Source: Candidatus Poribacteria bacterium
GTDB taxonomy: Bacteria > Poribacteria > WGA-4E > PCPOR2b
DNA length: 50,369 bases
Reading direction: 5' to 3'
Assembly: GCA_022822785.1 (NCBI GenBank)
Contig: JAJEAL010000039.1
Coordinates: 1-50,369, forward strand
A model generated the notes under the pieces. It ran no database searches. It was not told the DNA's origin and saw nothing but the letters and a program-made list of their open reading frames with translations. Below are positions 1 to 50,369 of this stretch, piece by piece. Position 1 is the stretch's first letter. Every line of letters starts with the position of its first letter. The translations under genes and the position numbers were made by a program.

Positions 1-2
1 TT

Positions 3-149
3 ATTGTTGGGATACATAAAGATAGTCAGTGGATCCCCTACTTGTCAAGGCATTACTCAACACTTTACTGGAGTGCTACCAATCAAATTACTCCAACTGA
101 ATTTACCAAAATGTCAGAAAATGCTCAGAAAATGTCCAAAGACTTATAA
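3..149 (+). CDS. 3' end of an unidentified gene (partial)
   Basis: An open frame enters from the left edge and runs 48 codons to a TAA. The encoded tail ends in MSENAQKMSKDL and reads like a real hydrophilic or amphipathic C-terminus rather than random translation. A strong hairpin terminator follows about 27 bases after the stop, which supports a genuine gene end. I do not recognise the family from this fragment; the upstream sequence would be needed. Confidence 0.55.
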   Translation: MVGIHKDSQWIPYLSRHYSTLYWSATNQITPTEFTKMSENAQKMSKDL

Positions 150-175
150 AATTTTCTCTTTAATAATCTAATTTC

Positions 176-212
176 AAAAAGGCGGAGTATCTTAATGGTA
201 CTCCGCCTTTTT
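176..212. terminator. Bidirectional rho-independent terminator
   Basis: A perfect 9-bp stem (GGCGGAGTA at 181-189 paired with TACTCCGCC at 199-207) encloses a 9-nt loop. It is preceded by five A and followed by five T, so it can terminate transcription from both sides. It lies between the plus-strand gene ending at 149 and the minus-strand PhyH gene ending at 317, which converge on it. Confidence 0.9.
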
Positions 213-316
213 CAAAAATTATCGGCACTATCCGATATAATTCCCGAAAAACTGCCCATAAACTAGACAGTTCACTAAGAAAGGAGTTTTGCAATAGGGA
301 AAAATGAAGTTGGCGG

Positions 317-1072
317 TCAGTGCGTCGGTGTAAATCGGCAGACCCTATCGAATGAGATCCGCAACCTCGGCAGCGCTTCATAGGGCCAAGGATTAAAAGA
401 CTGGGGGATATAGTGACACGCGAAACTGTGACGGAATGCCCCCGGCTCCAAAATTGGACCGCCTCGATGGATAAGCCTACCGTGGAAGAATACCACGTCC
501 CCCTTTGACGCTTCGACAGCGACTTCTGGAAGTCCGTTGCGCTCAAAAAGTGCATCGAATGCGTCTTCAGGATCCCAGCCATACCAAGGTCCCGGGTTAC
601 CGTCTTCATCGGTCCTAAAATCCTTCTTATCGATAATCGGTCCGTTATGAGAACCGGCCTGGACGTGAATGCTCCCATTCCATGCGCCAACCTCCTGAAG
701 GGCAATCCACGCAGACATACAACCCGGAAGATGGTACGCATCCTGATGCCGCCGCTGTTCTGAACCGACATAGAAATACATACTCTGCACTGCATCCGGC
801 TCGTCGTCAAGAAGCGTTCGCAACGGTTGGTATAGTCTACTGTCCAGCATCCACTCTAACCCCATAGGTTCGTGAAGGGACCGGTTATGCGTCCGCCGCC
901 AGTCGTCCGGCTCGCGTGGCGGATAGCCTTCAACGGTCTTGCGCCCGGCATGTAGGTCCATCATATACCCGATAAACCGGTCGCACTCCTCTGGATCAAA
1001 CACACCTTTGGCGATAGTATAACCATCGCGCTGATATTCTTTTTTTTGTTCTGATGTCAGTTGTATGTTCAT
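317..1072 (-). CDS. Phytanoyl-CoA dioxygenase (PhyH) family protein
   Basis: A 251-residue Fe(II)/2-oxoglutarate-type oxygenase of the PhyH family. The N-terminus shows the usual QRDGYTI start of the domain. The metal site is canonical: H109-Q-D111 (RRHQDAYHLPG), with distal His202 in LIHRGG and a 2-oxoglutarate-binding Arg candidate at about 214 (AFRHSF). A GSH turn sits near 140. The ATG start has GTGAGG about five bases upstream. It is probably a cytoplasmic small-molecule hydroxylase; the substrate cannot be told from sequence. It is followed by the bidirectional terminator at 176-212 and lies downstream of an aldo/keto reductase on the same strand (36-bp gap), so the two may be co-transcribed. 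Confidence 0.9.
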   Translation of the reverse strand: MNIQLTSEQKKEYQRDGYTIAKGVFDPEECDRFIGYMMDLHAGRKTVEGYPPREPDDWRRTHNRSLHEPMGLEWMLDSRLYQPLRTLLDDEPDAVQSMYFYVGSEQRRHQDAYHLPGCMSAWIALQEVGAWNGSIHVQAGSHNGPIIDKKDFRTDEDGNPGPWYGWDPEDAFDALFERNGLPEVAVEASKGDVVFFHGRLIHRGGPILEPGAFRHSFACHYIPQSFNPWPYEALPRLRISFDRVCRFTPTH

Positions 1073-1108
1073 GAAAACCTCACTGAGCCAGCGTGTAAGA
1101 GGTATTTT

Positions 1109-1969
1109 TTAGACACCCTCCAAAACAGCTTCAAGTTCTGCGACACTGGCAACCGCCACCAAAGCAGTGCTCACGCCTGGGTTCTCAAGCACCCATGACA
1201 ACGCTTGCCCGGTCGGCGAAATCTTTTCCCCCGATTTAGCCAATTCACTCCAAGGACCAGCCGTAAACGAATAGACAAGCGACAGTTCGCTACGCATACT
1301 CTCACCGAGGGGTGAAAGCTGTACCAGAGTTTCCTCCGTTGCGTTGCTCCAGTCTGTCCCAGCTTTATGTCCCCAGCTCAAATACTGTCCGCCGAGTGCT
1401 TTCATCACCAAGACTCCCTTGCCCGCTTTGGACGAGGCTCGAATACCCGGTGCCTGACCACGGCAAACGTAATTATAAATAACCAAGTCTGCGTCTGCCC
1501 CCTTTTCTGGTCCCCGTGTTACATAGGCATCTTGATCCTCCTCAAAGTGGCGTATTGTACAAAGTGCTCGCACCTTACCCATCTGTTTGAGATCTGTGAT
1601 GCGTTTTCTCAACTGGGGGTCCTTCATATAGGCGTAATAGTGTACCCGGAGAATATCAATCGCATCTCTGCGGAGGTTCACAAGATGTTTGTCGATTATT
1701 CCCGCTAAGTCCGCCGCTGCGGGAGCACCGACCTTCAGGGAGAAGTAGCGCTCATCCGTATTGCCCTTCAATTCTACCGGGATATGAACCTCATCCCCGT
1801 AGCCCATATCAAATAGGTTTATCCCAGCTTCGGCTGCTCGCAGGTAGATTCTCCGCTTCTCTTCGGGCGGTGGGTGACCGGATTCTCCTTCCCAATAGTG
1901 TGCGAGGAGTCCTCCCGTCCCGATAACGCTCAGCCGCATCCCTGTTCTTCCAAATTCACGATATTCCAT
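1109..1969 (-). CDS. Aldo/keto reductase family protein
   Basis: A 286-residue protein with the AKR (beta/alpha)8 pattern: N-terminal REFGRTGMRLSVIGTGG, FDMGYG where the Asp-Tyr part of the catalytic tetrad usually lies, a Lys in FSLKVG near 80, and a His in ILRVHYY near 110. The Asp-Tyr spacing is shorter than the usual FDTAxxYG, so catalysis may be altered. The C-terminus contains LSWVLENPGVSTALVAVAS, as in AKRs that bind NADP near the end. The ATG is preceded by AAAGG. It sits between two PhyH genes and upstream-adjacent to a Gfo/Idh gene on the same strand, which suggests a shared oxidation/reduction pathway. Family assignment is firm, substrate unknown. Confidence 0.88.
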   Translation of the reverse strand: MEYREFGRTGMRLSVIGTGGLLAHYWEGESGHPPPEEKRRIYLRAAEAGINLFDMGYGDEVHIPVELKGNTDERYFSLKVGAPAAADLAGIIDKHLVNLRRDAIDILRVHYYAYMKDPQLRKRITDLKQMGKVRALCTIRHFEEDQDAYVTRGPEKGADADLVIYNYVCRGQAPGIRASSKAGKGVLVMKALGGQYLSWGHKAGTDWSNATEETLVQLSPLGESMRSELSLVYSFTAGPWSELAKSGEKISPTGQALSWVLENPGVSTALVAVASVAELEAVLEGV

Positions 1970-2006
1970 AACATGCCTTTCTTATAGAATTCTTCTGCAC
2001 AAGATA

Positions 2007-2822
2007 CTATCCATCATCTTCGGTCACTGCGCTTCGGAAGTTTAACGTGAACATCCGCCTGCCTACACGTCCTCCGAACGACGCATGCCAGAGTTGATGG
2101 CTGAAAAAGACAACATCGCCCGGCTCGGACTCAATGGGGTAAGCCGGAATGTCGCATGGCGCTACTCCGAAGTGGTTTATATCGGGATCCGATAAGAATT
2201 GTTCCGCACCTTCCTTATCGCCGGTCGCCTGTTCCCACATTTCAAGGAGTTTTGGGCGCACATTTTTGAACTTATGGGGATCATCTTTCGACGCAGCGGT
2301 AGGGATGTTCAGGTGGAGCGACCACAACTGGTCGTGGTACGGATTCCGATGTGCGCCTGGGATGACACGCAGGCATCCCGTATCCTTACCGACCGGATCT
2401 AGATAGAATGCAACTTTAATGCTCGGATGATAGTGATACCGCCACGCCCCGACATTTTTGTTGGGGTCACTTTGACCCTCTGGGATATGCGGATCCCACC
2501 CCATGTCCGGATGCCAGACGGTATCTCCCACGTAGAAGTTGCCGTCGTTTCCCTTGTGGAACGTATAACCAGGTCCCAGTAGTTGTTCAATTGGTCCCTC
2601 GATACGTTCACTCTTGACCAATAACTCGGCACATGGCCGCCCAAGGAACCAGTCATTCACCTGCTGGCGCGTCTTGCCATCGAAAGGTTTTCCATCTCGG
2701 TCTTCGAGCATCGCCGCCTCAAAGTCGCGGACGATGATAGCCATCTCGTCGGGAGAGAACAGTTGCCGACGCACGACAAACCCGAATACCTCAAAATGTT
2801 GTTGCTGCTGTTTGGTAAGCAT
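2007..2822 (-). CDS. Phytanoyl-CoA dioxygenase (PhyH) family protein
   Basis: About 271 residues from the ATG at 2822. I prefer this start because GGAAGG lies immediately upstream and the product begins MLTKQQQQHFEVFGFVV, typical of the family; a GTG at 2834 in the same frame would add four residues and cannot be excluded. The metal site is complete: H104-P-D106 (TVWHPDMGWD), distal His246 (LWHASFGG) and RRMFTLNFRS for 2-oxoglutarate. FYLDPVGKDTGCLRVIPGAH marks the core. It resembles the PhyH gene at 45730-46569 (same HPD spacing, DTGCLRVIPG, HASFGG), so the two are likely paralogues. Substrate unknown. Confidence 0.92.
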   Translation of the reverse strand: MLTKQQQQHFEVFGFVVRRQLFSPDEMAIIVRDFEAAMLEDRDGKPFDGKTRQQVNDWFLGRPCAELLVKSERIEGPIEQLLGPGYTFHKGNDGNFYVGDTVWHPDMGWDPHIPEGQSDPNKNVGAWRYHYHPSIKVAFYLDPVGKDTGCLRVIPGAHRNPYHDQLWSLHLNIPTAASKDDPHKFKNVRPKLLEMWEQATGDKEGAEQFLSDPDINHFGVAPCDIPAYPIESEPGDVVFFSHQLWHASFGGRVGRRMFTLNFRSAVTEDDG

Positions 2823-2934
2823 CTTTCCTTCCACCCATACCTTCCCACAGAATAGTTGATGTCATGTTGTGGTTCATCTAGATAGCTTCCATCGCTAAAT
2901 TTGACAGCCCCAAGGTTCTACCGATTCTCCACAA

Positions 2935-3924
2935 TCACAAACGAATCACCTCTTTTTTGTGGTGAGAATCGAGTATAGCGTGTGAAACCTTGAGGGCCGC
3001 TAGGCCGTCGGCACCCGTAATCGCCGGGGGCAAATCGTTGGCGATACAATCGATAAAATGCCGGTTTTCCATCTCGTACGAATTTGAGACAGCATAGGAA
3101 TCATCGATTACTTCGATGTGCTCGTGTTCCATCTCACAGGTCTTCCAACGGAAATGTTTTCCATCCCATAGTCCCGGCCCCTCCACAACCGCCGTGCCTA
3201 GCGTTCCAATGACCCCTCGGGTATTCATATCGAGGTGAGAGGACCAACTGGCATGAATTACGGCTGTGCCTCCATTCGACAGAGTCAGGACTACATGTGC
3301 ATTATCGTCGAAGCCCTGTAGATCCGGATTGGAGACAACAATGTTCGCGCGGACATCGACGATTTCTCCCGCTATCCATCGGATGAGATCAATATCGTGC
3401 GAAAGAGATTCAATGCTCATACCGCAAAGCAGTTGCGGATCAGTTCGCCAATTGTACCCTTGGGGAATTGCCCGACCGATTCGTTGGCTCCATATATTGA
3501 CGAGTTTGCCCAATGTGCCGGCCTTAGTCATTTCCCTGAGACGCTTAAACCCCTTTCTAAACCGGTTGTTAAAGGCAATCATCAGCTTCACATCCGCCTC
3601 TTTTGCGGCTTGTACCATGACCTCAGCATCAGCCAAGGAGATAGAGATTGGTTTTTCACAAACGACGTGCTTGCCAGTCCTAATCGCCTTCAACGCCAAT
3701 TCCCGATGGGTAGAAGGCGGTGTGAGGATATATACCACATCGGCTTCTACCGTACAATCTTCTAAGTTCTCATAAACCGATGCCCCAACCCTACTGGCAA
3801 GGATTTCAGCGCGTTCCCGATTTGAATCAACGACGCCAACGATATTTGTACCGGAGATACGCATGAGCGAGCTGCCATGTTTTCTGGCAATCCCTCCCGC
3901 GCCAACCATGACAATGTTTACCAT
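2935..3924 (-). CDS. Gfo/Idh/MocA family NAD(P)-dependent oxidoreductase
   Basis: A 329-residue dehydrogenase with an N-terminal Rossmann fold (VGAGGIARKH, residues 7-16), the EKP motif at 90-92 (VVCEKPISIS) and a C-terminal alpha/beta substrate domain. SIESLSHDIDLIRW near 170-183 carries the His/Asp pair that usually forms the active site. ATG start with an AGGATCCGAGG stretch upstream. It shares strand with the AKR and PhyH genes downstream, and lies about 295 bp from the divergently transcribed PhyH gene at 4219. It likely oxidises a sugar, cyclitol or related alcohol; the exact substrate cannot be read from sequence. Confidence 0.93.
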   Translation of the reverse strand: MVNIVMVGAGGIARKHGSSLMRISGTNIVGVVDSNRERAEILASRVGASVYENLEDCTVEADVVYILTPPSTHRELALKAIRTGKHVVCEKPISISLADAEVMVQAAKEADVKLMIAFNNRFRKGFKRLREMTKAGTLGKLVNIWSQRIGRAIPQGYNWRTDPQLLCGMSIESLSHDIDLIRWIAGEIVDVRANIVVSNPDLQGFDDNAHVVLTLSNGGTAVIHASWSSHLDMNTRGVIGTLGTAVVEGPGLWDGKHFRWKTCEMEHEHIEVIDDSYAVSNSYEMENRHFIDCIANDLPPAITGADGLAALKVSHAILDSHHKKEVIRL

Positions 3925-4045
3925 CCTCGGATCCTTTTTCGATTTGGGTGTAACTGAATTTGTGATAATTCAGGAGATGATTCAGATTTTGGAGAGATAA
4001 GCTATACGAACTCCCGTACCTGTTATGCAGTGCCGCTTTTTCCAC

Positions 4046-4074
4046 TTGACAGTCTGACCGCAAGGTGCTAAACT
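4046..4074 (+). promoter_or_regulatory. Sigma-70-type promoter upstream of the HxH PhyH gene
   Basis: TTGACA (4046-4051) and TAAACT (4069-4074) are separated by 17 bases, with a TG one base before the -10 box (extended -10). It points at the gene starting at 4219, leaving a leader of about 140 nt. The -35 is perfect; the -10 matches four of six positions. Confidence 0.6.
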
Positions 4075-4218
4075 GCAACGAGATACTATCATTATCGGTC
4101 CGACAAATCAAGGAAAAGTTGGTTCTCTATTTGGCCGATATGAACCGTAAGGTCAATATGCTAGGCATTCGATTTTTCCATAAAATCCGACCATAGCTTT
4201 TGAGAAGAGAGGTTAGCT

Positions 4219-5448
4219 ATGAAAGGAAGTGCGTCATCGCCTGATTCTGCTCCTACAATGCCCCAAAACCCGCTCCTCGTCCCCGAACTGCCAAACCCGA
4301 CTGTAGCCCGGCTCTTGCAGTGTCCAACCGATGAACTTGCACGTGCCACCCGCCCTAGCTTCCTCGCCACTGACCACTCCCCTGTGCAGTGGTCTGAGAA
4401 CGATTGGGACCGATTAGAAGCAAATCGTGAGCCCCTATTCGATATGTCGGCGGTTACTGCACAATTCGACCGCGCCAATTATTTGAGGGATGGGTATGCC
4501 GTGCTGAAAGAGGTCATGATGCCCAAAACGGTTGAGGAGTGGACAGAGGCGTTGAAATATGGTCAGGAACTCAACGACAGATTGCTAAAGTCAGATTGGA
4601 CACAGATCGACTGGCACACCCTCGGCCGAACCCCACCGACAAAATTGCTCACAATCGAGGATATTAATAATGCTATTGGAGGAAGCCAGAGGGTGCCGCA
4701 GTCCGATGATGAGGCGGGCGTGAAAACGTTGCGACAGCACAGTGTATTTGCTGAATATTTTCCGGCAGGGCATGTTCCGTACTTGATGAACGTTCTGACA
4801 CATCCGCAGATGCTTCAGCTTCAACGGGTGAGTCTCGGCAGCGACGCCATCTATTTCGATCATAATCAGCTGTTAACGAGACCGCCGGGCTATCCCGGCG
4901 GTGCGTGGCACAGCCATAAAATCGGCGGCGGAGCGGATAACTGCGGTGTGGCGAGCTTGTCAGCGTATCAAGGACAACCGAATTTCAATCTCACGCTCTG
5001 CTACCCCCAAGGCTTTGAAGCCAAGGACGATGGCGGTCTGAAAATTATTCGGGGGAGCCACCTCTTTCGGGATCCAGCGGGCTGTTGGGCAGATACCGAC
5101 GAAGAGATGCGGGCGGGCTGGTTGGCAGGTCGGAAGCATCCCGTAACTTCGGAACCGCTTCAGATTGAATATATCTCGCTGCCTCCGGGGTCAGTTATCT
5201 TGTGTCTGTCACACGCTGCTCATGCTGTAGCACCCAAAGCGTTAGACAGGACGACTCGTTGGTGCTCGCTTTTCTGCTACAAGAAACCGGGCGATGTTAC
5301 CGGTTACGCCCAACCGTCTCATTCGGTCCCGCCGGTATGGGCGATGAAGGCGCAGCGGGGTGAGTTGCCAGCTGTTCTCACTGAGCTGTTTCGACCGAGC
5401 TACGACAAAGAGCTGACGGGTGGTCGAACAGTAGACTCACAGGCTTGA
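4219..5448 (+). CDS. PhyH-like protein with HxH in place of HxD
   Basis: A 409-residue protein, longer than ordinary PhyH members because of an N-terminal extension of about 80 residues. The fold signature is present: YLRDGYAVL near 88-96, CYPQGF near 261, GSHLF near 279-283, LPPGS at 321-325, and His332/His335 with TTRW at 345-348 for the distal His and the 2-oxoglutarate Arg. The expected HxD reads AWHSHK, so the acidic ligand is His233. The same change occurs in the neighbour ending two bases away on the other strand (WHAH), which argues for a real subfamily rather than a mutation. AGAGAGG precedes the ATG. Metal content and reaction are uncertain. Confidence 0.85.
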   Translation: MKGSASSPDSAPTMPQNPLLVPELPNPTVARLLQCPTDELARATRPSFLATDHSPVQWSENDWDRLEANREPLFDMSAVTAQFDRANYLRDGYAVLKEVMMPKTVEEWTEALKYGQELNDRLLKSDWTQIDWHTLGRTPPTKLLTIEDINNAIGGSQRVPQSDDEAGVKTLRQHSVFAEYFPAGHVPYLMNVLTHPQMLQLQRVSLGSDAIYFDHNQLLTRPPGYPGGAWHSHKIGGGADNCGVASLSAYQGQPNFNLTLCYPQGFEAKDDGGLKIIRGSHLFRDPAGCWADTDEEMRAGWLAGRKHPVTSEPLQIEYISLPPGSVILCLSHAAHAVAPKALDRTTRWCSLFCYKKPGDVTGYAQPSHSVPPVWAMKAQRGELPAVLTELFRPSYDKELTGGRTVDSQA

Positions 5449-5450
5449 TC

Positions 5451-6557
5451 TCAGTTCAGGGAATTGTCCGCTTCGAACACGCGACGTTCTGCATCGGAGA
5501 GTTTTCCTGCCGCCGCAGTACGTTCTACCCAATGGGTGGGGATGCCATTTGTCCATTTGGCTGGAGAGGCTTGGGGATCTGGCGTTCGATACGCCATCAA
5601 CAATCCCCACCGGGTAGGTGCTTCCGGCGGACGACGTTGGACGTGATGCGGCATATGATGGACAAATGAAACCATGCTCCCAGGGGGCAGCGATAGGTGT
5701 ACAATTTCCAACGGCTTGCCTGTGATGGCGTGGGTCTTTCCCTTCAGCCAGTTTGCTTGCATGTCGGCGTCTTCATCGGGTCGCTCTGTATTCCATTTAA
5801 ACGGGATACGGTAAAGATGAGATCCGGGGATAACCCCAAGCTCTGCACCATCGCCACTCTCTGCCCCTTCTGGATAACACAGCGTTCGGATGCACTGCTG
5901 CTGTAGAAACTCAGGGGTCAGTTCCTTACCGGTGCCGATGGGGTCTTCCACCTCGTACTGTCCATCTCGATATTGATGGGCGTGCCAGCGTCTCCCGCGC
6001 GATCCCGCCGCTCGGTTAAGCATCAAACAGTGGTCGAGTACGAAACGGTCACCAAAAAGCTTTCTGAACAGTTCCATCATCTGCGGATGGGCTGTGGTGG
6101 CATCCATAATGAAGTCATCGTATCCAGCTGGGAAATATTCCGGCATAACTCCCAGCGAATCGTACCCGCGTGTGACTAATGCAGGTCCCGGGCCGAGAAG
6201 TCCGTGTTCGTGCATGTATGCACGAACCTCTGCTCTGAGAAAGCCGGGCATCTGCTCCGATCCGCCGCAGCAAGATTCCAGGAACTCTGGGTTGATTTGC
6301 TCCGGCGGTGGCGGTGCCAATCCACGCGCCTCAAAGTCGATCGCAGCCCAGTCGGTATCCATAAGGATGCAGTCGTTCATGTACTGCAATTTCTGTAGAC
6401 TCGCAGTAAACTGCTTTCGTCCGGCGTCGGTCAGTATGCCTTCCCACACCCAAAATCCTTCCTGCTCGAAGGTCGTGCGGTCAAAGGCATCCAACACCTC
6501 CGGGCGCAGCAGATTATCCACACGCGCTGGTTGTTTTTGTTCCCTTGAGTTCTTCAT
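5451..6557 (-). CDS. PhyH-like protein with HxH in place of HxD (paralogue)
   Basis: A 368-residue protein from the ATG at 6557; an upstream TTG in frame is a poor start. It is paralogous to the convergent gene at 4219-5448: both share EYFPAG, HPQM, WHxH, TLCYP, GSHL, LPPGS, a His-rich distal site and TRW. Here the metal motif is H192-A-H194 (RRWHAHQYRDG), the distal site is VHHMPHHV (about 299-306) and the Arg is in TRW (about 316). A cysteine pair (ESCCGGS) near 96 is unusual. The two stop codons are two bases apart, so transcripts from the pair overlap if termination is not immediate. A good minus-strand promoter lies at 6626-6655. Substrate unknown. Confidence 0.85.
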   Translation of the reverse strand: MKNSREQKQPARVDNLLRPEVLDAFDRTTFEQEGFWVWEGILTDAGRKQFTASLQKLQYMNDCILMDTDWAAIDFEARGLAPPPPEQINPEFLESCCGGSEQMPGFLRAEVRAYMHEHGLLGPGPALVTRGYDSLGVMPEYFPAGYDDFIMDATTAHPQMMELFRKLFGDRFVLDHCLMLNRAAGSRGRRWHAHQYRDGQYEVEDPIGTGKELTPEFLQQQCIRTLCYPEGAESGDGAELGVIPGSHLYRIPFKWNTERPDEDADMQANWLKGKTHAITGKPLEIVHLSLPPGSMVSFVHHMPHHVQRRPPEAPTRWGLLMAYRTPDPQASPAKWTNGIPTHWVERTAAAGKLSDAERRVFEADNSLN

Positions 6558-6625
6558 TGTCTCTTTGTCCTCAATTTTGTATACTGAACAGGCCGAAGAT
6601 GGACAGTTCCTCAAAAAACATCTTC

Positions 6626-6655
6626 ATCATAGCACAGCTAAAGATAGCCTGTCAA
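6626..6655 (-). promoter_or_regulatory. Sigma-70-type promoter for the gene at 5451-6557
   Basis: Read on the minus strand: TTGACA, 18 bases, then TGC-TATGAT (extended -10). In plus coordinates the boxes are at 6650-6655 and 6626-6631. Distance to the chosen ATG at 6557 is about 70 bases. Confidence 0.7.
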
Positions 6656-6705
6656 CGGATTAAACACTACAGTCGATGCGTAGAATTGACCTAGAGGAAA
6701 ACCGT

Positions 6706-8235
6706 ATGGAAATGTATCCAGGGAAGCAGGCATTTATAGATGATTTCTTCGTTGAATCGATGGTTGGAGCGCATCGCGTACTCAATTGTCCAGAGAAAAT
6801 CACTATTGACGAACCGCTTCACACAGTTAATCCAGACCAGACTTGGGAGAGCGAACCCGCTCGTGGACCCATCATCTACGATGAGGAAAACCACACATTT
6901 CGAATCTACTATCCGGGTGTGAATTCGATGATGTGCGTCGTGGAGTCCAGTGATGGGGTTCATTGGGAACGTCCGAGTTTGGGCATTATCGAGTTTGAAG
7001 GTTCCAAAGACAACAACATCATCAGTTGTCCCAGTGACTGCCCATCGCTTGGAAATATCCTCTACGACGTCCATGAACCGGATGAAACCTATCGGTGGAA
7101 ACGGATAACCACCATGCCCCATGAAGGTATCTGGCAGGCACTCTACTCGGCGGATGGATACAACTGGTTCCACTATCCCGCCGGTCCTCACAATCATCAG
7201 AAACAGCTTTTCGCCTTCGGATCCCCCGCGGAAACTTTCGGGGGTTCCATTGACCCGGACGCACCTTACATACTCTATAGCCAGCGCGGTTCAAGTCGTC
7301 GAACCCGCGTTCTCGGACGGCGTGACAGTCCGGACTGCCTCAATTGGTCAGGTTTGCGCACAGTCATTGATCAAGACCTTGATGATCCGCCGGGAACGGA
7401 GTTTTACGCTGCAGGGCATGATATAGCTAGCCGCACGGACGGCGGATTACATATCATCATGCTCAATGTCTTTTTTACCGATTTGACCGAACCGTACGCC
7501 ATCGAACGGCCGGAGCTTTACTGGGGAAACGAGGCGGGATCGCCTGCACTGCCAGCGCGGGTGGACGGGGTCGTTGAGCCACAATTGGCGGTAAGCCGTG
7601 ATACGGTCTCATGGAAGCGGTACCGCGAGCCATTCATTCCTCGTGGCAAGCCCGGCGCATGGGATTGGGGGTCGATGTACGTCTCTGGTCCTATTCACCA
7701 CGATGGGATGCTTTGGTTCTACTACAACGGGGTCGGTTTAACCCACAACAACCGCACACCCCAATTGCACCATGCGCTTAACCCAAAAGAACGTCAGACA
7801 GGGCTCGGCGTTGCACAACTCCGGTCCGATGGCTATGTCAGCGTGGAAGCGGATTCGTATGCACCGGGGACTCTGACGACGCATCGCTTCCGCCAAGAAT
7901 CAGGGGGAAGGGTGACGGTTAATGTAGACGCCACGGCCGGCGAGCTACGATATGAAGTATTAGAGGACACCGGTGCGCCCATCCCCGGTTTCACTGTCGC
8001 CGATTGCGATCCGATACGCGGGGATACCCTTGACAGTGTGTTGTCGTGGAATGGCGTTGCCAACTGGCCCGGTGTAAGCGAGGAACGCCAATCGAGCTAC
8101 CCCAATCTGCCTAAAAGGGAGTTTTACATCAAGTTGCGGTTCTATATCTCCCCGGGTACCAAGCTCTACTCCCTGACGCTAGACCCACCGGAGGTCACGA
8201 TGTGGCAGGTTCGTTCACAATCAGTCCCCGAATAG
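6706..8235 (+). CDS. Glycoside-hydrolase-like five-bladed propeller protein (GH32/43-type)
   Basis: About 509 residues from the ATG at 6706, chosen because GAGGAA sits six bases upstream; an earlier ATG at 6676 has no such site. The text is typical of cytoplasmic or secreted GH32/GH43-like propellers: FIDDFFVES at the start, GPIIYDEENHTFRIYY, ESSDGVHWERPSLG and SADGYNWFHY as blade motifs, and a C-terminal beta-rich segment (LRYEVLEDTGAPIPGF, KLRFYISPGTKLYSL) resembling a GH32 beta-sandwich. No signal peptide is visible. Divergent from the HxH PhyH gene. It probably acts on, or binds, a sugar chain; catalytic acids were not assigned, so enzymatic activity is unproven. Confidence 0.75.
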   Translation: MEMYPGKQAFIDDFFVESMVGAHRVLNCPEKITIDEPLHTVNPDQTWESEPARGPIIYDEENHTFRIYYPGVNSMMCVVESSDGVHWERPSLGIIEFEGSKDNNIISCPSDCPSLGNILYDVHEPDETYRWKRITTMPHEGIWQALYSADGYNWFHYPAGPHNHQKQLFAFGSPAETFGGSIDPDAPYILYSQRGSSRRTRVLGRRDSPDCLNWSGLRTVIDQDLDDPPGTEFYAAGHDIASRTDGGLHIIMLNVFFTDLTEPYAIERPELYWGNEAGSPALPARVDGVVEPQLAVSRDTVSWKRYREPFIPRGKPGAWDWGSMYVSGPIHHDGMLWFYYNGVGLTHNNRTPQLHHALNPKERQTGLGVAQLRSDGYVSVEADSYAPGTLTTHRFRQESGGRVTVNVDATAGELRYEVLEDTGAPIPGFTVADCDPIRGDTLDSVLSWNGVANWPGVSEERQSSYPNLPKREFYIKLRFYISPGTKLYSLTLDPPEVTMWQVRSQSVPE

Positions 8236-8301
8236 CCCGGTCCGCGATTGTCTGGTGTTCAAGTTATCGCTGCGAACATACTGAATTAGCGTAAAATTCA
8301 A

Positions 8302-8332
8302 TTGACATGCGGTTAGTCTAGAATGGTAGAAT
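8302..8332 (+). promoter_or_regulatory. Possible promoter upstream of the lactonase-like gene
   Basis: TTGACA (8302-8307) is followed by TAGAAT (8327-8332) after 19 bases. The boxes are good but the spacer is long. It lies in the 246-bp gap between the GH-like gene and the gene starting at 8482. Confidence 0.35.
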
Positions 8333-8481
8333 TTGAGACATTCGGGTGCGAAATTCGGGGAGATGTGATCCGACTTGATTTCTGTAGCAGCCAATCAAAC
8401 ACCCTTTGCGTTGGATTTCCTCATCTGGAAGGATTCGTATAGGTTCTAGTAAATCACTACAAGGTAGGAGTTTATAATATT

Positions 8482-9510
8482 ATGCAAACCGATAAGAAAC
8501 GCTGTGTTGTGTTCGTTTCGCTCACCGGGGACGAACAGATAAAATGCTACGACATGGACCCTGATTCGGGCGCATTACAGCTGCGCTCGACTAGCAATGC
8601 ACACGGCCCTTCGGGTGCCCTCTGTCTTCACCTATCTGGAGAGATAATGTATGACGGTCATGTGGGATCAACCACGTTGGCTAGCTTCCGTCTTGACACT
8701 GATTCAGGCGAACTCACCCTCATCAACAAGGTGGATGCCGGCATCGAAATTCCTGCCCATCTCACCACGGATAGGAATGGTCACTTCCTACTCACCGCCT
8801 ATTACGGCGGCGGCGGCGTTACCGTGCATCGGCTAGAAGACGATGGCGCAATCGGGGAACGGGTCCAATATGTTGATACCGGCGAGAAGGCGCACGCCAT
8901 CCTCTCAGTGACTGATGATCAGTTTGTTTTTGTGCCACATGTCTGTCCGAATAACAGGACCTACCAATTTCGATTCGATAGCGAGACCGGTCAACTTACG
9001 CCCAATGACCCCGCCGAACTCGCACCACCGGACGATGAAACCGGTCCTCGCCATATCTGTTTTCGACCCCAAGGGGATGTCGCTTATATCGTCAACGAGC
9101 AGGGCAACACGGTGACTGCTCACCGCTACGACCCTGAAAAAGGTACGCTCGAAATCTTTCAGAATATTTCGACCTTGCCGGGGAATTACACAGAAGGCGG
9201 TGCAACCGCCCATGTGGAGGTGCATCCGAATGGCAAATGGGCTTACGCCTCTAATCGAGGGCACGACAGCATTGTTGGATTCAATGTTGATACTGATGGG
9301 ACGCTTAGCCCTTTTGGACATTTTCCGATCTCGGCGAGTCCCCGCTCGTTCAATATTGACCCGACGGGCGCCTACCTATACGGTGCCGGCGAGTCTGCGG
9401 ACACAATGACCTGCTATCGTGTGGATGCAGCAACCGGCGAATTGCAGCCGCTTCAAGACTACGCCGTTGGGAGTCAACCGTTCTGGGTTATGGTGACAAC
9501 AATAGGTTAG
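8482..9510 (+). CDS. Lactonase / 6-phosphogluconolactonase-type beta-propeller
   Basis: A 342-residue seven-bladed propeller of the YbhE/lactonase family. Repeating blade units are easy to see: YDMDPDSGALQL, FRLDTDSGELTLI, FRFDSETGQLTP, HRYDPEKGTLEIF, FNVDTDGTLSPF, YRVDAATGELQP, alternating with H-rich turns such as GPRHICFRPQGDVAY and HVEVHPNGKWAY. No signal peptide, so cytoplasmic. The family hydrolyses sugar lactones such as 6-phosphogluconolactone, which would fit downstream of Gfo/Idh sugar dehydrogenases that make lactones. No zwf or gnd gene is near, so I do not assign pgl. TAGGAG lies about 12 bases before the ATG. Confidence 0.85.
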   Translation: MQTDKKRCVVFVSLTGDEQIKCYDMDPDSGALQLRSTSNAHGPSGALCLHLSGEIMYDGHVGSTTLASFRLDTDSGELTLINKVDAGIEIPAHLTTDRNGHFLLTAYYGGGGVTVHRLEDDGAIGERVQYVDTGEKAHAILSVTDDQFVFVPHVCPNNRTYQFRFDSETGQLTPNDPAELAPPDDETGPRHICFRPQGDVAYIVNEQGNTVTAHRYDPEKGTLEIFQNISTLPGNYTEGGATAHVEVHPNGKWAYASNRGHDSIVGFNVDTDGTLSPFGHFPISASPRSFNIDPTGAYLYGAGESADTMTCYRVDAATGELQPLQDYAVGSQPFWVMVTTIG

Positions 9511-9616
9511 ATTTAGCTGTTTTTTTTATCTCAAGTATTGGTTACATTGAGACAATATTTCAATCCGGTGGTGTCCAATTTTTACACCGCCGCACAACTA
9601 CATAAGGAGAATAACG

Positions 9617-9934
9617 ATGGTTTATGAACTGCGCATCTATAGAATTCCAGAAGGTAGAATGCCGAACATCCTCAGCCGGTTTGAAAACATCACCTTTGGT
9701 CTGTTTGAAAGGCATGGTATAGAAGTCGTTGGATTCTGGACGCGTTCAGATGCCAATGAATTGGTTTATATCTGTAGATATGAAAGCGAAGCCGCAATGG
9801 AGGCGGCATGGGAAGCATTCCGCGCAGATCCGGAATGGGTTAAAGCGCGTGAACAGACTGAGGCGAATGGGCCAATCGTTGAAGAGGTTATCTCGAATAC
9901 TCTCATCCCGACCGCTTTCTCACCGATACAATAG
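9617..9934 (+). CDS. NIPSNAP family protein
   Basis: A 105-residue single-domain protein with the NIPSNAP ferredoxin-like (dimeric alpha-beta barrel) pattern: MVYELRIYRIPEGRMPNIL at the start, VVGFWTRSDANELVYICRY in the middle and AWEAFRADPEWVKARE at the end. AAGGAG is seven bases upstream of the ATG. Such proteins usually accompany catabolic or oxygenase genes; a biochemical role is not established. It is followed 54 bases later by a Gfo/Idh gene and then a small cysteine protein, likely one transcript. Confidence 0.88.
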   Translation: MVYELRIYRIPEGRMPNILSRFENITFGLFERHGIEVVGFWTRSDANELVYICRYESEAAMEAAWEAFRADPEWVKAREQTEANGPIVEEVISNTLIPTAFSPIQ

Positions 9935-9988
9935 GGATGAAGCCTATTGGGGATGAATTGCAGTAACCTGTTAAGGCAGAAGGATGCC

Positions 9989-10957
9989 ATGATAAATGTT
10001 GGAATCATCGGATTTGGTCGATGGGCTCGGCAGGCGTATGCACCGTTGCTTGGAGAGATGTCACAGATTAAAGTCGTCGCTGTCTCCGCGCGAAGTCATA
10101 GCACAAGAGAACTCGCAAAGGGGACATTTGGCTCAGGAATGAAGACGTTTGAGGACTACCACGATCTGTTGAGCGATTCGACCGTTGATGCTGTCCTGAT
10201 TGCGCTGCCCAATACCCTTCACGCGCCGGTGCTTCAAGCGGCGGCGCTGTCGGGTAAGCATCTGCTTTTTGAACCGCCCGTCGCAGAAGATTCGGAGACA
10301 GCCGCGCGTGTGCTGGACACGCTTGCAGCAAGTAAACGTGTGGTTCAAGCCGACTTGGAACTCCGATACCTGCCGGTGATGGATGCTATATTGGCATGTG
10401 TCCAATCCGGTAGGATAGACGAACCGTTAATGGCGAAGATTCGTCTATGGTGTAATTGGGGGTATGCCGGCGGTGAATGGTATGACGAGGTCCAGGGGCA
10501 GAGCTTCTTCCTGTGGTTGGGCTGTTGGTATCTCGATGTTTTGGATTGTATCTTCAAACGGGGTGCGGTTGGCGCCTCAGTTGTGGGCAGCTGCCACAGT
10601 AACGGTACACTGATGGATGCTGGTTGGGCGTCACTGGTTTATCCTAATGGGGGAATCGGTCAACTTGAGTTCAATTTGGTGGTACCGCAGGAAACCGTTA
10701 TTGAATTGAGTGTTGCCTGTCGGTCAGGAGAGGTTGTTGCGGATTTACAGACGGGGCGGTGGCGATGGCGTGGTGAAAGGGGCGATTGGCATCCTGAATA
10801 TGCGCCCGCTTCCACACCCACTTACGGATTCGTGGGGATGCGTGAAAGCCTGCGAGGATTTTTTGATACCCTCCAGACAGATGATAGTCCTCGTGCGAAT
10901 GTTGATGTGATGCGGCGCGTCCAGTACACGGCACAACTTTGCGCGGATGCTGAGTGA
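9989..10957 (+). CDS. Gfo/Idh/MocA-like protein with EPP instead of EKP
   Basis: A 322-residue protein from the ATG at 9989 (AGAAGG five bases upstream); the frame extends 14 codons further back to a TTG that lacks support. The Rossmann motif is clear (VGIIGFGRWARQ, residues 4-15). The position normally occupied by EKP, whose Lys is catalytic in most members, reads HLLFEPPVAED (E95-P96-P97), so Lys is replaced by Pro. The C-terminal domain is present (LWLGCWYLDVLDCIF in place of the usual GxxxxDxH helix). It may bind NAD(P) without classic dehydrogenase activity, or use another mechanism. It shares a probable operon with the NIPSNAP gene. Confidence 0.82.
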   Translation: MINVGIIGFGRWARQAYAPLLGEMSQIKVVAVSARSHSTRELAKGTFGSGMKTFEDYHDLLSDSTVDAVLIALPNTLHAPVLQAAALSGKHLLFEPPVAEDSETAARVLDTLAASKRVVQADLELRYLPVMDAILACVQSGRIDEPLMAKIRLWCNWGYAGGEWYDEVQGQSFFLWLGCWYLDVLDCIFKRGAVGASVVGSCHSNGTLMDAGWASLVYPNGGIGQLEFNLVVPQETVIELSVACRSGEVVADLQTGRWRWRGERGDWHPEYAPASTPTYGFVGMRESLRGFFDTLQTDDSPRANVDVMRRVQYTAQLCADAE

Positions 10958-10996
10958 GAAAGCTGGTACTAGAGATCCGTTGTCGAAAGGATAGCT

Positions 10997-11248
10997 ATGA
11001 GTTGGCTAGATATTATCCGAATTGGACACGATTTGAAGGTTTGTCCCGACTGCAACCGCGAATATGAGGTGATGGATGAATTTCTAGCAAAAGGGGATGA
11101 CCCCTTGCTCGGAGACGATTGGCTTGATGAGATGTTCAGTGAAGAATATTACATCGCATTGAGATGTCCACAGTGTCTAGAAACACGAAATCTGCGTATC
11201 AAATCGCTCACCCAAAAGCAATATCAAACAGCGCGAGAAAAAATTTAG
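10997..11248 (+). CDS. Small protein with two CxxC pairs (zinc-ribbon-like)
   Basis: An 83-residue acidic protein with CPDC at 16-19 and CPQC at 57-60, the arrangement of a zinc ribbon with a long, acidic loop between the knuckles (MDEFLAKGDDPLLGDDWLDE). AAAGGA precedes the ATG by about seven bases, and the gene follows the Gfo/Idh gene by 39 bases, so it is probably the last gene of that transcript. I do not recognise a family. It could be a metal-binding adaptor or a small nucleic-acid-associated protein; no function is claimed. Confidence 0.65.
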   Translation: MSWLDIIRIGHDLKVCPDCNREYEVMDEFLAKGDDPLLGDDWLDEMFSEEYYIALRCPQCLETRNLRIKSLTQKQYQTAREKI

Positions 11249-11379
11249 CACCACCAGAATCGCTAAATGCACTCGCCTGCCCTTGAGTGTTGTCAGCTAA
11301 AGTCTAATTATCCAGTCTAAAAAAATCTCCTTTCTATAGCCTAGTCAATCTCTCAACCAAACTGATATTTTTGCGTCTA

Positions 11380-11412
11380 ACACAGATCGAGTCCTAATGA
11401 ATTGATCTGTGT
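11380..11412. promoter_or_regulatory. Inverted repeat upstream of the giant repeat protein
   Basis: Perfect 9-bp arms ACACAGATC (11380-11388) and GATCTGTGT (11404-11412) flank 15 bases. There is no T tract, so it is not a clear intrinsic terminator. It sits in the 257-bp gap before the gene at 11506 and could be a terminator for the upstream operon or a protein-binding site. Confidence 0.35.
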
Positions 11413-11505
11413 ATCATTGTTGATGTGTTGACCGGCTAATTGTCATCTTTTGAAATGCCAAAAAGATTCCTAAAATAATATCCAAGTAATCGTAGGGGGA
11501 AATGC

Positions 11506-14500
11506 GTGCGAATTATCAAAACTGCAAAACAACACCGTCCGTATCCGAAAAAACGGGTGTCTTCTAAACTATTGTCTAAAAACGGGCGTTGTTTATTCAT
11601 CCTTATTTTTCTGTTCCAATTTTTCCCGTCTTTTTTTCTTATCCAAGGTGGATCGCTCGCTTGGGCGTTACGCTTTCCAACCCCGCCGCAGGTGGTTGAT
11701 GACGTCAACGAGGATACTGTTTTTAGTCCGAATGGAGATGGTATACAAGATACGCTCCTCATTAGCTTTATTACCGATGGTGAGCTCGGTGATTACCGGA
11801 TCATCATTGATACCCATGGTGCCAGTGGGGTTGGTACACCCGATGGTCGATTTATTCCTGAAGAGGATTGGGTGGTCACCGGGGAACTCGGTGCCGGTAT
11901 TCATGAGGAGGACGATCCAAGAGCCATTCGCAAGGCGTGGGATGGGAAGGATTTTTCAAGCGAGCAGGAAGCGAAAAGTCCGCAACCGCTCAGCGATGGC
12001 ACGTATCGGATTAAAGTCGAAATTGATGGAATTCCCAATGACAGCGTCAATAGTGCGGAGACAGGCTACGTTGCACGAGAGTTTTCAGTGATAATCGACA
12101 ATACGCCGCCGCAATTATCAGCTACGGTTTCCCAATATGATTTGTCGCCGAATGGCGACTCTATCAGGGATGCAACACAGATCCGCTACGGCCTGTCTGA
12201 GAATTTAGCGGAGCTTGAATTGAAATTTACTAATCCGTCAGATCAACCGGCAGTGCCTCTGCCCCACCTTACGGAAGGGAACCACTCATTCATTTGGACG
12301 GGAATTGATGGCTTGGGCACGCTGCTAAGTGACGGTACCTACATTGTCCAACTGTATGGTAGCGATAAGGGTGGTAACGTGGGAACTTTTGGAATTGATA
12401 CTATCCAAATTGACACAGAGCCGCCAACCATTGCTGAGATAACGCCGAATCGGAACTCGTTTCAAAACACATCCATTGAACAGATTGAAGCAATATTCGA
12501 CGCAAGTGGCGGCAGTTCTCTTGATTTTTCTTCAATTTTCACGAAGATTGTCTTAGAAAATGCGACTGGCACACAAATTAATGGGATTCTTAGTCATAGT
12601 GAAAATGCGAGCCGCATCACATTGACGCTCAATCAACCACTCGATTCCAGTGACGAGAATGGCGTTTACACAATCAGTGTTTCTGGCGCAGACGAAGCGG
12701 GCAATATTGTTCAAGATGAAGTCAATTTTACCTTTGACAACATCGCACCGACAATAGCCACTATCACAACCGATGCCGGTGAGTTGACTCCCGATGCAAG
12801 TACCATTACACAATTTACTTTCGTTGATGTGACCCTGGCGGACAATGTTGATTCTAACGTGAACTTTAGTGCTTCGACGATTCGCTTGAATACTCTTGAA
12901 GGAGCCCTAGTAGCTGGGACTCAACGTCAACTTGGAGAAAACGGCATCCGTTGGACGCCGGGCTTTCCGCTAGCAACCGATGGGTCTGACGACGGGAGGT
13001 ACACCATCACGGTGCAACCTCGAGACCGTGCAGAAAATGAAGTTGAAATCCAGATCCCCTTCATCTACGATACCCAAGCCCCCGAGTTGGTTTCGCTCAC
13101 ATCGGATGCGGCGGTTCAACTGAACTCTTCGGCGGGCGCGAAAACCTTCCTTAACAGCTCTTTATCTCTAATAACAGCCACCTTCAATGATGGAAGTGGC
13201 AGCGGCATCGATTTTAGTGCAACAACGATTGAAATGGTTCGTTTCGAGGGTGACCTTATCGTTACACAAGTTCCAGTTCAAGGTGCCTTAATGCCCGATG
13301 AAGATAATGACACGCTACAATTTCGATTAATCCAGCCGTTGGAGCACCACACTGGGACTCAGGATGGCACTTATCGTATTCGTGTGATATTGACGGATAA
13401 GGCAGGCAATTTTCAGACAGAAACCTTTGAACTTGCTTACGATACGCAAGTTCCTGCCATTGTTTCGACAACTCCGGCTGAAAATGAAGCCGTCTCTTTC
13501 CTGTCACAGGTGTCGGTTGTTCTGAACACCGCTAGTGGGATTGATTTTTCTGCCACCGGCGTGCAGTTACTCCGTGCCGATGGCAGTCAGGTGAATGCGG
13601 AGGTCCGCAATAACGGTAGAGACACAGTATTCCTGACATTGACAGAGTCACTGGCAATTGACGGATCAGAGGATGGCGAATATACTATTGAAATCACTCC
13701 GGTAGATGGTGCAAACAATGTCGGGGTGACCGTTCGTCGCCAATTTTTTGTCGCATCGCGGAGGCCGGAAATTCGTTTGAATACCCCTACTGGAACCCGA
13801 ATCAATGATTTGACAACACTTGATGTACAACTGTTCGACTATATTGGCCCGGGACTTGACTTTTCTGAATCAAAGTCAACGGTAACAGTTAGCAGGAACG
13901 GGGTAGTCGTGGAAGCAAAACCCTTGATAATAGATAAAGATAATATGCGCCTTATCTGGACAGTTGATAGGTCTCTGTCTCGAGATGGTTCAGCGGATGG
14001 CGAATACACCGTCAGCGTTCAATATACAGATCTTATCGGCGCAGCACTCACGAAAGATTTTATTCTAACTTTCGATAGCCAGCCTCCAACAATCACCGTT
14101 GATTCTCACCCGCAGATTGCAAATCCCCTTACCGCAGACCAAATTGAAGTCCAATTTGAAGTGACTGACGATTTTGCAGGTGTGCAGGGAAGCGGATTTG
14201 ATGCTGCCGCATCAACCTTTGAGCTGTTTGATGTAAATGGTGCTACGGTTGACGGTGCACAGACGAGCGATGGGACAGGTAGGTTTGCGTTTCGCTCTAG
14301 GGTGCTTCCAGAAGGGGGCATGTATATCCTCGTTGTTACGCTAGTGGATCGAGCGGGCAACCGCAGTATCCCACTGCCGTTGATCTACGATGCCGAAGAG
14401 CCCACCATTGAAGCGGTAAGTCACATTGGACTGGGCACAACTGTCTCTAATGTGAGTGAATTTCTGAAGCGACTGGAAGCGACTGTTAGCGATATTGGCA

Positions 14501-17500
14501 CCGGTATTGATTTCGATCTGTCATCGATTCAGTTGCTGAACGCTGCAGGTGAGGTAGTCCCCGGCACATCATATCACGATGATGAAGGGACCATTGGATG
14601 GGAATTAAACACTCCGCTCACCCGCGAAGGTAACTTTGACGGTTTATACTCGCTCCGTGTTAGAGCTGTCGACAGGGCTGGGTACATCGAAGAAAAAACC
14701 TTTGTGCTGCGCTACGACACGCAGGTGCCTACTATTGATACCGCTTTTACTACAAAAAACGATGGGACTCCTATAGAGCTGACCGGAGCAGACGCTCAAT
14801 TGGTTACTTCTCCAATCAATCAGATTACCGTCAGATTCTCTGATGGAGCGGGCAGCGGTATAGATGTTTTGCAGACGACCGTAAACCTCATCGGCCCCGA
14901 AGGCACACCGGTTGGCACGAACCAGAGTGATAATGGGGTAGATACAGTTTACCTGTCGTTTAATCCGTTGCGTGCGGATGGAGCCAACGATGGGGCTTAT
15001 CGTATTCAGGTTACTCCCACCGATTTAGCGGGCAACACGCTCACAAGCCCGGTTGAGATTGCATTTTTCTACGGCACGCGCAAACCAGAAGTTACCTCTA
15101 CAACGCCCTCTGAATTTGCCTCTGTTACCCAGCTCACCGAAGTCAGTGTAATAGTGCAAGACCACAGTGGCGAAGGTATCGACTTCGATCGCACGACAAT
15201 TCGCTTGGAGGCGCCAGATCGATCGTCAGTTCTTGGCCATCAAACAGTAGAGGAAGCGCAATCGTCGGTTACTTGGGAATTGAATCAGCCGCTATCACGA
15301 GATGGTTCAGCGGACGGTGAATATACCATCCAGCTGTCGCTTGTCAATAATGCGGGGAACCGTGCCGATATCGAACGCACATTCGTCTACGATACGCTGA
15401 TTCCGACCGTTGTCTCCGTAACGGCAAATACTAGTCCGCCAACAGTGATTCCTGCAAGTGGATTGACAGCGATTGAGAGCTCGTTTAATGGATTGACTAT
15501 CAGGCTTTCTGATATGAATGGTGGAACGACACCGGTGAGCGGCATAGATCTGGTTGGTACTGATGTCCAGTTGATTGGTCCAGGAAATACACCACTCGGT
15601 ATCAACACCCGTGATGATGGGAGGGATGTCATCATCGTCAGTTTTGCCTCGCTGTTTCAGCCGGGGACCTACACACTCGAAATCACACCGCGGGATATGG
15701 CGGGAAATGTCTCAAGCCACGCGATTGAATATGAATTTAGTTTAGAATTGGGGTACGCCACCGTTTCTGCCGTGACAATTGGTGGTAAGATAGCGCCGGC
15801 TGAATATGTGAACCGGCTCGATGAAATTGTTGCAACGCTTGATGATGTCAGCGGCACCGGCTTAAATTTAGCGTCGGATGGTTCGACAATTGTCGTAACG
15901 GGGCCCGATGGTGTAGTTGAAGGAGTTCAAACCTCGCGAGGCACGAACCAGATTGCGTGGCGACCTTTGCAGCTCATCACAGATGGTTCAGCAGATGGCG
16001 TTTACACCGTCAGAATTACCCCTGTCAATAGCGGCGGCAGATTGGGGATACCAGCTCGGTATCAATTCACACTTGATACACAGGAGCCTGAAGTGACTTC
16101 AGTAACGCCCATAGACCTGGCGCAGCCGGTGTCTTACGTCGGTCAGCAGATTATCCAAATCGCTGCTCAAGTTGAGGATGTGGGACCAGCCGGTCTAGAG
16201 GTCGAAGACCAATACCTGCAACTGCTTGATGCCGGAGGCAATCCTGTACCAGCGATTCAATCCGATGATAGGGAATCTCAAATTTTTCTGACGCTTTCAC
16301 AGCCACTTACAGCCGACGGAAGCGACGATGGCATTTACACGGTCAATCTAGACTTGATGGACAAGGCGGGTAACCTGAACCCAATTTCGCATCAACTCGT
16401 TTATGATACCCAAGCCCCAACACTTATCAGTACCAGTCCAGCTGATGGTAGTCTCCGTAGTGACGATATTACATCGATTACAGCGCGTCTGAACGACCTT
16501 GGCGGCAGCGGTATTGATTTTGCCACCTCCACCTTGACGCTGCTAGATCCAGCCGGTATTCTAATTAACGGAGTGCAGAGCAACGATGGGAATCGAAGGC
16601 TAACATTACAAATTAATGGTCTTGTGACAGACGGCGGGTACACAATCCGTGTCGAGGCAATCGATCGCGCCGGCAACGGATCCAACACCCCGTTTGAGGC
16701 ACAGTTCACCTTCTCCTCCGGTATGCCAGTTGTAGTTGCAACCGTTCCCCAAACCACTCCCGCAGAAGAAGCGTTCACCAACGAACCGTTTCGTCACGTT
16801 TCGGTTGAGCTTCAATCGGAGGATGGTAGTGCCGATCGTTCTACGATTTCACTGCTTGCTCCCGATGGTACAGCAGTTCCGGGACAGCAGGCGCGTCAAG
16901 GAAAATTATTAATTTATCGACTCTTGCGGGAGCGCGCTACCGATGGTTCTGACGATGGTACTTATACTATCATAGTTGTGCCTGTCAATAGTGCGGGGCG
17001 CCAGGGAGTGCCGGAGCAGTTTGCCTTTGTTTACGATACTGTTGCACCCGAAGTGGTACCGGGCTCAATCCAACTGCTTGTCGCCGAACCGGATGTCAAT
17101 AATTCATTGGTTTCGGTCGGTGCGCTTATTACTGATGATGAACCAGGTTCAGGGGTGGATTGGGATAACCTTGATGCGTCATGGATTGCGCTTGATGATA
17201 TTAGACGGAGCCGTCAGGTTGATGGATCGCTCGCCACCGATGAGGACCAGGCGCTTTTACTAAACTTAATTATGCCGCTTGCTAGCGACGGAAGTCAAGA
17301 TGGTGTATATCAACTAATAATCGCTCCGAAGGACCGGGCGGGGAATACCACTGAACCCATTGAGTACCTCTTCTTCTACGATACAAGTGCCCCCACGATT
17401 GATACCGAGGCACTGTTCATTGATGGACAGCTGTTGCTGACGAATTCAAATGATCCGGATTACCCTTCGGCGACCAGCAAGAACGGGGGGATCGTCATTG

Positions 17501-18441
17501 ACGCAAAGTTCTCCGATATCAATCCGGATGGCAGCTTAGGGCTTGGTGTCGATTTGGTCAACTCGTCAATTGTTGTGCGCTCCCCTTCCGGGAACGATAT
17601 CAGCGGTACGACGACGCAAAATGGCACTGACAGCATCCGCTTCAAATCGGGCCCGCTTGATGAACAAGGCTTCTATCAAGTAACGATTACGAGTGTCGGT
17701 TTAGACATCGGTGCTCTCGGTGTCCAACCTACCGACTCGCTTACAACACAATTTCTCTTTGAGACGACCAAACCGGTCGTTGAACTAACAGACCTAGTTG
17801 GAGAAACGACCTTTGAAGATGAACCGTTGCCATTACAAGGAACAGCGCGTGATTCGTCAGAGGACGATATCCCTGCGTCTGGAGTCGCATTTGTTGAGGT
17901 TGTTGGAACCGGACCCGATGGGCAACCAATCACGCCGGTCGCTGCAAAAGATGATAGTGAAGAAGAGGAAGATCCGTGGACCCGCTGGACCGTCGATTTT
18001 CTGCCTTCGCAATCTGGTGAATACAATCTTGATGTTCGCGTCACCGATCGCGCCGGCAATATCGGTCTTCACGATGCCACGACCGTCAACTTCTCAGTGT
18101 CGTTGATCTTCAAAGGCCCAACCTATGTTTGGCCCAATCCACTCAGTCTCTCAAGGCGCTCAAATGGCGAGGTTGCTAACTTCTCCTTTGAGGTCAATGT
18201 CCCTGGCGGGGAAGGAGCGCGGATCGTCCTGAGCATCTATGATTTCGCAGGTGACTTGGTATACGAAGAAAGCTATGACCCATTGGGCATTGGTAGGAGC
18301 GATGATGAAGTCATGTGGAATCTAACTAATCAGTCCGGCATGGATGTCGCTCGCGGAATCTATATCTTCCGTTTAGAAGCAGAGGATGTGGCGACAAGCA
18401 ACCGCACGAATGCGGTCGGAAAGATTGTTGTTGTGGAGTAA
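11506..18441 (+). CDS. Giant exported protein of about 19 Ig-like repeats with a FlgD/T9SS-like C-terminus
   Basis: A 2311-residue protein starting at a GTG with AGGGGG seven bases upstream. A basic n-region and a hydrophobic stretch (about 29-50) ending SLAWA give a probable signal peptide cleaved near residue 55. Two SPNGD motifs (FSPNGDGIQD and LSPNGDSIRD) lie in the first 220 residues. About 19 modules of roughly 105 residues follow, marked by DGSxDGxYTIxVxPxDxAGN and FxYDTxxPxI; these resemble bacterial Ig-like/cadherin-type beta-sandwiches, and the acidic DGSxDG turns suggest calcium binding. The last 108 residues (VWPNPLSL, LSIYDFAGDLVY, GIYIFRLEAE, KIVVVE) look like the FlgD-Ig or type-A T9SS sorting domain. 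I see no cysteine after the signal peptide. It is likely secreted or surface-anchored; adhesion is a guess. The PorV-like gene follows directly. Confidence 0.88.
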   Translation: MRIIKTAKQHRPYPKKRVSSKLLSKNGRCLFILIFLFQFFPSFFLIQGGSLAWALRFPTPPQVVDDVNEDTVFSPNGDGIQDTLLISFITDGELGDYRIIIDTHGASGVGTPDGRFIPEEDWVVTGELGAGIHEEDDPRAIRKAWDGKDFSSEQEAKSPQPLSDGTYRIKVEIDGIPNDSVNSAETGYVAREFSVIIDNTPPQLSATVSQYDLSPNGDSIRDATQIRYGLSENLAELELKFTNPSDQPAVPLPHLTEGNHSFIWTGIDGLGTLLSDGTYIVQLYGSDKGGNVGTFGIDTIQIDTEPPTIAEITPNRNSFQNTSIEQIEAIFDASGGSSLDFSSIFTKIVLENATGTQINGILSHSENASRITLTLNQPLDSSDENGVYTISVSGADEAGNIVQDEVNFTFDNIAPTIATITTDAGELTPDASTITQFTFVDVTLADNVDSNVNFSASTIRLNTLEGALVAGTQRQLGENGIRWTPGFPLATDGSDDGRYTITVQPRDRAENEVEIQIPFIYDTQAPELVSLTSDAAVQLNSSAGAKTFLNSSLSLITATFNDGSGSGIDFSATTIEMVRFEGDLIVTQVPVQGALMPDEDNDTLQFRLIQPLEHHTGTQDGTYRIRVILTDKAGNFQTETFELAYDTQVPAIVSTTPAENEAVSFLSQVSVVLNTASGIDFSATGVQLLRADGSQVNAEVRNNGRDTVFLTLTESLAIDGSEDGEYTIEITPVDGANNVGVTVRRQFFVASRRPEIRLNTPTGTRINDLTTLDVQLFDYIGPGLDFSESKSTVTVSRNGVVVEAKPLIIDKDNMRLIWTVDRSLSRDGSADGEYTVSVQYTDLIGAALTKDFILTFDSQPPTITVDSHPQIANPLTADQIEVQFEVTDDFAGVQGSGFDAAASTFELFDVNGATVDGAQTSDGTGRFAFRSRVLPEGGMYILVVTLVDRAGNRSIPLPLIYDAEEPTIEAVSHIGLGTTVSNVSEFLKRLEATVSDIGTGIDFDLSSIQLLNAAGEVVPGTSYHDDEGTIGWELNTPLTREGNFDGLYSLRVRAVDRAGYIEEKTFVLRYDTQVPTIDTAFTTKNDGTPIELTGADAQLVTSPINQITVRFSDGAGSGIDVLQTTVNLIGPEGTPVGTNQSDNGVDTVYLSFNPLRADGANDGAYRIQVTPTDLAGNTLTSPVEIAFFYGTRKPEVTSTTPSEFASVTQLTEVSVIVQDHSGEGIDFDRTTIRLEAPDRSSVLGHQTVEEAQSSVTWELNQPLSRDGSADGEYTIQLSLVNNAGNRADIERTFVYDTLIPTVVSVTANTSPPTVIPASGLTAIESSFNGLTIRLSDMNGGTTPVSGIDLVGTDVQLIGPGNTPLGINTRDDGRDVIIVSFASLFQPGTYTLEITPRDMAGNVSSHAIEYEFSLELGYATVSAVTIGGKIAPAEYVNRLDEIVATLDDVSGTGLNLASDGSTIVVTGPDGVVEGVQTSRGTNQIAWRPLQLITDGSADGVYTVRITPVNSGGRLGIPARYQFTLDTQEPEVTSVTPIDLAQPVSYVGQQIIQIAAQVEDVGPAGLEVEDQYLQLLDAGGNPVPAIQSDDRESQIFLTLSQPLTADGSDDGIYTVNLDLMDKAGNLNPISHQLVYDTQAPTLISTSPADGSLRSDDITSITARLNDLGGSGIDFATSTLTLLDPAGILINGVQSNDGNRRLTLQINGLVTDGGYTIRVEAIDRAGNGSNTPFEAQFTFSSGMPVVVATVPQTTPAEEAFTNEPFRHVSVELQSEDGSADRSTISLLAPDGTAVPGQQARQGKLLIYRLLRERATDGSDDGTYTIIVVPVNSAGRQGVPEQFAFVYDTVAPEVVPGSIQLLVAEPDVNNSLVSVGALITDDEPGSGVDWDNLDASWIALDDIRRSRQVDGSLATDEDQALLLNLIMPLASDGSQDGVYQLIIAPKDRAGNTTEPIEYLFFYDTSAPTIDTEALFIDGQLLLTNSNDPDYPSATSKNGGIVIDAKFSDINPDGSLGLGVDLVNSSIVVRSPSGNDISGTTTQNGTDSIRFKSGPLDEQGFYQVTITSVGLDIGALGVQPTDSLTTQFLFETTKPVVELTDLVGETTFEDEPLPLQGTARDSSEDDIPASGVAFVEVVGTGPDGQPITPVAAKDDSEEEEDPWTRWTVDFLPSQSGEYNLDVRVTDRAGNIGLHDATTVNFSVSLIFKGPTYVWPNPLSLSRRSNGEVANFSFEVNVPGGEGARIVLSIYDFAGDLVYEESYDPLGIGRSDDEVMWNLTNQSGMDVARGIYIFRLEAEDVATSNRTNAVGKIVVVE
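11995..18063 (+). repeat. Tandem Ig-like module array inside the giant gene
   Basis: Nineteen occurrences of the GxYxIxVxxxDxAGN strand pair can be counted, spaced by about 300-330 bases. The modules are diverged at the protein level, but some keep similar DNA: cgagatggttcagcgga occurs at about 13980 and again at about 15298. Two adjacent variants of the turn, DGSADG and DGSDDG, recur. This suggests old duplication with limited recent conversion. Confidence 0.8.
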
Positions 18442-18526
18442 GTACGAGCAACTTTCTGAATACAGATTAAAAGCTCAGACGTTCGTCTATGCACTAATGA
18501 ATTAAATTAAAGAATTGGAGAAACAG

Positions 18527-19498
18527 ATGCCCTTAAAACAGGATTTGAAGTTATTCTGTACCGTATTTTTTGCAATCATCGCTTTCCCCGCTTTTGCTGT
18601 AGATATTCATGAGGATGCCGGCACAACGGGCGCTGCGTTCCTTAAAATTGAAGCCGGCAGCCGTCCCGCCGGGATGGGAGGAGCGTTCGCAGGCTTGGCT
18701 AACGATGTCAATACCATATATTGGAATCCCGCCGGTTTGACAGCGGTCGGGGAGCGCCAATTTACCGCGATGCAGAATTTCTCGATTGCCGATATTAGTA
18801 GCCAATTCCTCGGCTACGCACAGAACTTAGACAGCAAGACTACTTGGGGAGCGAGCTTCCTCGGTGCGTTTACAGAGATTGAACGCCGCCGCGGCCCGAC
18901 GGATGAACCAGATAGCACTGCTACGGTCGGAGGGTTTGGTGCGGGGTTGTCTGTCGCGCGCACTTTATCCCCGGAATTGTCGGTCGGGGCAACTGCGAAG
19001 ACTATTTCTCAACAACTCGATGTTGAGGACTCAATTGGTGCTGCAGCCGATGTGGGGATACTTTTACGCATCCTAGACAACCGGCTTGGCGTGGGAGTCG
19101 CAGCGCAGAACCTCGGTTTTCTGGATACGGGCGAAAATCTACCAATGAATGTGCGTGGTGGTATCGCTTACCATGTCCGCACTCAGTCTAATCCTGAAAG
19201 TACAAGACCTCCGCAAGATATGTTCGCGTTGGCCGCCGATGTCAATTACCCAATCGTTGCTGGCTATCCAACCTTCCATCTGGGCGCAGAGAACTGGTTC
19301 TACGACATACTTGCCCTCCGCGTTGGATATAGTTTTAGCCAAGGAGATAATCCCAAAAACGGGTTGACCGCCGGGTTTGGATTGCGTCGAATCGGCGAAG
19401 CTTCGCTGGAAAATGTCAATTTCCAGTTTGACTACGCCTTTGTCCCGGACGAAGCGGTTGGCAACGCTCACCGCATTTCTCTCCTCCTACGATTCTGA
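18527..19498 (+). CDS. PorV/PorQ family outer-membrane beta-barrel protein
   Basis: A 323-residue protein from the ATG at 18527 (GGAG six bases upstream; the TTG at 18515 is not favoured). The signal peptide runs to about AFPAFA. The mature start matches the PorV family well: AGTTGAAFLKIEAGSRPAGMGGAFAGLANDVNTIYWNPAGL (in two overlapping blocks), followed by alternating amphipathic strands and a final aromatic strand, HRISLLLRF, typical of outer-membrane barrels. PorV shuttles T9SS cargo at the outer membrane in Bacteroidota; related proteins occur in other phyla. Its position 86 bases after a cargo-like gene supports that link. No other T9SS core gene is in this window. Confidence 0.88.
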   Translation: MPLKQDLKLFCTVFFAIIAFPAFAVDIHEDAGTTGAAFLKIEAGSRPAGMGGAFAGLANDVNTIYWNPAGLTAVGERQFTAMQNFSIADISSQFLGYAQNLDSKTTWGASFLGAFTEIERRRGPTDEPDSTATVGGFGAGLSVARTLSPELSVGATAKTISQQLDVEDSIGAAADVGILLRILDNRLGVGVAAQNLGFLDTGENLPMNVRGGIAYHVRTQSNPESTRPPQDMFALAADVNYPIVAGYPTFHLGAENWFYDILALRVGYSFSQGDNPKNGLTAGFGLRRIGEASLENVNFQFDYAFVPDEAVGNAHRISLLLRF

Positions 19499-19560
19499 GC
19501 GTTAATAAGGCGTGCTAACTAAGCATACTTAGATGTGCTCACCCAAACCGGAGCATTCCT

Positions 19561-20613
19561 ATGAACATCATCTGCACGGGAATCAGCTGTTCAGGGCGAA
19601 AAGAACTGATGCAAGAGTTTGAATTGCTCTGCCGAGATAAAGGGAGGCGGATTGGGTTTTTCAACGTTGGGGATTTTATGTACAGCGCGGCTGCAGCATC
19701 TGGCGTTAAATTCACCGACAAGGTGCTCGATTCTGATCCCGCTGTTCTCTCATTAGCCCGTCGAGCAGCTTTCTATGAGATCGCTAATGCCGCACATGAC
19801 TATGAGCACGCCTTCGTTGGTTTGCACGCTTGCTTCCGATGGAATGGAAAGCTGGTTGAGGGGGTTTCGTTTCGAGATATAGAGCACTTGCCGGCAGATG
19901 TGTTTATCAATGTGGTGGATAATCTTGCAGACATCGCTCAACGTATGGAGAGTAATCCGCAGTGGGCAGGGATGCGCCACGACGAAATCAACGTTTGGCT
20001 GGATGAAGAAGAGTTTTTGACGAAACAGTTCGCCAACCTCAAAGGAAAAATTCACTATACCGTCGCTCGACAGCATAATCTGGAAAACTTTCACGACCTA
20101 CTCTTTTCAAAAAAGAAGAAATTTTATCTGAGCTACCCAATAACGCTTATCCGCCGAGAGGCACCAGATCAAATTAAAAACATCCGCGCTTTCGGTTCAA
20201 AGATGCGGAAAGATTTTATCATATTTGATCCGCTCGACGTTAAGGATATGGACCTAATCCACGCCGCGGAATCCTCTCAGGAGGCAGATGACAGCGAAAT
20301 CCCAACTGTGAGCGATATCGATCACAATTTCAAGGTGCAAATTAAAACGCGGACCATCTCAAGAGATTACCAATTTATTCACCAGAGCGATTTTGTTATT
20401 GTTATCTATCCAACGGATAAACTCTCCCCCGGCGTCTTGAGCGAGATGAACTTCGCTTCCCGTTATAACAAGCCGGTTTATGCTGTATACTCTCACGCAC
20501 GTAGTCCATTTTTTGAACATCTGTGTGAACGGATTTTCGATACCATTGAGGAACTTGAAGCCTTTTTGATGGAGCACCCCGACACTGCTGAGAGTTCGGT
20601 TCGGGCGGATTGA
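19561..20613 (+). CDS. Adenylate-kinase-like P-loop domain fused to a nucleoside 2-deoxyribosyltransferase-like domain
   Basis: A 350-residue protein with two parts. Residues 1 to about 165 resemble archaeal-type adenylate kinases: IICTGISCSGRKEL in the P-loop position, GFFNVGDFMYSAAAASG after it, and a later EEEFLTKQFA stretch. The P-loop deviates from GxxxxGK[ST] (GISCSGRK), so ATP use is uncertain. From about 184 the text fits the nucleoside deoxyribosyltransferase superfamily: KFYLSYPITLI, then IHQSDFVIVIYP and SPGVLSEMNFASRYNKPVYAVY, where Glu295 would be the nucleophile and the Asp in QSDF a helper. I know no standard annotation for this fusion. It follows the PorV gene and precedes a RimK-type gene. 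Confidence 0.7.
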   Translation: MNIICTGISCSGRKELMQEFELLCRDKGRRIGFFNVGDFMYSAAAASGVKFTDKVLDSDPAVLSLARRAAFYEIANAAHDYEHAFVGLHACFRWNGKLVEGVSFRDIEHLPADVFINVVDNLADIAQRMESNPQWAGMRHDEINVWLDEEEFLTKQFANLKGKIHYTVARQHNLENFHDLLFSKKKKFYLSYPITLIRREAPDQIKNIRAFGSKMRKDFIIFDPLDVKDMDLIHAAESSQEADDSEIPTVSDIDHNFKVQIKTRTISRDYQFIHQSDFVIVIYPTDKLSPGVLSEMNFASRYNKPVYAVYSHARSPFFEHLCERIFDTIEELEAFLMEHPDTAESSVRAD

Positions 20614-20747
20614 GCTAGACACATAACCTGCTGGTTTTTACGGATTTAGCCTGTCATTCCGTTTGCTTGGGCGGACGTTACGGAACTGAACACTGTATTG
20701 TACGACGTGAAACGATAGAAAATATCAGGATTTGAGTCTATATCAGA

Positions 20748-21641
20748 ATGAAAATCGGCATAATCTCTCTCGGTGCACAAAACCACGCCACCCGACGATT
20801 AGTTGAAGCTACCCTCGCATTCGGTCACACGCCGACAGTTCTCAACCCGTTTGGATTTTATCTCCATATCGGTGGTGCTGGAACTTCTATCTATTATGAA
20901 GACCTTCCCGCCACAGATTTCGATGTCGTGCTCCCCCGTTTGAGCGCGGCAACAGCCCAATACGGCGAAGAAGTCGTGGCACATTTTGAATGGACTGGGA
21001 CGCCAGTAATCAATCGGTCTCACGCCATCGCGAATGCCCGAAATAAGTTCCGTACCCTCCGCATTCTTACCCACCACAGTATACCGGTCCCGCCTAGTTT
21101 TGCTGCGGGATCCGCCCGTTACGTGGATAGATCTGTGCATCAGACCGGCAACTACCCCTTCATAATGAAGCCCTTTGCAGGAACTCACGGCAACGCAATT
21201 TTACTGCTTGACACCCCGACATCACTCAAATCAGCGATCGGTGCGATGTGTGACCTCCATCAAGATTATGTCATCCAGTCTTTCATCAATGAATCTGCAG
21301 GAAATGACCTCCGGGTGATTGTCGTTGGCGGAAAAGTTGTCGCTGCGATGAAAAGAACGGCGCAGGTAGGTGAATTTCGATCAAACGTCCACCGTGGTGG
21401 GCAGGGACATCCGGTCGAACTCCAGGACGAATATATTGATACCGCCTGCCGGGCTGCGGAAGCGATGGACCTGAATGTTGCGGGGGTAGATCTGTTGGAA
21501 ACGTTGGCGGGCCCAATGGTGATAGAGGTCAATCCTTCACCGGGGTTTACCGAAATTGAGGCGGTTACAGGAGTTAAGGTCGCAGAAGCGATGATTGCGT
21601 TTGCTGTCGAATATTCTCAGACGACGAAAAAATCGAATTAG
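20748..21641 (+). CDS. RimK-family ATP-grasp ligase (alpha-L-glutamate ligase type)
   Basis: A 297-residue ATP-grasp enzyme. The N-terminus (MKIGIISLGAQNHATRRLVEA) matches the RimK pre-ATP-grasp domain; NKFRTLRIL and FIMKPFAGTHGNAILLL provide the ATP-binding Lys and loop; MKRTAQVGEFRSNVHRGG is highly characteristic of RimK; VIEVNPSPGF provides the Mg-binding Asn/Glu. RimK enzymes add glutamate to the C-terminus of ribosomal protein S6 or build amide-linked amino-acid polymers (LysX, CofF relatives). The substrate here is not determined. No lysW-like acidic carrier is next to it. The gap to the kinase-like fusion gene is 134 bases. Confidence 0.88.
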   Translation: MKIGIISLGAQNHATRRLVEATLAFGHTPTVLNPFGFYLHIGGAGTSIYYEDLPATDFDVVLPRLSAATAQYGEEVVAHFEWTGTPVINRSHAIANARNKFRTLRILTHHSIPVPPSFAAGSARYVDRSVHQTGNYPFIMKPFAGTHGNAILLLDTPTSLKSAIGAMCDLHQDYVIQSFINESAGNDLRVIVVGGKVVAAMKRTAQVGEFRSNVHRGGQGHPVELQDEYIDTACRAAEAMDLNVAGVDLLETLAGPMVIEVNPSPGFTEIEAVTGVKVAEAMIAFAVEYSQTTKKSN

Positions 21642-21666
21642 TTCTATTGTATTGATAAACTAATCT

Positions 21667-21821
21667 AACCTAGATTGCTAGGTTCTGTTGACATTTGAGG
21701 TATTGAACCGATTCTGATGCACCTAGTGAGGGTTGTAGATCGATTTTCCAAAATCGACAGTCTTGCTATCCCCATTAGGCTAACACGGATTCATTCGCTA
21801 AATCATTATGCGGTGATTTAG
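21667..21821. promoter_or_regulatory. Three hairpins in the leader of the amidohydrolase gene
   Basis: In the 200-bp gap between the RimK-like gene and the next gene there are three perfect inverted repeats: AACCTAG/CTAGGTT with an ATTG loop (21667-21684), TCGATTTT/AAAATCGA around CC (21740-21757), and CTAAATCA/TGATTTAG around eight bases (21798-21821). None is followed by a T tract. A TTGACA lies at 21688 but no good -10 box follows. They may be terminator/processing hairpins or a structured 5' leader. Confidence 0.4.
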
Positions 21822-21841
21822 TCCAAAAGGTTGAAATACTC

Positions 21842-22699
21842 ATGATTATTGACTGTCACACCCATTTCTGGCGATATCCGGGGGAACTAACCGAAGAACT
21901 CGCCCGCGAAACCTTTATCATGCGTCGGCAGGAGGTCGACCTTGACATTACACCGGAGATGCACGCTTCGGCTGTAGCGAAAGTGGATCGTGCGATTGTG
22001 TTTGGGCTGCGTGCACCGCTCACAGGGTTCCTCACCGTCAACGATACCGTTGCCGATTATATTCGCACCGATCCAAAGAAACTAATCGGTTTTGCGGCAA
22101 TCTGCCCTACTGAAGAGAATGCCCTCGCAGAGGTGGACCGTGCTGTTCAGGATCTCGGACTGCGTGGGTTGAAGATGAGCCCAATCTATGGCGGCTGGGA
22201 TCCGCTAGACCCGCGTGCCCTCCAAATCTTTGCGCGGGCAGAGGAACTTAGGTTGCCAATCATGCTCCATCAAGGGGCGACGTATCCTCGCAAGGCACCG
22301 CTGAAGTACGCCTATCCGGTTCTGCTCGAAGATATCGCCCTCCGGTTCCCCGACCTAAAGATGATTATCGCCCACATCGGACACCCTTGGGAGTTGGAAG
22401 CGATTGTCCTTATCCGAAAACAACCCAACGTGTTTGCAGATATATCTGCCCTCTTTTACCGTCCTTGGCAATATTACAATTCGCTACGGTTAGCGGTCGA
22501 ATATGGCGTCACCGATAAACTGCTTTTCGGCACCGATTATCCTGTCACCACTTTCGATGAATCGGTTAAAGGATTGCACGATGTCGTTCAGCTCTCCCAA
22601 GAGATGCGCCTTCCACCGCTCCCGGAGGATTTGCCGTCCCAAATCTTACATCGTGACACGCTCGGTCTGCTAGGGCTTGAGGATCCCGCTGCCGTCTAG
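21842..22699 (+). CDS. Amidohydrolase (Amidohydro_2 / metal-dependent TIM barrel)
   Basis: A 285-residue protein with CHTHFW (H6 and H8) at the N-terminus, GLRGLKMSPIYGGW in mid-chain, IMLHQGATYP and MIIAHIGHPWELEAI providing two further His ligands, and LLFGTDYPVTTF with the catalytic Asp near 232. This is the amidohydrolase_2 (ACMSD/gamma-resorcylate decarboxylase-like) layout. Members hydrolyse lactones or decarboxylate aromatic acids. It is monocistronic as far as can be seen and converges on the sulfatase gene. A second member of the family lies at 48925-49851. Confidence 0.9.
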   Translation: MIIDCHTHFWRYPGELTEELARETFIMRRQEVDLDITPEMHASAVAKVDRAIVFGLRAPLTGFLTVNDTVADYIRTDPKKLIGFAAICPTEENALAEVDRAVQDLGLRGLKMSPIYGGWDPLDPRALQIFARAEELRLPIMLHQGATYPRKAPLKYAYPVLLEDIALRFPDLKMIIAHIGHPWELEAIVLIRKQPNVFADISALFYRPWQYYNSLRLAVEYGVTDKLLFGTDYPVTTFDESVKGLHDVVQLSQEMRLPPLPEDLPSQILHRDTLGLLGLEDPAAV

Positions 22700-22764
22700 T
22701 AAATCGGACTGAACAGGTAGAAATAGCGGTTTAGTCTTCAACTCTTGATTTACGATGCGGATTT

Positions 22765-24177
22765 TCAAGACGCCTTAGACCCACGCCATGCTCCATCGGT
22801 TGCGGACTCAATCAGGATCCGTTCCTTCTGGCTCCGTCGCACACGTTGTTCCAAATCAACCGGATCCCAATGTGATAACAGCTCCGCTTGCAGGTCGTTG
22901 AGAATGGACTGATAGGCAGCAGCTCCAGCGAGGTCATTGAATTCATTTGGATCTGTCTGAACATCGTAGAGCTGTGGCGAGTCTCCCAAACTGTAGATGA
23001 GTTTGTATCTGCCGCGCCGAAGCATCGCAACCGGACGCGCCACGCCGTGGGCTAGATATTCGGAAAACGCTTTATCCTTCCAATCTCCCGTGTCCCCTTG
23101 CATCAGTGGCATTAAGCTATCACCGTCCAATGGGGTGATCGGTGTCACGTCTGCGATGTCAACGACCGTGGCGACTAGGTCTACAAGGGAAACAACCTCA
23201 TCGACCCGATGTCCAGCAGGAAGGTGCCCGGGCCAAGCAATTTGAAGCGGTACACGGACAGAGGCCTCATAGAAATTAGATTTTCGCCACATACCGTGCT
23301 CTCCATTCATTTCGCCGTGGTCGCTGGTATGTACAATGACGGTGTTATCCAACTGCCCGGTTTCTTCAAGGGTTTCGATGAGGCGCCCAATCTTTTCATC
23401 AAGATAGGTGATAAGCCCGTAGTAGCCTGCACGTCCCCTTCGCACGAGCTCGTCGGGGAAGTCGACGCAACCGAACATACGCCGCATCCGCTTAAAGACC
23501 GGATGTTGATTCTCTAGATGTCCCTGCGGAATCTCTGGTAGGTCAATTTCATCCAGCGGATAGAGATCCCAAAATCGTTGCGGAACAACAAGGGGGAAGT
23601 GCGGTGCGATAAAGGAGACGTTGAGTGCCCAAGGCTGCGCTTGGCGCGCTGGATCCCGAAGATAAGCCAATGCCTGTTCTTCTACCAAATCGTCGACCTC
23701 AATTTCCGTAGTGCTTCCGGGACCCGCCTGTGCAAGTCCCGCCCAAGGGCGGTCTGCGGTGGGGGTACCGTTATCCCAGTCAATGACACCGTGATTGTTC
23801 TCTGCATGTAGGTCACGAGCAAGTTGGGCACGGAAACCGTGAAGTTGGTCTGGTCCCTCGAAGTGTTGTTTGCCAGAGAGGACTGCATCGTAACCTGCCC
23901 CGCGTAGGAGGTGTGCCCAGGTAACCATATCGCTGGGGATGGGAGTAGCGTTGTCCCAAGCGCCGATGTGGTGAATATAGCGACCTGTCATGAAGGACAT
24001 CCGCGACGGCGCGCACAGGGGCGAGTTACAGTAGGCGTTGCTAAATGTGACTCCGTCGGCAGCGAGCCGATCCATATAGGGGGTTTTAACCAAAGGGTGT
24101 CCATATGGCCCACTGTACATTGGAGCATGTTCATCGGACATAATGAGCAAAATATTAGGCAGAGCCGGGGTGTTCAT
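22765..24177 (-). CDS. Type I (formylglycine) sulfatase
   Basis: A 470-residue sulfatase from the ATG at 24177, with AAGGAG six bases upstream; the frame extends 25 codons upstream without a better start. The alkaline-phosphatase fold starts PNILLIMSDEH (metal Asp15), and the active-site sequence is C55-A-P-S-R (NSPLCAPSRMSFMTGRY), so Cys55 would be converted to formylglycine. VIVHTSDHGEMNGEHG carries further metal ligands, and a C-terminal LYDVQTDPNEFNDLAG is typical. No signal peptide is obvious, so it may act in the cytoplasm, or the true start may be missed. No sulfatase-modifying enzyme is in the window. Likely removes sulfate from a sugar or other organosulfate. Confidence 0.95.
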   Translation of the reverse strand: MNTPALPNILLIMSDEHAPMYSGPYGHPLVKTPYMDRLAADGVTFSNAYCNSPLCAPSRMSFMTGRYIHHIGAWDNATPIPSDMVTWAHLLRGAGYDAVLSGKQHFEGPDQLHGFRAQLARDLHAENNHGVIDWDNGTPTADRPWAGLAQAGPGSTTEIEVDDLVEEQALAYLRDPARQAQPWALNVSFIAPHFPLVVPQRFWDLYPLDEIDLPEIPQGHLENQHPVFKRMRRMFGCVDFPDELVRRGRAGYYGLITYLDEKIGRLIETLEETGQLDNTVIVHTSDHGEMNGEHGMWRKSNFYEASVRVPLQIAWPGHLPAGHRVDEVVSLVDLVATVVDIADVTPITPLDGDSLMPLMQGDTGDWKDKAFSEYLAHGVARPVAMLRRGRYKLIYSLGDSPQLYDVQTDPNEFNDLAGAAAYQSILNDLQAELLSHWDPVDLEQRVRRSQKERILIESATDGAWRGSKAS

Positions 24178-24242
24178 AAAACGCTCCTTGATAATTGAAA
24201 TACGGGATAAACACGAAGCTTTTTCACTGCTACGATATGCAC

Positions 24243-24271
24243 ATTGTAACACGGTTTGATCGTGGAGGCAA
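24243..24271 (-). promoter_or_regulatory. Promoter for the sulfatase gene
   Basis: On the minus strand TTGCCT (plus 24266-24271) and TACAAT (plus 24243-24248) are separated by 17 bases. The distance to the ATG at 24177 is about 65 bases. Confidence 0.55.
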
Positions 24272-24282
24272 CGGGATTTTAT

Positions 24283-24312
24283 TTGACCTGTTGTGAGAAA
24301 CTAAGGTAAAAT
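24283..24312 (+). promoter_or_regulatory. Promoter for the STAS / uridine kinase genes
   Basis: TTGACC (24283-24288) and TAAAAT (24307-24312) are 18 bases apart. It is divergent from the sulfatase promoter 12 bases away, and about 75 bases before the ATG at 24387. Confidence 0.55.
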
Positions 24313-24386
24313 AAGGAAGCTTTACCTCTGCCCATTGGTGGGCTGAAGTGAGACTAGTTTTTCACAATATGAGAAAGGAATCTCTC

Positions 24387-24899
24387 ATGGCAACACAATC
24401 TATAACAATCCGTGAATACCTGCCGCCAGAAAGCGACTTGGATTTATCAGCAGGGGCACCTGATGACGCCGCCTCCTACAGAGTGATGGGGTTAGCAGAT
24501 CCCTTGTCGAGTGCGGAGGTCCAAATTGCGGTGGATACATGGCGCCAGATTCAACGTCAAAAGGCGACGATTCAAATCATTGATGTTGATACCGATCTTA
24601 TTGCACTTTCGTCGACTCAGTTGCGTCAAATACTTGAACAACTTATCAGCCAGAACACGATGAAAATTATCGTAAATCTCAGCAGGACGCGTCGGATTGA
24701 TAGTTCAGGATTAGGCATTTTGGTTAGCAAAGCAAATGAATTAAGACAAAGCGGTGGAGATCTTAAGGTCTATGGGTTGTCGGCAACATTAACGCGCATT
24801 TTCGAGCAGTTAGGAGCGGCACACCTTAAAAATTTCCTCTACCAAAACGAGAGAGATGCACTTGCAGACTTTGAGTTAAATAGAGAGACGGGTGTGTAA
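24387..24899 (+). CDS. STAS-domain protein (anti-anti-sigma-factor-like)
   Basis: A 170-residue protein from the ATG at 24387 (AAAGGAA seven bases upstream; two earlier in-frame starts are weaker). Residues about 60-165 form a STAS domain: IIDVDTDLIALSSTQL, MKIIVNLSRTRRIDSSGLG with the phosphorylatable serine pair near 106-107, and LKVYGLSATLTRIFEQLGA. An N-terminal stretch of about 60 residues is not assigned. Such proteins bind or release an anti-sigma kinase in partner-switching; no RsbW-like kinase is in the window. Twelve to 80 bases separate it from the uridine kinase gene, so they may share a transcript. Confidence 0.88.
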   Translation: MATQSITIREYLPPESDLDLSAGAPDDAASYRVMGLADPLSSAEVQIAVDTWRQIQRQKATIQIIDVDTDLIALSSTQLRQILEQLISQNTMKIIVNLSRTRRIDSSGLGILVSKANELRQSGGDLKVYGLSATLTRIFEQLGAAHLKNFLYQNERDALADFELNRETGV

Positions 24900-24980
24900 C
24901 TCTGTTTCGTAGTGTCAATGTTGTTTTGCATCATTGCCTGCGTTTCACATGCTGCTTTTCTAGGGGTTCACGGGTACTTT

Positions 24981-25631
24981 ATGGATAACTCGATCAGGTT
25001 AGCGCCTGCCCTCATCGGATTGGCGGGGGGAAGTGGATCTGGCAAAACAACGCTTGCCGCAGCGATTTGTGAGCGGCTTGGTAATTGCAAATCCGCCGTA
25101 TTGAGCATTGACTCCTATTACAAAGATTTGAGTCATCTTCCCTTTGAGGAGCGAGCAGGGGTCAATTTCGACCACCCTGATGCGCTAGATGTCCAACTGT
25201 TGATTCAACAGATACGTCAGCTCAGATGTGGGAAAACTGTTAAGGTGCCCTGCTACGACTTCACGACGCATTCGCGCTGTCCTGAAACTCGTGCGTTCCA
25301 ACCCAAGACGGTGGTGCTAGTTGAGGGCATTCTGTTACTCGCACTTGAACCTATCCGATCTCTACTCGATCTGAAAATATTCGTTCATGCGCCTGCAGAT
25401 ATCCGTTTCATCCGTCGCTTGGTGCGGGACGTTCGGGAACGTGGACGCACGTTAGATTCGTGCATTCAGCAATATTATGCGACAACGCGCCCTATGCACT
25501 CGGCTTGGGTCGAACCGAGTAAAGCGTTTGCAGATATGATAGTTTCGGGTGAAGGAACGGTTGACGCCCACGCAACACTTCTCATTAAGCATATTGAACG
25601 TTTGCTGACCGACACAACGCCTCAAAGTTAA
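24981..25631 (+). CDS. udk: Uridine kinase
   Basis: A 216-residue P-loop kinase from the ATG at 24981, matching the usual Udk length; the frame runs on 23 codons upstream to a GTG, giving a hydrophobic extension that looks untranslated. Walker A is GGSGSGKTTLA, followed by SIDSYYKDLSHLP, NFDHPDALD (the uridine-binding region), VPCYDFTTHSR and VVLVEGILLLAL. RFIRRLVRDVRERGRTLDS is the lid. It phosphorylates uridine and cytidine to the monophosphates in pyrimidine salvage. The ribosome binding site is weak, so coupling to the preceding STAS gene is possible. Confidence 0.9.
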   Translation: MDNSIRLAPALIGLAGGSGSGKTTLAAAICERLGNCKSAVLSIDSYYKDLSHLPFEERAGVNFDHPDALDVQLLIQQIRQLRCGKTVKVPCYDFTTHSRCPETRAFQPKTVVLVEGILLLALEPIRSLLDLKIFVHAPADIRFIRRLVRDVRERGRTLDSCIQQYYATTRPMHSAWVEPSKAFADMIVSGEGTVDAHATLLIKHIERLLTDTTPQS

Positions 25632-25702
25632 TCTAACTTGGGTTTTGTCCCTCAGCGATTTGGAATTTCACTTACATCATAAGAGACTTAGGAGAAGATT
25701 CC

Positions 25703-26581
25703 ATGGACAACACTAAATATGTCATGTCCGACGAAGAAAAGTATTTTTTTGACCTCACAGGTTATCTTATCGTGCGTGATGCCTTAACCGTAGAGGAAGT
25801 GGACAAATGTAATGCAGCGATTGACCACTACGCTAACAAGATTCGCGCCCGTTCGGTTGACGATGGCGGGCTTGCTCGTGGGTCGTCAACGCTTCTCGGA
25901 GAAACCGGACGATTAGAACTGACAGGGATGTTGGGATGGGAGAAACCGTATCGTGAACCGTTCCGCGAACTCCTAGTTCATCCGGTGCTTGTCTCTCGCT
26001 TAAATGGAATGTGTGGAAAGGGATTCCGCCTCGACCACGGCCCGTTGATGATTGGAGCGACAGCGGGAACGGAAGGCCATCAACTGCACGGGTCAGGAGA
26101 GCCCTTCAGTCCCGCGGTGTGGTATCATCAGCAAAACGGCGCTATCTATTGCCGAGGGGTCACTGTGGCGTGGCAGCTCACCGACGTTAATGAAGGTGAT
26201 GGTGGGTTTGCGGTTGTTCCCGGCAGCCATAAATCCTGCGAACCCACACCCGCAGGCATCCGGTCTGTAGAAGACGACATGGGGCTGACCGTGCAGCCTG
26301 TGATGAAGGCAGGAGATGTCCTTTTCTTTGCGGAGACTGCCACCCATGGCACACTCCCGTGGAAGGGAAAGGGTCAACGGCGTTCTATCCTTTACAAATA
26401 CGCTTCCCGTGGCGTCGCTCGCTCAGTGGGTCAATTCTTTACACCTGAAGCGCGTTTCGGCGAGTGGACGAAAACGCTCTCACCTGAACAACATGCTGTG
26501 CTCTATGGTCCAGGCGTTCACACGGGGGGCAAACTTCCCTTACTCGAATCCGATGGAAAGAAAACTTGGGTGGTGGAATAA
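25703..26581 (+). CDS. PhyH-like protein with HxQ in the metal position (first of a tandem pair)
   Basis: A 292-residue PhyH-family protein beginning with YFFDLTGYLIVRDAL. The core is recognisable: VTVAWQLTDVNEGDGGFAVVPGSHK (150s-170s, quoted in part), GDVLFFAETATHGTLPW with distal His215, and QRRSILYKY for the Arg. By spacing to VTVAW, the HxD motif aligns with YHQQNG (H142-Q-Q144), so the Asp ligand would be Gln. An earlier LHGSGEP (His129) is also conserved with the next gene. AGGAG is about nine bases before the ATG. The next gene is a close paralogue with the same features, so the pair arose by tandem duplication. Catalytic competence is uncertain. Confidence 0.85.
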   Translation: MDNTKYVMSDEEKYFFDLTGYLIVRDALTVEEVDKCNAAIDHYANKIRARSVDDGGLARGSSTLLGETGRLELTGMLGWEKPYREPFRELLVHPVLVSRLNGMCGKGFRLDHGPLMIGATAGTEGHQLHGSGEPFSPAVWYHQQNGAIYCRGVTVAWQLTDVNEGDGGFAVVPGSHKSCEPTPAGIRSVEDDMGLTVQPVMKAGDVLFFAETATHGTLPWKGKGQRRSILYKYASRGVARSVGQFFTPEARFGEWTKTLSPEQHAVLYGPGVHTGGKLPLLESDGKKTWVVE

Positions 26582-26676
26582 TACCCCATCAACGTTCGCT
26601 ACCACCCGCCGTGGATGGAGCTTATGGATTATTGACAATCAGAATCAATTTGAACTGCGAAATGGAGATATGCGAG

Positions 26677-27537
26677 ATGGACAAGCGTGAACGTTACTTC
26701 TGGGACATCACAGGATACCTTATTGTTAGCGATGTATTGACAACCGATGAAATTGCAGCGGCCAATGAAGCGATTGACTATTATGCAGACCAAATTTATA
26801 TTGGCAAACCCAACGAAGGTGCCCGGGATTCTCAGGCACTGCGTGGCACCGAACACCGCGCCCTGCACGGTCTGCTTGAGTTAGACGAACCGTACTGTAT
26901 CCCTTTCCGTAAGATGCTCGTGCATCCACAAATCATCATGCGCCTCAATGTAATGTGTGGGAAAGGTTTCCGATTCGACCACGGCCCTTGGGTGACCGAC
27001 AGTGTAAAGGGCACTGAAGGGCTAACACTGCATGGACAAGGTGAGCCACACAGGCCCTACGTCGCTTATCACCACCAGAATAACAGGATGCACTGTGGCG
27101 GGGTAACTGTTACTTGGCAGTTGTCTGACATCAATGCCGGCGATGGTGGATTTGCCTGTGTACCCGGCAGCCACAAATCTAAATTCCCCATGCCGCACGG
27201 TGTACGAACCTGTGACGATGATATGGGCGTGGTCATTCAACCAGAGATGAAGGCAGGCGACGTGCTTTTCTTTATGGATGGTGCACAAACACACGGCACG
27301 CTCCGGTGGCAGGGCGAACATCGACGCCGATCGGTGCTCTTCAAATATGCTGACCGGACCTCCGTCCGCACAGGGGTCGCAAGAGCAATCGCACCCCCAG
27401 AAACCTATTGGGGGGAAGAGCTTGTTGAAGGCATGACAGAAGAACAACGCGCTGTTATGCATGGACCATGCTCATCGCTCCAGACTACCGCCCTGACGGT
27501 GGATAGAGATGGTACAGTACGTGTCGAGGAGGGCTAG
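26677..27537 (+). CDS. PhyH-like protein with HxQ in the metal position (second of a tandem pair)
   Basis: A 286-residue paralogue of the preceding gene. I chose the ATG at 26677 (MDKRERYFWDITGYL; GGAG nine bases upstream) because it aligns with the paralogue's start; upstream in-frame starts overlap the previous gene and add a non-conserved leader. The shared stretches are MCGKGFR, DHGP, GTEG, LHGxGEP, YHxQN, VTVxWQL, GDGGFA, VPGSHKS, MKAGDVLFF and THGTL. The metal motif is H132-H-Q134, again without an acidic residue; distal His206 and HRRRSVLFKY follow. There is no clear promoter between the two genes, so they are probably co-transcribed. Confidence 0.85.
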   Translation: MDKRERYFWDITGYLIVSDVLTTDEIAAANEAIDYYADQIYIGKPNEGARDSQALRGTEHRALHGLLELDEPYCIPFRKMLVHPQIIMRLNVMCGKGFRFDHGPWVTDSVKGTEGLTLHGQGEPHRPYVAYHHQNNRMHCGGVTVTWQLSDINAGDGGFACVPGSHKSKFPMPHGVRTCDDDMGVVIQPEMKAGDVLFFMDGAQTHGTLRWQGEHRRRSVLFKYADRTSVRTGVARAIAPPETYWGEELVEGMTEEQRAVMHGPCSSLQTTALTVDRDGTVRVEEG

Positions 27538-27613
27538 ATGTTGTCGAACTAGAAATCCCTTTGCCTTAGCGCGGTAATCTTCCGGTTGAGTGCCGTTTTA
27601 ACAAAAACCCCTT

Positions 27614-27760
27614 TAGGTCTAAGTCCCAAGCATTTAGACTTAAGGTTTTGCAGAGCTGTACAGCTCTGCAAAACTCTAAGATACAGATTGCTTTACCACA
27701 TCTATGTAAACATGGCTAATACAGCGTGTAAGAATCCCAAGTCTTTACGCTTGGGAGTAT
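27614..27760. mobile_element. Small palindromic element resembling a non-autonomous IS200/IS605-type or MITE remnant
   Basis: The gap 27538-27957 contains no convincing gene but a structured 145-base unit. The left part (27622-27641) and the right part (27739-27758) are inverted copies of each other, matching at 16 of 20 positions (CTTGGGA core). Each end folds on its own: TAGGTCTAA/TTAGACTTA on the left with one G-T pair, and TCCCAAG/CTTGGGA (27735-27756) on the right. In the middle is a perfect 30-bp palindrome (27645-27674; GTTTTGCAGAGCTGT and its complement). The right end, AATCCCAAG...CTTGGGAGTATGTCAA, resembles right ends of IS200/IS605 elements I have seen. No transposase is present. 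Confidence 0.5.
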
Positions 27761-27960
27761 GTCAACAGTTTAGAACACAGGAGAAGATTGCTATCATTGA
27801 AGACAGATAGTGGAGTAGGTGAAATACCTGTTTTTGAAACGATTTTTCCTAGTTGAACGTATTATCTTCTTGAAGACGTTTTGTGCTACGGCGTAGTGTC
27901 AAATGGCACTAGCGGCTTACAAAAGTTGACCGAACATCGGTTTAACGCTAGGAGAGAATG

Positions 27961-28242
27961 ATGTCTTTGACGCAGGCAACACTATCTTGCTATGGCGCAG
28001 TCAATCCTTTAGCAGGTCTTTCATCAACAGCTCTGCGTTTGTATGGTGCGCTAGAGGTTTTTAGGGATACCTACCAATCCCCAATGAAAGATGGCTGGTT
28101 CCGGGCACCTCGGTTGGATAAACGGCTTCAACAGATTAATTTATCCAAGTGGGAAATTCAGAAAGGGTTTACGGAACTGGCTGATGCCGGATTGTTAAAG
28201 ATGCGGACTGAACGTAACACCCGGTGGTTTCAACTTAAATGA
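27961..28242 (+). CDS. Small winged-helix-like protein overlapping maf
   Basis: A 93-residue protein (a second ATG at 27958 would add one Met); GGAGAGA lies about six bases upstream. The C-terminal half has helix-turn-helix/wing spacing: LDKRLQQINLSKWEIQKGFTELADAGLLKMR followed by TRWFQL, i.e. a recognition-helix-like segment, LxxAGLL and a beta wing (quoted in two overlapping blocks of known pattern; no single run is diagnostic). The stop codon overlaps the maf start (ATGA), so translation is probably coupled. I do not recognise a named family. It could be a small regulator. Confidence 0.65.
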   Translation: MSLTQATLSCYGAVNPLAGLSSTALRLYGALEVFRDTYQSPMKDGWFRAPRLDKRLQQINLSKWEIQKGFTELADAGLLKMRTERNTRWFQLK

Positions 28243-28850
28243 TTGAAAGCCCCCAGCTGTACAAAAACCTGCCCAATATTATCCTTGCCTCAAAATCGCC
28301 ACGCCGCGCCGATTTGCTCAGGCAGATTGATCTCCCTTTTCAGGTACATCCCAGTGGAGTGGAAGAACCCAAGATTATACATGTAGATCCGGTGGCTGCT
28401 GTGCAAGAACTTGCGCTTACAAAGGCGAGAGCGGTTGCTGCCAAGTTCGACGTAGGGCTCGTTCTCGGTGCAGATACCGTTGTCGTTATTGATGGGGAGC
28501 CAATTGGTAAGCCGGAGAACAATGCACACGCTATCGAGATTTTAACGCGACTCAGCGGAAATCGGCATGAAGTAATCACCGGTGTTGCCTTAATTGATAT
28601 CGAACGCAAAAACGAAGTGGTGTGGACGGAAAAAACAACAGTCTATTTCAGGGGATTGCATCAATCGGAGATTTTGGCGTATGTCCGCAGCGGCGAACCA
28701 TTGGATAAAGCGGGGGCTTACGGGATACAAGGAAGAGCGGGGGCTTTCGTCGATCGAATCGAGGGGTGCTACTTTAACGTAGTAGGACTTCCGTTAGCGA
28801 GCTTGACTGCACAGCTCTGGAAGCAGCTTGAGATTGATTCAAAAGAGTAA
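28239..28850 (+). CDS. maf: Maf family nucleotide pyrophosphatase
   Basis: A 203-residue Maf/HAM1-like protein. The signature is ILASKSPRRADLLRQ at 15-29, followed by ELALTKARAVAA (the ELA.KA motif), GADTVVVIDGEPIGKPEN, LSGNRHEVITGVAL and the C-terminal DKAGAYGIQGRAGAFVDRIEGCYFNVVGLPL (in adjacent blocks). The enzyme hydrolyses dTTP/UTP or modified pyrimidine triphosphates (YhdE-type), preventing incorporation of non-standard nucleotides, and has been linked to septum formation. It overlaps the upstream small gene by four bases, and tsaB follows after 126 bases. Confidence 0.95.
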   Translation: MIESPQLYKNLPNIILASKSPRRADLLRQIDLPFQVHPSGVEEPKIIHVDPVAAVQELALTKARAVAAKFDVGLVLGADTVVVIDGEPIGKPENNAHAIEILTRLSGNRHEVITGVALIDIERKNEVVWTEKTTVYFRGLHQSEILAYVRSGEPLDKAGAYGIQGRAGAFVDRIEGCYFNVVGLPLASLTAQLWKQLEIDSKE

Positions 28851-28877
28851 TCAAAGAATCAATCTAATAAAAAAATC

Positions 28878-28902
28878 AGCGAGCGCCATACTGGTGTTCG
28901 CT
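28878..28902. terminator. Hairpin after maf
   Basis: Ten-base arms (AGCGAGCGCC / GGTGTTCGCT, with two G-T pairs) around ATACT. Seven A lie just before it, so it would act as an intrinsic terminator for minus-strand transcription more than for maf; there is no T tract on the plus strand. Confidence 0.4.
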
Positions 28903-28976
28903 AGAATCTTGCGTAAACAAGTAATGAATCGAAAAGACAATTCCAATCCTCAGAAGGAACATAACGGGCTCCCAAT

Positions 28977-29639
28977 ATGAAAATCCTTGGCGTTGATACG
29001 TCAACCCCCATCGGCAGCGTCGGTTTAATTGATGGAGAACGTTTCATTGCTGAGCATACCCTTAGTATTGTCAAAGCGCATTCCTCTAGGCTCATGCCTG
29101 CTATTGATCAGATCTTGAAGTGGGCAGATCTCACTATACACGACCTCGACGCGTGTGCTGTTGGGATAGGTCCGGGGTCATTTACGGGCATCCGAATTGG
29201 GGTGGGCACTATCAAATCGTTCTGCTATGCCCTTAAGAAACCGATTATTGGCGTCTCAACGCTAGAGGCGATCGCATATAACCTCCGCTACACAGATGGC
29301 TTAGTCTGCCCAATCCTCGACGCGCGGAAAGATGAAGTGTACGGTGCGGTCTTTCATGGAGGGCAAAATCTTCTGCGAAAGTCTGATGACCTTTGTGTGC
29401 CGATTGAGTCTCTTTTGGACCAAATTGATGACGATGTAATCTTTGTTGGAGACGGTTTGCAGCGGTATGCCCCGGTTGTTATAGAGCGATTCGGTGATGA
29501 TGTTCCCCTCGCCGATCCAATCTTCAATGTGCCGCGCGGAGCGAGTATTGCAAGAATTGGGCGTGCCCAATTGCTCAATGGACAATCGGATGATTATTTT
29601 TCACTAACGCCGAATTATGTTCGCGACAGCGTTACGTAG
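28977..29639 (+). CDS. tsaB: TsaB, tRNA threonylcarbamoyladenosine biosynthesis protein
   Basis: A 220-residue ASKHA-fold protein with the TsaB start MKILGVDTSTPIGSVGLI, the helix AHSSRLMPAIDQIL, and the highly characteristic AVGIGPGSFTGIRIGVGTIKS near 62-80 (split here to stay short: GIGPGSFTGIRIG). PILDARKDEVYGAVF continues the family pattern. TsaB partners with TsaD and TsaE to place t6A at position 37 of ANN-decoding tRNAs. It is essential in most bacteria. tsaD and tsaE are not in the window. The ribosome binding site is weak. Confidence 0.93.
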   Translation: MKILGVDTSTPIGSVGLIDGERFIAEHTLSIVKAHSSRLMPAIDQILKWADLTIHDLDACAVGIGPGSFTGIRIGVGTIKSFCYALKKPIIGVSTLEAIAYNLRYTDGLVCPILDARKDEVYGAVFHGGQNLLRKSDDLCVPIESLLDQIDDDVIFVGDGLQRYAPVVIERFGDDVPLADPIFNVPRGASIARIGRAQLLNGQSDDYFSLTPNYVRDSVT

Positions 29640-29735
29640 CTTGTGCTGTGCGTTGTGTCATACTACCTGAACTACGCATGCTCGTTCCCGATTTCTTGTC
29701 GCGTTCAAAGTGTCGTAATGGTTTATTAATTGAAT

Positions 29736-30704
29736 ATGCCCCAAGTCAGATTCTTTACTTTTCTATCCCCAGAGATAACACCACTCCTTACTCAATATGC
29801 CCCGCCGGGTTTTGAGGTTAGCATACACACGGGCAATCTACCAGATGAGGAGAAAATCCCCCTCGTACGGGAGGCGGACTTTCTGATTCTTTTCCCCGCT
29901 CAAATCTCAGAACGGGTCCTCCGATCTGCTCGGTGCCTCAAGCTCATTCAACTGGTCGCCGCCGGTTATGATAGCTTGGATGTGAGCCTGTGCCAAGAAC
30001 TTGGCATTCCTGTTGCCAACAATGGAGGGGCGAATTCCATTGATGTCGCAGAGCATACTATCAGCCTCATACTAGGCTTTTATCGCCGTCTGATAGAGTT
30101 AGATCGGAATGTTCGGACTGACCGATGGCGTGATATTGACACCGGATTGTCAACATACACCATCAACGGAAAGACGGTTGGAATTGTAGGCCTTGGAAAC
30201 ATCGGAAGGCGTGTTGCTCATCTATTGCGTGCATTTGGGGCGCGCATCCTCTACTATGATCAGTATCCACCTGCATCGAACATAGAGTCAGAGCTTGGCG
30301 TAACTCGCATGGCATTGGAAGACCTGCTTCGAGAGTCAGACATTGTGACGGTGCATCTGCCCCTTACGGGCGAAACCCGTGGCATTATTGGCAGCCATGA
30401 ACTTTCTCTGATGAAGTCCACAGCTGTACTTGTCAATACGTGTCGGGGCCCCATCGTAGACGAAATTGCGTTGACAGAGGTGCTGCGTGAAGGACGTCTC
30501 CTCGGAGCGGCCCTTGATGTGCTAGCGCAAGAACCAACGGCCCCGGACAATCCTCTTCTGAAGCTGAACAATGTGCTACTCACGCCGCATGTCGCCGGCG
30601 TAACATACGATACATGGACGCGAAGAGGGGAATTTGTGTTCCAAAATCTTCAGCGGGTATGGGAAGGAGAGCCGCCGCTGGCAGTCGTGCAGGAGAGCCA
30701 ATAA
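29736..30704 (+). CDS. D-isomer-specific 2-hydroxyacid dehydrogenase family protein
   Basis: About 322 residues from the ATG at 29736 (a TTG two codons earlier is possible). The NAD-binding motif VGIVGLGNIGRRVA sits near 148-161; the catalytic triad is visible as Arg in NTCRGPIVDE, Glu in LAQEPTAPDN and His in LTPHVAGVT. QLVAAGYDSLDVSLCQELG and NNGGANSIDVAEHTISLIL give the substrate-domain signatures. The family reduces 2-keto acids (glyoxylate, hydroxypyruvate, phosphoglycerate). At this length it is not SerA (no ACT domain). No clear Shine-Dalgarno was seen. Confidence 0.92.
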   Translation: MPQVRFFTFLSPEITPLLTQYAPPGFEVSIHTGNLPDEEKIPLVREADFLILFPAQISERVLRSARCLKLIQLVAAGYDSLDVSLCQELGIPVANNGGANSIDVAEHTISLILGFYRRLIELDRNVRTDRWRDIDTGLSTYTINGKTVGIVGLGNIGRRVAHLLRAFGARILYYDQYPPASNIESELGVTRMALEDLLRESDIVTVHLPLTGETRGIIGSHELSLMKSTAVLVNTCRGPIVDEIALTEVLREGRLLGAALDVLAQEPTAPDNPLLKLNNVLLTPHVAGVTYDTWTRRGEFVFQNLQRVWEGEPPLAVVQESQ

Positions 30705-30806
30705 TACCAAGCGAAGCCTACAACGTTTTCTTAGCATTATCAGAGCGTTAGCAGCTATCAGTCGGGGCAGCGTCGAAAAGACACAAAACCGTTATCAGGA
30801 GTTGAC

Positions 30807-32198
30807 ATGAGTCGAGAAAATCCATATTTACAAATAGATCAACAGATGGTTGGTGACATTTATACAGCGCGGGAGGTGATGGATAATCTTACCGTGTTGT
30901 GCGACGACTTCGGATCGCGATTCGCAGGTACGCCGGAGGAGCGTGAGGCCGCAGATTTCATTTGCGAGACTTTGAACTGTTACGGTCTCAAAGACGCTCG
31001 ACTGGAGTCCTATTCCTACGCGGGGTGGTCACGAGGTCCGGCAACGTTGGAGATTATCGAGCCCATTCAGAGGTCCCTTCACTGCATCTCACTCCCCTAC
31101 TGTCCTGCTGACAAGACTACGGCGGAATTAATCTCTGTTGGCTATGGTAGTCCTGCAGAATACGAGGACTTAGGTAATAAAATGAAGGGCAGAATTGTAA
31201 TGGCGGGCAGCGCATCTCCCCCTGATCTGGGCCGATGGGTGCATCGCAAGGAGAAATATGAACGCTCCGTCTTGGGCGGTGCCGGCGCCTTTATTTTTAT
31301 CAGCGAAAGCCCCGGCGTTGGCCCCGAAACGGGGAGTCTGCAAAACGACCAACCTGCCCCGATTCCGGGCATCTCGATATGCAAAGAGGATGGTGAATTT
31401 CTGACGCGGCTGATGGAGCGGAAAGGCACAGTTAAACTGCGTCTTCACACGACCGACCTCAATGAGCCCCGAACTTCGTGGAACGTCGTCGCCGATCTAC
31501 CGGGAAAGGAAAATCCTGATGAGATGGTAATCCTGGGCTGTCATTACGACGGTCACGACATCTCGCAGGGAGCCGTTGATCCGGCGTCGGGTATGGTACT
31601 CGTCATCGAAGCTGCACGAGTGCTTGCTTTGTATGCCGGTGAACAACTCAAGCGAACGGTTCGATTTGTCGGTTTCGGTACCGAGGAGATTGGGTTAACC
31701 GGCGCATTTCGCTACGCGGACGCCCATGAAGGTGAACTAGATAACATCCGTTTTGTGTATAATCTTGACGCAGCGGGCGGTTCGAGCCGAAAAGGTGTGG
31801 TGCTGCATCGCTGGCAAGACTTAGCGCCGTTTTTTCAAAATGCTGCAAAAGAGCTTGCAGCTGACGTTCCTGTCGGTCAACATATGCATCCCTATTCCGA
31901 TCACTTTCCATTTGTCCTAAAAGGCGTTCCAACGGGCCACATGGGTGACCCCGAAGCTCCACCTTCAGGCAGAGGTTTTGGCCATACGGCGTATGATACA
32001 CTGGACAAAGTGGAGTTGGAAAATCTGCGAAAAGGGAGTGCGGTAGCGGCGCGGCTGGCATTGCGAATTGCCAACGCCGATAACTTTCCCGCCGAACGCC
32101 GGAATGCTGAGGCCGTTCAGACGCTCCTCGACACAGATCCGGGCTTGGAAGGATACCGCGTGTCGCTGGAGTTGAGGAGGGGGCATCAAACCTCGTAG
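30807..32198 (+). CDS. M28 family metallopeptidase
   Basis: A 463-residue zinc aminopeptidase-like protein with AGGAG six bases upstream. N-terminal VLCDDFGSRFAGTPEEREAA (family start), a PA-like insert domain at about 110-215 (VGYGSPAEYEDLG, GAGAFIFISES), and the M28 catalytic core with H in LGCHYDGHD, Asp in VDPASGM, the GTEEIGLTGAF Glu pair, Asp in NLDAAGG and the last His in GFGHTAYDTLD. All five metal-ligand positions are therefore present. No signal peptide is seen, so cytoplasmic. It may release N-terminal residues from small peptides. It has its own leader after a 102-bp gap. Confidence 0.92.
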   Translation: MSRENPYLQIDQQMVGDIYTAREVMDNLTVLCDDFGSRFAGTPEEREAADFICETLNCYGLKDARLESYSYAGWSRGPATLEIIEPIQRSLHCISLPYCPADKTTAELISVGYGSPAEYEDLGNKMKGRIVMAGSASPPDLGRWVHRKEKYERSVLGGAGAFIFISESPGVGPETGSLQNDQPAPIPGISICKEDGEFLTRLMERKGTVKLRLHTTDLNEPRTSWNVVADLPGKENPDEMVILGCHYDGHDISQGAVDPASGMVLVIEAARVLALYAGEQLKRTVRFVGFGTEEIGLTGAFRYADAHEGELDNIRFVYNLDAAGGSSRKGVVLHRWQDLAPFFQNAAKELAADVPVGQHMHPYSDHFPFVLKGVPTGHMGDPEAPPSGRGFGHTAYDTLDKVELENLRKGSAVAARLALRIANADNFPAERRNAEAVQTLLDTDPGLEGYRVSLELRRGHQTS

Positions 32199-32333
32199 AG
32201 AAAAATGGATTCCCCTGTGCCTTCCTACTTCTAATCAGATTTTTTTGAGAACGAGGAATGGCAGGAGCTAGACGTCGAGACTCAACCTACCTCCGCGGAT
32301 TGATCTGACGTCCTCAGACCATGCTGAAACTAT

Positions 32334-33539
32334 CTACGTCCGGTAGTCCGCATTGATGCTAATATAATCGTAGGAATAATCGCACGTCCACATGGTAACG
32401 GTGTCATCGCCGGCATTCAGATTGACGGTAATCGTTACGGTATCCTTGGAAAAGAGTTCCGTGGCTTTCTCCTCGTCAAATCCTGCGTCCATCCCATCCT
32501 TAACAAGCTGGTAGCCGCTGAGCCAGACATCCACCTGATACGGGTCAAATTCCGCTCCCGACTTCCCGACCGCCATCATGATACGTCCCCAATTTGCATC
32601 CGCTCCAAAAACGGCCGTCTTCACGAGAGGCGACTCCGCGATTGCCCGGGCTGCCATCTCCCCTTCCACTTCGTCCTTTGCGCCGTTGACGACTACTTCG
32701 ACCAATTTCGTTGCACCCTCTCCATCTCGCGCAATCTTTTTTGCTAATTCAATACACGCAAAGTCCAATCCTTCACGGAATGCCTCGTAATCCTCGTCGG
32801 TTGTTGCCGTGATTTCCGGGTTTTCGGCGGTGCCCGTTGCCATGATTAGCACCGTATCGTTTGTACTACTGTCTGTATCCACCGTCATGCGATTGAAAGA
32901 CTTCACGGTGGATTCGCGTAACGCCTGTTGTAGCGGTTCACTAGCGATATTCACATCTGTTGCTAGGAAGGCGAGCATCGTCGCAAGATTGGGAGCAATC
33001 ATCCCTGCCCCTTTAGTCATGCCACCAATCCGAGCGGTTTTCCCCCCAATTTCGAACTCTACGGCAATCTCTTTTGGAACGGTATCCGTGGTCATGATCG
33101 CGAGGGCGGCGTCATGTCCACCATCTGGGTCCAAAGCTGGCGCAGCGAGACGGATGCCGTTACTGATTTTGTCCATCGGCAACTGTTGCCCAATAACCCC
33201 TGTCGAAGCTACCAATACGAGACTTGGATCGATACCGAGTGCTGCCCCTACCAATGAGGCCATCTGTCGTGCGTTCTTCATGCCGAGCTCACCCGTACAT
33301 GCGTTAGCGTTCTTGCTATTAACGACAATCGCTTGAGCCACGTTATCACTGAGGTTTTCCCGGCACACCAAAACAACCGGGGCACACACACGATTTTTCG
33401 TGAAGACACCCGCCGCCACCGCTGGCGCGTCCGCTGCTATCAAGCCAACATCCTTGTCGTTCTCCGGTTTCAGTCCTGCATGGACGCCGGTCGCTCTCAA
33501 CCCCGGTACTGCCGTTATGCCGCCATCAATCTGTTTCAT
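32334..33539 (-). CDS. argJ: ArgJ, bifunctional glutamate N-acetyltransferase / ornithine acetyltransferase
   Basis: A 401-residue protein from the ATG at 33539 (GGAG seven bases upstream; the GTG just before it is less likely). The autoproteolysis site is conserved: MTKGAGMIAPNLATMLAF, with Thr187 as the nucleophile that becomes the N-terminus of the beta chain. AVVNSKNANACTGELG-like and STGVIGQQLPMDKI signatures are also present. It transfers acetyl from N-acetylornithine to glutamate in cyclic arginine synthesis. The C-terminus (TCDYSYDYISINADYRT) matches the family end. argB, argC and argD are not adjacent. A perfect consensus promoter is at 33609-33637. Confidence 0.96.
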   Translation of the reverse strand: MKQIDGGITAVPGLRATGVHAGLKPENDKDVGLIAADAPAVAAGVFTKNRVCAPVVLVCRENLSDNVAQAIVVNSKNANACTGELGMKNARQMASLVGAALGIDPSLVLVASTGVIGQQLPMDKISNGIRLAAPALDPDGGHDAALAIMTTDTVPKEIAVEFEIGGKTARIGGMTKGAGMIAPNLATMLAFLATDVNIASEPLQQALRESTVKSFNRMTVDTDSSTNDTVLIMATGTAENPEITATTDEDYEAFREGLDFACIELAKKIARDGEGATKLVEVVVNGAKDEVEGEMAARAIAESPLVKTAVFGADANWGRIMMAVGKSGAEFDPYQVDVWLSGYQLVKDGMDAGFDEEKATELFSKDTVTITVNLNAGDDTVTMWTCDYSYDYISINADYRT

Positions 33540-33608
33540 CACCGTTCTCCGTTGGATAAAAATTCGATTTCCTTTTCTGCTTTTATCATAGTCCGAATGA
33601 GTGCATCA

Positions 33609-33637
33609 ATTATAGCGAGTCAGATGGAAATTGTCAA
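33609..33637 (-). promoter_or_regulatory. Perfect consensus promoter for argJ
   Basis: On the minus strand TTGACA and TATAAT are separated by exactly 17 bases (plus positions 33632-33637 and 33609-33614). The predicted leader is about 65 bases. I saw no ARG-box-like operator over it. Confidence 0.8.
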
Positions 33638-33702
33638 TTATCAATTCGTGGCGGTCCGTATGAACCCAAAATGGAGCGACCGGTCAAAAGTCCTATTTTC
33701 GA

Positions 33703-33731
33703 TTGTTCATGGAGGGCTTTGATGGTATAAT
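33703..33731 (+). promoter_or_regulatory. Possible promoter for the IolB-like gene
   Basis: TATAAT at 33726-33731 is perfect and is preceded 17 bases earlier by TTGTTC (33703-33708), which matches the -35 box at three positions. The gene at 33835 lies about 100 bases downstream. It is divergent from the argJ promoter. Confidence 0.5.
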
Positions 33732-33834
33732 GCGATTGTATATGTGAACCACCAATCAAGTCTGCCGAATTGCAGGCATTAGGGACAGATGGTGCCACTC
33801 AGCTTGAGTCCTTGACTATCTGGGCAAATTAGCG

Positions 33835-34467
33835 ATGAATCTATATAAAAAATACAAACCGGAGAAAGGATATACTCGAATTATTGAGACCGACGAGATG
33901 GGGGTAACGGGACTTAGTTTCGCTATCCTCAATCTGGATATCGGTGAATCTTTCTTTGAAGACACCGGAGACAACGAGGTTATACTGGTTGTATTAGGTG
34001 GGCAATGTGAATTACTTGTCGGGCATAACGGAAATAAAGCCCACGGACTCATCGGTGAACGTACTAGTGTCTTTGGCGGTGAGGCGTATCGTGCATCTAT
34101 CCCTTTTCGGACAACATACGAAATCCTTGCACACGATGAGCCGGTCGAGGTCGCAGTTTGCAAAGCGCCTTCCTTTCTTGAAACAGCAGCAGTCATCCTC
34201 GAACCGGGAGACAATTTCAGCCGTGATGAACATGCGCTGATGGTTGACGAAACACCTGTTCACTCGATCTCTGGCGAAGCAATTTGTTTCTACCGTCTCA
34301 CACCCATGGAAGGATACGCCTCCCAACGCATTCATAGTGAGGTGGATGCGTTTGAGCAAACCGTGGCCCTCCATGACAATAGCGTACTTGCGCTGCCCAA
34401 AGGCTACCGTGCCGAGCTTGTCGAATCGAAGTTTCGATTGTACTGTCTTTGGATTTGCGTTTCCTGA
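33835..34467 (+). CDS. Shortened IolB/KduI-family (5-deoxyglucuronate isomerase-like) protein
   Basis: A 210-residue protein with the IolB N-terminal half: ILNLDIGESFFEDTGDNEVILVV, IGERTSVFGGEAYRASIP and EVAVCKAPS are close to the family pattern. The second half matches only in part (TPMEGYASQRIHSEV, VALHDNSVLALPKGY, LYCLWICV). IolB is normally about 270 residues; here the segment that usually supplies the HxH metal ligands of the second cupin appears missing, and the C-terminus stops right after the YYLW-like motif. It may be a divergent family member or a decaying gene. IolB acts in myo-inositol breakdown; no other iol cluster is adjacent. A PhyH pseudogene follows. Confidence 0.65.
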   Translation: MNLYKKYKPEKGYTRIIETDEMGVTGLSFAILNLDIGESFFEDTGDNEVILVVLGGQCELLVGHNGNKAHGLIGERTSVFGGEAYRASIPFRTTYEILAHDEPVEVAVCKAPSFLETAAVILEPGDNFSRDEHALMVDETPVHSISGEAICFYRLTPMEGYASQRIHSEVDAFEQTVALHDNSVLALPKGYRAELVESKFRLYCLWICVS

Positions 34468-34511
34468 TAGAGAAATAGATACTGCAATTTGTCAGAGGAG
34501 GCAAAACGATT

Positions 34512-34766
34512 ATGGAGATTACCACAGTACAGGTGAACCATTTTCACGTACACGGCTTCTTCTTTATATCTAATCCTTTTGGCGAGGAACGAATGCGCGA
34601 GATTGAGCGAATCGCTGTGGAAAATGAGGGAAAGTGGGCGAGCACAGATTGACCCAATGGACTGAACAAGCTTGCCTGTCAATTTCTTACGGTGGGGGAG
34701 CCAATCCTTCAGGTAGTGGAACAACCGCAGCTCGTCGAGGCTGCTAAACGTTTACTGAATTGTGAG
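34512..34766 (+). pseudogene. PhyH-family pseudogene with an in-frame TGA
   Basis: A good Shine-Dalgarno (GAGGAGG) precedes an ATG that encodes MEITTVQVNHFHVHGFFFIS..., a typical PhyH start (NPFGEERMREIERIAVE follows). The frame meets a TGA at 34650-34652 after 46 codons; beyond it the same frame continues PNGLNKLACQFLTVGEP and EQPQLVEAAKRLLNCE, still PhyH-like, then similarity fades and no catalytic core follows. So the gene has one nonsense codon and has lost its 3' two-thirds. A TGG to TGA change would explain the stop (inference). Confidence 0.75.
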
Positions 34767-34876
34767 AGGTATCGGACTGCTGGGACTTTGTTGTTACCTG
34801 ATCACCCTAGAACTCCAATACCTCATTGTTTTTCCGCCACATATATCCTTTGCGCTTTTGTGTCTTGGTAGTTCAA

Positions 34877-36067
34877 TTAGGACTGATGTCTAGCTTGTGG
34901 CATAGGCGAAGATAAATCGTAGAACAGATGCTTTAAAATAGCGTCAACGACCATTTCATGGGCTCGGACAACAATCAGATTCATGTGTTGGCTATGTGCA
35001 AACATCTCTTGCGCGTGATGTTTCAGAGACGCCATCGTTGGCAGATTGGAACGACAAATCTCGGTGAGAAAAGCGTGAGCAGATGGCCGGGATTGGCTGA
35101 CCCGTCGGCGTAGCTCTTCAAATTTGGGGGTGTGTGCCCACGCATGGCGAATTTGCTCACTGATAGTTTCAATCGGGAAACTCGTTGCCAACCGTTGGGC
35201 GGCTCGTTCGATGACGTTTTTTGGTATGCCACGTATTCCTTGAACTACGGTGGCAGGTGGGGCGCGAAGGTCCCAAACAATTCTAAAAAAAGCCAAGAAC
35301 TTCAAAACGTAATATGTGAAATCGATCTGCCACCAATGGAACCCTTGTCGAGTTGAGCTTTGAAAGTAATGGTGGTTGTTGTGCCATCCTTCACCAAAGG
35401 TAATGAGTGCCAGAAACCAGTTATTGCGCGAGTCATCCCCGGTGACGTAAGACTGTTTGCCGATAAGGTGAGCTAGCGAGTTAATCGCAAATGTGCAGTG
35501 AAAGAGGAGCATCGTACTAATGAAGAAACCGACCACCAGTCCAGACCAACCGGAAACCAACCACACCCCGACTCCCAACAGCGCTGGTGGTGCGTGTTTG
35601 TACTTGTTGAGCCAAACGAGCTCAGGAAATTTCATAAAATCCTTCATCAGGTCGTAGTCCGGTTCGCTCTTGGTTGCCGAAAAAATCCAACCGAAGTGGG
35701 CAAACCAGAAACCGTTTTGAAGTGGCGAGTGTACATCTTGTGGGGTATCGGAGTATTTATGATGTTTGCGGTGATGGGCTGCCCACCAAAGTGCACCCTG
35801 TTGTGCCGACGACTGTGCAACGAACGCGAGCAAGAATTGGAATACGCGGCTGGTTTTGAAGGAACGATGTGAAAAATATCGATGATAGCCACCCGTAATG
35901 GCAAACATGCGGACGGCGTACAATATACCACAAAGTATAAGGTCTGACGCCTGAAAACCGGTCCAGATGACCGCAAAACAGGCAAGATGAACGAGTGCGA
36001 AGGGGATGACTGCGGGGTAAATGATGTCAACCTCATCGGCATGACACGCAGTCTTAGGGAAAGACAC
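34877..36067 (-). CDS. Acyl-CoA / fatty-acid desaturase (delta-9 type, membrane di-iron)
   Basis: A 396-residue membrane protein with the three histidine boxes of the family: H62-RYFS-H67, H99-RK-HH103 and EGWHNNHH (about 226-233). Hydrophobic segments around 17-38, 43-60, 75-95 and 160-195 fit four membrane spans. The C-terminal 120 residues are an extra soluble tail (RGIPKNVIERAAQRLATSF, and later QHMNLIVVRAHEMVVDAIL) not needed for catalysis. The start is a GTG at 36067; a Shine-Dalgarno-like AAAGGA is about 13 bases away, so the start is not certain. It introduces a double bond in fatty acyl chains using O2 and an electron donor. Confidence 0.93.
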   Translation of the reverse strand: MSFPKTACHADEVDIIYPAVIPFALVHLACFAVIWTGFQASDLILCGILYAVRMFAITGGYHRYFSHRSFKTSRVFQFLLAFVAQSSAQQGALWWAAHHRKHHKYSDTPQDVHSPLQNGFWFAHFGWIFSATKSEPDYDLMKDFMKFPELVWLNKYKHAPPALLGVGVWLVSGWSGLVVGFFISTMLLFHCTFAINSLAHLIGKQSYVTGDDSRNNWFLALITFGEGWHNNHHYFQSSTRQGFHWWQIDFTYYVLKFLAFFRIVWDLRAPPATVVQGIRGIPKNVIERAAQRLATSFPIETISEQIRHAWAHTPKFEELRRRVSQSRPSAHAFLTEICRSNLPTMASLKHHAQEMFAHSQHMNLIVVRAHEMVVDAILKHLFYDLSSPMPQARHQS

Positions 36068-36227
36068 TTGCAGTTATATTCCTTTCTTTTTCTGTTGTGA
36101 GTGGATACGCCGCCGCCCTTCTAGGCTATCAAGGATGGCGAGGGTCACGATCGCCTGAGTGTGTCCAAGTAATGTGGGCATCTTAAGCGATCTCTTAATT
36201 AGCGCGAACAAATGCCGCATAGAATTT

Positions 36228-37478
36228 TTATTGAGGGGGTGGGCGACGTCCGCTATTCCTAGCTTTATTGGGACGAATATGGTTCCGCTTGCGGCGTGAT
36301 AGGGTCTTTCGTAGCGGCTTTGAATGGTCCCTCTGGGATTGGCTTTCCGGTACGAAACTACCGTAATCAAAATCAGGTAACCGCCGCCGTTCGATTCGTG
36401 TACCTAGCAGTTTTTCAATGTCCCTTATCATCTGTTCATCCGCTCGGTCGGCAAGCGTGAATGCTTCACCAGACCGGTGAGCGCGGCCGGTGCGACCAAT
36501 CCGGTGAGTGTAGGCATCGACAGTGTCGGGGATATCGAAATTGATTACGTGCGATATTTCCGACACGTCTATGCCGCGCGCAGCAACGTCCGTGGCGACA
36601 AGAATGTCGTATTGCCCATCGCGAAAGCCATTGATCGCTTTCTGCCGCTGACTCTGCGACATGTTACCTTGCAGTGCTGCAGCACGATAACCACTTTTTT
36701 CCATGTGGCGTGCTAGGTTGCGGGCGCGATACTTTGTGCGGGTAAAGATCAAGACCCGGCCGGTGGGTGTCTGTCGCAACATTGTCAGTAGAAAATCTTT
36801 CTTGAGGCTATTGGGCACCGGGTAGACTGCGTGTGAAACGGTCTTCACCGGAGCGCTCTTACCGATTTGAACCGTAACCGGATTTTTGAGGATATTATCT
36901 GACAGTCTGCGAATATCCTCTGGCATTGTAGCTGAGAAGAAAAGTGTTTGGCGTTGGGCAGGCAGTAGCTTCAGGATGCGGCGAATATCGGGGAGGAAGC
37001 CCATATCGCACATGCGATCAGCTTCGTCCAACACCAGCATCTCAACGCCCGATAGATCGATGTCGCCATCGTAAATGAGGTCAAGCAGGCGACCAGGACA
37101 AGCAATAACAATCTCTACGCCACTCCGCAGCCGCAAGACCTGAGAAACTTTACTCACACCTCCGTAGATGGATACGCTGTTCACATCGGTATTTTTGCCA
37201 AGATCAAGCCCCATCTGATAAATCTGTTCGGCGAGTTCCCGTGTGGGCGCAATGATAAGAGCACGTACACGACGGAACGGTCCCTTGGTTAACCGTTGTA
37301 AAATAGGCAGCATGAAAGCTGCAGTTTTACCGGTGCCGGTATGGGCTAAACCCATTACATCATGTCCTTCGAGCACCATGGGGATGGCTTGCTGCTGAAT
37401 CGGGGTAGGCGTAGTGTAATTGACTGCTTTAATTCGAGCGACAATGCGCGGGTCAAAAGAAAATTGTTCAAAATTCAC
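36228..37478 (-). CDS. rhlE: DEAD-box RNA helicase (RhlE-type)
   Basis: A 416-residue SF2 helicase. Motifs in order: Q motif (PTPIQQQAIP), motif I AHTGTGKTAA, Ia APTRELAEQ, Ib CPGRLLDL, II VLDEADRMCDMGF, III FFSATMP, IV LIFTRTK, V ATDVAARGIDV and VI HRIGRTGRAHRSG. The tail is basic (SRRKRNHIRPNKARNSGRR), as in RhlE, for RNA binding. GTG start with AAGGAG 11 bases upstream. The first 11 bases overlap the end of the MarR-like fragment. The gene symbol is the closest bacterial match, not proof of identity. It probably acts in ribosome assembly or RNA turnover, often cold-induced. Confidence 0.93.
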   Translation of the reverse strand: MNFEQFSFDPRIVARIKAVNYTTPTPIQQQAIPMVLEGHDVMGLAHTGTGKTAAFMLPILQRLTKGPFRRVRALIIAPTRELAEQIYQMGLDLGKNTDVNSVSIYGGVSKVSQVLRLRSGVEIVIACPGRLLDLIYDGDIDLSGVEMLVLDEADRMCDMGFLPDIRRILKLLPAQRQTLFFSATMPEDIRRLSDNILKNPVTVQIGKSAPVKTVSHAVYPVPNSLKKDFLLTMLRQTPTGRVLIFTRTKYRARNLARHMEKSGYRAAALQGNMSQSQRQKAINGFRDGQYDILVATDVAARGIDVSEISHVINFDIPDTVDAYTHRIGRTGRAHRSGEAFTLADRADEQMIRDIEKLLGTRIERRRLPDFDYGSFVPESQSQRDHSKPLRKTLSRRKRNHIRPNKARNSGRRPPPQ

Positions 37479-37692
37479 TATCGGCGCGTCTCCTTTTTAT
37501 CAAGTCGTGCTTTGAAAGCCTGTTAAGTATTCCGGTGACCGTTGCATTGCTAAGGCTGGCGTTTTCCGCCAATTGACCTGCTGTTATCTTTCCTGATCGT
37601 GAAATCTCACCTAGGACGATAATTGAGGTGCTGTCAACCCGTGGTAGCGCGCGAGATGACTCGAATAGAAATCGATTGCCTGCATGATGCAC
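37468..37692 (-). pseudogene. MarR-like winged-helix fragment overlapping the helicase start
   Basis: A 74-codon frame (GTG at 37692) encodes VDSTSIIVLGEISRSGKITAGQLA and ATVTGILNRLSKHDLIKRRR, which reads as the helix-turn-helix core of a MarR-type regulator (LxxIARSG.LT..ELA..L.LS..TVT.I..RL...GL). Real MarR proteins need about 140 residues; this one lacks most of the N-terminal dimerisation helices and the wing and C-terminus, and ends inside the helicase start. It is either a truncated remnant or a very small regulator. It is transcribed from the promoter at 37822-37850, so it may form the leader cistron of the helicase. Confidence 0.5.
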
Positions 37693-37821
37693 CTGAGTGC
37701 CATAAGCACTTCAGTCCGTATATCTTTTTAATATAGAGCCATTGTGTGTCCTTTCTATAAAGAAAGAATATGCAACAAAATTATACGGAATAAGGGCCTT
37801 GTTATTTGTTTCGCAGGCTAA

Positions 37822-37850
37822 ATAATAACATGCCAAAACTCGTAAGTCAA
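37822..37850 (-). promoter_or_regulatory. Promoter for the MarR-like fragment and helicase
   Basis: On the minus strand TTGACT (plus 37845-37850) and TATTAT (plus 37822-37827) are 17 bases apart, with TG one base before the -10. Leader to the helicase GTG is about 340 bases and includes the MarR-like frame. Confidence 0.65.
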
Positions 37851-37933
37851 GACGAAACAGCGGTACTATTGGAACATCAGTTTGATGTAGGGGGCGAGGA
37901 GACAGGAGCGGGAAAGAATTACAAATTATAAAT

Positions 37934-37983
37934 GGAAAAACCCAACCCCATCTTCTTATTGGGTTTTCCCTTGTCGGGGTTGG
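37934..37983. promoter_or_regulatory. Two mutually exclusive hairpins
   Basis: GGAAAAACCCAA (37934-37945) pairs with TTGGGTTTTCC (37959-37969) leaving one bulge, while CCAACCCC (37942-37949) pairs perfectly with GGGGTTGG (37976-37983). The two stems share bases, so only one can form, as in a terminator/antiterminator switch. No T tract follows either one. Confidence 0.4.
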
Positions 37984-38328
37984 TCTTGTAACTCCCATTT
38001 CAGCCTTGTATCTTTCTGGTTAATTAAAGGGATTCTGCATACTTACGTCGAGCTCATGTTACGAAGCTCAAATTGTTGAGGCAATGTTACAGCGGGAGCT
38101 GTTGAAGGGTGTTTAAATAAATAAAAAATTAGTGTGCAAAATACTTATTGTTCATGGAAATTGCTTCAGCGGCTCACGCTAGTTTAGGCGTGCGATCTGG
38201 TCTACATCGTGAAGCTGCTGCAGTTGAGTTTAGGCACTCGATAAACAACGGTGGGAATCAAAACGAACAGATGAGATTAACGAAATCCTTAAGCTCATGC
38301 CGTTCGGGTAACATCATGAGGTTTTCTG

Positions 38329-38357
38329 TTGACGCCGGATCGAAGCCATGATATAAA
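38329..38357 (+). promoter_or_regulatory. Promoter-like site upstream of the Gfo/Idh gene at 38697
   Basis: TTGACG (38329-38334) and TATAAA (38352-38357) are 17 bases apart; each box differs from consensus at one position. The predicted 5' leader is about 335 nt. Confidence 0.55.
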
Positions 38358-38696
38358 AATGGACAAGCCGAAGTCGATCATGGGGCTAGTGGCTGATCGG
38401 TTGACTAGTTTTCAGACCATTATGCGATGACTGCCCGTCCGAAGTTCATTTGTCATGTCCCCAGAGCACCTGTCTCAAGCAGATGCGGTGCATATTGCCG
38501 ATAAGTGCTTGTCTCACTCAAGTACGATATCTTTGATCCGATTTCCGACAACAAATACCCTGTGCTTAATACAAATCGTACCAAAGAAGTGTTTGATTAG
38601 GAGGAAGTCGGTTCGTCGAATGACTTCTATTTCTGCCAACAACTTAATTCGCCAAACTTCAGGATAACATAACTCAAGTGAGGAGAAAGAAATGCT

Positions 38697-39893
38697 ATGA
38701 ATACCAATCCTATTGTCATTGGCATGATCGGTGCGGGCTTTTCCGCGACGTTCCACGTCCATAACTATCGACTTGTTCCCGGCTTGGATGTTCGCATCAA
38801 AGGAGTCACTGCGAGGACCCAAGAAAGTGCTACCGCTTTCGCTGAAGAACACAACTTGGAAACCGTTTATCCTACAGCGGAAGCTCTGTTTGCGGATGAG
38901 GAAGTAACTGTTGTTGATCTCTGTGTCCCCAATTATCTGCACTATCCACTAACCGTTCAGGCTGCCGAAGCCGGTAAGCACATTATCTGTGAAAAACCGC
39001 TGACAGGCTATTTTGGGGATGGGGGAGAAACGCTCGTGGGACGCGAGACCTCCCGACGTGCCATGTTTGAAGCCGCGCTAAAAGCCGCTGACGAGATGGT
39101 GGATGCTGTTAAACGTAACGGGGTGACATTCTGTTATGCGGAAAACTGGGTGCACGCCCCAAGCATACAAAAGGCTAACGATATCCTGGCGCAAAGCGAT
39201 AATAGTATTCTTCGCATCAGCGCCGAAGAGTCACACAGTGGGTCCCATTCTGATTACGCAAAGGAATGGCGATACTCCGGGGGCGGTGCACTTTTCAACA
39301 AGGGGTGTCATCCTGTTGGTGGGACACTCTACCTGAAATACAACGAAGGGGAGCGAAAGTACGGCAAACCCATCAAACCCAAAAGCGTTGCCGCAGAGGT
39401 CGCAAACCTGACACATCTTGAAAGCTTCGTCAACGAGGACGAAAAGTGGATTAAGGAGGGATGGAAGGATTGTGAGGATTGGGGATCGATGATAATTACG
39501 TTTGATGACGACTCCGTCGCACAGATTACCGCGTCAGATATCGTGCTTGGCGGTATTCAGAACGTCTTGACGGTCTATTCGAGCAAAGCAGTTGTGCAGT
39601 GCAACATAAACCCCAACACAGGGATGTTGACGTACACACCGAGCGATTACGTTTTGGGGAACACCTATATTCGTGAGAAAGTGGAAACCCGCGCCGGTTG
39701 GCAACTGACCAACCCTGACGAAGATTGGATGAACGGTTTCCCACATGAACTCACTGACTTCTGCCAAGCGATCGCTTACGGGCGACCGCCCAAAAGCACG
39801 GTAGAGTTGGGGCGGGACATCCTCGCAGTGTGTTACGGAGCATATATCGCGGCAGAAACCGGTGAGCGTGTCGATCTTTCTCAGTGGATGTAA
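38697..39893 (+). CDS. Gfo/Idh/MocA family oxidoreductase
   Basis: A 398-residue protein with GMIGAGFSATFHVHNY (residues 9-24) as the NAD-binding turn and EKP at 99-101 (HIICEKPLTGYF). An insert of about 30 residues after EKP (FGDGGETLVGRETSRRAM) makes it longer than most of the family. GGGALFNKGCHPVGGTLYL near 199-217 carries the active-site His. GAGGAG lies 11 bases before the ATG, with an overlapping ATGCTATGA giving a two-codon frame in between. A cupin gene follows after a 257-bp gap containing two strong hairpins. Probably a sugar or cyclitol dehydrogenase. Confidence 0.93.
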   Translation: MNTNPIVIGMIGAGFSATFHVHNYRLVPGLDVRIKGVTARTQESATAFAEEHNLETVYPTAEALFADEEVTVVDLCVPNYLHYPLTVQAAEAGKHIICEKPLTGYFGDGGETLVGRETSRRAMFEAALKAADEMVDAVKRNGVTFCYAENWVHAPSIQKANDILAQSDNSILRISAEESHSGSHSDYAKEWRYSGGGALFNKGCHPVGGTLYLKYNEGERKYGKPIKPKSVAAEVANLTHLESFVNEDEKWIKEGWKDCEDWGSMIITFDDDSVAQITASDIVLGGIQNVLTVYSSKAVVQCNINPNTGMLTYTPSDYVLGNTYIREKVETRAGWQLTNPDEDWMNGFPHELTDFCQAIAYGRPPKSTVELGRDILAVCYGAYIAAETGERVDLSQWM

Positions 39894-39975
39894 AAGGTTC
39901 GTTGGGACTAGAGAGATGCCCGACGATGTCTGTTTAACCTAATTTAACCTAAGTTGCTAGTTGCTAAACCTGATT

Positions 39976-40037
39976 GGCTCGGATAGGCATATCCGAGCCA
40001 TCTTTGCGCGTGTGCAGTGGATTTGTCAATCCACTGC
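39976..40037 (+). terminator. Two tandem perfect hairpins after the Gfo/Idh gene
   Basis: First: GGCTCGGATA (39976-39985), loop GGCA, TATCCGAGCC (39990-39999). Second: GCAGTGGATT (40014-40023), loop TGTC, AATCCACTGC (40028-40037). Both have perfect 10-bp arms and 4-nt loops and are 14 bases apart. ATCTTT follows the first. They could be twin terminators, RNA-processing signals or repeats of a dispersed palindromic family. Confidence 0.55.
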
Positions 40038-40150
40038 GAGCCATGTTGACTCGATTTAGCTTTCATTTCCCTAGTTTGTAACGTCCCTCATAAGTAGCAA
40101 CTTGCGGCAACTTAATAAAAACAATTGATAACTTTACAAGGAGTCAATCC

Positions 40151-40552
40151 ATGAAGTACATTGTAAAAACCAAAGAGATGCCATGGAAGCCAAAGTTCTT
40201 TCCCGGTGAAGAACAACAATATGGCGATTTTAAGCCGCTGTGGCAAGAACACGCCACGGAGCAATTTGAAGTCCGACTGACGCGGATTCCCGCCGGTGGA
40301 ACAAATACAAAATACCATACCCATACAAAAGAGGAAGAGTGGTTCTACGTACTAAGCGGGTCGTGCCACATCAATATTGAAGGAGAATGGTATCACATCG
40401 AAAAAGGGGATTCAGTCTTTAAGCCGACCGGTACGTATCACATCTTCAGAAACTTCGGGACGGAACCTTGTGAGCTGATCATGCTTGGGACCAATGTAGA
40501 AGGCAACGAGGTGCATCGCTTGCCGGAGCCGGAACCGCCCGAAACAGAATAA
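40151..40552 (+). CDS. Cupin-domain protein
   Basis: A 133-residue single cupin. The first metal motif is in KYHTHTKEEEWFYVLSGS (two His, one Glu, with the G at the end of motif 1), and the second motif is GDSVFKPTGTYHIFRNFG with the final His ligand. AAGGAG is eight bases upstream. The C-terminal tail PEPEPPETE is acidic and probably disordered. It may be a sugar isomerase, dioxygenase or binding protein; the fold does not decide. It converges on the isochorismatase-family gene, 18 bases away. Confidence 0.9.
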   Translation: MKYIVKTKEMPWKPKFFPGEEQQYGDFKPLWQEHATEQFEVRLTRIPAGGTNTKYHTHTKEEEWFYVLSGSCHINIEGEWYHIEKGDSVFKPTGTYHIFRNFGTEPCELIMLGTNVEGNEVHRLPEPEPPETE

Positions 40553-40570
40553 GGCAAGCATCTTCCGCGC

Positions 40571-41395
40571 CTAAGCGACGGTATCATCCTTAAAACGAAA
40601 TGCAGCGGTTTTGGTGAATGCTGTGGAGGTAATGGTCGGACACAAATGTGTTTCAATGTGCTCAACTACTAAATCCGTTCCGCGGAAATGGCTAAATTCA
40701 GACGACATGGGTTGAAAGAGCGAATCTGTTAAATCACGGCATAACACGACATTCTTTCCGTGGTAGACCATCTGTCTTAGGCCAAACGGACGCCCGGAAA
40801 CGCAGATATTGGTGTGAACACCCATCAGAATTACATTCTCGATGCCACGTTCTTGCATCAGGTTATAGATCTCTTGACCGTCGTCGCTGATTACATCTTC
40901 GGCAGCAATATTAATGGTTGAGATCTGCCGGTTCCAAGGTACTTCTCCACCTTTCCACTGTCGAATACCTTGGTCATCAGGGACCCAACCGGAACACGGT
41001 TCACTACAACCACACCCACCACTCCGCATAAAGGACAACGGTTCCCCTTCACGTTCAGGATCCCAATAATTCCACTTGATTTCCACAGGCGATGCAGTAA
41101 ACGATGCTTCTATAGCCCGACGACGTTGCGGCGTATCGTCATAAAATGACATCGTACCACTTGGTGCATGAATGATGAGCGTATCTTTCTCCCGTGCTGT
41201 GCAAGTCATGCGATTCGTGGTTGGTACCATCTCTGCTACCCGTTGAGCGGCACTTTTGCACGTATGATCATTCCACATGTCACAGATAATAATTGCCGTT
41301 TGTCGTGGATTCCAGTGGACAGTTTGATGGATCTCCTGACCTTTGTCCCTACTACGCTGTTCAAGTAAGAGGTCTTTCTGTTTCCGACTTGTCAT
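40571..41395 (-). CDS. Isochorismatase-family cysteine hydrolase
   Basis: A 274-residue protein with the catalytic triad pattern of the family: Asp39 in IIICDMWNDH, a Lys candidate near 107, and Cys198 in MGVHTNICVSGRPFGLR. The family includes nicotinamidases, ureidoacrylate and N-carbamoyl hydrolases. It is longer than the usual 180-220 residues because of an insert at about 110-155 that contains three cysteines (GGCGCSEPCSG; C128, C130, C134), a possible metal site. It lies 122 bases downstream of the TIM-barrel gene on the same strand, itself 88 bases downstream of a Gfo/Idh gene, so a three-gene transcript is likely. Confidence 0.88.
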   Translation of the reverse strand: MTSRKQKDLLLEQRSRDKGQEIHQTVHWNPRQTAIIICDMWNDHTCKSAAQRVAEMVPTTNRMTCTAREKDTLIIHAPSGTMSFYDDTPQRRRAIEASFTASPVEIKWNYWDPEREGEPLSFMRSGGCGCSEPCSGWVPDDQGIRQWKGGEVPWNRQISTINIAAEDVISDDGQEIYNLMQERGIENVILMGVHTNICVSGRPFGLRQMVYHGKNVVLCRDLTDSLFQPMSSEFSHFRGTDLVVEHIETHLCPTITSTAFTKTAAFRFKDDTVA

Positions 41396-41517
41396 TGTTT
41401 TCTACCTGTCAGTCATAATTGATATGTTGACGTTTGACGATACGTAGGTCGGGCATCTTGCCCGACCTGCCCGTTTTGCTCACTACCAGCAAATAGCCTG
41501 CTAGTTGCTGCACACGA

Positions 41518-42516
41518 CTACTCTTCAAACGCTGAATCAAACGCACGAGCGGATGGCTTGAAGTCGTAGCCTTTGACTGCAGCACATGCTTCGCGTGCAC
41601 CGTGCTCCCGGTCCATGCCGCTGTCCTCCCATTCGATAGAAAGAGGTCCATCATACTCAATGTTATTGAGCGCACGGATGATTTCCTCAAAATCGATATT
41701 GCCTCGACCGATTGACCGGAAATCCCAATACCGCCGAGCGTCACCGAAATCCAAGTGCCCGCCAAAGACACCGGAGAGGCGCGGCGTTGACGACCACCAC
41801 ACGTCCTTCATATGTGCATGGTAGATGCGATCGCTGAATCGCTCGATAAATGCGACGTAATCAACCCCCTGATAACCGAGATGGCTTGGATCGTAGTTGA
41901 ACCCAAATGTTTCACGTCCGTTGACCGCTTCGATGGCACGTTCTGAACTCACGATATCGAAGGCAATTTCGGTCGGATGGACCTCAAGCCCGAACTTAAT
42001 CCCGGCCTCATCAAAAACATCGAAGATTGGATTCCAACGGTTGGCGAAGTCCTCAAAACCGGCATCAATCTGTGCCGGGTCGTTGGGCGGGAAAGAATAG
42101 AGCAGATGCCAGATGCTACTGCCTGTAAATCCGTTGACAACACTCACACCCAGTTTTGCTGCGGCGTGTGCGGTTTTTTTCATCTCTTCAGCGGCACGTC
42201 CACGAACGCCTTCGGGATTGCCATCGCCCCAAATAGCGGGTGACAAGATCGCTTCGTGACGGCTATCTATATTGTCGCAGACCGCCTGTCCGACAAGGTG
42301 GTTACTAATTGACCACACTTTAAGTCCGTATTTTGCTAATAGGTCGTGTCGTTCTTGGCAATAGCCATCGTCATTGAGGGCTTTATCAACTTCAAAGTGA
42401 TCTCCCCAGCATGCCAATTCCAGTCCGTCGTATCCCCAATCACTGGCTTTTTGTGCTAACTCTTCAAGTGTTAAATCTGCCCACTGTCCCGTAAATAGTG
42501 TTACAGGTCTTGCCAT
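41518..42516 (-). CDS. Sugar phosphate isomerase/epimerase (AP-endonuclease-2-like TIM barrel)
   Basis: A 332-residue TIM-barrel protein of the IolE/xylose-isomerase-like group. The metal ligands are visible: Glu in [11 protein letters not shown], Asp in NYDPSHLGY, His in YHAHMKDVW and Glu in SIEWEDSGM. The N-terminal [17 protein letters not shown] and [14 protein letters not shown] are typical of this group. AAGGAGG is seven bases before the ATG. It probably isomerises or epimerises a keto sugar or inosose together with the neighbouring Gfo/Idh dehydrogenase at 42605-43777. Confidence 0.92.
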
Positions 42517-42604
42517 CTTATTCCTCCTTGTATTAGGTCATAAAGAGTAGGGGGTTGGCAAGGGATCTGCCACCCCCAAAGGATGATAGATATTACATTT
42601 CACT

Positions 42605-43777
42605 TTATGCTGGCGGTGTGTAGCTCGCGTCTACCCAGCCCCGTTTATTGCCGCTCTCGACCGCTTTGTGGATGAAGTGAACACCTCGTGCACCATCCTG
42701 CACCGTTGGAAAATCTGTATCGAATTCATCTGGCGTTTCACCGGAGAGTTTTGCAGCAAGTGTGCGTGCAGCGTTGACATAAACATTGGCAAACGCTTCT
42801 ATGAACGCTTCAGGATGTCCAAAGGGCAGCCGTGAGTTGTGTGCCGCGATTGACGCAACATAGTCGTTACCGCGCTTGTATATATGTTCAGGGCCATCTG
42901 GGAAGCGAACATAGAGATAGTTCGGATTTTCCTGATGCCATTCGAGCGAAGCCTCCGTACCGTAAACGCGGATACGAAGATTGTTCTCCTCACCAACAGC
43001 AATCTGCGAGGCGAAAAGCAGCCCCCGTGCACCGCCTTTATAGTGGACTAGGATATTTCCATCATCTTCGAGTTGCCTTCCTTCAACGAAGGTGGTCAGG
43101 TCTGCACAAATCTCTTCCAACTCTAAACCGGTGATATAGTGAGCGAGATTTTCTGCGTGTGATCCAATGTCCCCGATGCAGGATGAAACCCCCGCTTGGC
43201 TTGGGTCTGTCCGCCAAACTGCCTGCTTTGCTCCTTCACCTTCCAAGAACGTCGCCAACCATCCCTGCGGATACTCGACAACAATTTTCCGAATAGATCC
43301 GAGCTCTCCCTGCGAGACCAGCTCACGGGCTTGCTTCACCATAGGGTAGCCTGTATAATTATGCGTCAACGCAAAAACGGCATCGTGCTGCTTCACTAAC
43401 TCGCAGAGTGCTTCCGCATCTTTTAGCGTCGTTGTCATCGGTTTATCACAAATGACATGAAAGCCTGCTTCGATGAATGTTTTAGCGACGTCAAAATGAA
43501 CGTGGTTTGGTGTCACGATGGACACAAAGTCGATACGCTCCCCTTCCGGTAAGGCACTCTCTTTTTTTGCCATTTCCTGATACGAACTGTATACACGGCT
43601 AGAGTCAAGTAGTAATTCTGCGCCTTGTTGCTGCGATTTTTCAGGTGATGCAGAAAAGGCTCCGGCAACAAGTTCGATTTCCCCATCGAGTGCTGCAGCC
43701 TTTCGGTGAACCGCTCCTATGAATGCATCCGGGCCGCCGCCGACCATTCCGTAACGTATTTTTCTTCCAAGTGGCAT
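42605..43777 (-). CDS. Gfo/Idh/MocA family oxidoreductase
   Basis: A 390-residue protein from the ATG at 43777, seven bases after AGGAGA; the frame extends 21 codons upstream to a TTG with no support. The N-terminus IRYGMVGGGPDAFIGAVHR has the nucleotide-binding turn, and the usual EKP reads CDKPMTTT (D111-K112-P113), a conservative change found in other members. HVHFDVAKTFIEAGFHVI and the C-terminal GHPEAFIEAFANVY are also family marks. It is driven by a perfect consensus promoter at 43843-43871 and is probably co-transcribed with the TIM-barrel and isochorismatase-family genes. Confidence 0.94.
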   Translation of the reverse strand: MPLGRKIRYGMVGGGPDAFIGAVHRKAAALDGEIELVAGAFSASPEKSQQQGAELLLDSSRVYSSYQEMAKKESALPEGERIDFVSIVTPNHVHFDVAKTFIEAGFHVICDKPMTTTLKDAEALCELVKQHDAVFALTHNYTGYPMVKQARELVSQGELGSIRKIVVEYPQGWLATFLEGEGAKQAVWRTDPSQAGVSSCIGDIGSHAENLAHYITGLELEEICADLTTFVEGRQLEDDGNILVHYKGGARGLLFASQIAVGEENNLRIRVYGTEASLEWHQENPNYLYVRFPDGPEHIYKRGNDYVASIAAHNSRLPFGHPEAFIEAFANVYVNAARTLAAKLSGETPDEFDTDFPTVQDGARGVHFIHKAVESGNKRGWVDASYTPPA

Positions 43778-43842
43778 ATGATTATCTCCTACAATTTTAT
43801 AATGCTGAACCCACCTTATAAATCCATGGGTTGCAAGCACCG

Positions 43843-43871
43843 ATTATAGCACGATTTGTGCTACTTGTCAA
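43843..43871 (-). promoter_or_regulatory. Perfect consensus promoter for the Gfo/Idh gene at 42605
   Basis: On the minus strand TTGACA, 17 bases, then TGC-TATAAT (extended -10). Plus coordinates are 43866-43871 and 43843-43848. The predicted leader is about 60 bases. Confidence 0.8.
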
Positions 43872-44011
43872 AATGATTCAGATCCGATCAGAAATCTGCG
43901 ACCAAGGCCTTGCACTTCAAGAGCAAAAGATGATAAACTTGCTGCGCCGTTATACATACAAAAATGATGCACTTCATACGGAGTTCGGCAAACGGTGAAA
44001 GGAGAGTTTAT

Positions 44012-45007
44012 ATGCCGTTACGCGTAGCAGTTATCGGGATGCGGGGGATTGGGAACACACACGCCAACGTTTATCATGAACATGCGGGGACATCGTTAGT
44101 TGCCGTGTGCGATATGGTCAGAGAACGCGCAGACGAATCGGCACAGCGGCTTGGGGTAAAGGCATATTACAGTGTTCCATCGCTCTTGGAAAATGAGGAA
44201 CTCGACACCGTCAGCGTTGCGACGGGAGGCTTTGAAAACGGCGGGGCTCATTTTGAGCCAACGATGCAGGCACTTGAGGCAGGATTGCATGTGTTATGCG
44301 AAAAGCCGCTGTCTAACGATGTCGCTCGCGCACGAGAAATGGTCAACAAAGCGAAAGAGAAGAACGTCTGTTTGGGAACAAATCTCAATCACCGTTTCAC
44401 GCCGTTAGCGATGCAAGCGAAAGAGTGGGTAGCAAATGGCAAACTGGGGGACCTGCTCTTCATCAATATGGCGCTGTGGATCGAAAATCCGAATGAGACC
44501 TCGCCGTTCTTCCATCTCAGAGCCTTGCACCCACATTCGATTGACGTAATGATGTACTTCTGCGGCGAAGTGGAGAAGGTGCATGCGTTCGCAGGCCGTG
44601 CACCGGGACGGCAGAATTGGAGCAATGCGTCAATTAACCTTAAGTTTAAGAGCGGTGTGGTTGGACATCTCAGTGGTAGTTATGATGCAGGGCGTCTAAA
44701 TGAACGGTGTGAGGTTGCGGGAACGAATGGACAGTTTGTCCTTGATGGCGTGTTTGAGAAGCTAACTTTCTACCCCCGGCGAAATGGCGAAGTCGAGGAG
44801 TATTTCAACCCGCCGCCGGGAGCAGAGGGACACATGGACTCGTTCGCGGATACCTTCCCAACACGGATTGGCGCGTGGATTAGACAGCTTGTAGATGGGG
44901 TTCCGTCTGATGAAATTGATGCCTCTGGTGCCGCGGGCCTCGCAGCGCAGGAAATCATTGAGGCGGCGATTAAATCGTTCCAGACCGATACGGTGGTTAC
45001 TTTATAG
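44012..45007 (+). CDS. Gfo/Idh/MocA family oxidoreductase
   Basis: A 331-residue protein from the ATG at 44012 (AAAGGAGAG about six bases upstream; an earlier ATG is not conserved). It has VAVIGMRGIGNTHANVYHEH as the Rossmann turn, EKP at 97-99 (VLCEKPLSND) and FFHLRALHPHSIDVMMYF with active-site His residues near 180. It is divergent from the Gfo/Idh gene at 42605, and converges on the RraA gene 20 bases away. Likely a sugar or cyclitol dehydrogenase; the substrate is not determinable. Confidence 0.94.
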   Translation: MPLRVAVIGMRGIGNTHANVYHEHAGTSLVAVCDMVRERADESAQRLGVKAYYSVPSLLENEELDTVSVATGGFENGGAHFEPTMQALEAGLHVLCEKPLSNDVARAREMVNKAKEKNVCLGTNLNHRFTPLAMQAKEWVANGKLGDLLFINMALWIENPNETSPFFHLRALHPHSIDVMMYFCGEVEKVHAFAGRAPGRQNWSNASINLKFKSGVVGHLSGSYDAGRLNERCEVAGTNGQFVLDGVFEKLTFYPRRNGEVEEYFNPPPGAEGHMDSFADTFPTRIGAWIRQLVDGVPSDEIDASGAAGLAAQEIIEAAIKSFQTDTVVTL

Positions 45008-45027
45008 CGACCGGTTGAGGGCTGTAC

Positions 45028-45717
45028 CTAAACTGTGAATTCTAGCTTGCTCTCCTCTCCTGCACGCATCGCTGCGTAATGTTCCTCAAAATTCAACATC
45101 TCAAACAGGCTTACACCTGCTGCCATCTGCTCTAGCATCAGATCTTCCTTCCGCTGAATTTCCTCAGCGATTGGAATCGCTGCCGACAGTTCATCGATAG
45201 ACCCTACGATAAGACCATCATCATCGCCAAAGATAACATCCCCCGGATTCACGATAACGCCGCCGCAGGGGATTGGGATTTGCGTCTCGAAGATCTTAGC
45301 GGTTGTCCCTGCAATCGGATTGAAAGATCGTGCGTAGTAGGGGACATCTAAAGTTCGGATTGTTTTGGTATCGCGACAGGGACCATCTATGACGATGCCC
45401 GCTAACCCCTTCCGCGCTGCCTCTGTCGGAAACAGTTCGCCCGCCACCGCACGGCGACTTCCTTGGGTATCAATCACAAGCACTTCGCCCGGTTCAGCGT
45501 CCCGCAACCCCTTGATTACCGTGAGAAAGTCCTCATGACAGGTCACCGTATGTGCACGCCCGACAAGTTTGAGTCCGGTTTGGATAGGACGGATGGCGGG
45601 GTCGATAACTCTGAACTCTTTAATTGTGGGATCGGCAGCTCGCCCTGCCTTGTTGCCATCGCATACGCAGGCTGTATCGAGTGCCAACAGACGCTGCTTA
45701 ATGTCTTCAAAGTCCAT
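45028..45717 (-). CDS. RraA-family protein (HMG/oxaloacetate aldolase-like)
   Basis: A 229-residue RraA-fold protein. The signature region is GELFPTEAARKGLAGIVIDG followed by PCRDT, with the Gly and Arg-Asp of the active site, and later VNPGDVIFGDDDGLIVG. GEVLVIDTQGSRRAV is also typical. RraA-like enzymes include 4-hydroxy-4-methyl-2-oxoglutarate aldolase in addition to RNase E inhibitors; the catalytic-looking RD pair suggests an aldolase/decarboxylase here. It starts 13 bases after the stop of a PhyH gene on the same strand, with GAGGAG as ribosome binding site, so the two are certainly in one operon. Confidence 0.9.
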   Translation of the reverse strand: MDFEDIKQRLLALDTACVCDGNKAGRAADPTIKEFRVIDPAIRPIQTGLKLVGRAHTVTCHEDFLTVIKGLRDAEPGEVLVIDTQGSRRAVAGELFPTEAARKGLAGIVIDGPCRDTKTIRTLDVPYYARSFNPIAGTTAKIFETQIPIPCGGVIVNPGDVIFGDDDGLIVGSIDELSAAIPIAEEIQRKEDLMLEQMAAGVSLFEMLNFEEHYAAMRAGEESKLEFTV

Positions 45718-45729
45718 TGTCTTGGCTCC

Positions 45730-46569
45730 TCAAGAAATTGGGCGCAGGTTTGAATAAGCCTTCTGAGCGAGATGTGGAAACAGTTCATCGTGAATCTCAA
45801 CACATTGCCAAAGATGAACTCTGCGTTTCTCATCAGCGGTATCAAGTATGGTCGGATAATACATGCTGGCGCCGGTGTCGACGTTGTAGCCGCCGGGTGA
45901 GTGAATGCTCAAGTACTGCCGCAAGGTCTTAAGATCTGGATCGGTTGTGCAGTGCCGGGTCAGGTTCATGGTGAACATCCGGCGCCGTTTACCGCCACCG
46001 AAGGACGCATGATAGGTGTCGTGATTAAAGATGACCAGATCACCCGGATTCGTTTCTAACGCAACGCTGCCGGGAAACTCCTGTGGTGGAACACCGAAAA
46101 GTCCTTCCGATTCGTTCGGGTTTATCTCTCCTGCTCTCACAAAATGTTCCGGACGTTGACTGCCGGGGATAACTCGCAGACAACCGGTATCGGCTGTCAA
46201 TGGATCGAGGTAGAATGCAATCTTGCAGGAAAAGAGTTGTCCCCAATTACCATCTGGATGCCAACCCGTGTCGCCGGTATAATAGTTGCCGTCCCCGCTA
46301 GCGTAGTTAAAATCCTCCCCCAAAACCCCACCGGCAACACCAAGCACACGCGGATCATCTAGCAATGAGCAAAGCCTCGGCCGATGCTCGATAGGTCCGC
46401 CGAACATAGTTCGTTTTGAGCCATCGTGTGCCTTACCTTCACCGAAGTTTTGGATGGAGAAATCAAATTCTTCAGTAATCCATGCGACCTCATCGGGCGA
46501 AAAGAGACTAGGAAAAGCTAGGTAGCCAAAGGTATTAAAAAAATTGATCTGTTGTTCGGCGAGTTTCAT
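45730..46569 (-). CDS. Phytanoyl-CoA dioxygenase (PhyH) family protein
   Basis: A 279-residue PhyH protein with an intact site: H104-P-D106 (TGWHPDGNWG), distal His187 (TYHASFGG) and KRRRMFTMN near 194-202. GCLRVIPGSQRP and FYLDPLTADT mark the core. GGAGGGA is six bases upstream of the ATG. It is the best match among the window's PhyH genes to the one at 2007-2822, sharing the DTGCLRVIPG and HASFGG stretches. It lies in the middle of the operon Gfo/Idh, PhyH, RraA (minus strand), with gaps of 31 and 12 bases. Confidence 0.93.
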   Translation of the reverse strand: MKLAEQQINFFNTFGYLAFPSLFSPDEVAWITEEFDFSIQNFGEGKAHDGSKRTMFGGPIEHRPRLCSLLDDPRVLGVAGGVLGEDFNYASGDGNYYTGDTGWHPDGNWGQLFSCKIAFYLDPLTADTGCLRVIPGSQRPEHFVRAGEINPNESEGLFGVPPQEFPGSVALETNPGDLVIFNHDTYHASFGGGKRRRMFTMNLTRHCTTDPDLKTLRQYLSIHSPGGYNVDTGASMYYPTILDTADEKRRVHLWQCVEIHDELFPHLAQKAYSNLRPIS

Positions 46570-46600
46570 AAGATCCCTCCAGAGTATAAAATTGACCGGT

Positions 46601-47662
46601 TTAGCTGCGCTTTTCCTGTTCTGGGAAAGGTCTCCGAATATCGTAACGTCCCTCTGTCAGCGTCGGGAAAACACCCTCCTCGAGCAGCAATTCAAGCGGC
46701 GATTCGCTCGTTTCGAGCGGCATCGTGACCACATTTTTGATCCGCAGCGACTCATAGATTGCCATCATAATTTCCATGGTGTACCGTGCCTGTCGTCCCG
46801 TGCTTCGATGCTCAGCAATTTTTCCCTCCATCCAATCAATTAGTTCTTGGTACTGATCGGTTGGCTCCGGGCGCGGCTGAATCTCCTGCCACCCACTCGC
46901 TTGATTGTTCTGAAGCAGCACAGTCCCGTCTTCCCCCATTTTGATTTGCCCATCTGTTCCGGAGACTATCGCTGCTGAAACTACAGGTTCAGGTAGGTCG
47001 CTTTCATAGACACCCCGTGCGCCGCCCTCAAAGCAGATTAACCCCATACATAGATCTTCACACAGAGTACGACGTTCCCATCGGTTAGTAGTACGAGAAA
47101 CCTGACCAATCACCCAGAGCGTCTCCGGGTCAGACAGATGGTATCGCATCCCGTCGATGGCATGTGTGCCGATATTGAGCAAACCGGCATTCGGCTTTGA
47201 CCTACGGTGGAGCAACGTCGGTTGTCCAATAGCACCATCTTGGACAAGCCGACGTATCTCGGTGTTTGCCGGGCTAAAGCGCCCATTATGCCCGATGACT
47301 AGCTTGGCATTGTGCTCCTCACATATTGCGATCATAGTGTCCGCTTCACCCAAGGACGCCGCCATCGGTTTTTCACCGATAATACCTTTGACCCCTGCCT
47401 TTGCCGCGGCAACGGTAATCTCAGCCCGGACTCCCTGCCAAGTGGTAATGCTCACAATATCGAGTGCTTCTTTTTCTAGCATCTGGTTGTAGTCGGTATA
47501 CACAGCGGGAATAGAGAACTCATCGGAAAGGCGTTTCGCCGATTCCGCATTTACATCCATCGCCGCGACCAATTCTGTTGCTGGATTTTGGGTGTAAGCG
47601 GTCGAGTGGGCGCGTCCCATCCCACCACAGCCAATAATACCGGTGCGATAAGTTTTAGCCAT
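46601..47662 (-). CDS. Gfo/Idh/MocA family oxidoreductase
   Basis: A 353-residue protein with GIIGCGGMGRAHSTAYTQNP as the NAD(P)-binding turn, EKP at 97-99 (IIGEKPMAAS), and LLNIGTHAIDGMRYHL near 160-175 carrying the active-site His and Asp. GAGG is seven bases before the ATG. It is first of a three-gene operon with PhyH and RraA. It would supply a 2-keto or keto-sugar substrate for the aldolase-like RraA, while PhyH hydroxylates (inference from gene order only). Confidence 0.94.
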   Translation of the reverse strand: MAKTYRTGIIGCGGMGRAHSTAYTQNPATELVAAMDVNAESAKRLSDEFSIPAVYTDYNQMLEKEALDIVSITTWQGVRAEITVAAAKAGVKGIIGEKPMAASLGEADTMIAICEEHNAKLVIGHNGRFSPANTEIRRLVQDGAIGQPTLLHRRSKPNAGLLNIGTHAIDGMRYHLSDPETLWVIGQVSRTTNRWERRTLCEDLCMGLICFEGGARGVYESDLPEPVVSAAIVSGTDGQIKMGEDGTVLLQNNQASGWQEIQPRPEPTDQYQELIDWMEGKIAEHRSTGRQARYTMEIMMAIYESLRIKNVVTMPLETSESPLELLLEEGVFPTLTEGRYDIRRPFPEQEKRS

Positions 47663-47766
47663 TGGTTTACCTCATTTTTTAGCGGTTGTGTGCTAAGATT
47701 TACCTGAGAAAATGTCTACTCTCTCTATCTAGATAGCGGGGGCCATCCTTCCAAAGATGAGTTAGT

Positions 47767-48885
47767 CTACCCAAATCGGTTCAATCGAAATTTATCTATC
47801 GGATAATCGGTTTTGCCATCAGTGGCGAGTTCAGCGAGAATCTTGCCGACAATGGTTGAAAACTTAAAGCCGTGTCCTGAGAAGCCTGCTGCGACGAAGA
47901 TGTTTGAATTCAGCGGATGATGCCCGATAAGAAAGTCGTGGTCTGGCGTGAGCGTATACATACAGGTCGCGCCTTCAACAAAAGAGGGATTGACCCCCGG
48001 CATAATTGTGCCGAGCCACTGCGCCAACGCGTTCCGTACATTTAGGTCTAGCTCCCGATCAACAGTCTTGGGGGAGGTCACCGGTCCATGCCCGTCATCA
48101 GCTACCTTGATTCCGGGCCCGTAGTAGGGAAAGCCGTAGTATCCCCGATCATAGTCTCCGTAGACGGGCAAACGGTCTGGCTGGTACAACGCCCCTCCAT
48201 CTTGCGGTTGGAAGTAAAATTTCTGCTGCCGTGTCACCCGAAGGGGTAACGAGAGATTTGTGAGCAGCTGCGAAGCCCACGGTCCGGGGGAAATGATTAG
48301 TCGTCTGCAACGATAGTTGCCTGCTGAGGTCTCAACTTCAGGGTGCTCCTTGTTGGCCTCAATATGATGGACCCTCATCCCACTATGAACCGTTGCCCCG
48401 AAACGCTCAGCCTGCGCTACATGCGTCCGAACACAACGGCTTGCGTTTAGGAAACCAGAGTCCGGTGTGTAACAGATGACGCTGTCCGCCGGGAGTTGAA
48501 GCGCTGGAAATCGGGCGGTCACCTCTTCCGCCGTCAATACCTCGTACGGCGTTTTTGTTGCCTGCATGATGCGAATATTTTGATCCAATCGTTCGTTCCC
48601 CGGCTCGGCAAAGGTTAACATGCCGTTGCGGGTGAGCAGTTGTTCGCCAGAAAGCGTTTCTAATTCTTGCCACAGCGGGAGGGCAGCTTTCACTAAGTTT
48701 ACGTATACGGCGTTGTTATAGAAAATCCGGAATACCCTTGAGTGACCGTGGGAGCTGCCGTGCGTATGACCGACGGGATATTGATCTATGCCAATCGGCG
48801 CCGCATCTTGACGAGCGAGGTGATATAGGGCAGCACTACCCATTGCGCCTAACCCAACAACGAGGATTTCCGTATCTTGATACAT
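47767..48885 (-). CDS. solA: SolA-like N-methyl amino acid oxidase (FAD-dependent, MSOX/MTOX family)
   Basis: A 372-residue flavin oxidase. The ADP-binding motif is VVGLGAMGSAALYHLA; GSSHGHSRVFRIFY is the family signature after it. Cys308 in GATCMYTLTPDHDFLIG is at the position of the Cys that covalently binds FAD in N-methyl-L-tryptophan oxidase. GFSGHGFKFSTIVG ends the FAD site. The enzyme oxidises N-methyl amino acids (sarcosine, N-methyltryptophan) with O2, releasing formaldehyde and peroxide. AGGAGG is seven bases upstream. The adjacent HxlB-like gene may relate to formaldehyde handling (inference). Confidence 0.92.
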   Translation of the reverse strand: MYQDTEILVVGLGAMGSAALYHLARQDAAPIGIDQYPVGHTHGSSHGHSRVFRIFYNNAVYVNLVKAALPLWQELETLSGEQLLTRNGMLTFAEPGNERLDQNIRIMQATKTPYEVLTAEEVTARFPALQLPADSVICYTPDSGFLNASRCVRTHVAQAERFGATVHSGMRVHHIEANKEHPEVETSAGNYRCRRLIISPGPWASQLLTNLSLPLRVTRQQKFYFQPQDGGALYQPDRLPVYGDYDRGYYGFPYYGPGIKVADDGHGPVTSPKTVDRELDLNVRNALAQWLGTIMPGVNPSFVEGATCMYTLTPDHDFLIGHHPLNSNIFVAAGFSGHGFKFSTIVGKILAELATDGKTDYPIDKFRLNRFG

Positions 48886-48924
48886 CTGTTGTCCTCCTAT
48901 CCCTCACCGATCCTATTGACCGGT

Positions 48925-49851
48925 TTAATCAACGATGTAGACACGCCTAGCATTTTCTCCGAGGATCATCGCTTGGGCGTCAGAGGAAAGCGCTTGTGTG
49001 TGCAGTTTTGCCAACCTCACTAACTGAGGATAATTCAGATGCTGAAGCAGGCCCGGCAGGTCCGTGCCCCATAGAATTTTCGACGGTCCGATACGCTCGA
49101 TCGCCAGGTGAAGATACCGTTCTGCAGCTGGATAGGGAAAATCCTCGTCCGGCAGATAGGCTGGCAAAGCGGCTGTATCAAACCACACATTGGGCAGCTG
49201 TCCAAGATCAATCTGCTCCTGCCATAAGTTCCAGGGTTCCGCCTCCGCTTCTGCTGACGGATTCGGTTGCCCTAGATGTGCAATAACAATCCGCAGATCC
49301 GGATGCCCCTCGGCAATGGCACACACTGCCTCGGTCTGATAAGAACGGCTGCCTATTGCCCCCAAATCAAGAGTCAATACCAATCCGCGGTGTTCAAGTT
49401 CGTCCCAGAGCCAAGCGATATCGGGCGTATCGAGCCTAGCATTGGGATGCAAACCACACAATCCAGTCGCCTCAGAGCATTCTAACTTGACGACCCTAAA
49501 CTTTGAAGACGTTGTGAGCGTCTCAAATTCCTCACGATTGTTCGGCTCCCATGGATCGAAATACGCTGAGCCGACGAGACGATCGGGATAGCGGTTCAGC
49601 GCCTCAAGCACATACGAATTACACTCCCCATAAAATGGCCCTTGGAGCAGCACTGCTTTCTCAACACCCGCCCAATCCATATTAGCTATAAGCATTTCAG
49701 GTGTGAATACAGTTTTTTCGTTATACGGTGGCAACAGTTGGGTTTCTTTGTCACCAACGGCGATACGACCATAACCTAACCCGCGTGTGGGACCCGCACC
49801 CGTTGTGCTGTGGACTTTGGGGAATATGTGGGCATGTGCATCAATAATCAT
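48925..49851 (-). CDS. Amidohydrolase (Amidohydro_2 family)
   Basis: A 308-residue protein from the ATG at 49851, placed 20 bases after the stop of the HxlB-like gene; an in-frame TTG upstream overlaps that gene and is less likely. Metal-binding HxH is H6-A-H8 (MIIDAHAHIFPK), IVIAHLGQPNP and LWGTDLPGLL (Asp near 264) are the other ligands. It differs from the family member at 21842 in having LDLGAIGSRSY and IWFDTAALPAY-type regions. It likely hydrolyses a lactone or decarboxylates an acid. It precedes solA on the same strand by 39 bases, so they may share a transcript. Confidence 0.9.
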   Translation of the reverse strand: MIIDAHAHIFPKVHSTTGAGPTRGLGYGRIAVGDKETQLLPPYNEKTVFTPEMLIANMDWAGVEKAVLLQGPFYGECNSYVLEALNRYPDRLVGSAYFDPWEPNNREEFETLTTSSKFRVVKLECSEATGLCGLHPNARLDTPDIAWLWDELEHRGLVLTLDLGAIGSRSYQTEAVCAIAEGHPDLRIVIAHLGQPNPSAEAEAEPWNLWQEQIDLGQLPNVWFDTAALPAYLPDEDFPYPAAERYLHLAIERIGPSKILWGTDLPGLLQHLNYPQLVRLAKLHTQALSSDAQAMILGENARRVYIVD

Positions 49852-49870
49852 GGGCAAGTCTATCCGTATT

Positions 49871-50369
49871 TTACTCCAAGTTCGCGTGTCTAACAAACAT
49901 CGACTCCGGGGTTGTCCCCGTCTTCTCCATCAGCAGGAGGACAATCGCATCTAGAGTCAGCAGGAGGATCTGCTCAAACAGAGACCCCATCGGCTGCACT
50001 GAACGGAAACCGAGATCTCTGTTGACTTTTGGTGAGGGAGCGGGGATAGTGAGAACCACCTCTGCCGCCTGAGCAATTGGTGAGTTTTCATCAATAGTAA
50101 TGAGGCAGATGGTCGCACCGATTGCCTCCGCTTTGTTAGCACAGGTCACCAAGCTGCTAGTTGAACCCGAACCTGAGCCGATCAGCAGCACATCTTTTTC
50201 TGTGATGCTAGGGGTCACGGTTTCTCCCACGACATAGGTATCAAAGCCGAGGTGCATCAAACGCATAGCAAAACTCTTCAACGCTAGACCGGATCTGCCG
50301 GCACCAGCGACAAAGATTGTCTGGGCATCTAAGATCGTATCAACTAGCGTTTCCGCTGAATCGTTGTGG
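49871..50369 (-). CDS. hxlB: 6-phospho-3-hexuloisomerase-like SIS-domain protein (5' part missing)
   Basis: The right edge cuts the gene; the visible part is about 166 codons. Reading the minus strand, TIFVAGAGRSGLALKSFAMRL continues into MHLGFDTYVVGETVTPSITE and LLIGSGSGSTSSLV, the sugar-isomerase (SIS) fold with the phosphate-binding Ser/Thr loop. The end QPMGSLFEQILLLTLDAIVLLLMEK matches HxlB (PHI) enzymes, which convert 3-hexulose-6-phosphate to fructose-6-phosphate in the ribulose monophosphate route. The partner HxlA is not visible but may lie outside. Next to a SolA-type oxidase that would release formaldehyde, this makes formaldehyde assimilation or detoxification plausible (inference). 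Confidence 0.85.
   Translation of the reverse strand, partial: HNDSAETLVDTILDAQTIFVAGAGRSGLALKSFAMRLMHLGFDTYVVGETVTPSITEKDVLLIGSGSGSTSSLVTCANKAEAIGATICLITIDENSPIAQAAEVVLTIPAPSPKVNRDLGFRSVQPMGSLFEQILLLTLDAIVLLLMEKTGTTPESMFVRHANLE

Follow-up and report, generated by a model that had tools for sequence, protein, structure and literature searches.

Genes A and B

The window, a stretch of 50,369 nucleotides from a genome of the Poribacteria, a group of sponge-associated bacteria, contains two adjacent PhyH-like genes. Gene A (4219-5448, + strand) is read as an ORF of 409 residues with an ATG start. Gene B (5451-6557, - strand) encodes 368 residues counted from the ATG at 6557, or 387 from an alternative TTG start at 6614. 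The original prediction described the two as a convergent pair, and they do lie on opposite strands with their stop codons two bases apart. Their products are 31% identical, and both are longer than ordinary members of the family, exceeding the 213-position Pfam domain as well as the 252-residue proteins of group C introduced below. Orthologues of A, 67-86% identical, are found in 10 other genomes, and those of B, 70-94% identical, in Poribacteria.

The feature that drew attention to the pair was a histidine in place of the aspartate of the PhyH WHxD motif, and both open reading frames carry it on direct reading. The motif context is ...FDHNQLLTRPPGYPGGAWHSHKIG... and ...LPPGSVILCLSHAAHAVAPKALDRTTRW... 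in A, and ...LDHCLMLNRAAGSRGRRWHAHQYR... and ...LPPGSMVSFVHHMPHHVQRRPPEAPTRW... in B. In A the motif is WHSH (Trp230, His231, Ser232 and His233; 4906-4917, + strand), with His233 at the PhyH aspartate place. It is preceded by Asp214-His215 in beta-strand I (4858-4863) and followed by His335 at the distal metal-ligand position (5221-5223) and by Arg347 at the 2-oxoglutarate (2OG)-binding arginine position in beta-strand VIII (5257-5259), all on the + strand. In B, sequence and alignment together place the motif WHAH at Trp191, His192, Ala193 and His194 (5976-5987, - strand). Alignment gives Asp175-His176 (6030-6035) as the counterpart of Asp214-His215, His304 (5646-5648) as the distal ligand position and Arg316 (5610-5612) as the 2OG-type arginine, likewise on the - strand.

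Family membership and fold

Gene A scores 19.3 bits against the Pfam PhyH model (PF05721), below the cut-off of 22, and B gives no match to it. The same model is exceeded by group C, a third HxH group of about 252 residues in the same genome, which scores 31-39 bits. The group C protein of this genome (L003, contig 46, 252 residues) and A are 46% identical in the core. Group C shares the G-S-H, G-x-V and H..R frame with PF05721, whereas A, B and C all read HxH against the HxD of the family, and A and B further differ in an N-terminal extension and inserts. Aligned with hhalign, the HxH family matches the HxD PhyH proteins of the same genome with a probability of 99.7, and H231, H233, H335 and R347 of A, with H192, H194, H304 and R316 of B, fall on the PhyH metal and 2OG positions. 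The multiple alignment places neither Asp nor Glu at the canonical carboxylate position in A or B, and the HxD...H pattern of a 2-His-1-carboxylate facial triad is replaced by HxH...H in 163/163 sequences. The 2OG arginine was sought on strand VIII, some 10-15 residues after the distal histidine; R347/R316 is invariant there, at a spacing of 12 in all 163.

AlphaFold2 models of A (mean pLDDT 70, pTM 0.75) and B (mean pLDDT 64, pTM 0.69) have many core blocks above 80 pLDDT, although the block 231-240 averages 58, which we count against the metal site proposed below. Both adopt the double-stranded beta-helix (DSBH) fold of 2OG/Fe oxygenases. A Foldseek search of the PDB, which bears out the predicted PhyH fold, returned E-values of 4e-10 (A) and 5.5e-9 (B), and the top matches (top 50) are 2OG/Fe oxygenases. 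TM-scores by query length are only 0.33-0.44, partly because of the low-confidence extensions and inserts. Single-sequence searches of the PDB with A and B gave nothing useful, and the ectoine hydroxylase EctD was reached only by profile.

Conservation and selection

Conservation was assessed over 163 distinct sequences from groups A, B and C, and all 163 keep the two histidines of the motif, the distal histidine and the 2OG-type arginine. In A numbering, W230, H231, H233, H335, V337, R347 and W348 never vary, nor do D214, H215, R221, Y262, R284, W301 and H307, while position 232 varies among S, A, T and G. For the distal ligand the original prediction had named the histidines at 332-335 in A and 300-305 in B. 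H335 (H304 in B) fits this role, being invariant, but H332 is Phe in six members and is thereby ruled out. A Cupin-type H-x-H...E site is also ruled out, as no conserved Glu follows the motif in the 163 sequences.

Among members of the genus, A has a pN/pS of 0.14-0.17 and B one of 0.06-0.12, and the codons of both motif histidines alternate between CAC and CAT. A and B are thus under purifying selection. The occurrence of the motif in many genomes, the low pN/pS and the synonymous exchange of the histidine codons rule out sequencing error or decay. The original prediction had argued for selection from the same change in both paralogues. The case for selection stands, on strict conservation, low pN/pS (0.06-0.17) and the CAC/CAT exchange, but not on two independent changes. 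In a further set from Latescibacterota-related genomes HxH is kept in the A, B and C groups with one exception, the B-type protein at L396:605-1765 (+), which reads RAH, its first motif histidine being Arg; it is the sole exception seen in the clade.

Origin and distribution

With the motif columns masked, the HxH proteins of groups A, B and C fall on one side of a branch, with SH-aLRT 93 in a tree of 74 rows and 87 in one of 62 rows, which rules out that A and B acquired the motif separately, in parallel. Since the three groups remain one clade under masking, their shared HxH descends from one ancestral event and has been kept since, and the simplest history is that Asp was replaced by His once, before the three groups diverged.

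The clade is surrounded by HxD relatives, and the nearest HxD branches are L166/L004, of the HQD type, on contig 92 of the same genome, and L388 from another genome. All differ from the HxH clade in their canonical HQD or HHD. The L388 protein (552-1382, + strand), which reads FDH...WHHD, nevertheless resembles the clade in its Asp-His on strand I and in its C-terminal block LxLPxGSV. It is a natural intermediate between the HxD and HxH types and useful for reverse mutagenesis. Two further PhyH-like proteins, at L309:429-1181 (+) with HMH and at L331:587-1660 (-) with HQH, lie outside the clade, so judging from sequence HxH may have had more than one origin.

The clade ranges over Poribacteria and Latescibacterota, with scattered members in Chloroflexota, Myxococcota, Abditibacteriota and Pseudomonadota. 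Group C was found in Poribacteria, Latescibacterota, Gemmatimonadota, Chloroflexi, Polyangiaceae, Abditibacteriaceae and Pseudomonadales; the 'Gemmatimonadota' genomes L137 and L151 are classed by the genome collection in the same phylum as the Latescibacteria genome L144. In a Chloroflexota sample group C occurs in 1/400 genomes, one already known, and the other six matches are weak and HxD-type where read, which points to sporadic transfer. Carriage by viruses or plasmids is ruled out, no relative having been found in viral contigs or in plasmids.

PhyH repertoire of the genome

This single draft genome of 5.6 Mb has at least 152 PF05721 matches, and only 1 of 14 control genomes has any. High PhyH numbers in Poribacteria were already noted in 2014 (PMC3909097). 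Among 156 PhyH-like ORFs aligned from the genome stretches listed by the search, 131 carry HxD, one of the reasons to regard the HxH of A and B as more than chance. HxH is unusual among PhyH proteins, as had been supposed. The other 25 lack HxD, the largest class being HxG.

The window itself holds a tandem pair of PhyH genes (25703-26581 and 26566-27537, + strand) where the HxD site reads LHGSGEP in the first and LHGQGEP in the second. An acidic residue stands a few residues ahead of the distal histidine, Glu in the first gene (FFAETATH) and Asp in the second (FFMDGAQTH). The pair belongs to a separate clade of 20-odd PhyH proteins of the genome, mostly without the HxD aspartate, and from their sequences the two are candidates for halogenase-like or relocated-carboxylate sites. 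Elsewhere in the window (11506-18441, + strand) lies a gene for a secreted-looking protein of 2311 residues with many similar repeats (SGIDFSATT...LTADGSxDGxYTI), ending in a block that resembles a FlgD-type C-terminal domain.

Gene neighbourhoods

Adjacency of A and B was seen only in the genus of the window (six genomes), in which the surrounding block is largely conserved. Its order is a PhyH gene, an aldo/keto reductase-like ORF, a second PhyH gene, a Gfo/Idh/MocA gene, A and B, followed to the right of B by a 519-residue ORF, a lactonase-like gene, a small ORF and a Gfo/Idh-like gene. In the window the lactonase-like neighbour encodes a 6-phosphogluconolactonase-like protein and is followed by the second Gfo/Idh-type protein. 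Outside the genus, one of the two genes mostly occurs without the other, and one further genome has both on separate contigs.

Group C lies near a sulfatase in 52/79 loci and near an HQD PhyH in 30/79, raw counts that ignore base rate and relatedness. In Latescibacterota-type loci, an HxG PhyH gene precedes group C, which is followed by genes for an MR_MLE dehydratase, a DHDPS-type aldolase and a sulfatase; in others group C accompanies ThuA, a 2-hydroxyacid dehydrogenase and an SGL lactonase. At L371 the HxG-type PhyH gene (720-1475) directly precedes the group C HxH gene (1495-2244, both + strand), and the same gene order recurs in L370, L372, L374 and L375. PhyH proteins with two different non-canonical metal motifs, HxG and HxH, thus apparently share one operon. 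Group C is also often a tandem duplicate, with two copies in 30/79 loci (L072, L074, L097, L104, L112 and others). The neighbours of group C and of the window genes weakly suggest catabolism of sugar acids from sulfated glycans, weakly because PhyH and sulfatase genes are very common in the genomes that carry the HxH family.

Proposed metal site

We propose, with a probability of about 0.5, that A and B belong to an old monophyletic branch of PhyH/EctD-type proteins with a putative three-histidine metal site, which would use Fe(II), O2 and a 2-oxo acid on a sugar-type substrate. The W-H-x-H motif, where beta-strand II ends, would supply two histidines of the facial triad, and beta-strand VII would supply one (H231, H233 and H335 in A; H192, H194 and H304 in B). 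The first and third would be the ancestral ligands, and the middle one would replace the ancestral aspartate through a single-base change, GAY to CAY, that subsequently became fixed. The strand VIII arginine (R347/R316) would still hold a 2-oxo acid in place on the metal, most likely 2OG, while D214 and H215 in strand I are probably pocket residues. O2 would be activated on the metal, most likely Fe(II), and the substrate oxidised would be small and polar, probably a sugar, a sugar acid or an O-alkylated or sulfated sugar; the genes would belong to catabolic islands. The motif and its conservation, the common origin of the clade, the PhyH homology and fold and the purifying selection are established, whereas we infer metal binding by three histidines, the use of iron and 2OG, catalysis and the class of substrate.

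Binding of 2OG is not assured. A serine two residues after the distal histidine contacts 2OG in PHYH (Ser266) and EctD (Ser250) (PMC2871039); the HxH family has an invariant valine (V337) at this place, and its His-Arg spacing is 12 rather than 11. The same two features would suit a PhyH-fold metal protein that does not carry out 2OG oxygenation, such as a Zn, Mn or Ni lyase, isomerase or hydrolase, or a three-histidine dioxygenase without 2OG whose ligand set is like that of cysteine dioxygenase. Three-histidine sites do occur in enzymes that do not use 2OG, and prolyl 4-hydroxylase D414H, with the same Asp-to-His swap in a related 2OG enzyme, has no detectable activity (PMC2767507). We nevertheless regard such a protein as unlikely, given the invariant 2OG-type arginine in its preserved PhyH frame and the 2OG enzymes that head both the fold and the profile matches.

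Another arrangement would keep a carboxylate at the metal by moving it, with H231, H335 and Asp214 of strand I as ligands. The site would then be a rearranged 2-His-1-carboxylate or a 3-His-1-Asp centre, and the second motif histidine a second-sphere residue or fourth ligand. The original prediction had named a conserved Asp or Glu at a canonical ligand position elsewhere as evidence against a three-histidine site. Asp214 (D175 in B) answers this description only in part: it is invariant in 163/163, but it does not stand at a canonical ligand position, and L388 has its counterpart too. Its strand parity matches that of Q129, R131 and N133 of EctD, in the register of the EctD profile alignment, and these three residues face the pocket. 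Within this genome (n=156) the D214 column is Asp or Glu in 17/25 proteins without HxD against 5/131 with it (Fisher 1e-12, kinship ignored). This made a carboxylate moved to Asp214 attractive at first. However, the tree has only about three losses of HxD, leaving 2-3 independent pairs, so relatedness removes the significance, and two other acidic columns are equally strongly associated with the loss. L388 weakens the case further: it carries both the D214-type and the canonical aspartate, so the former is not simply a replacement. Asp214 also lies 17 residues before the first histidine, probably toward the pocket mouth. We therefore keep this arrangement as a rival but consider it improbable; rather than a demonstrated ligand, D214 is more readily taken for a pocket residue of older date, one whose presence may have allowed the swap to be tolerated.

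That A and B are non-catalytic pseudoenzymes, or regulatory or binding proteins keeping the fold, would agree with the lost canonical carboxylate and with Pfam scores that leave A under the cut-off and B unmatched, but is very improbable, because the putative metal and 2OG residues are kept in 163/163 together with many other polar and aromatic residues that never vary, in contrast to an active site in decay, and purifying selection is strong.

That natural, widespread 2OG oxygenases work on a 3-His iron site, or on 3-His with a relocated Asp, is a reading that we advance only tentatively. It would mean that histidine can in evolution take the place of a carboxylate thought essential for 2OG hydroxylases, possibly with an altered reaction outcome. 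The swap is fixed across several phyla, and with the HxD sisters and L388 these proteins amount to naturally occurring mutants in both directions, forward and reverse, on which the purpose of the carboxylate can be studied. Annotation pipelines label the HxH proteins or miss them, as with B, although their metal chemistry may differ.

Comparison with known systems

Textbooks place a 2-His-1-carboxylate triad at the core of 2OG oxygenases. The natural exceptions known to us, the halogenases and AspH, drop the carboxylate, and we know of none that replaces it with histidine. A search of the open-access literature found no PhyH or 2OG oxygenase family described as carrying HxH in nature; as far as this literature was searched, the HxH branch is large and previously undescribed.

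The best solved-structure match of a profile of group C with A and B is EctD (3EMR, E 1e-7; 4MHR/4Q5O, 2e-6). In this alignment Y.H...iNykpGfkG..WHSD of EctD is matched to YDHCVSLNRPGGNKGIGWHSH (E 1e-7), with WHSD opposite WHSH and EctD H128 (by our count) opposite the family-invariant His215. EctD and the HxH family have in common the strand I, loop and W-H-S-x pattern, the distal histidine and arginine, and the DSBH fold. The metal ligands of EctD are His146, Asp148 and His248, and its conserved 2OG-candidate arginine is Arg259 (PMC2871039), a His-Arg spacing of 11 against 12 in the HxH family. The family further differs in WHSH for WHSD, in its invariant Asp214 and in Val for EctD Ser250, and it lacks the EctD signature F-x-WHSDFETWH-x-EDG-M/L-P. 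Against the ectoine hydroxylase model TIGR02408 (cut-off 336.5 bits) group C reaches at most 14 bits, and A and B give no match.

SyrB2-type halogenases (2FCT/2FCU), which read HxA, belong to the same fold family and are likewise without the HxD carboxylate. Fe/2OG halogenases have Gly or Ala in place of the HxD aspartate, whereas the HxH family has His in 163/163, with no obvious room for a halide. Cysteine dioxygenase and EgtB are non-haem Fe dioxygenases with a three-histidine facial triad, an arrangement only proposed for the HxH family, and no sequence relationship was found between them and the family. They do not use 2OG, whereas the HxH family keeps the Arg347 frame of 2OG enzymes. The D414H variant of prolyl 4-hydroxylase was engineered and is inactive, whereas the swap in the HxH family is natural, ancient and conserved, and activity in an HxH protein would therefore be informative.
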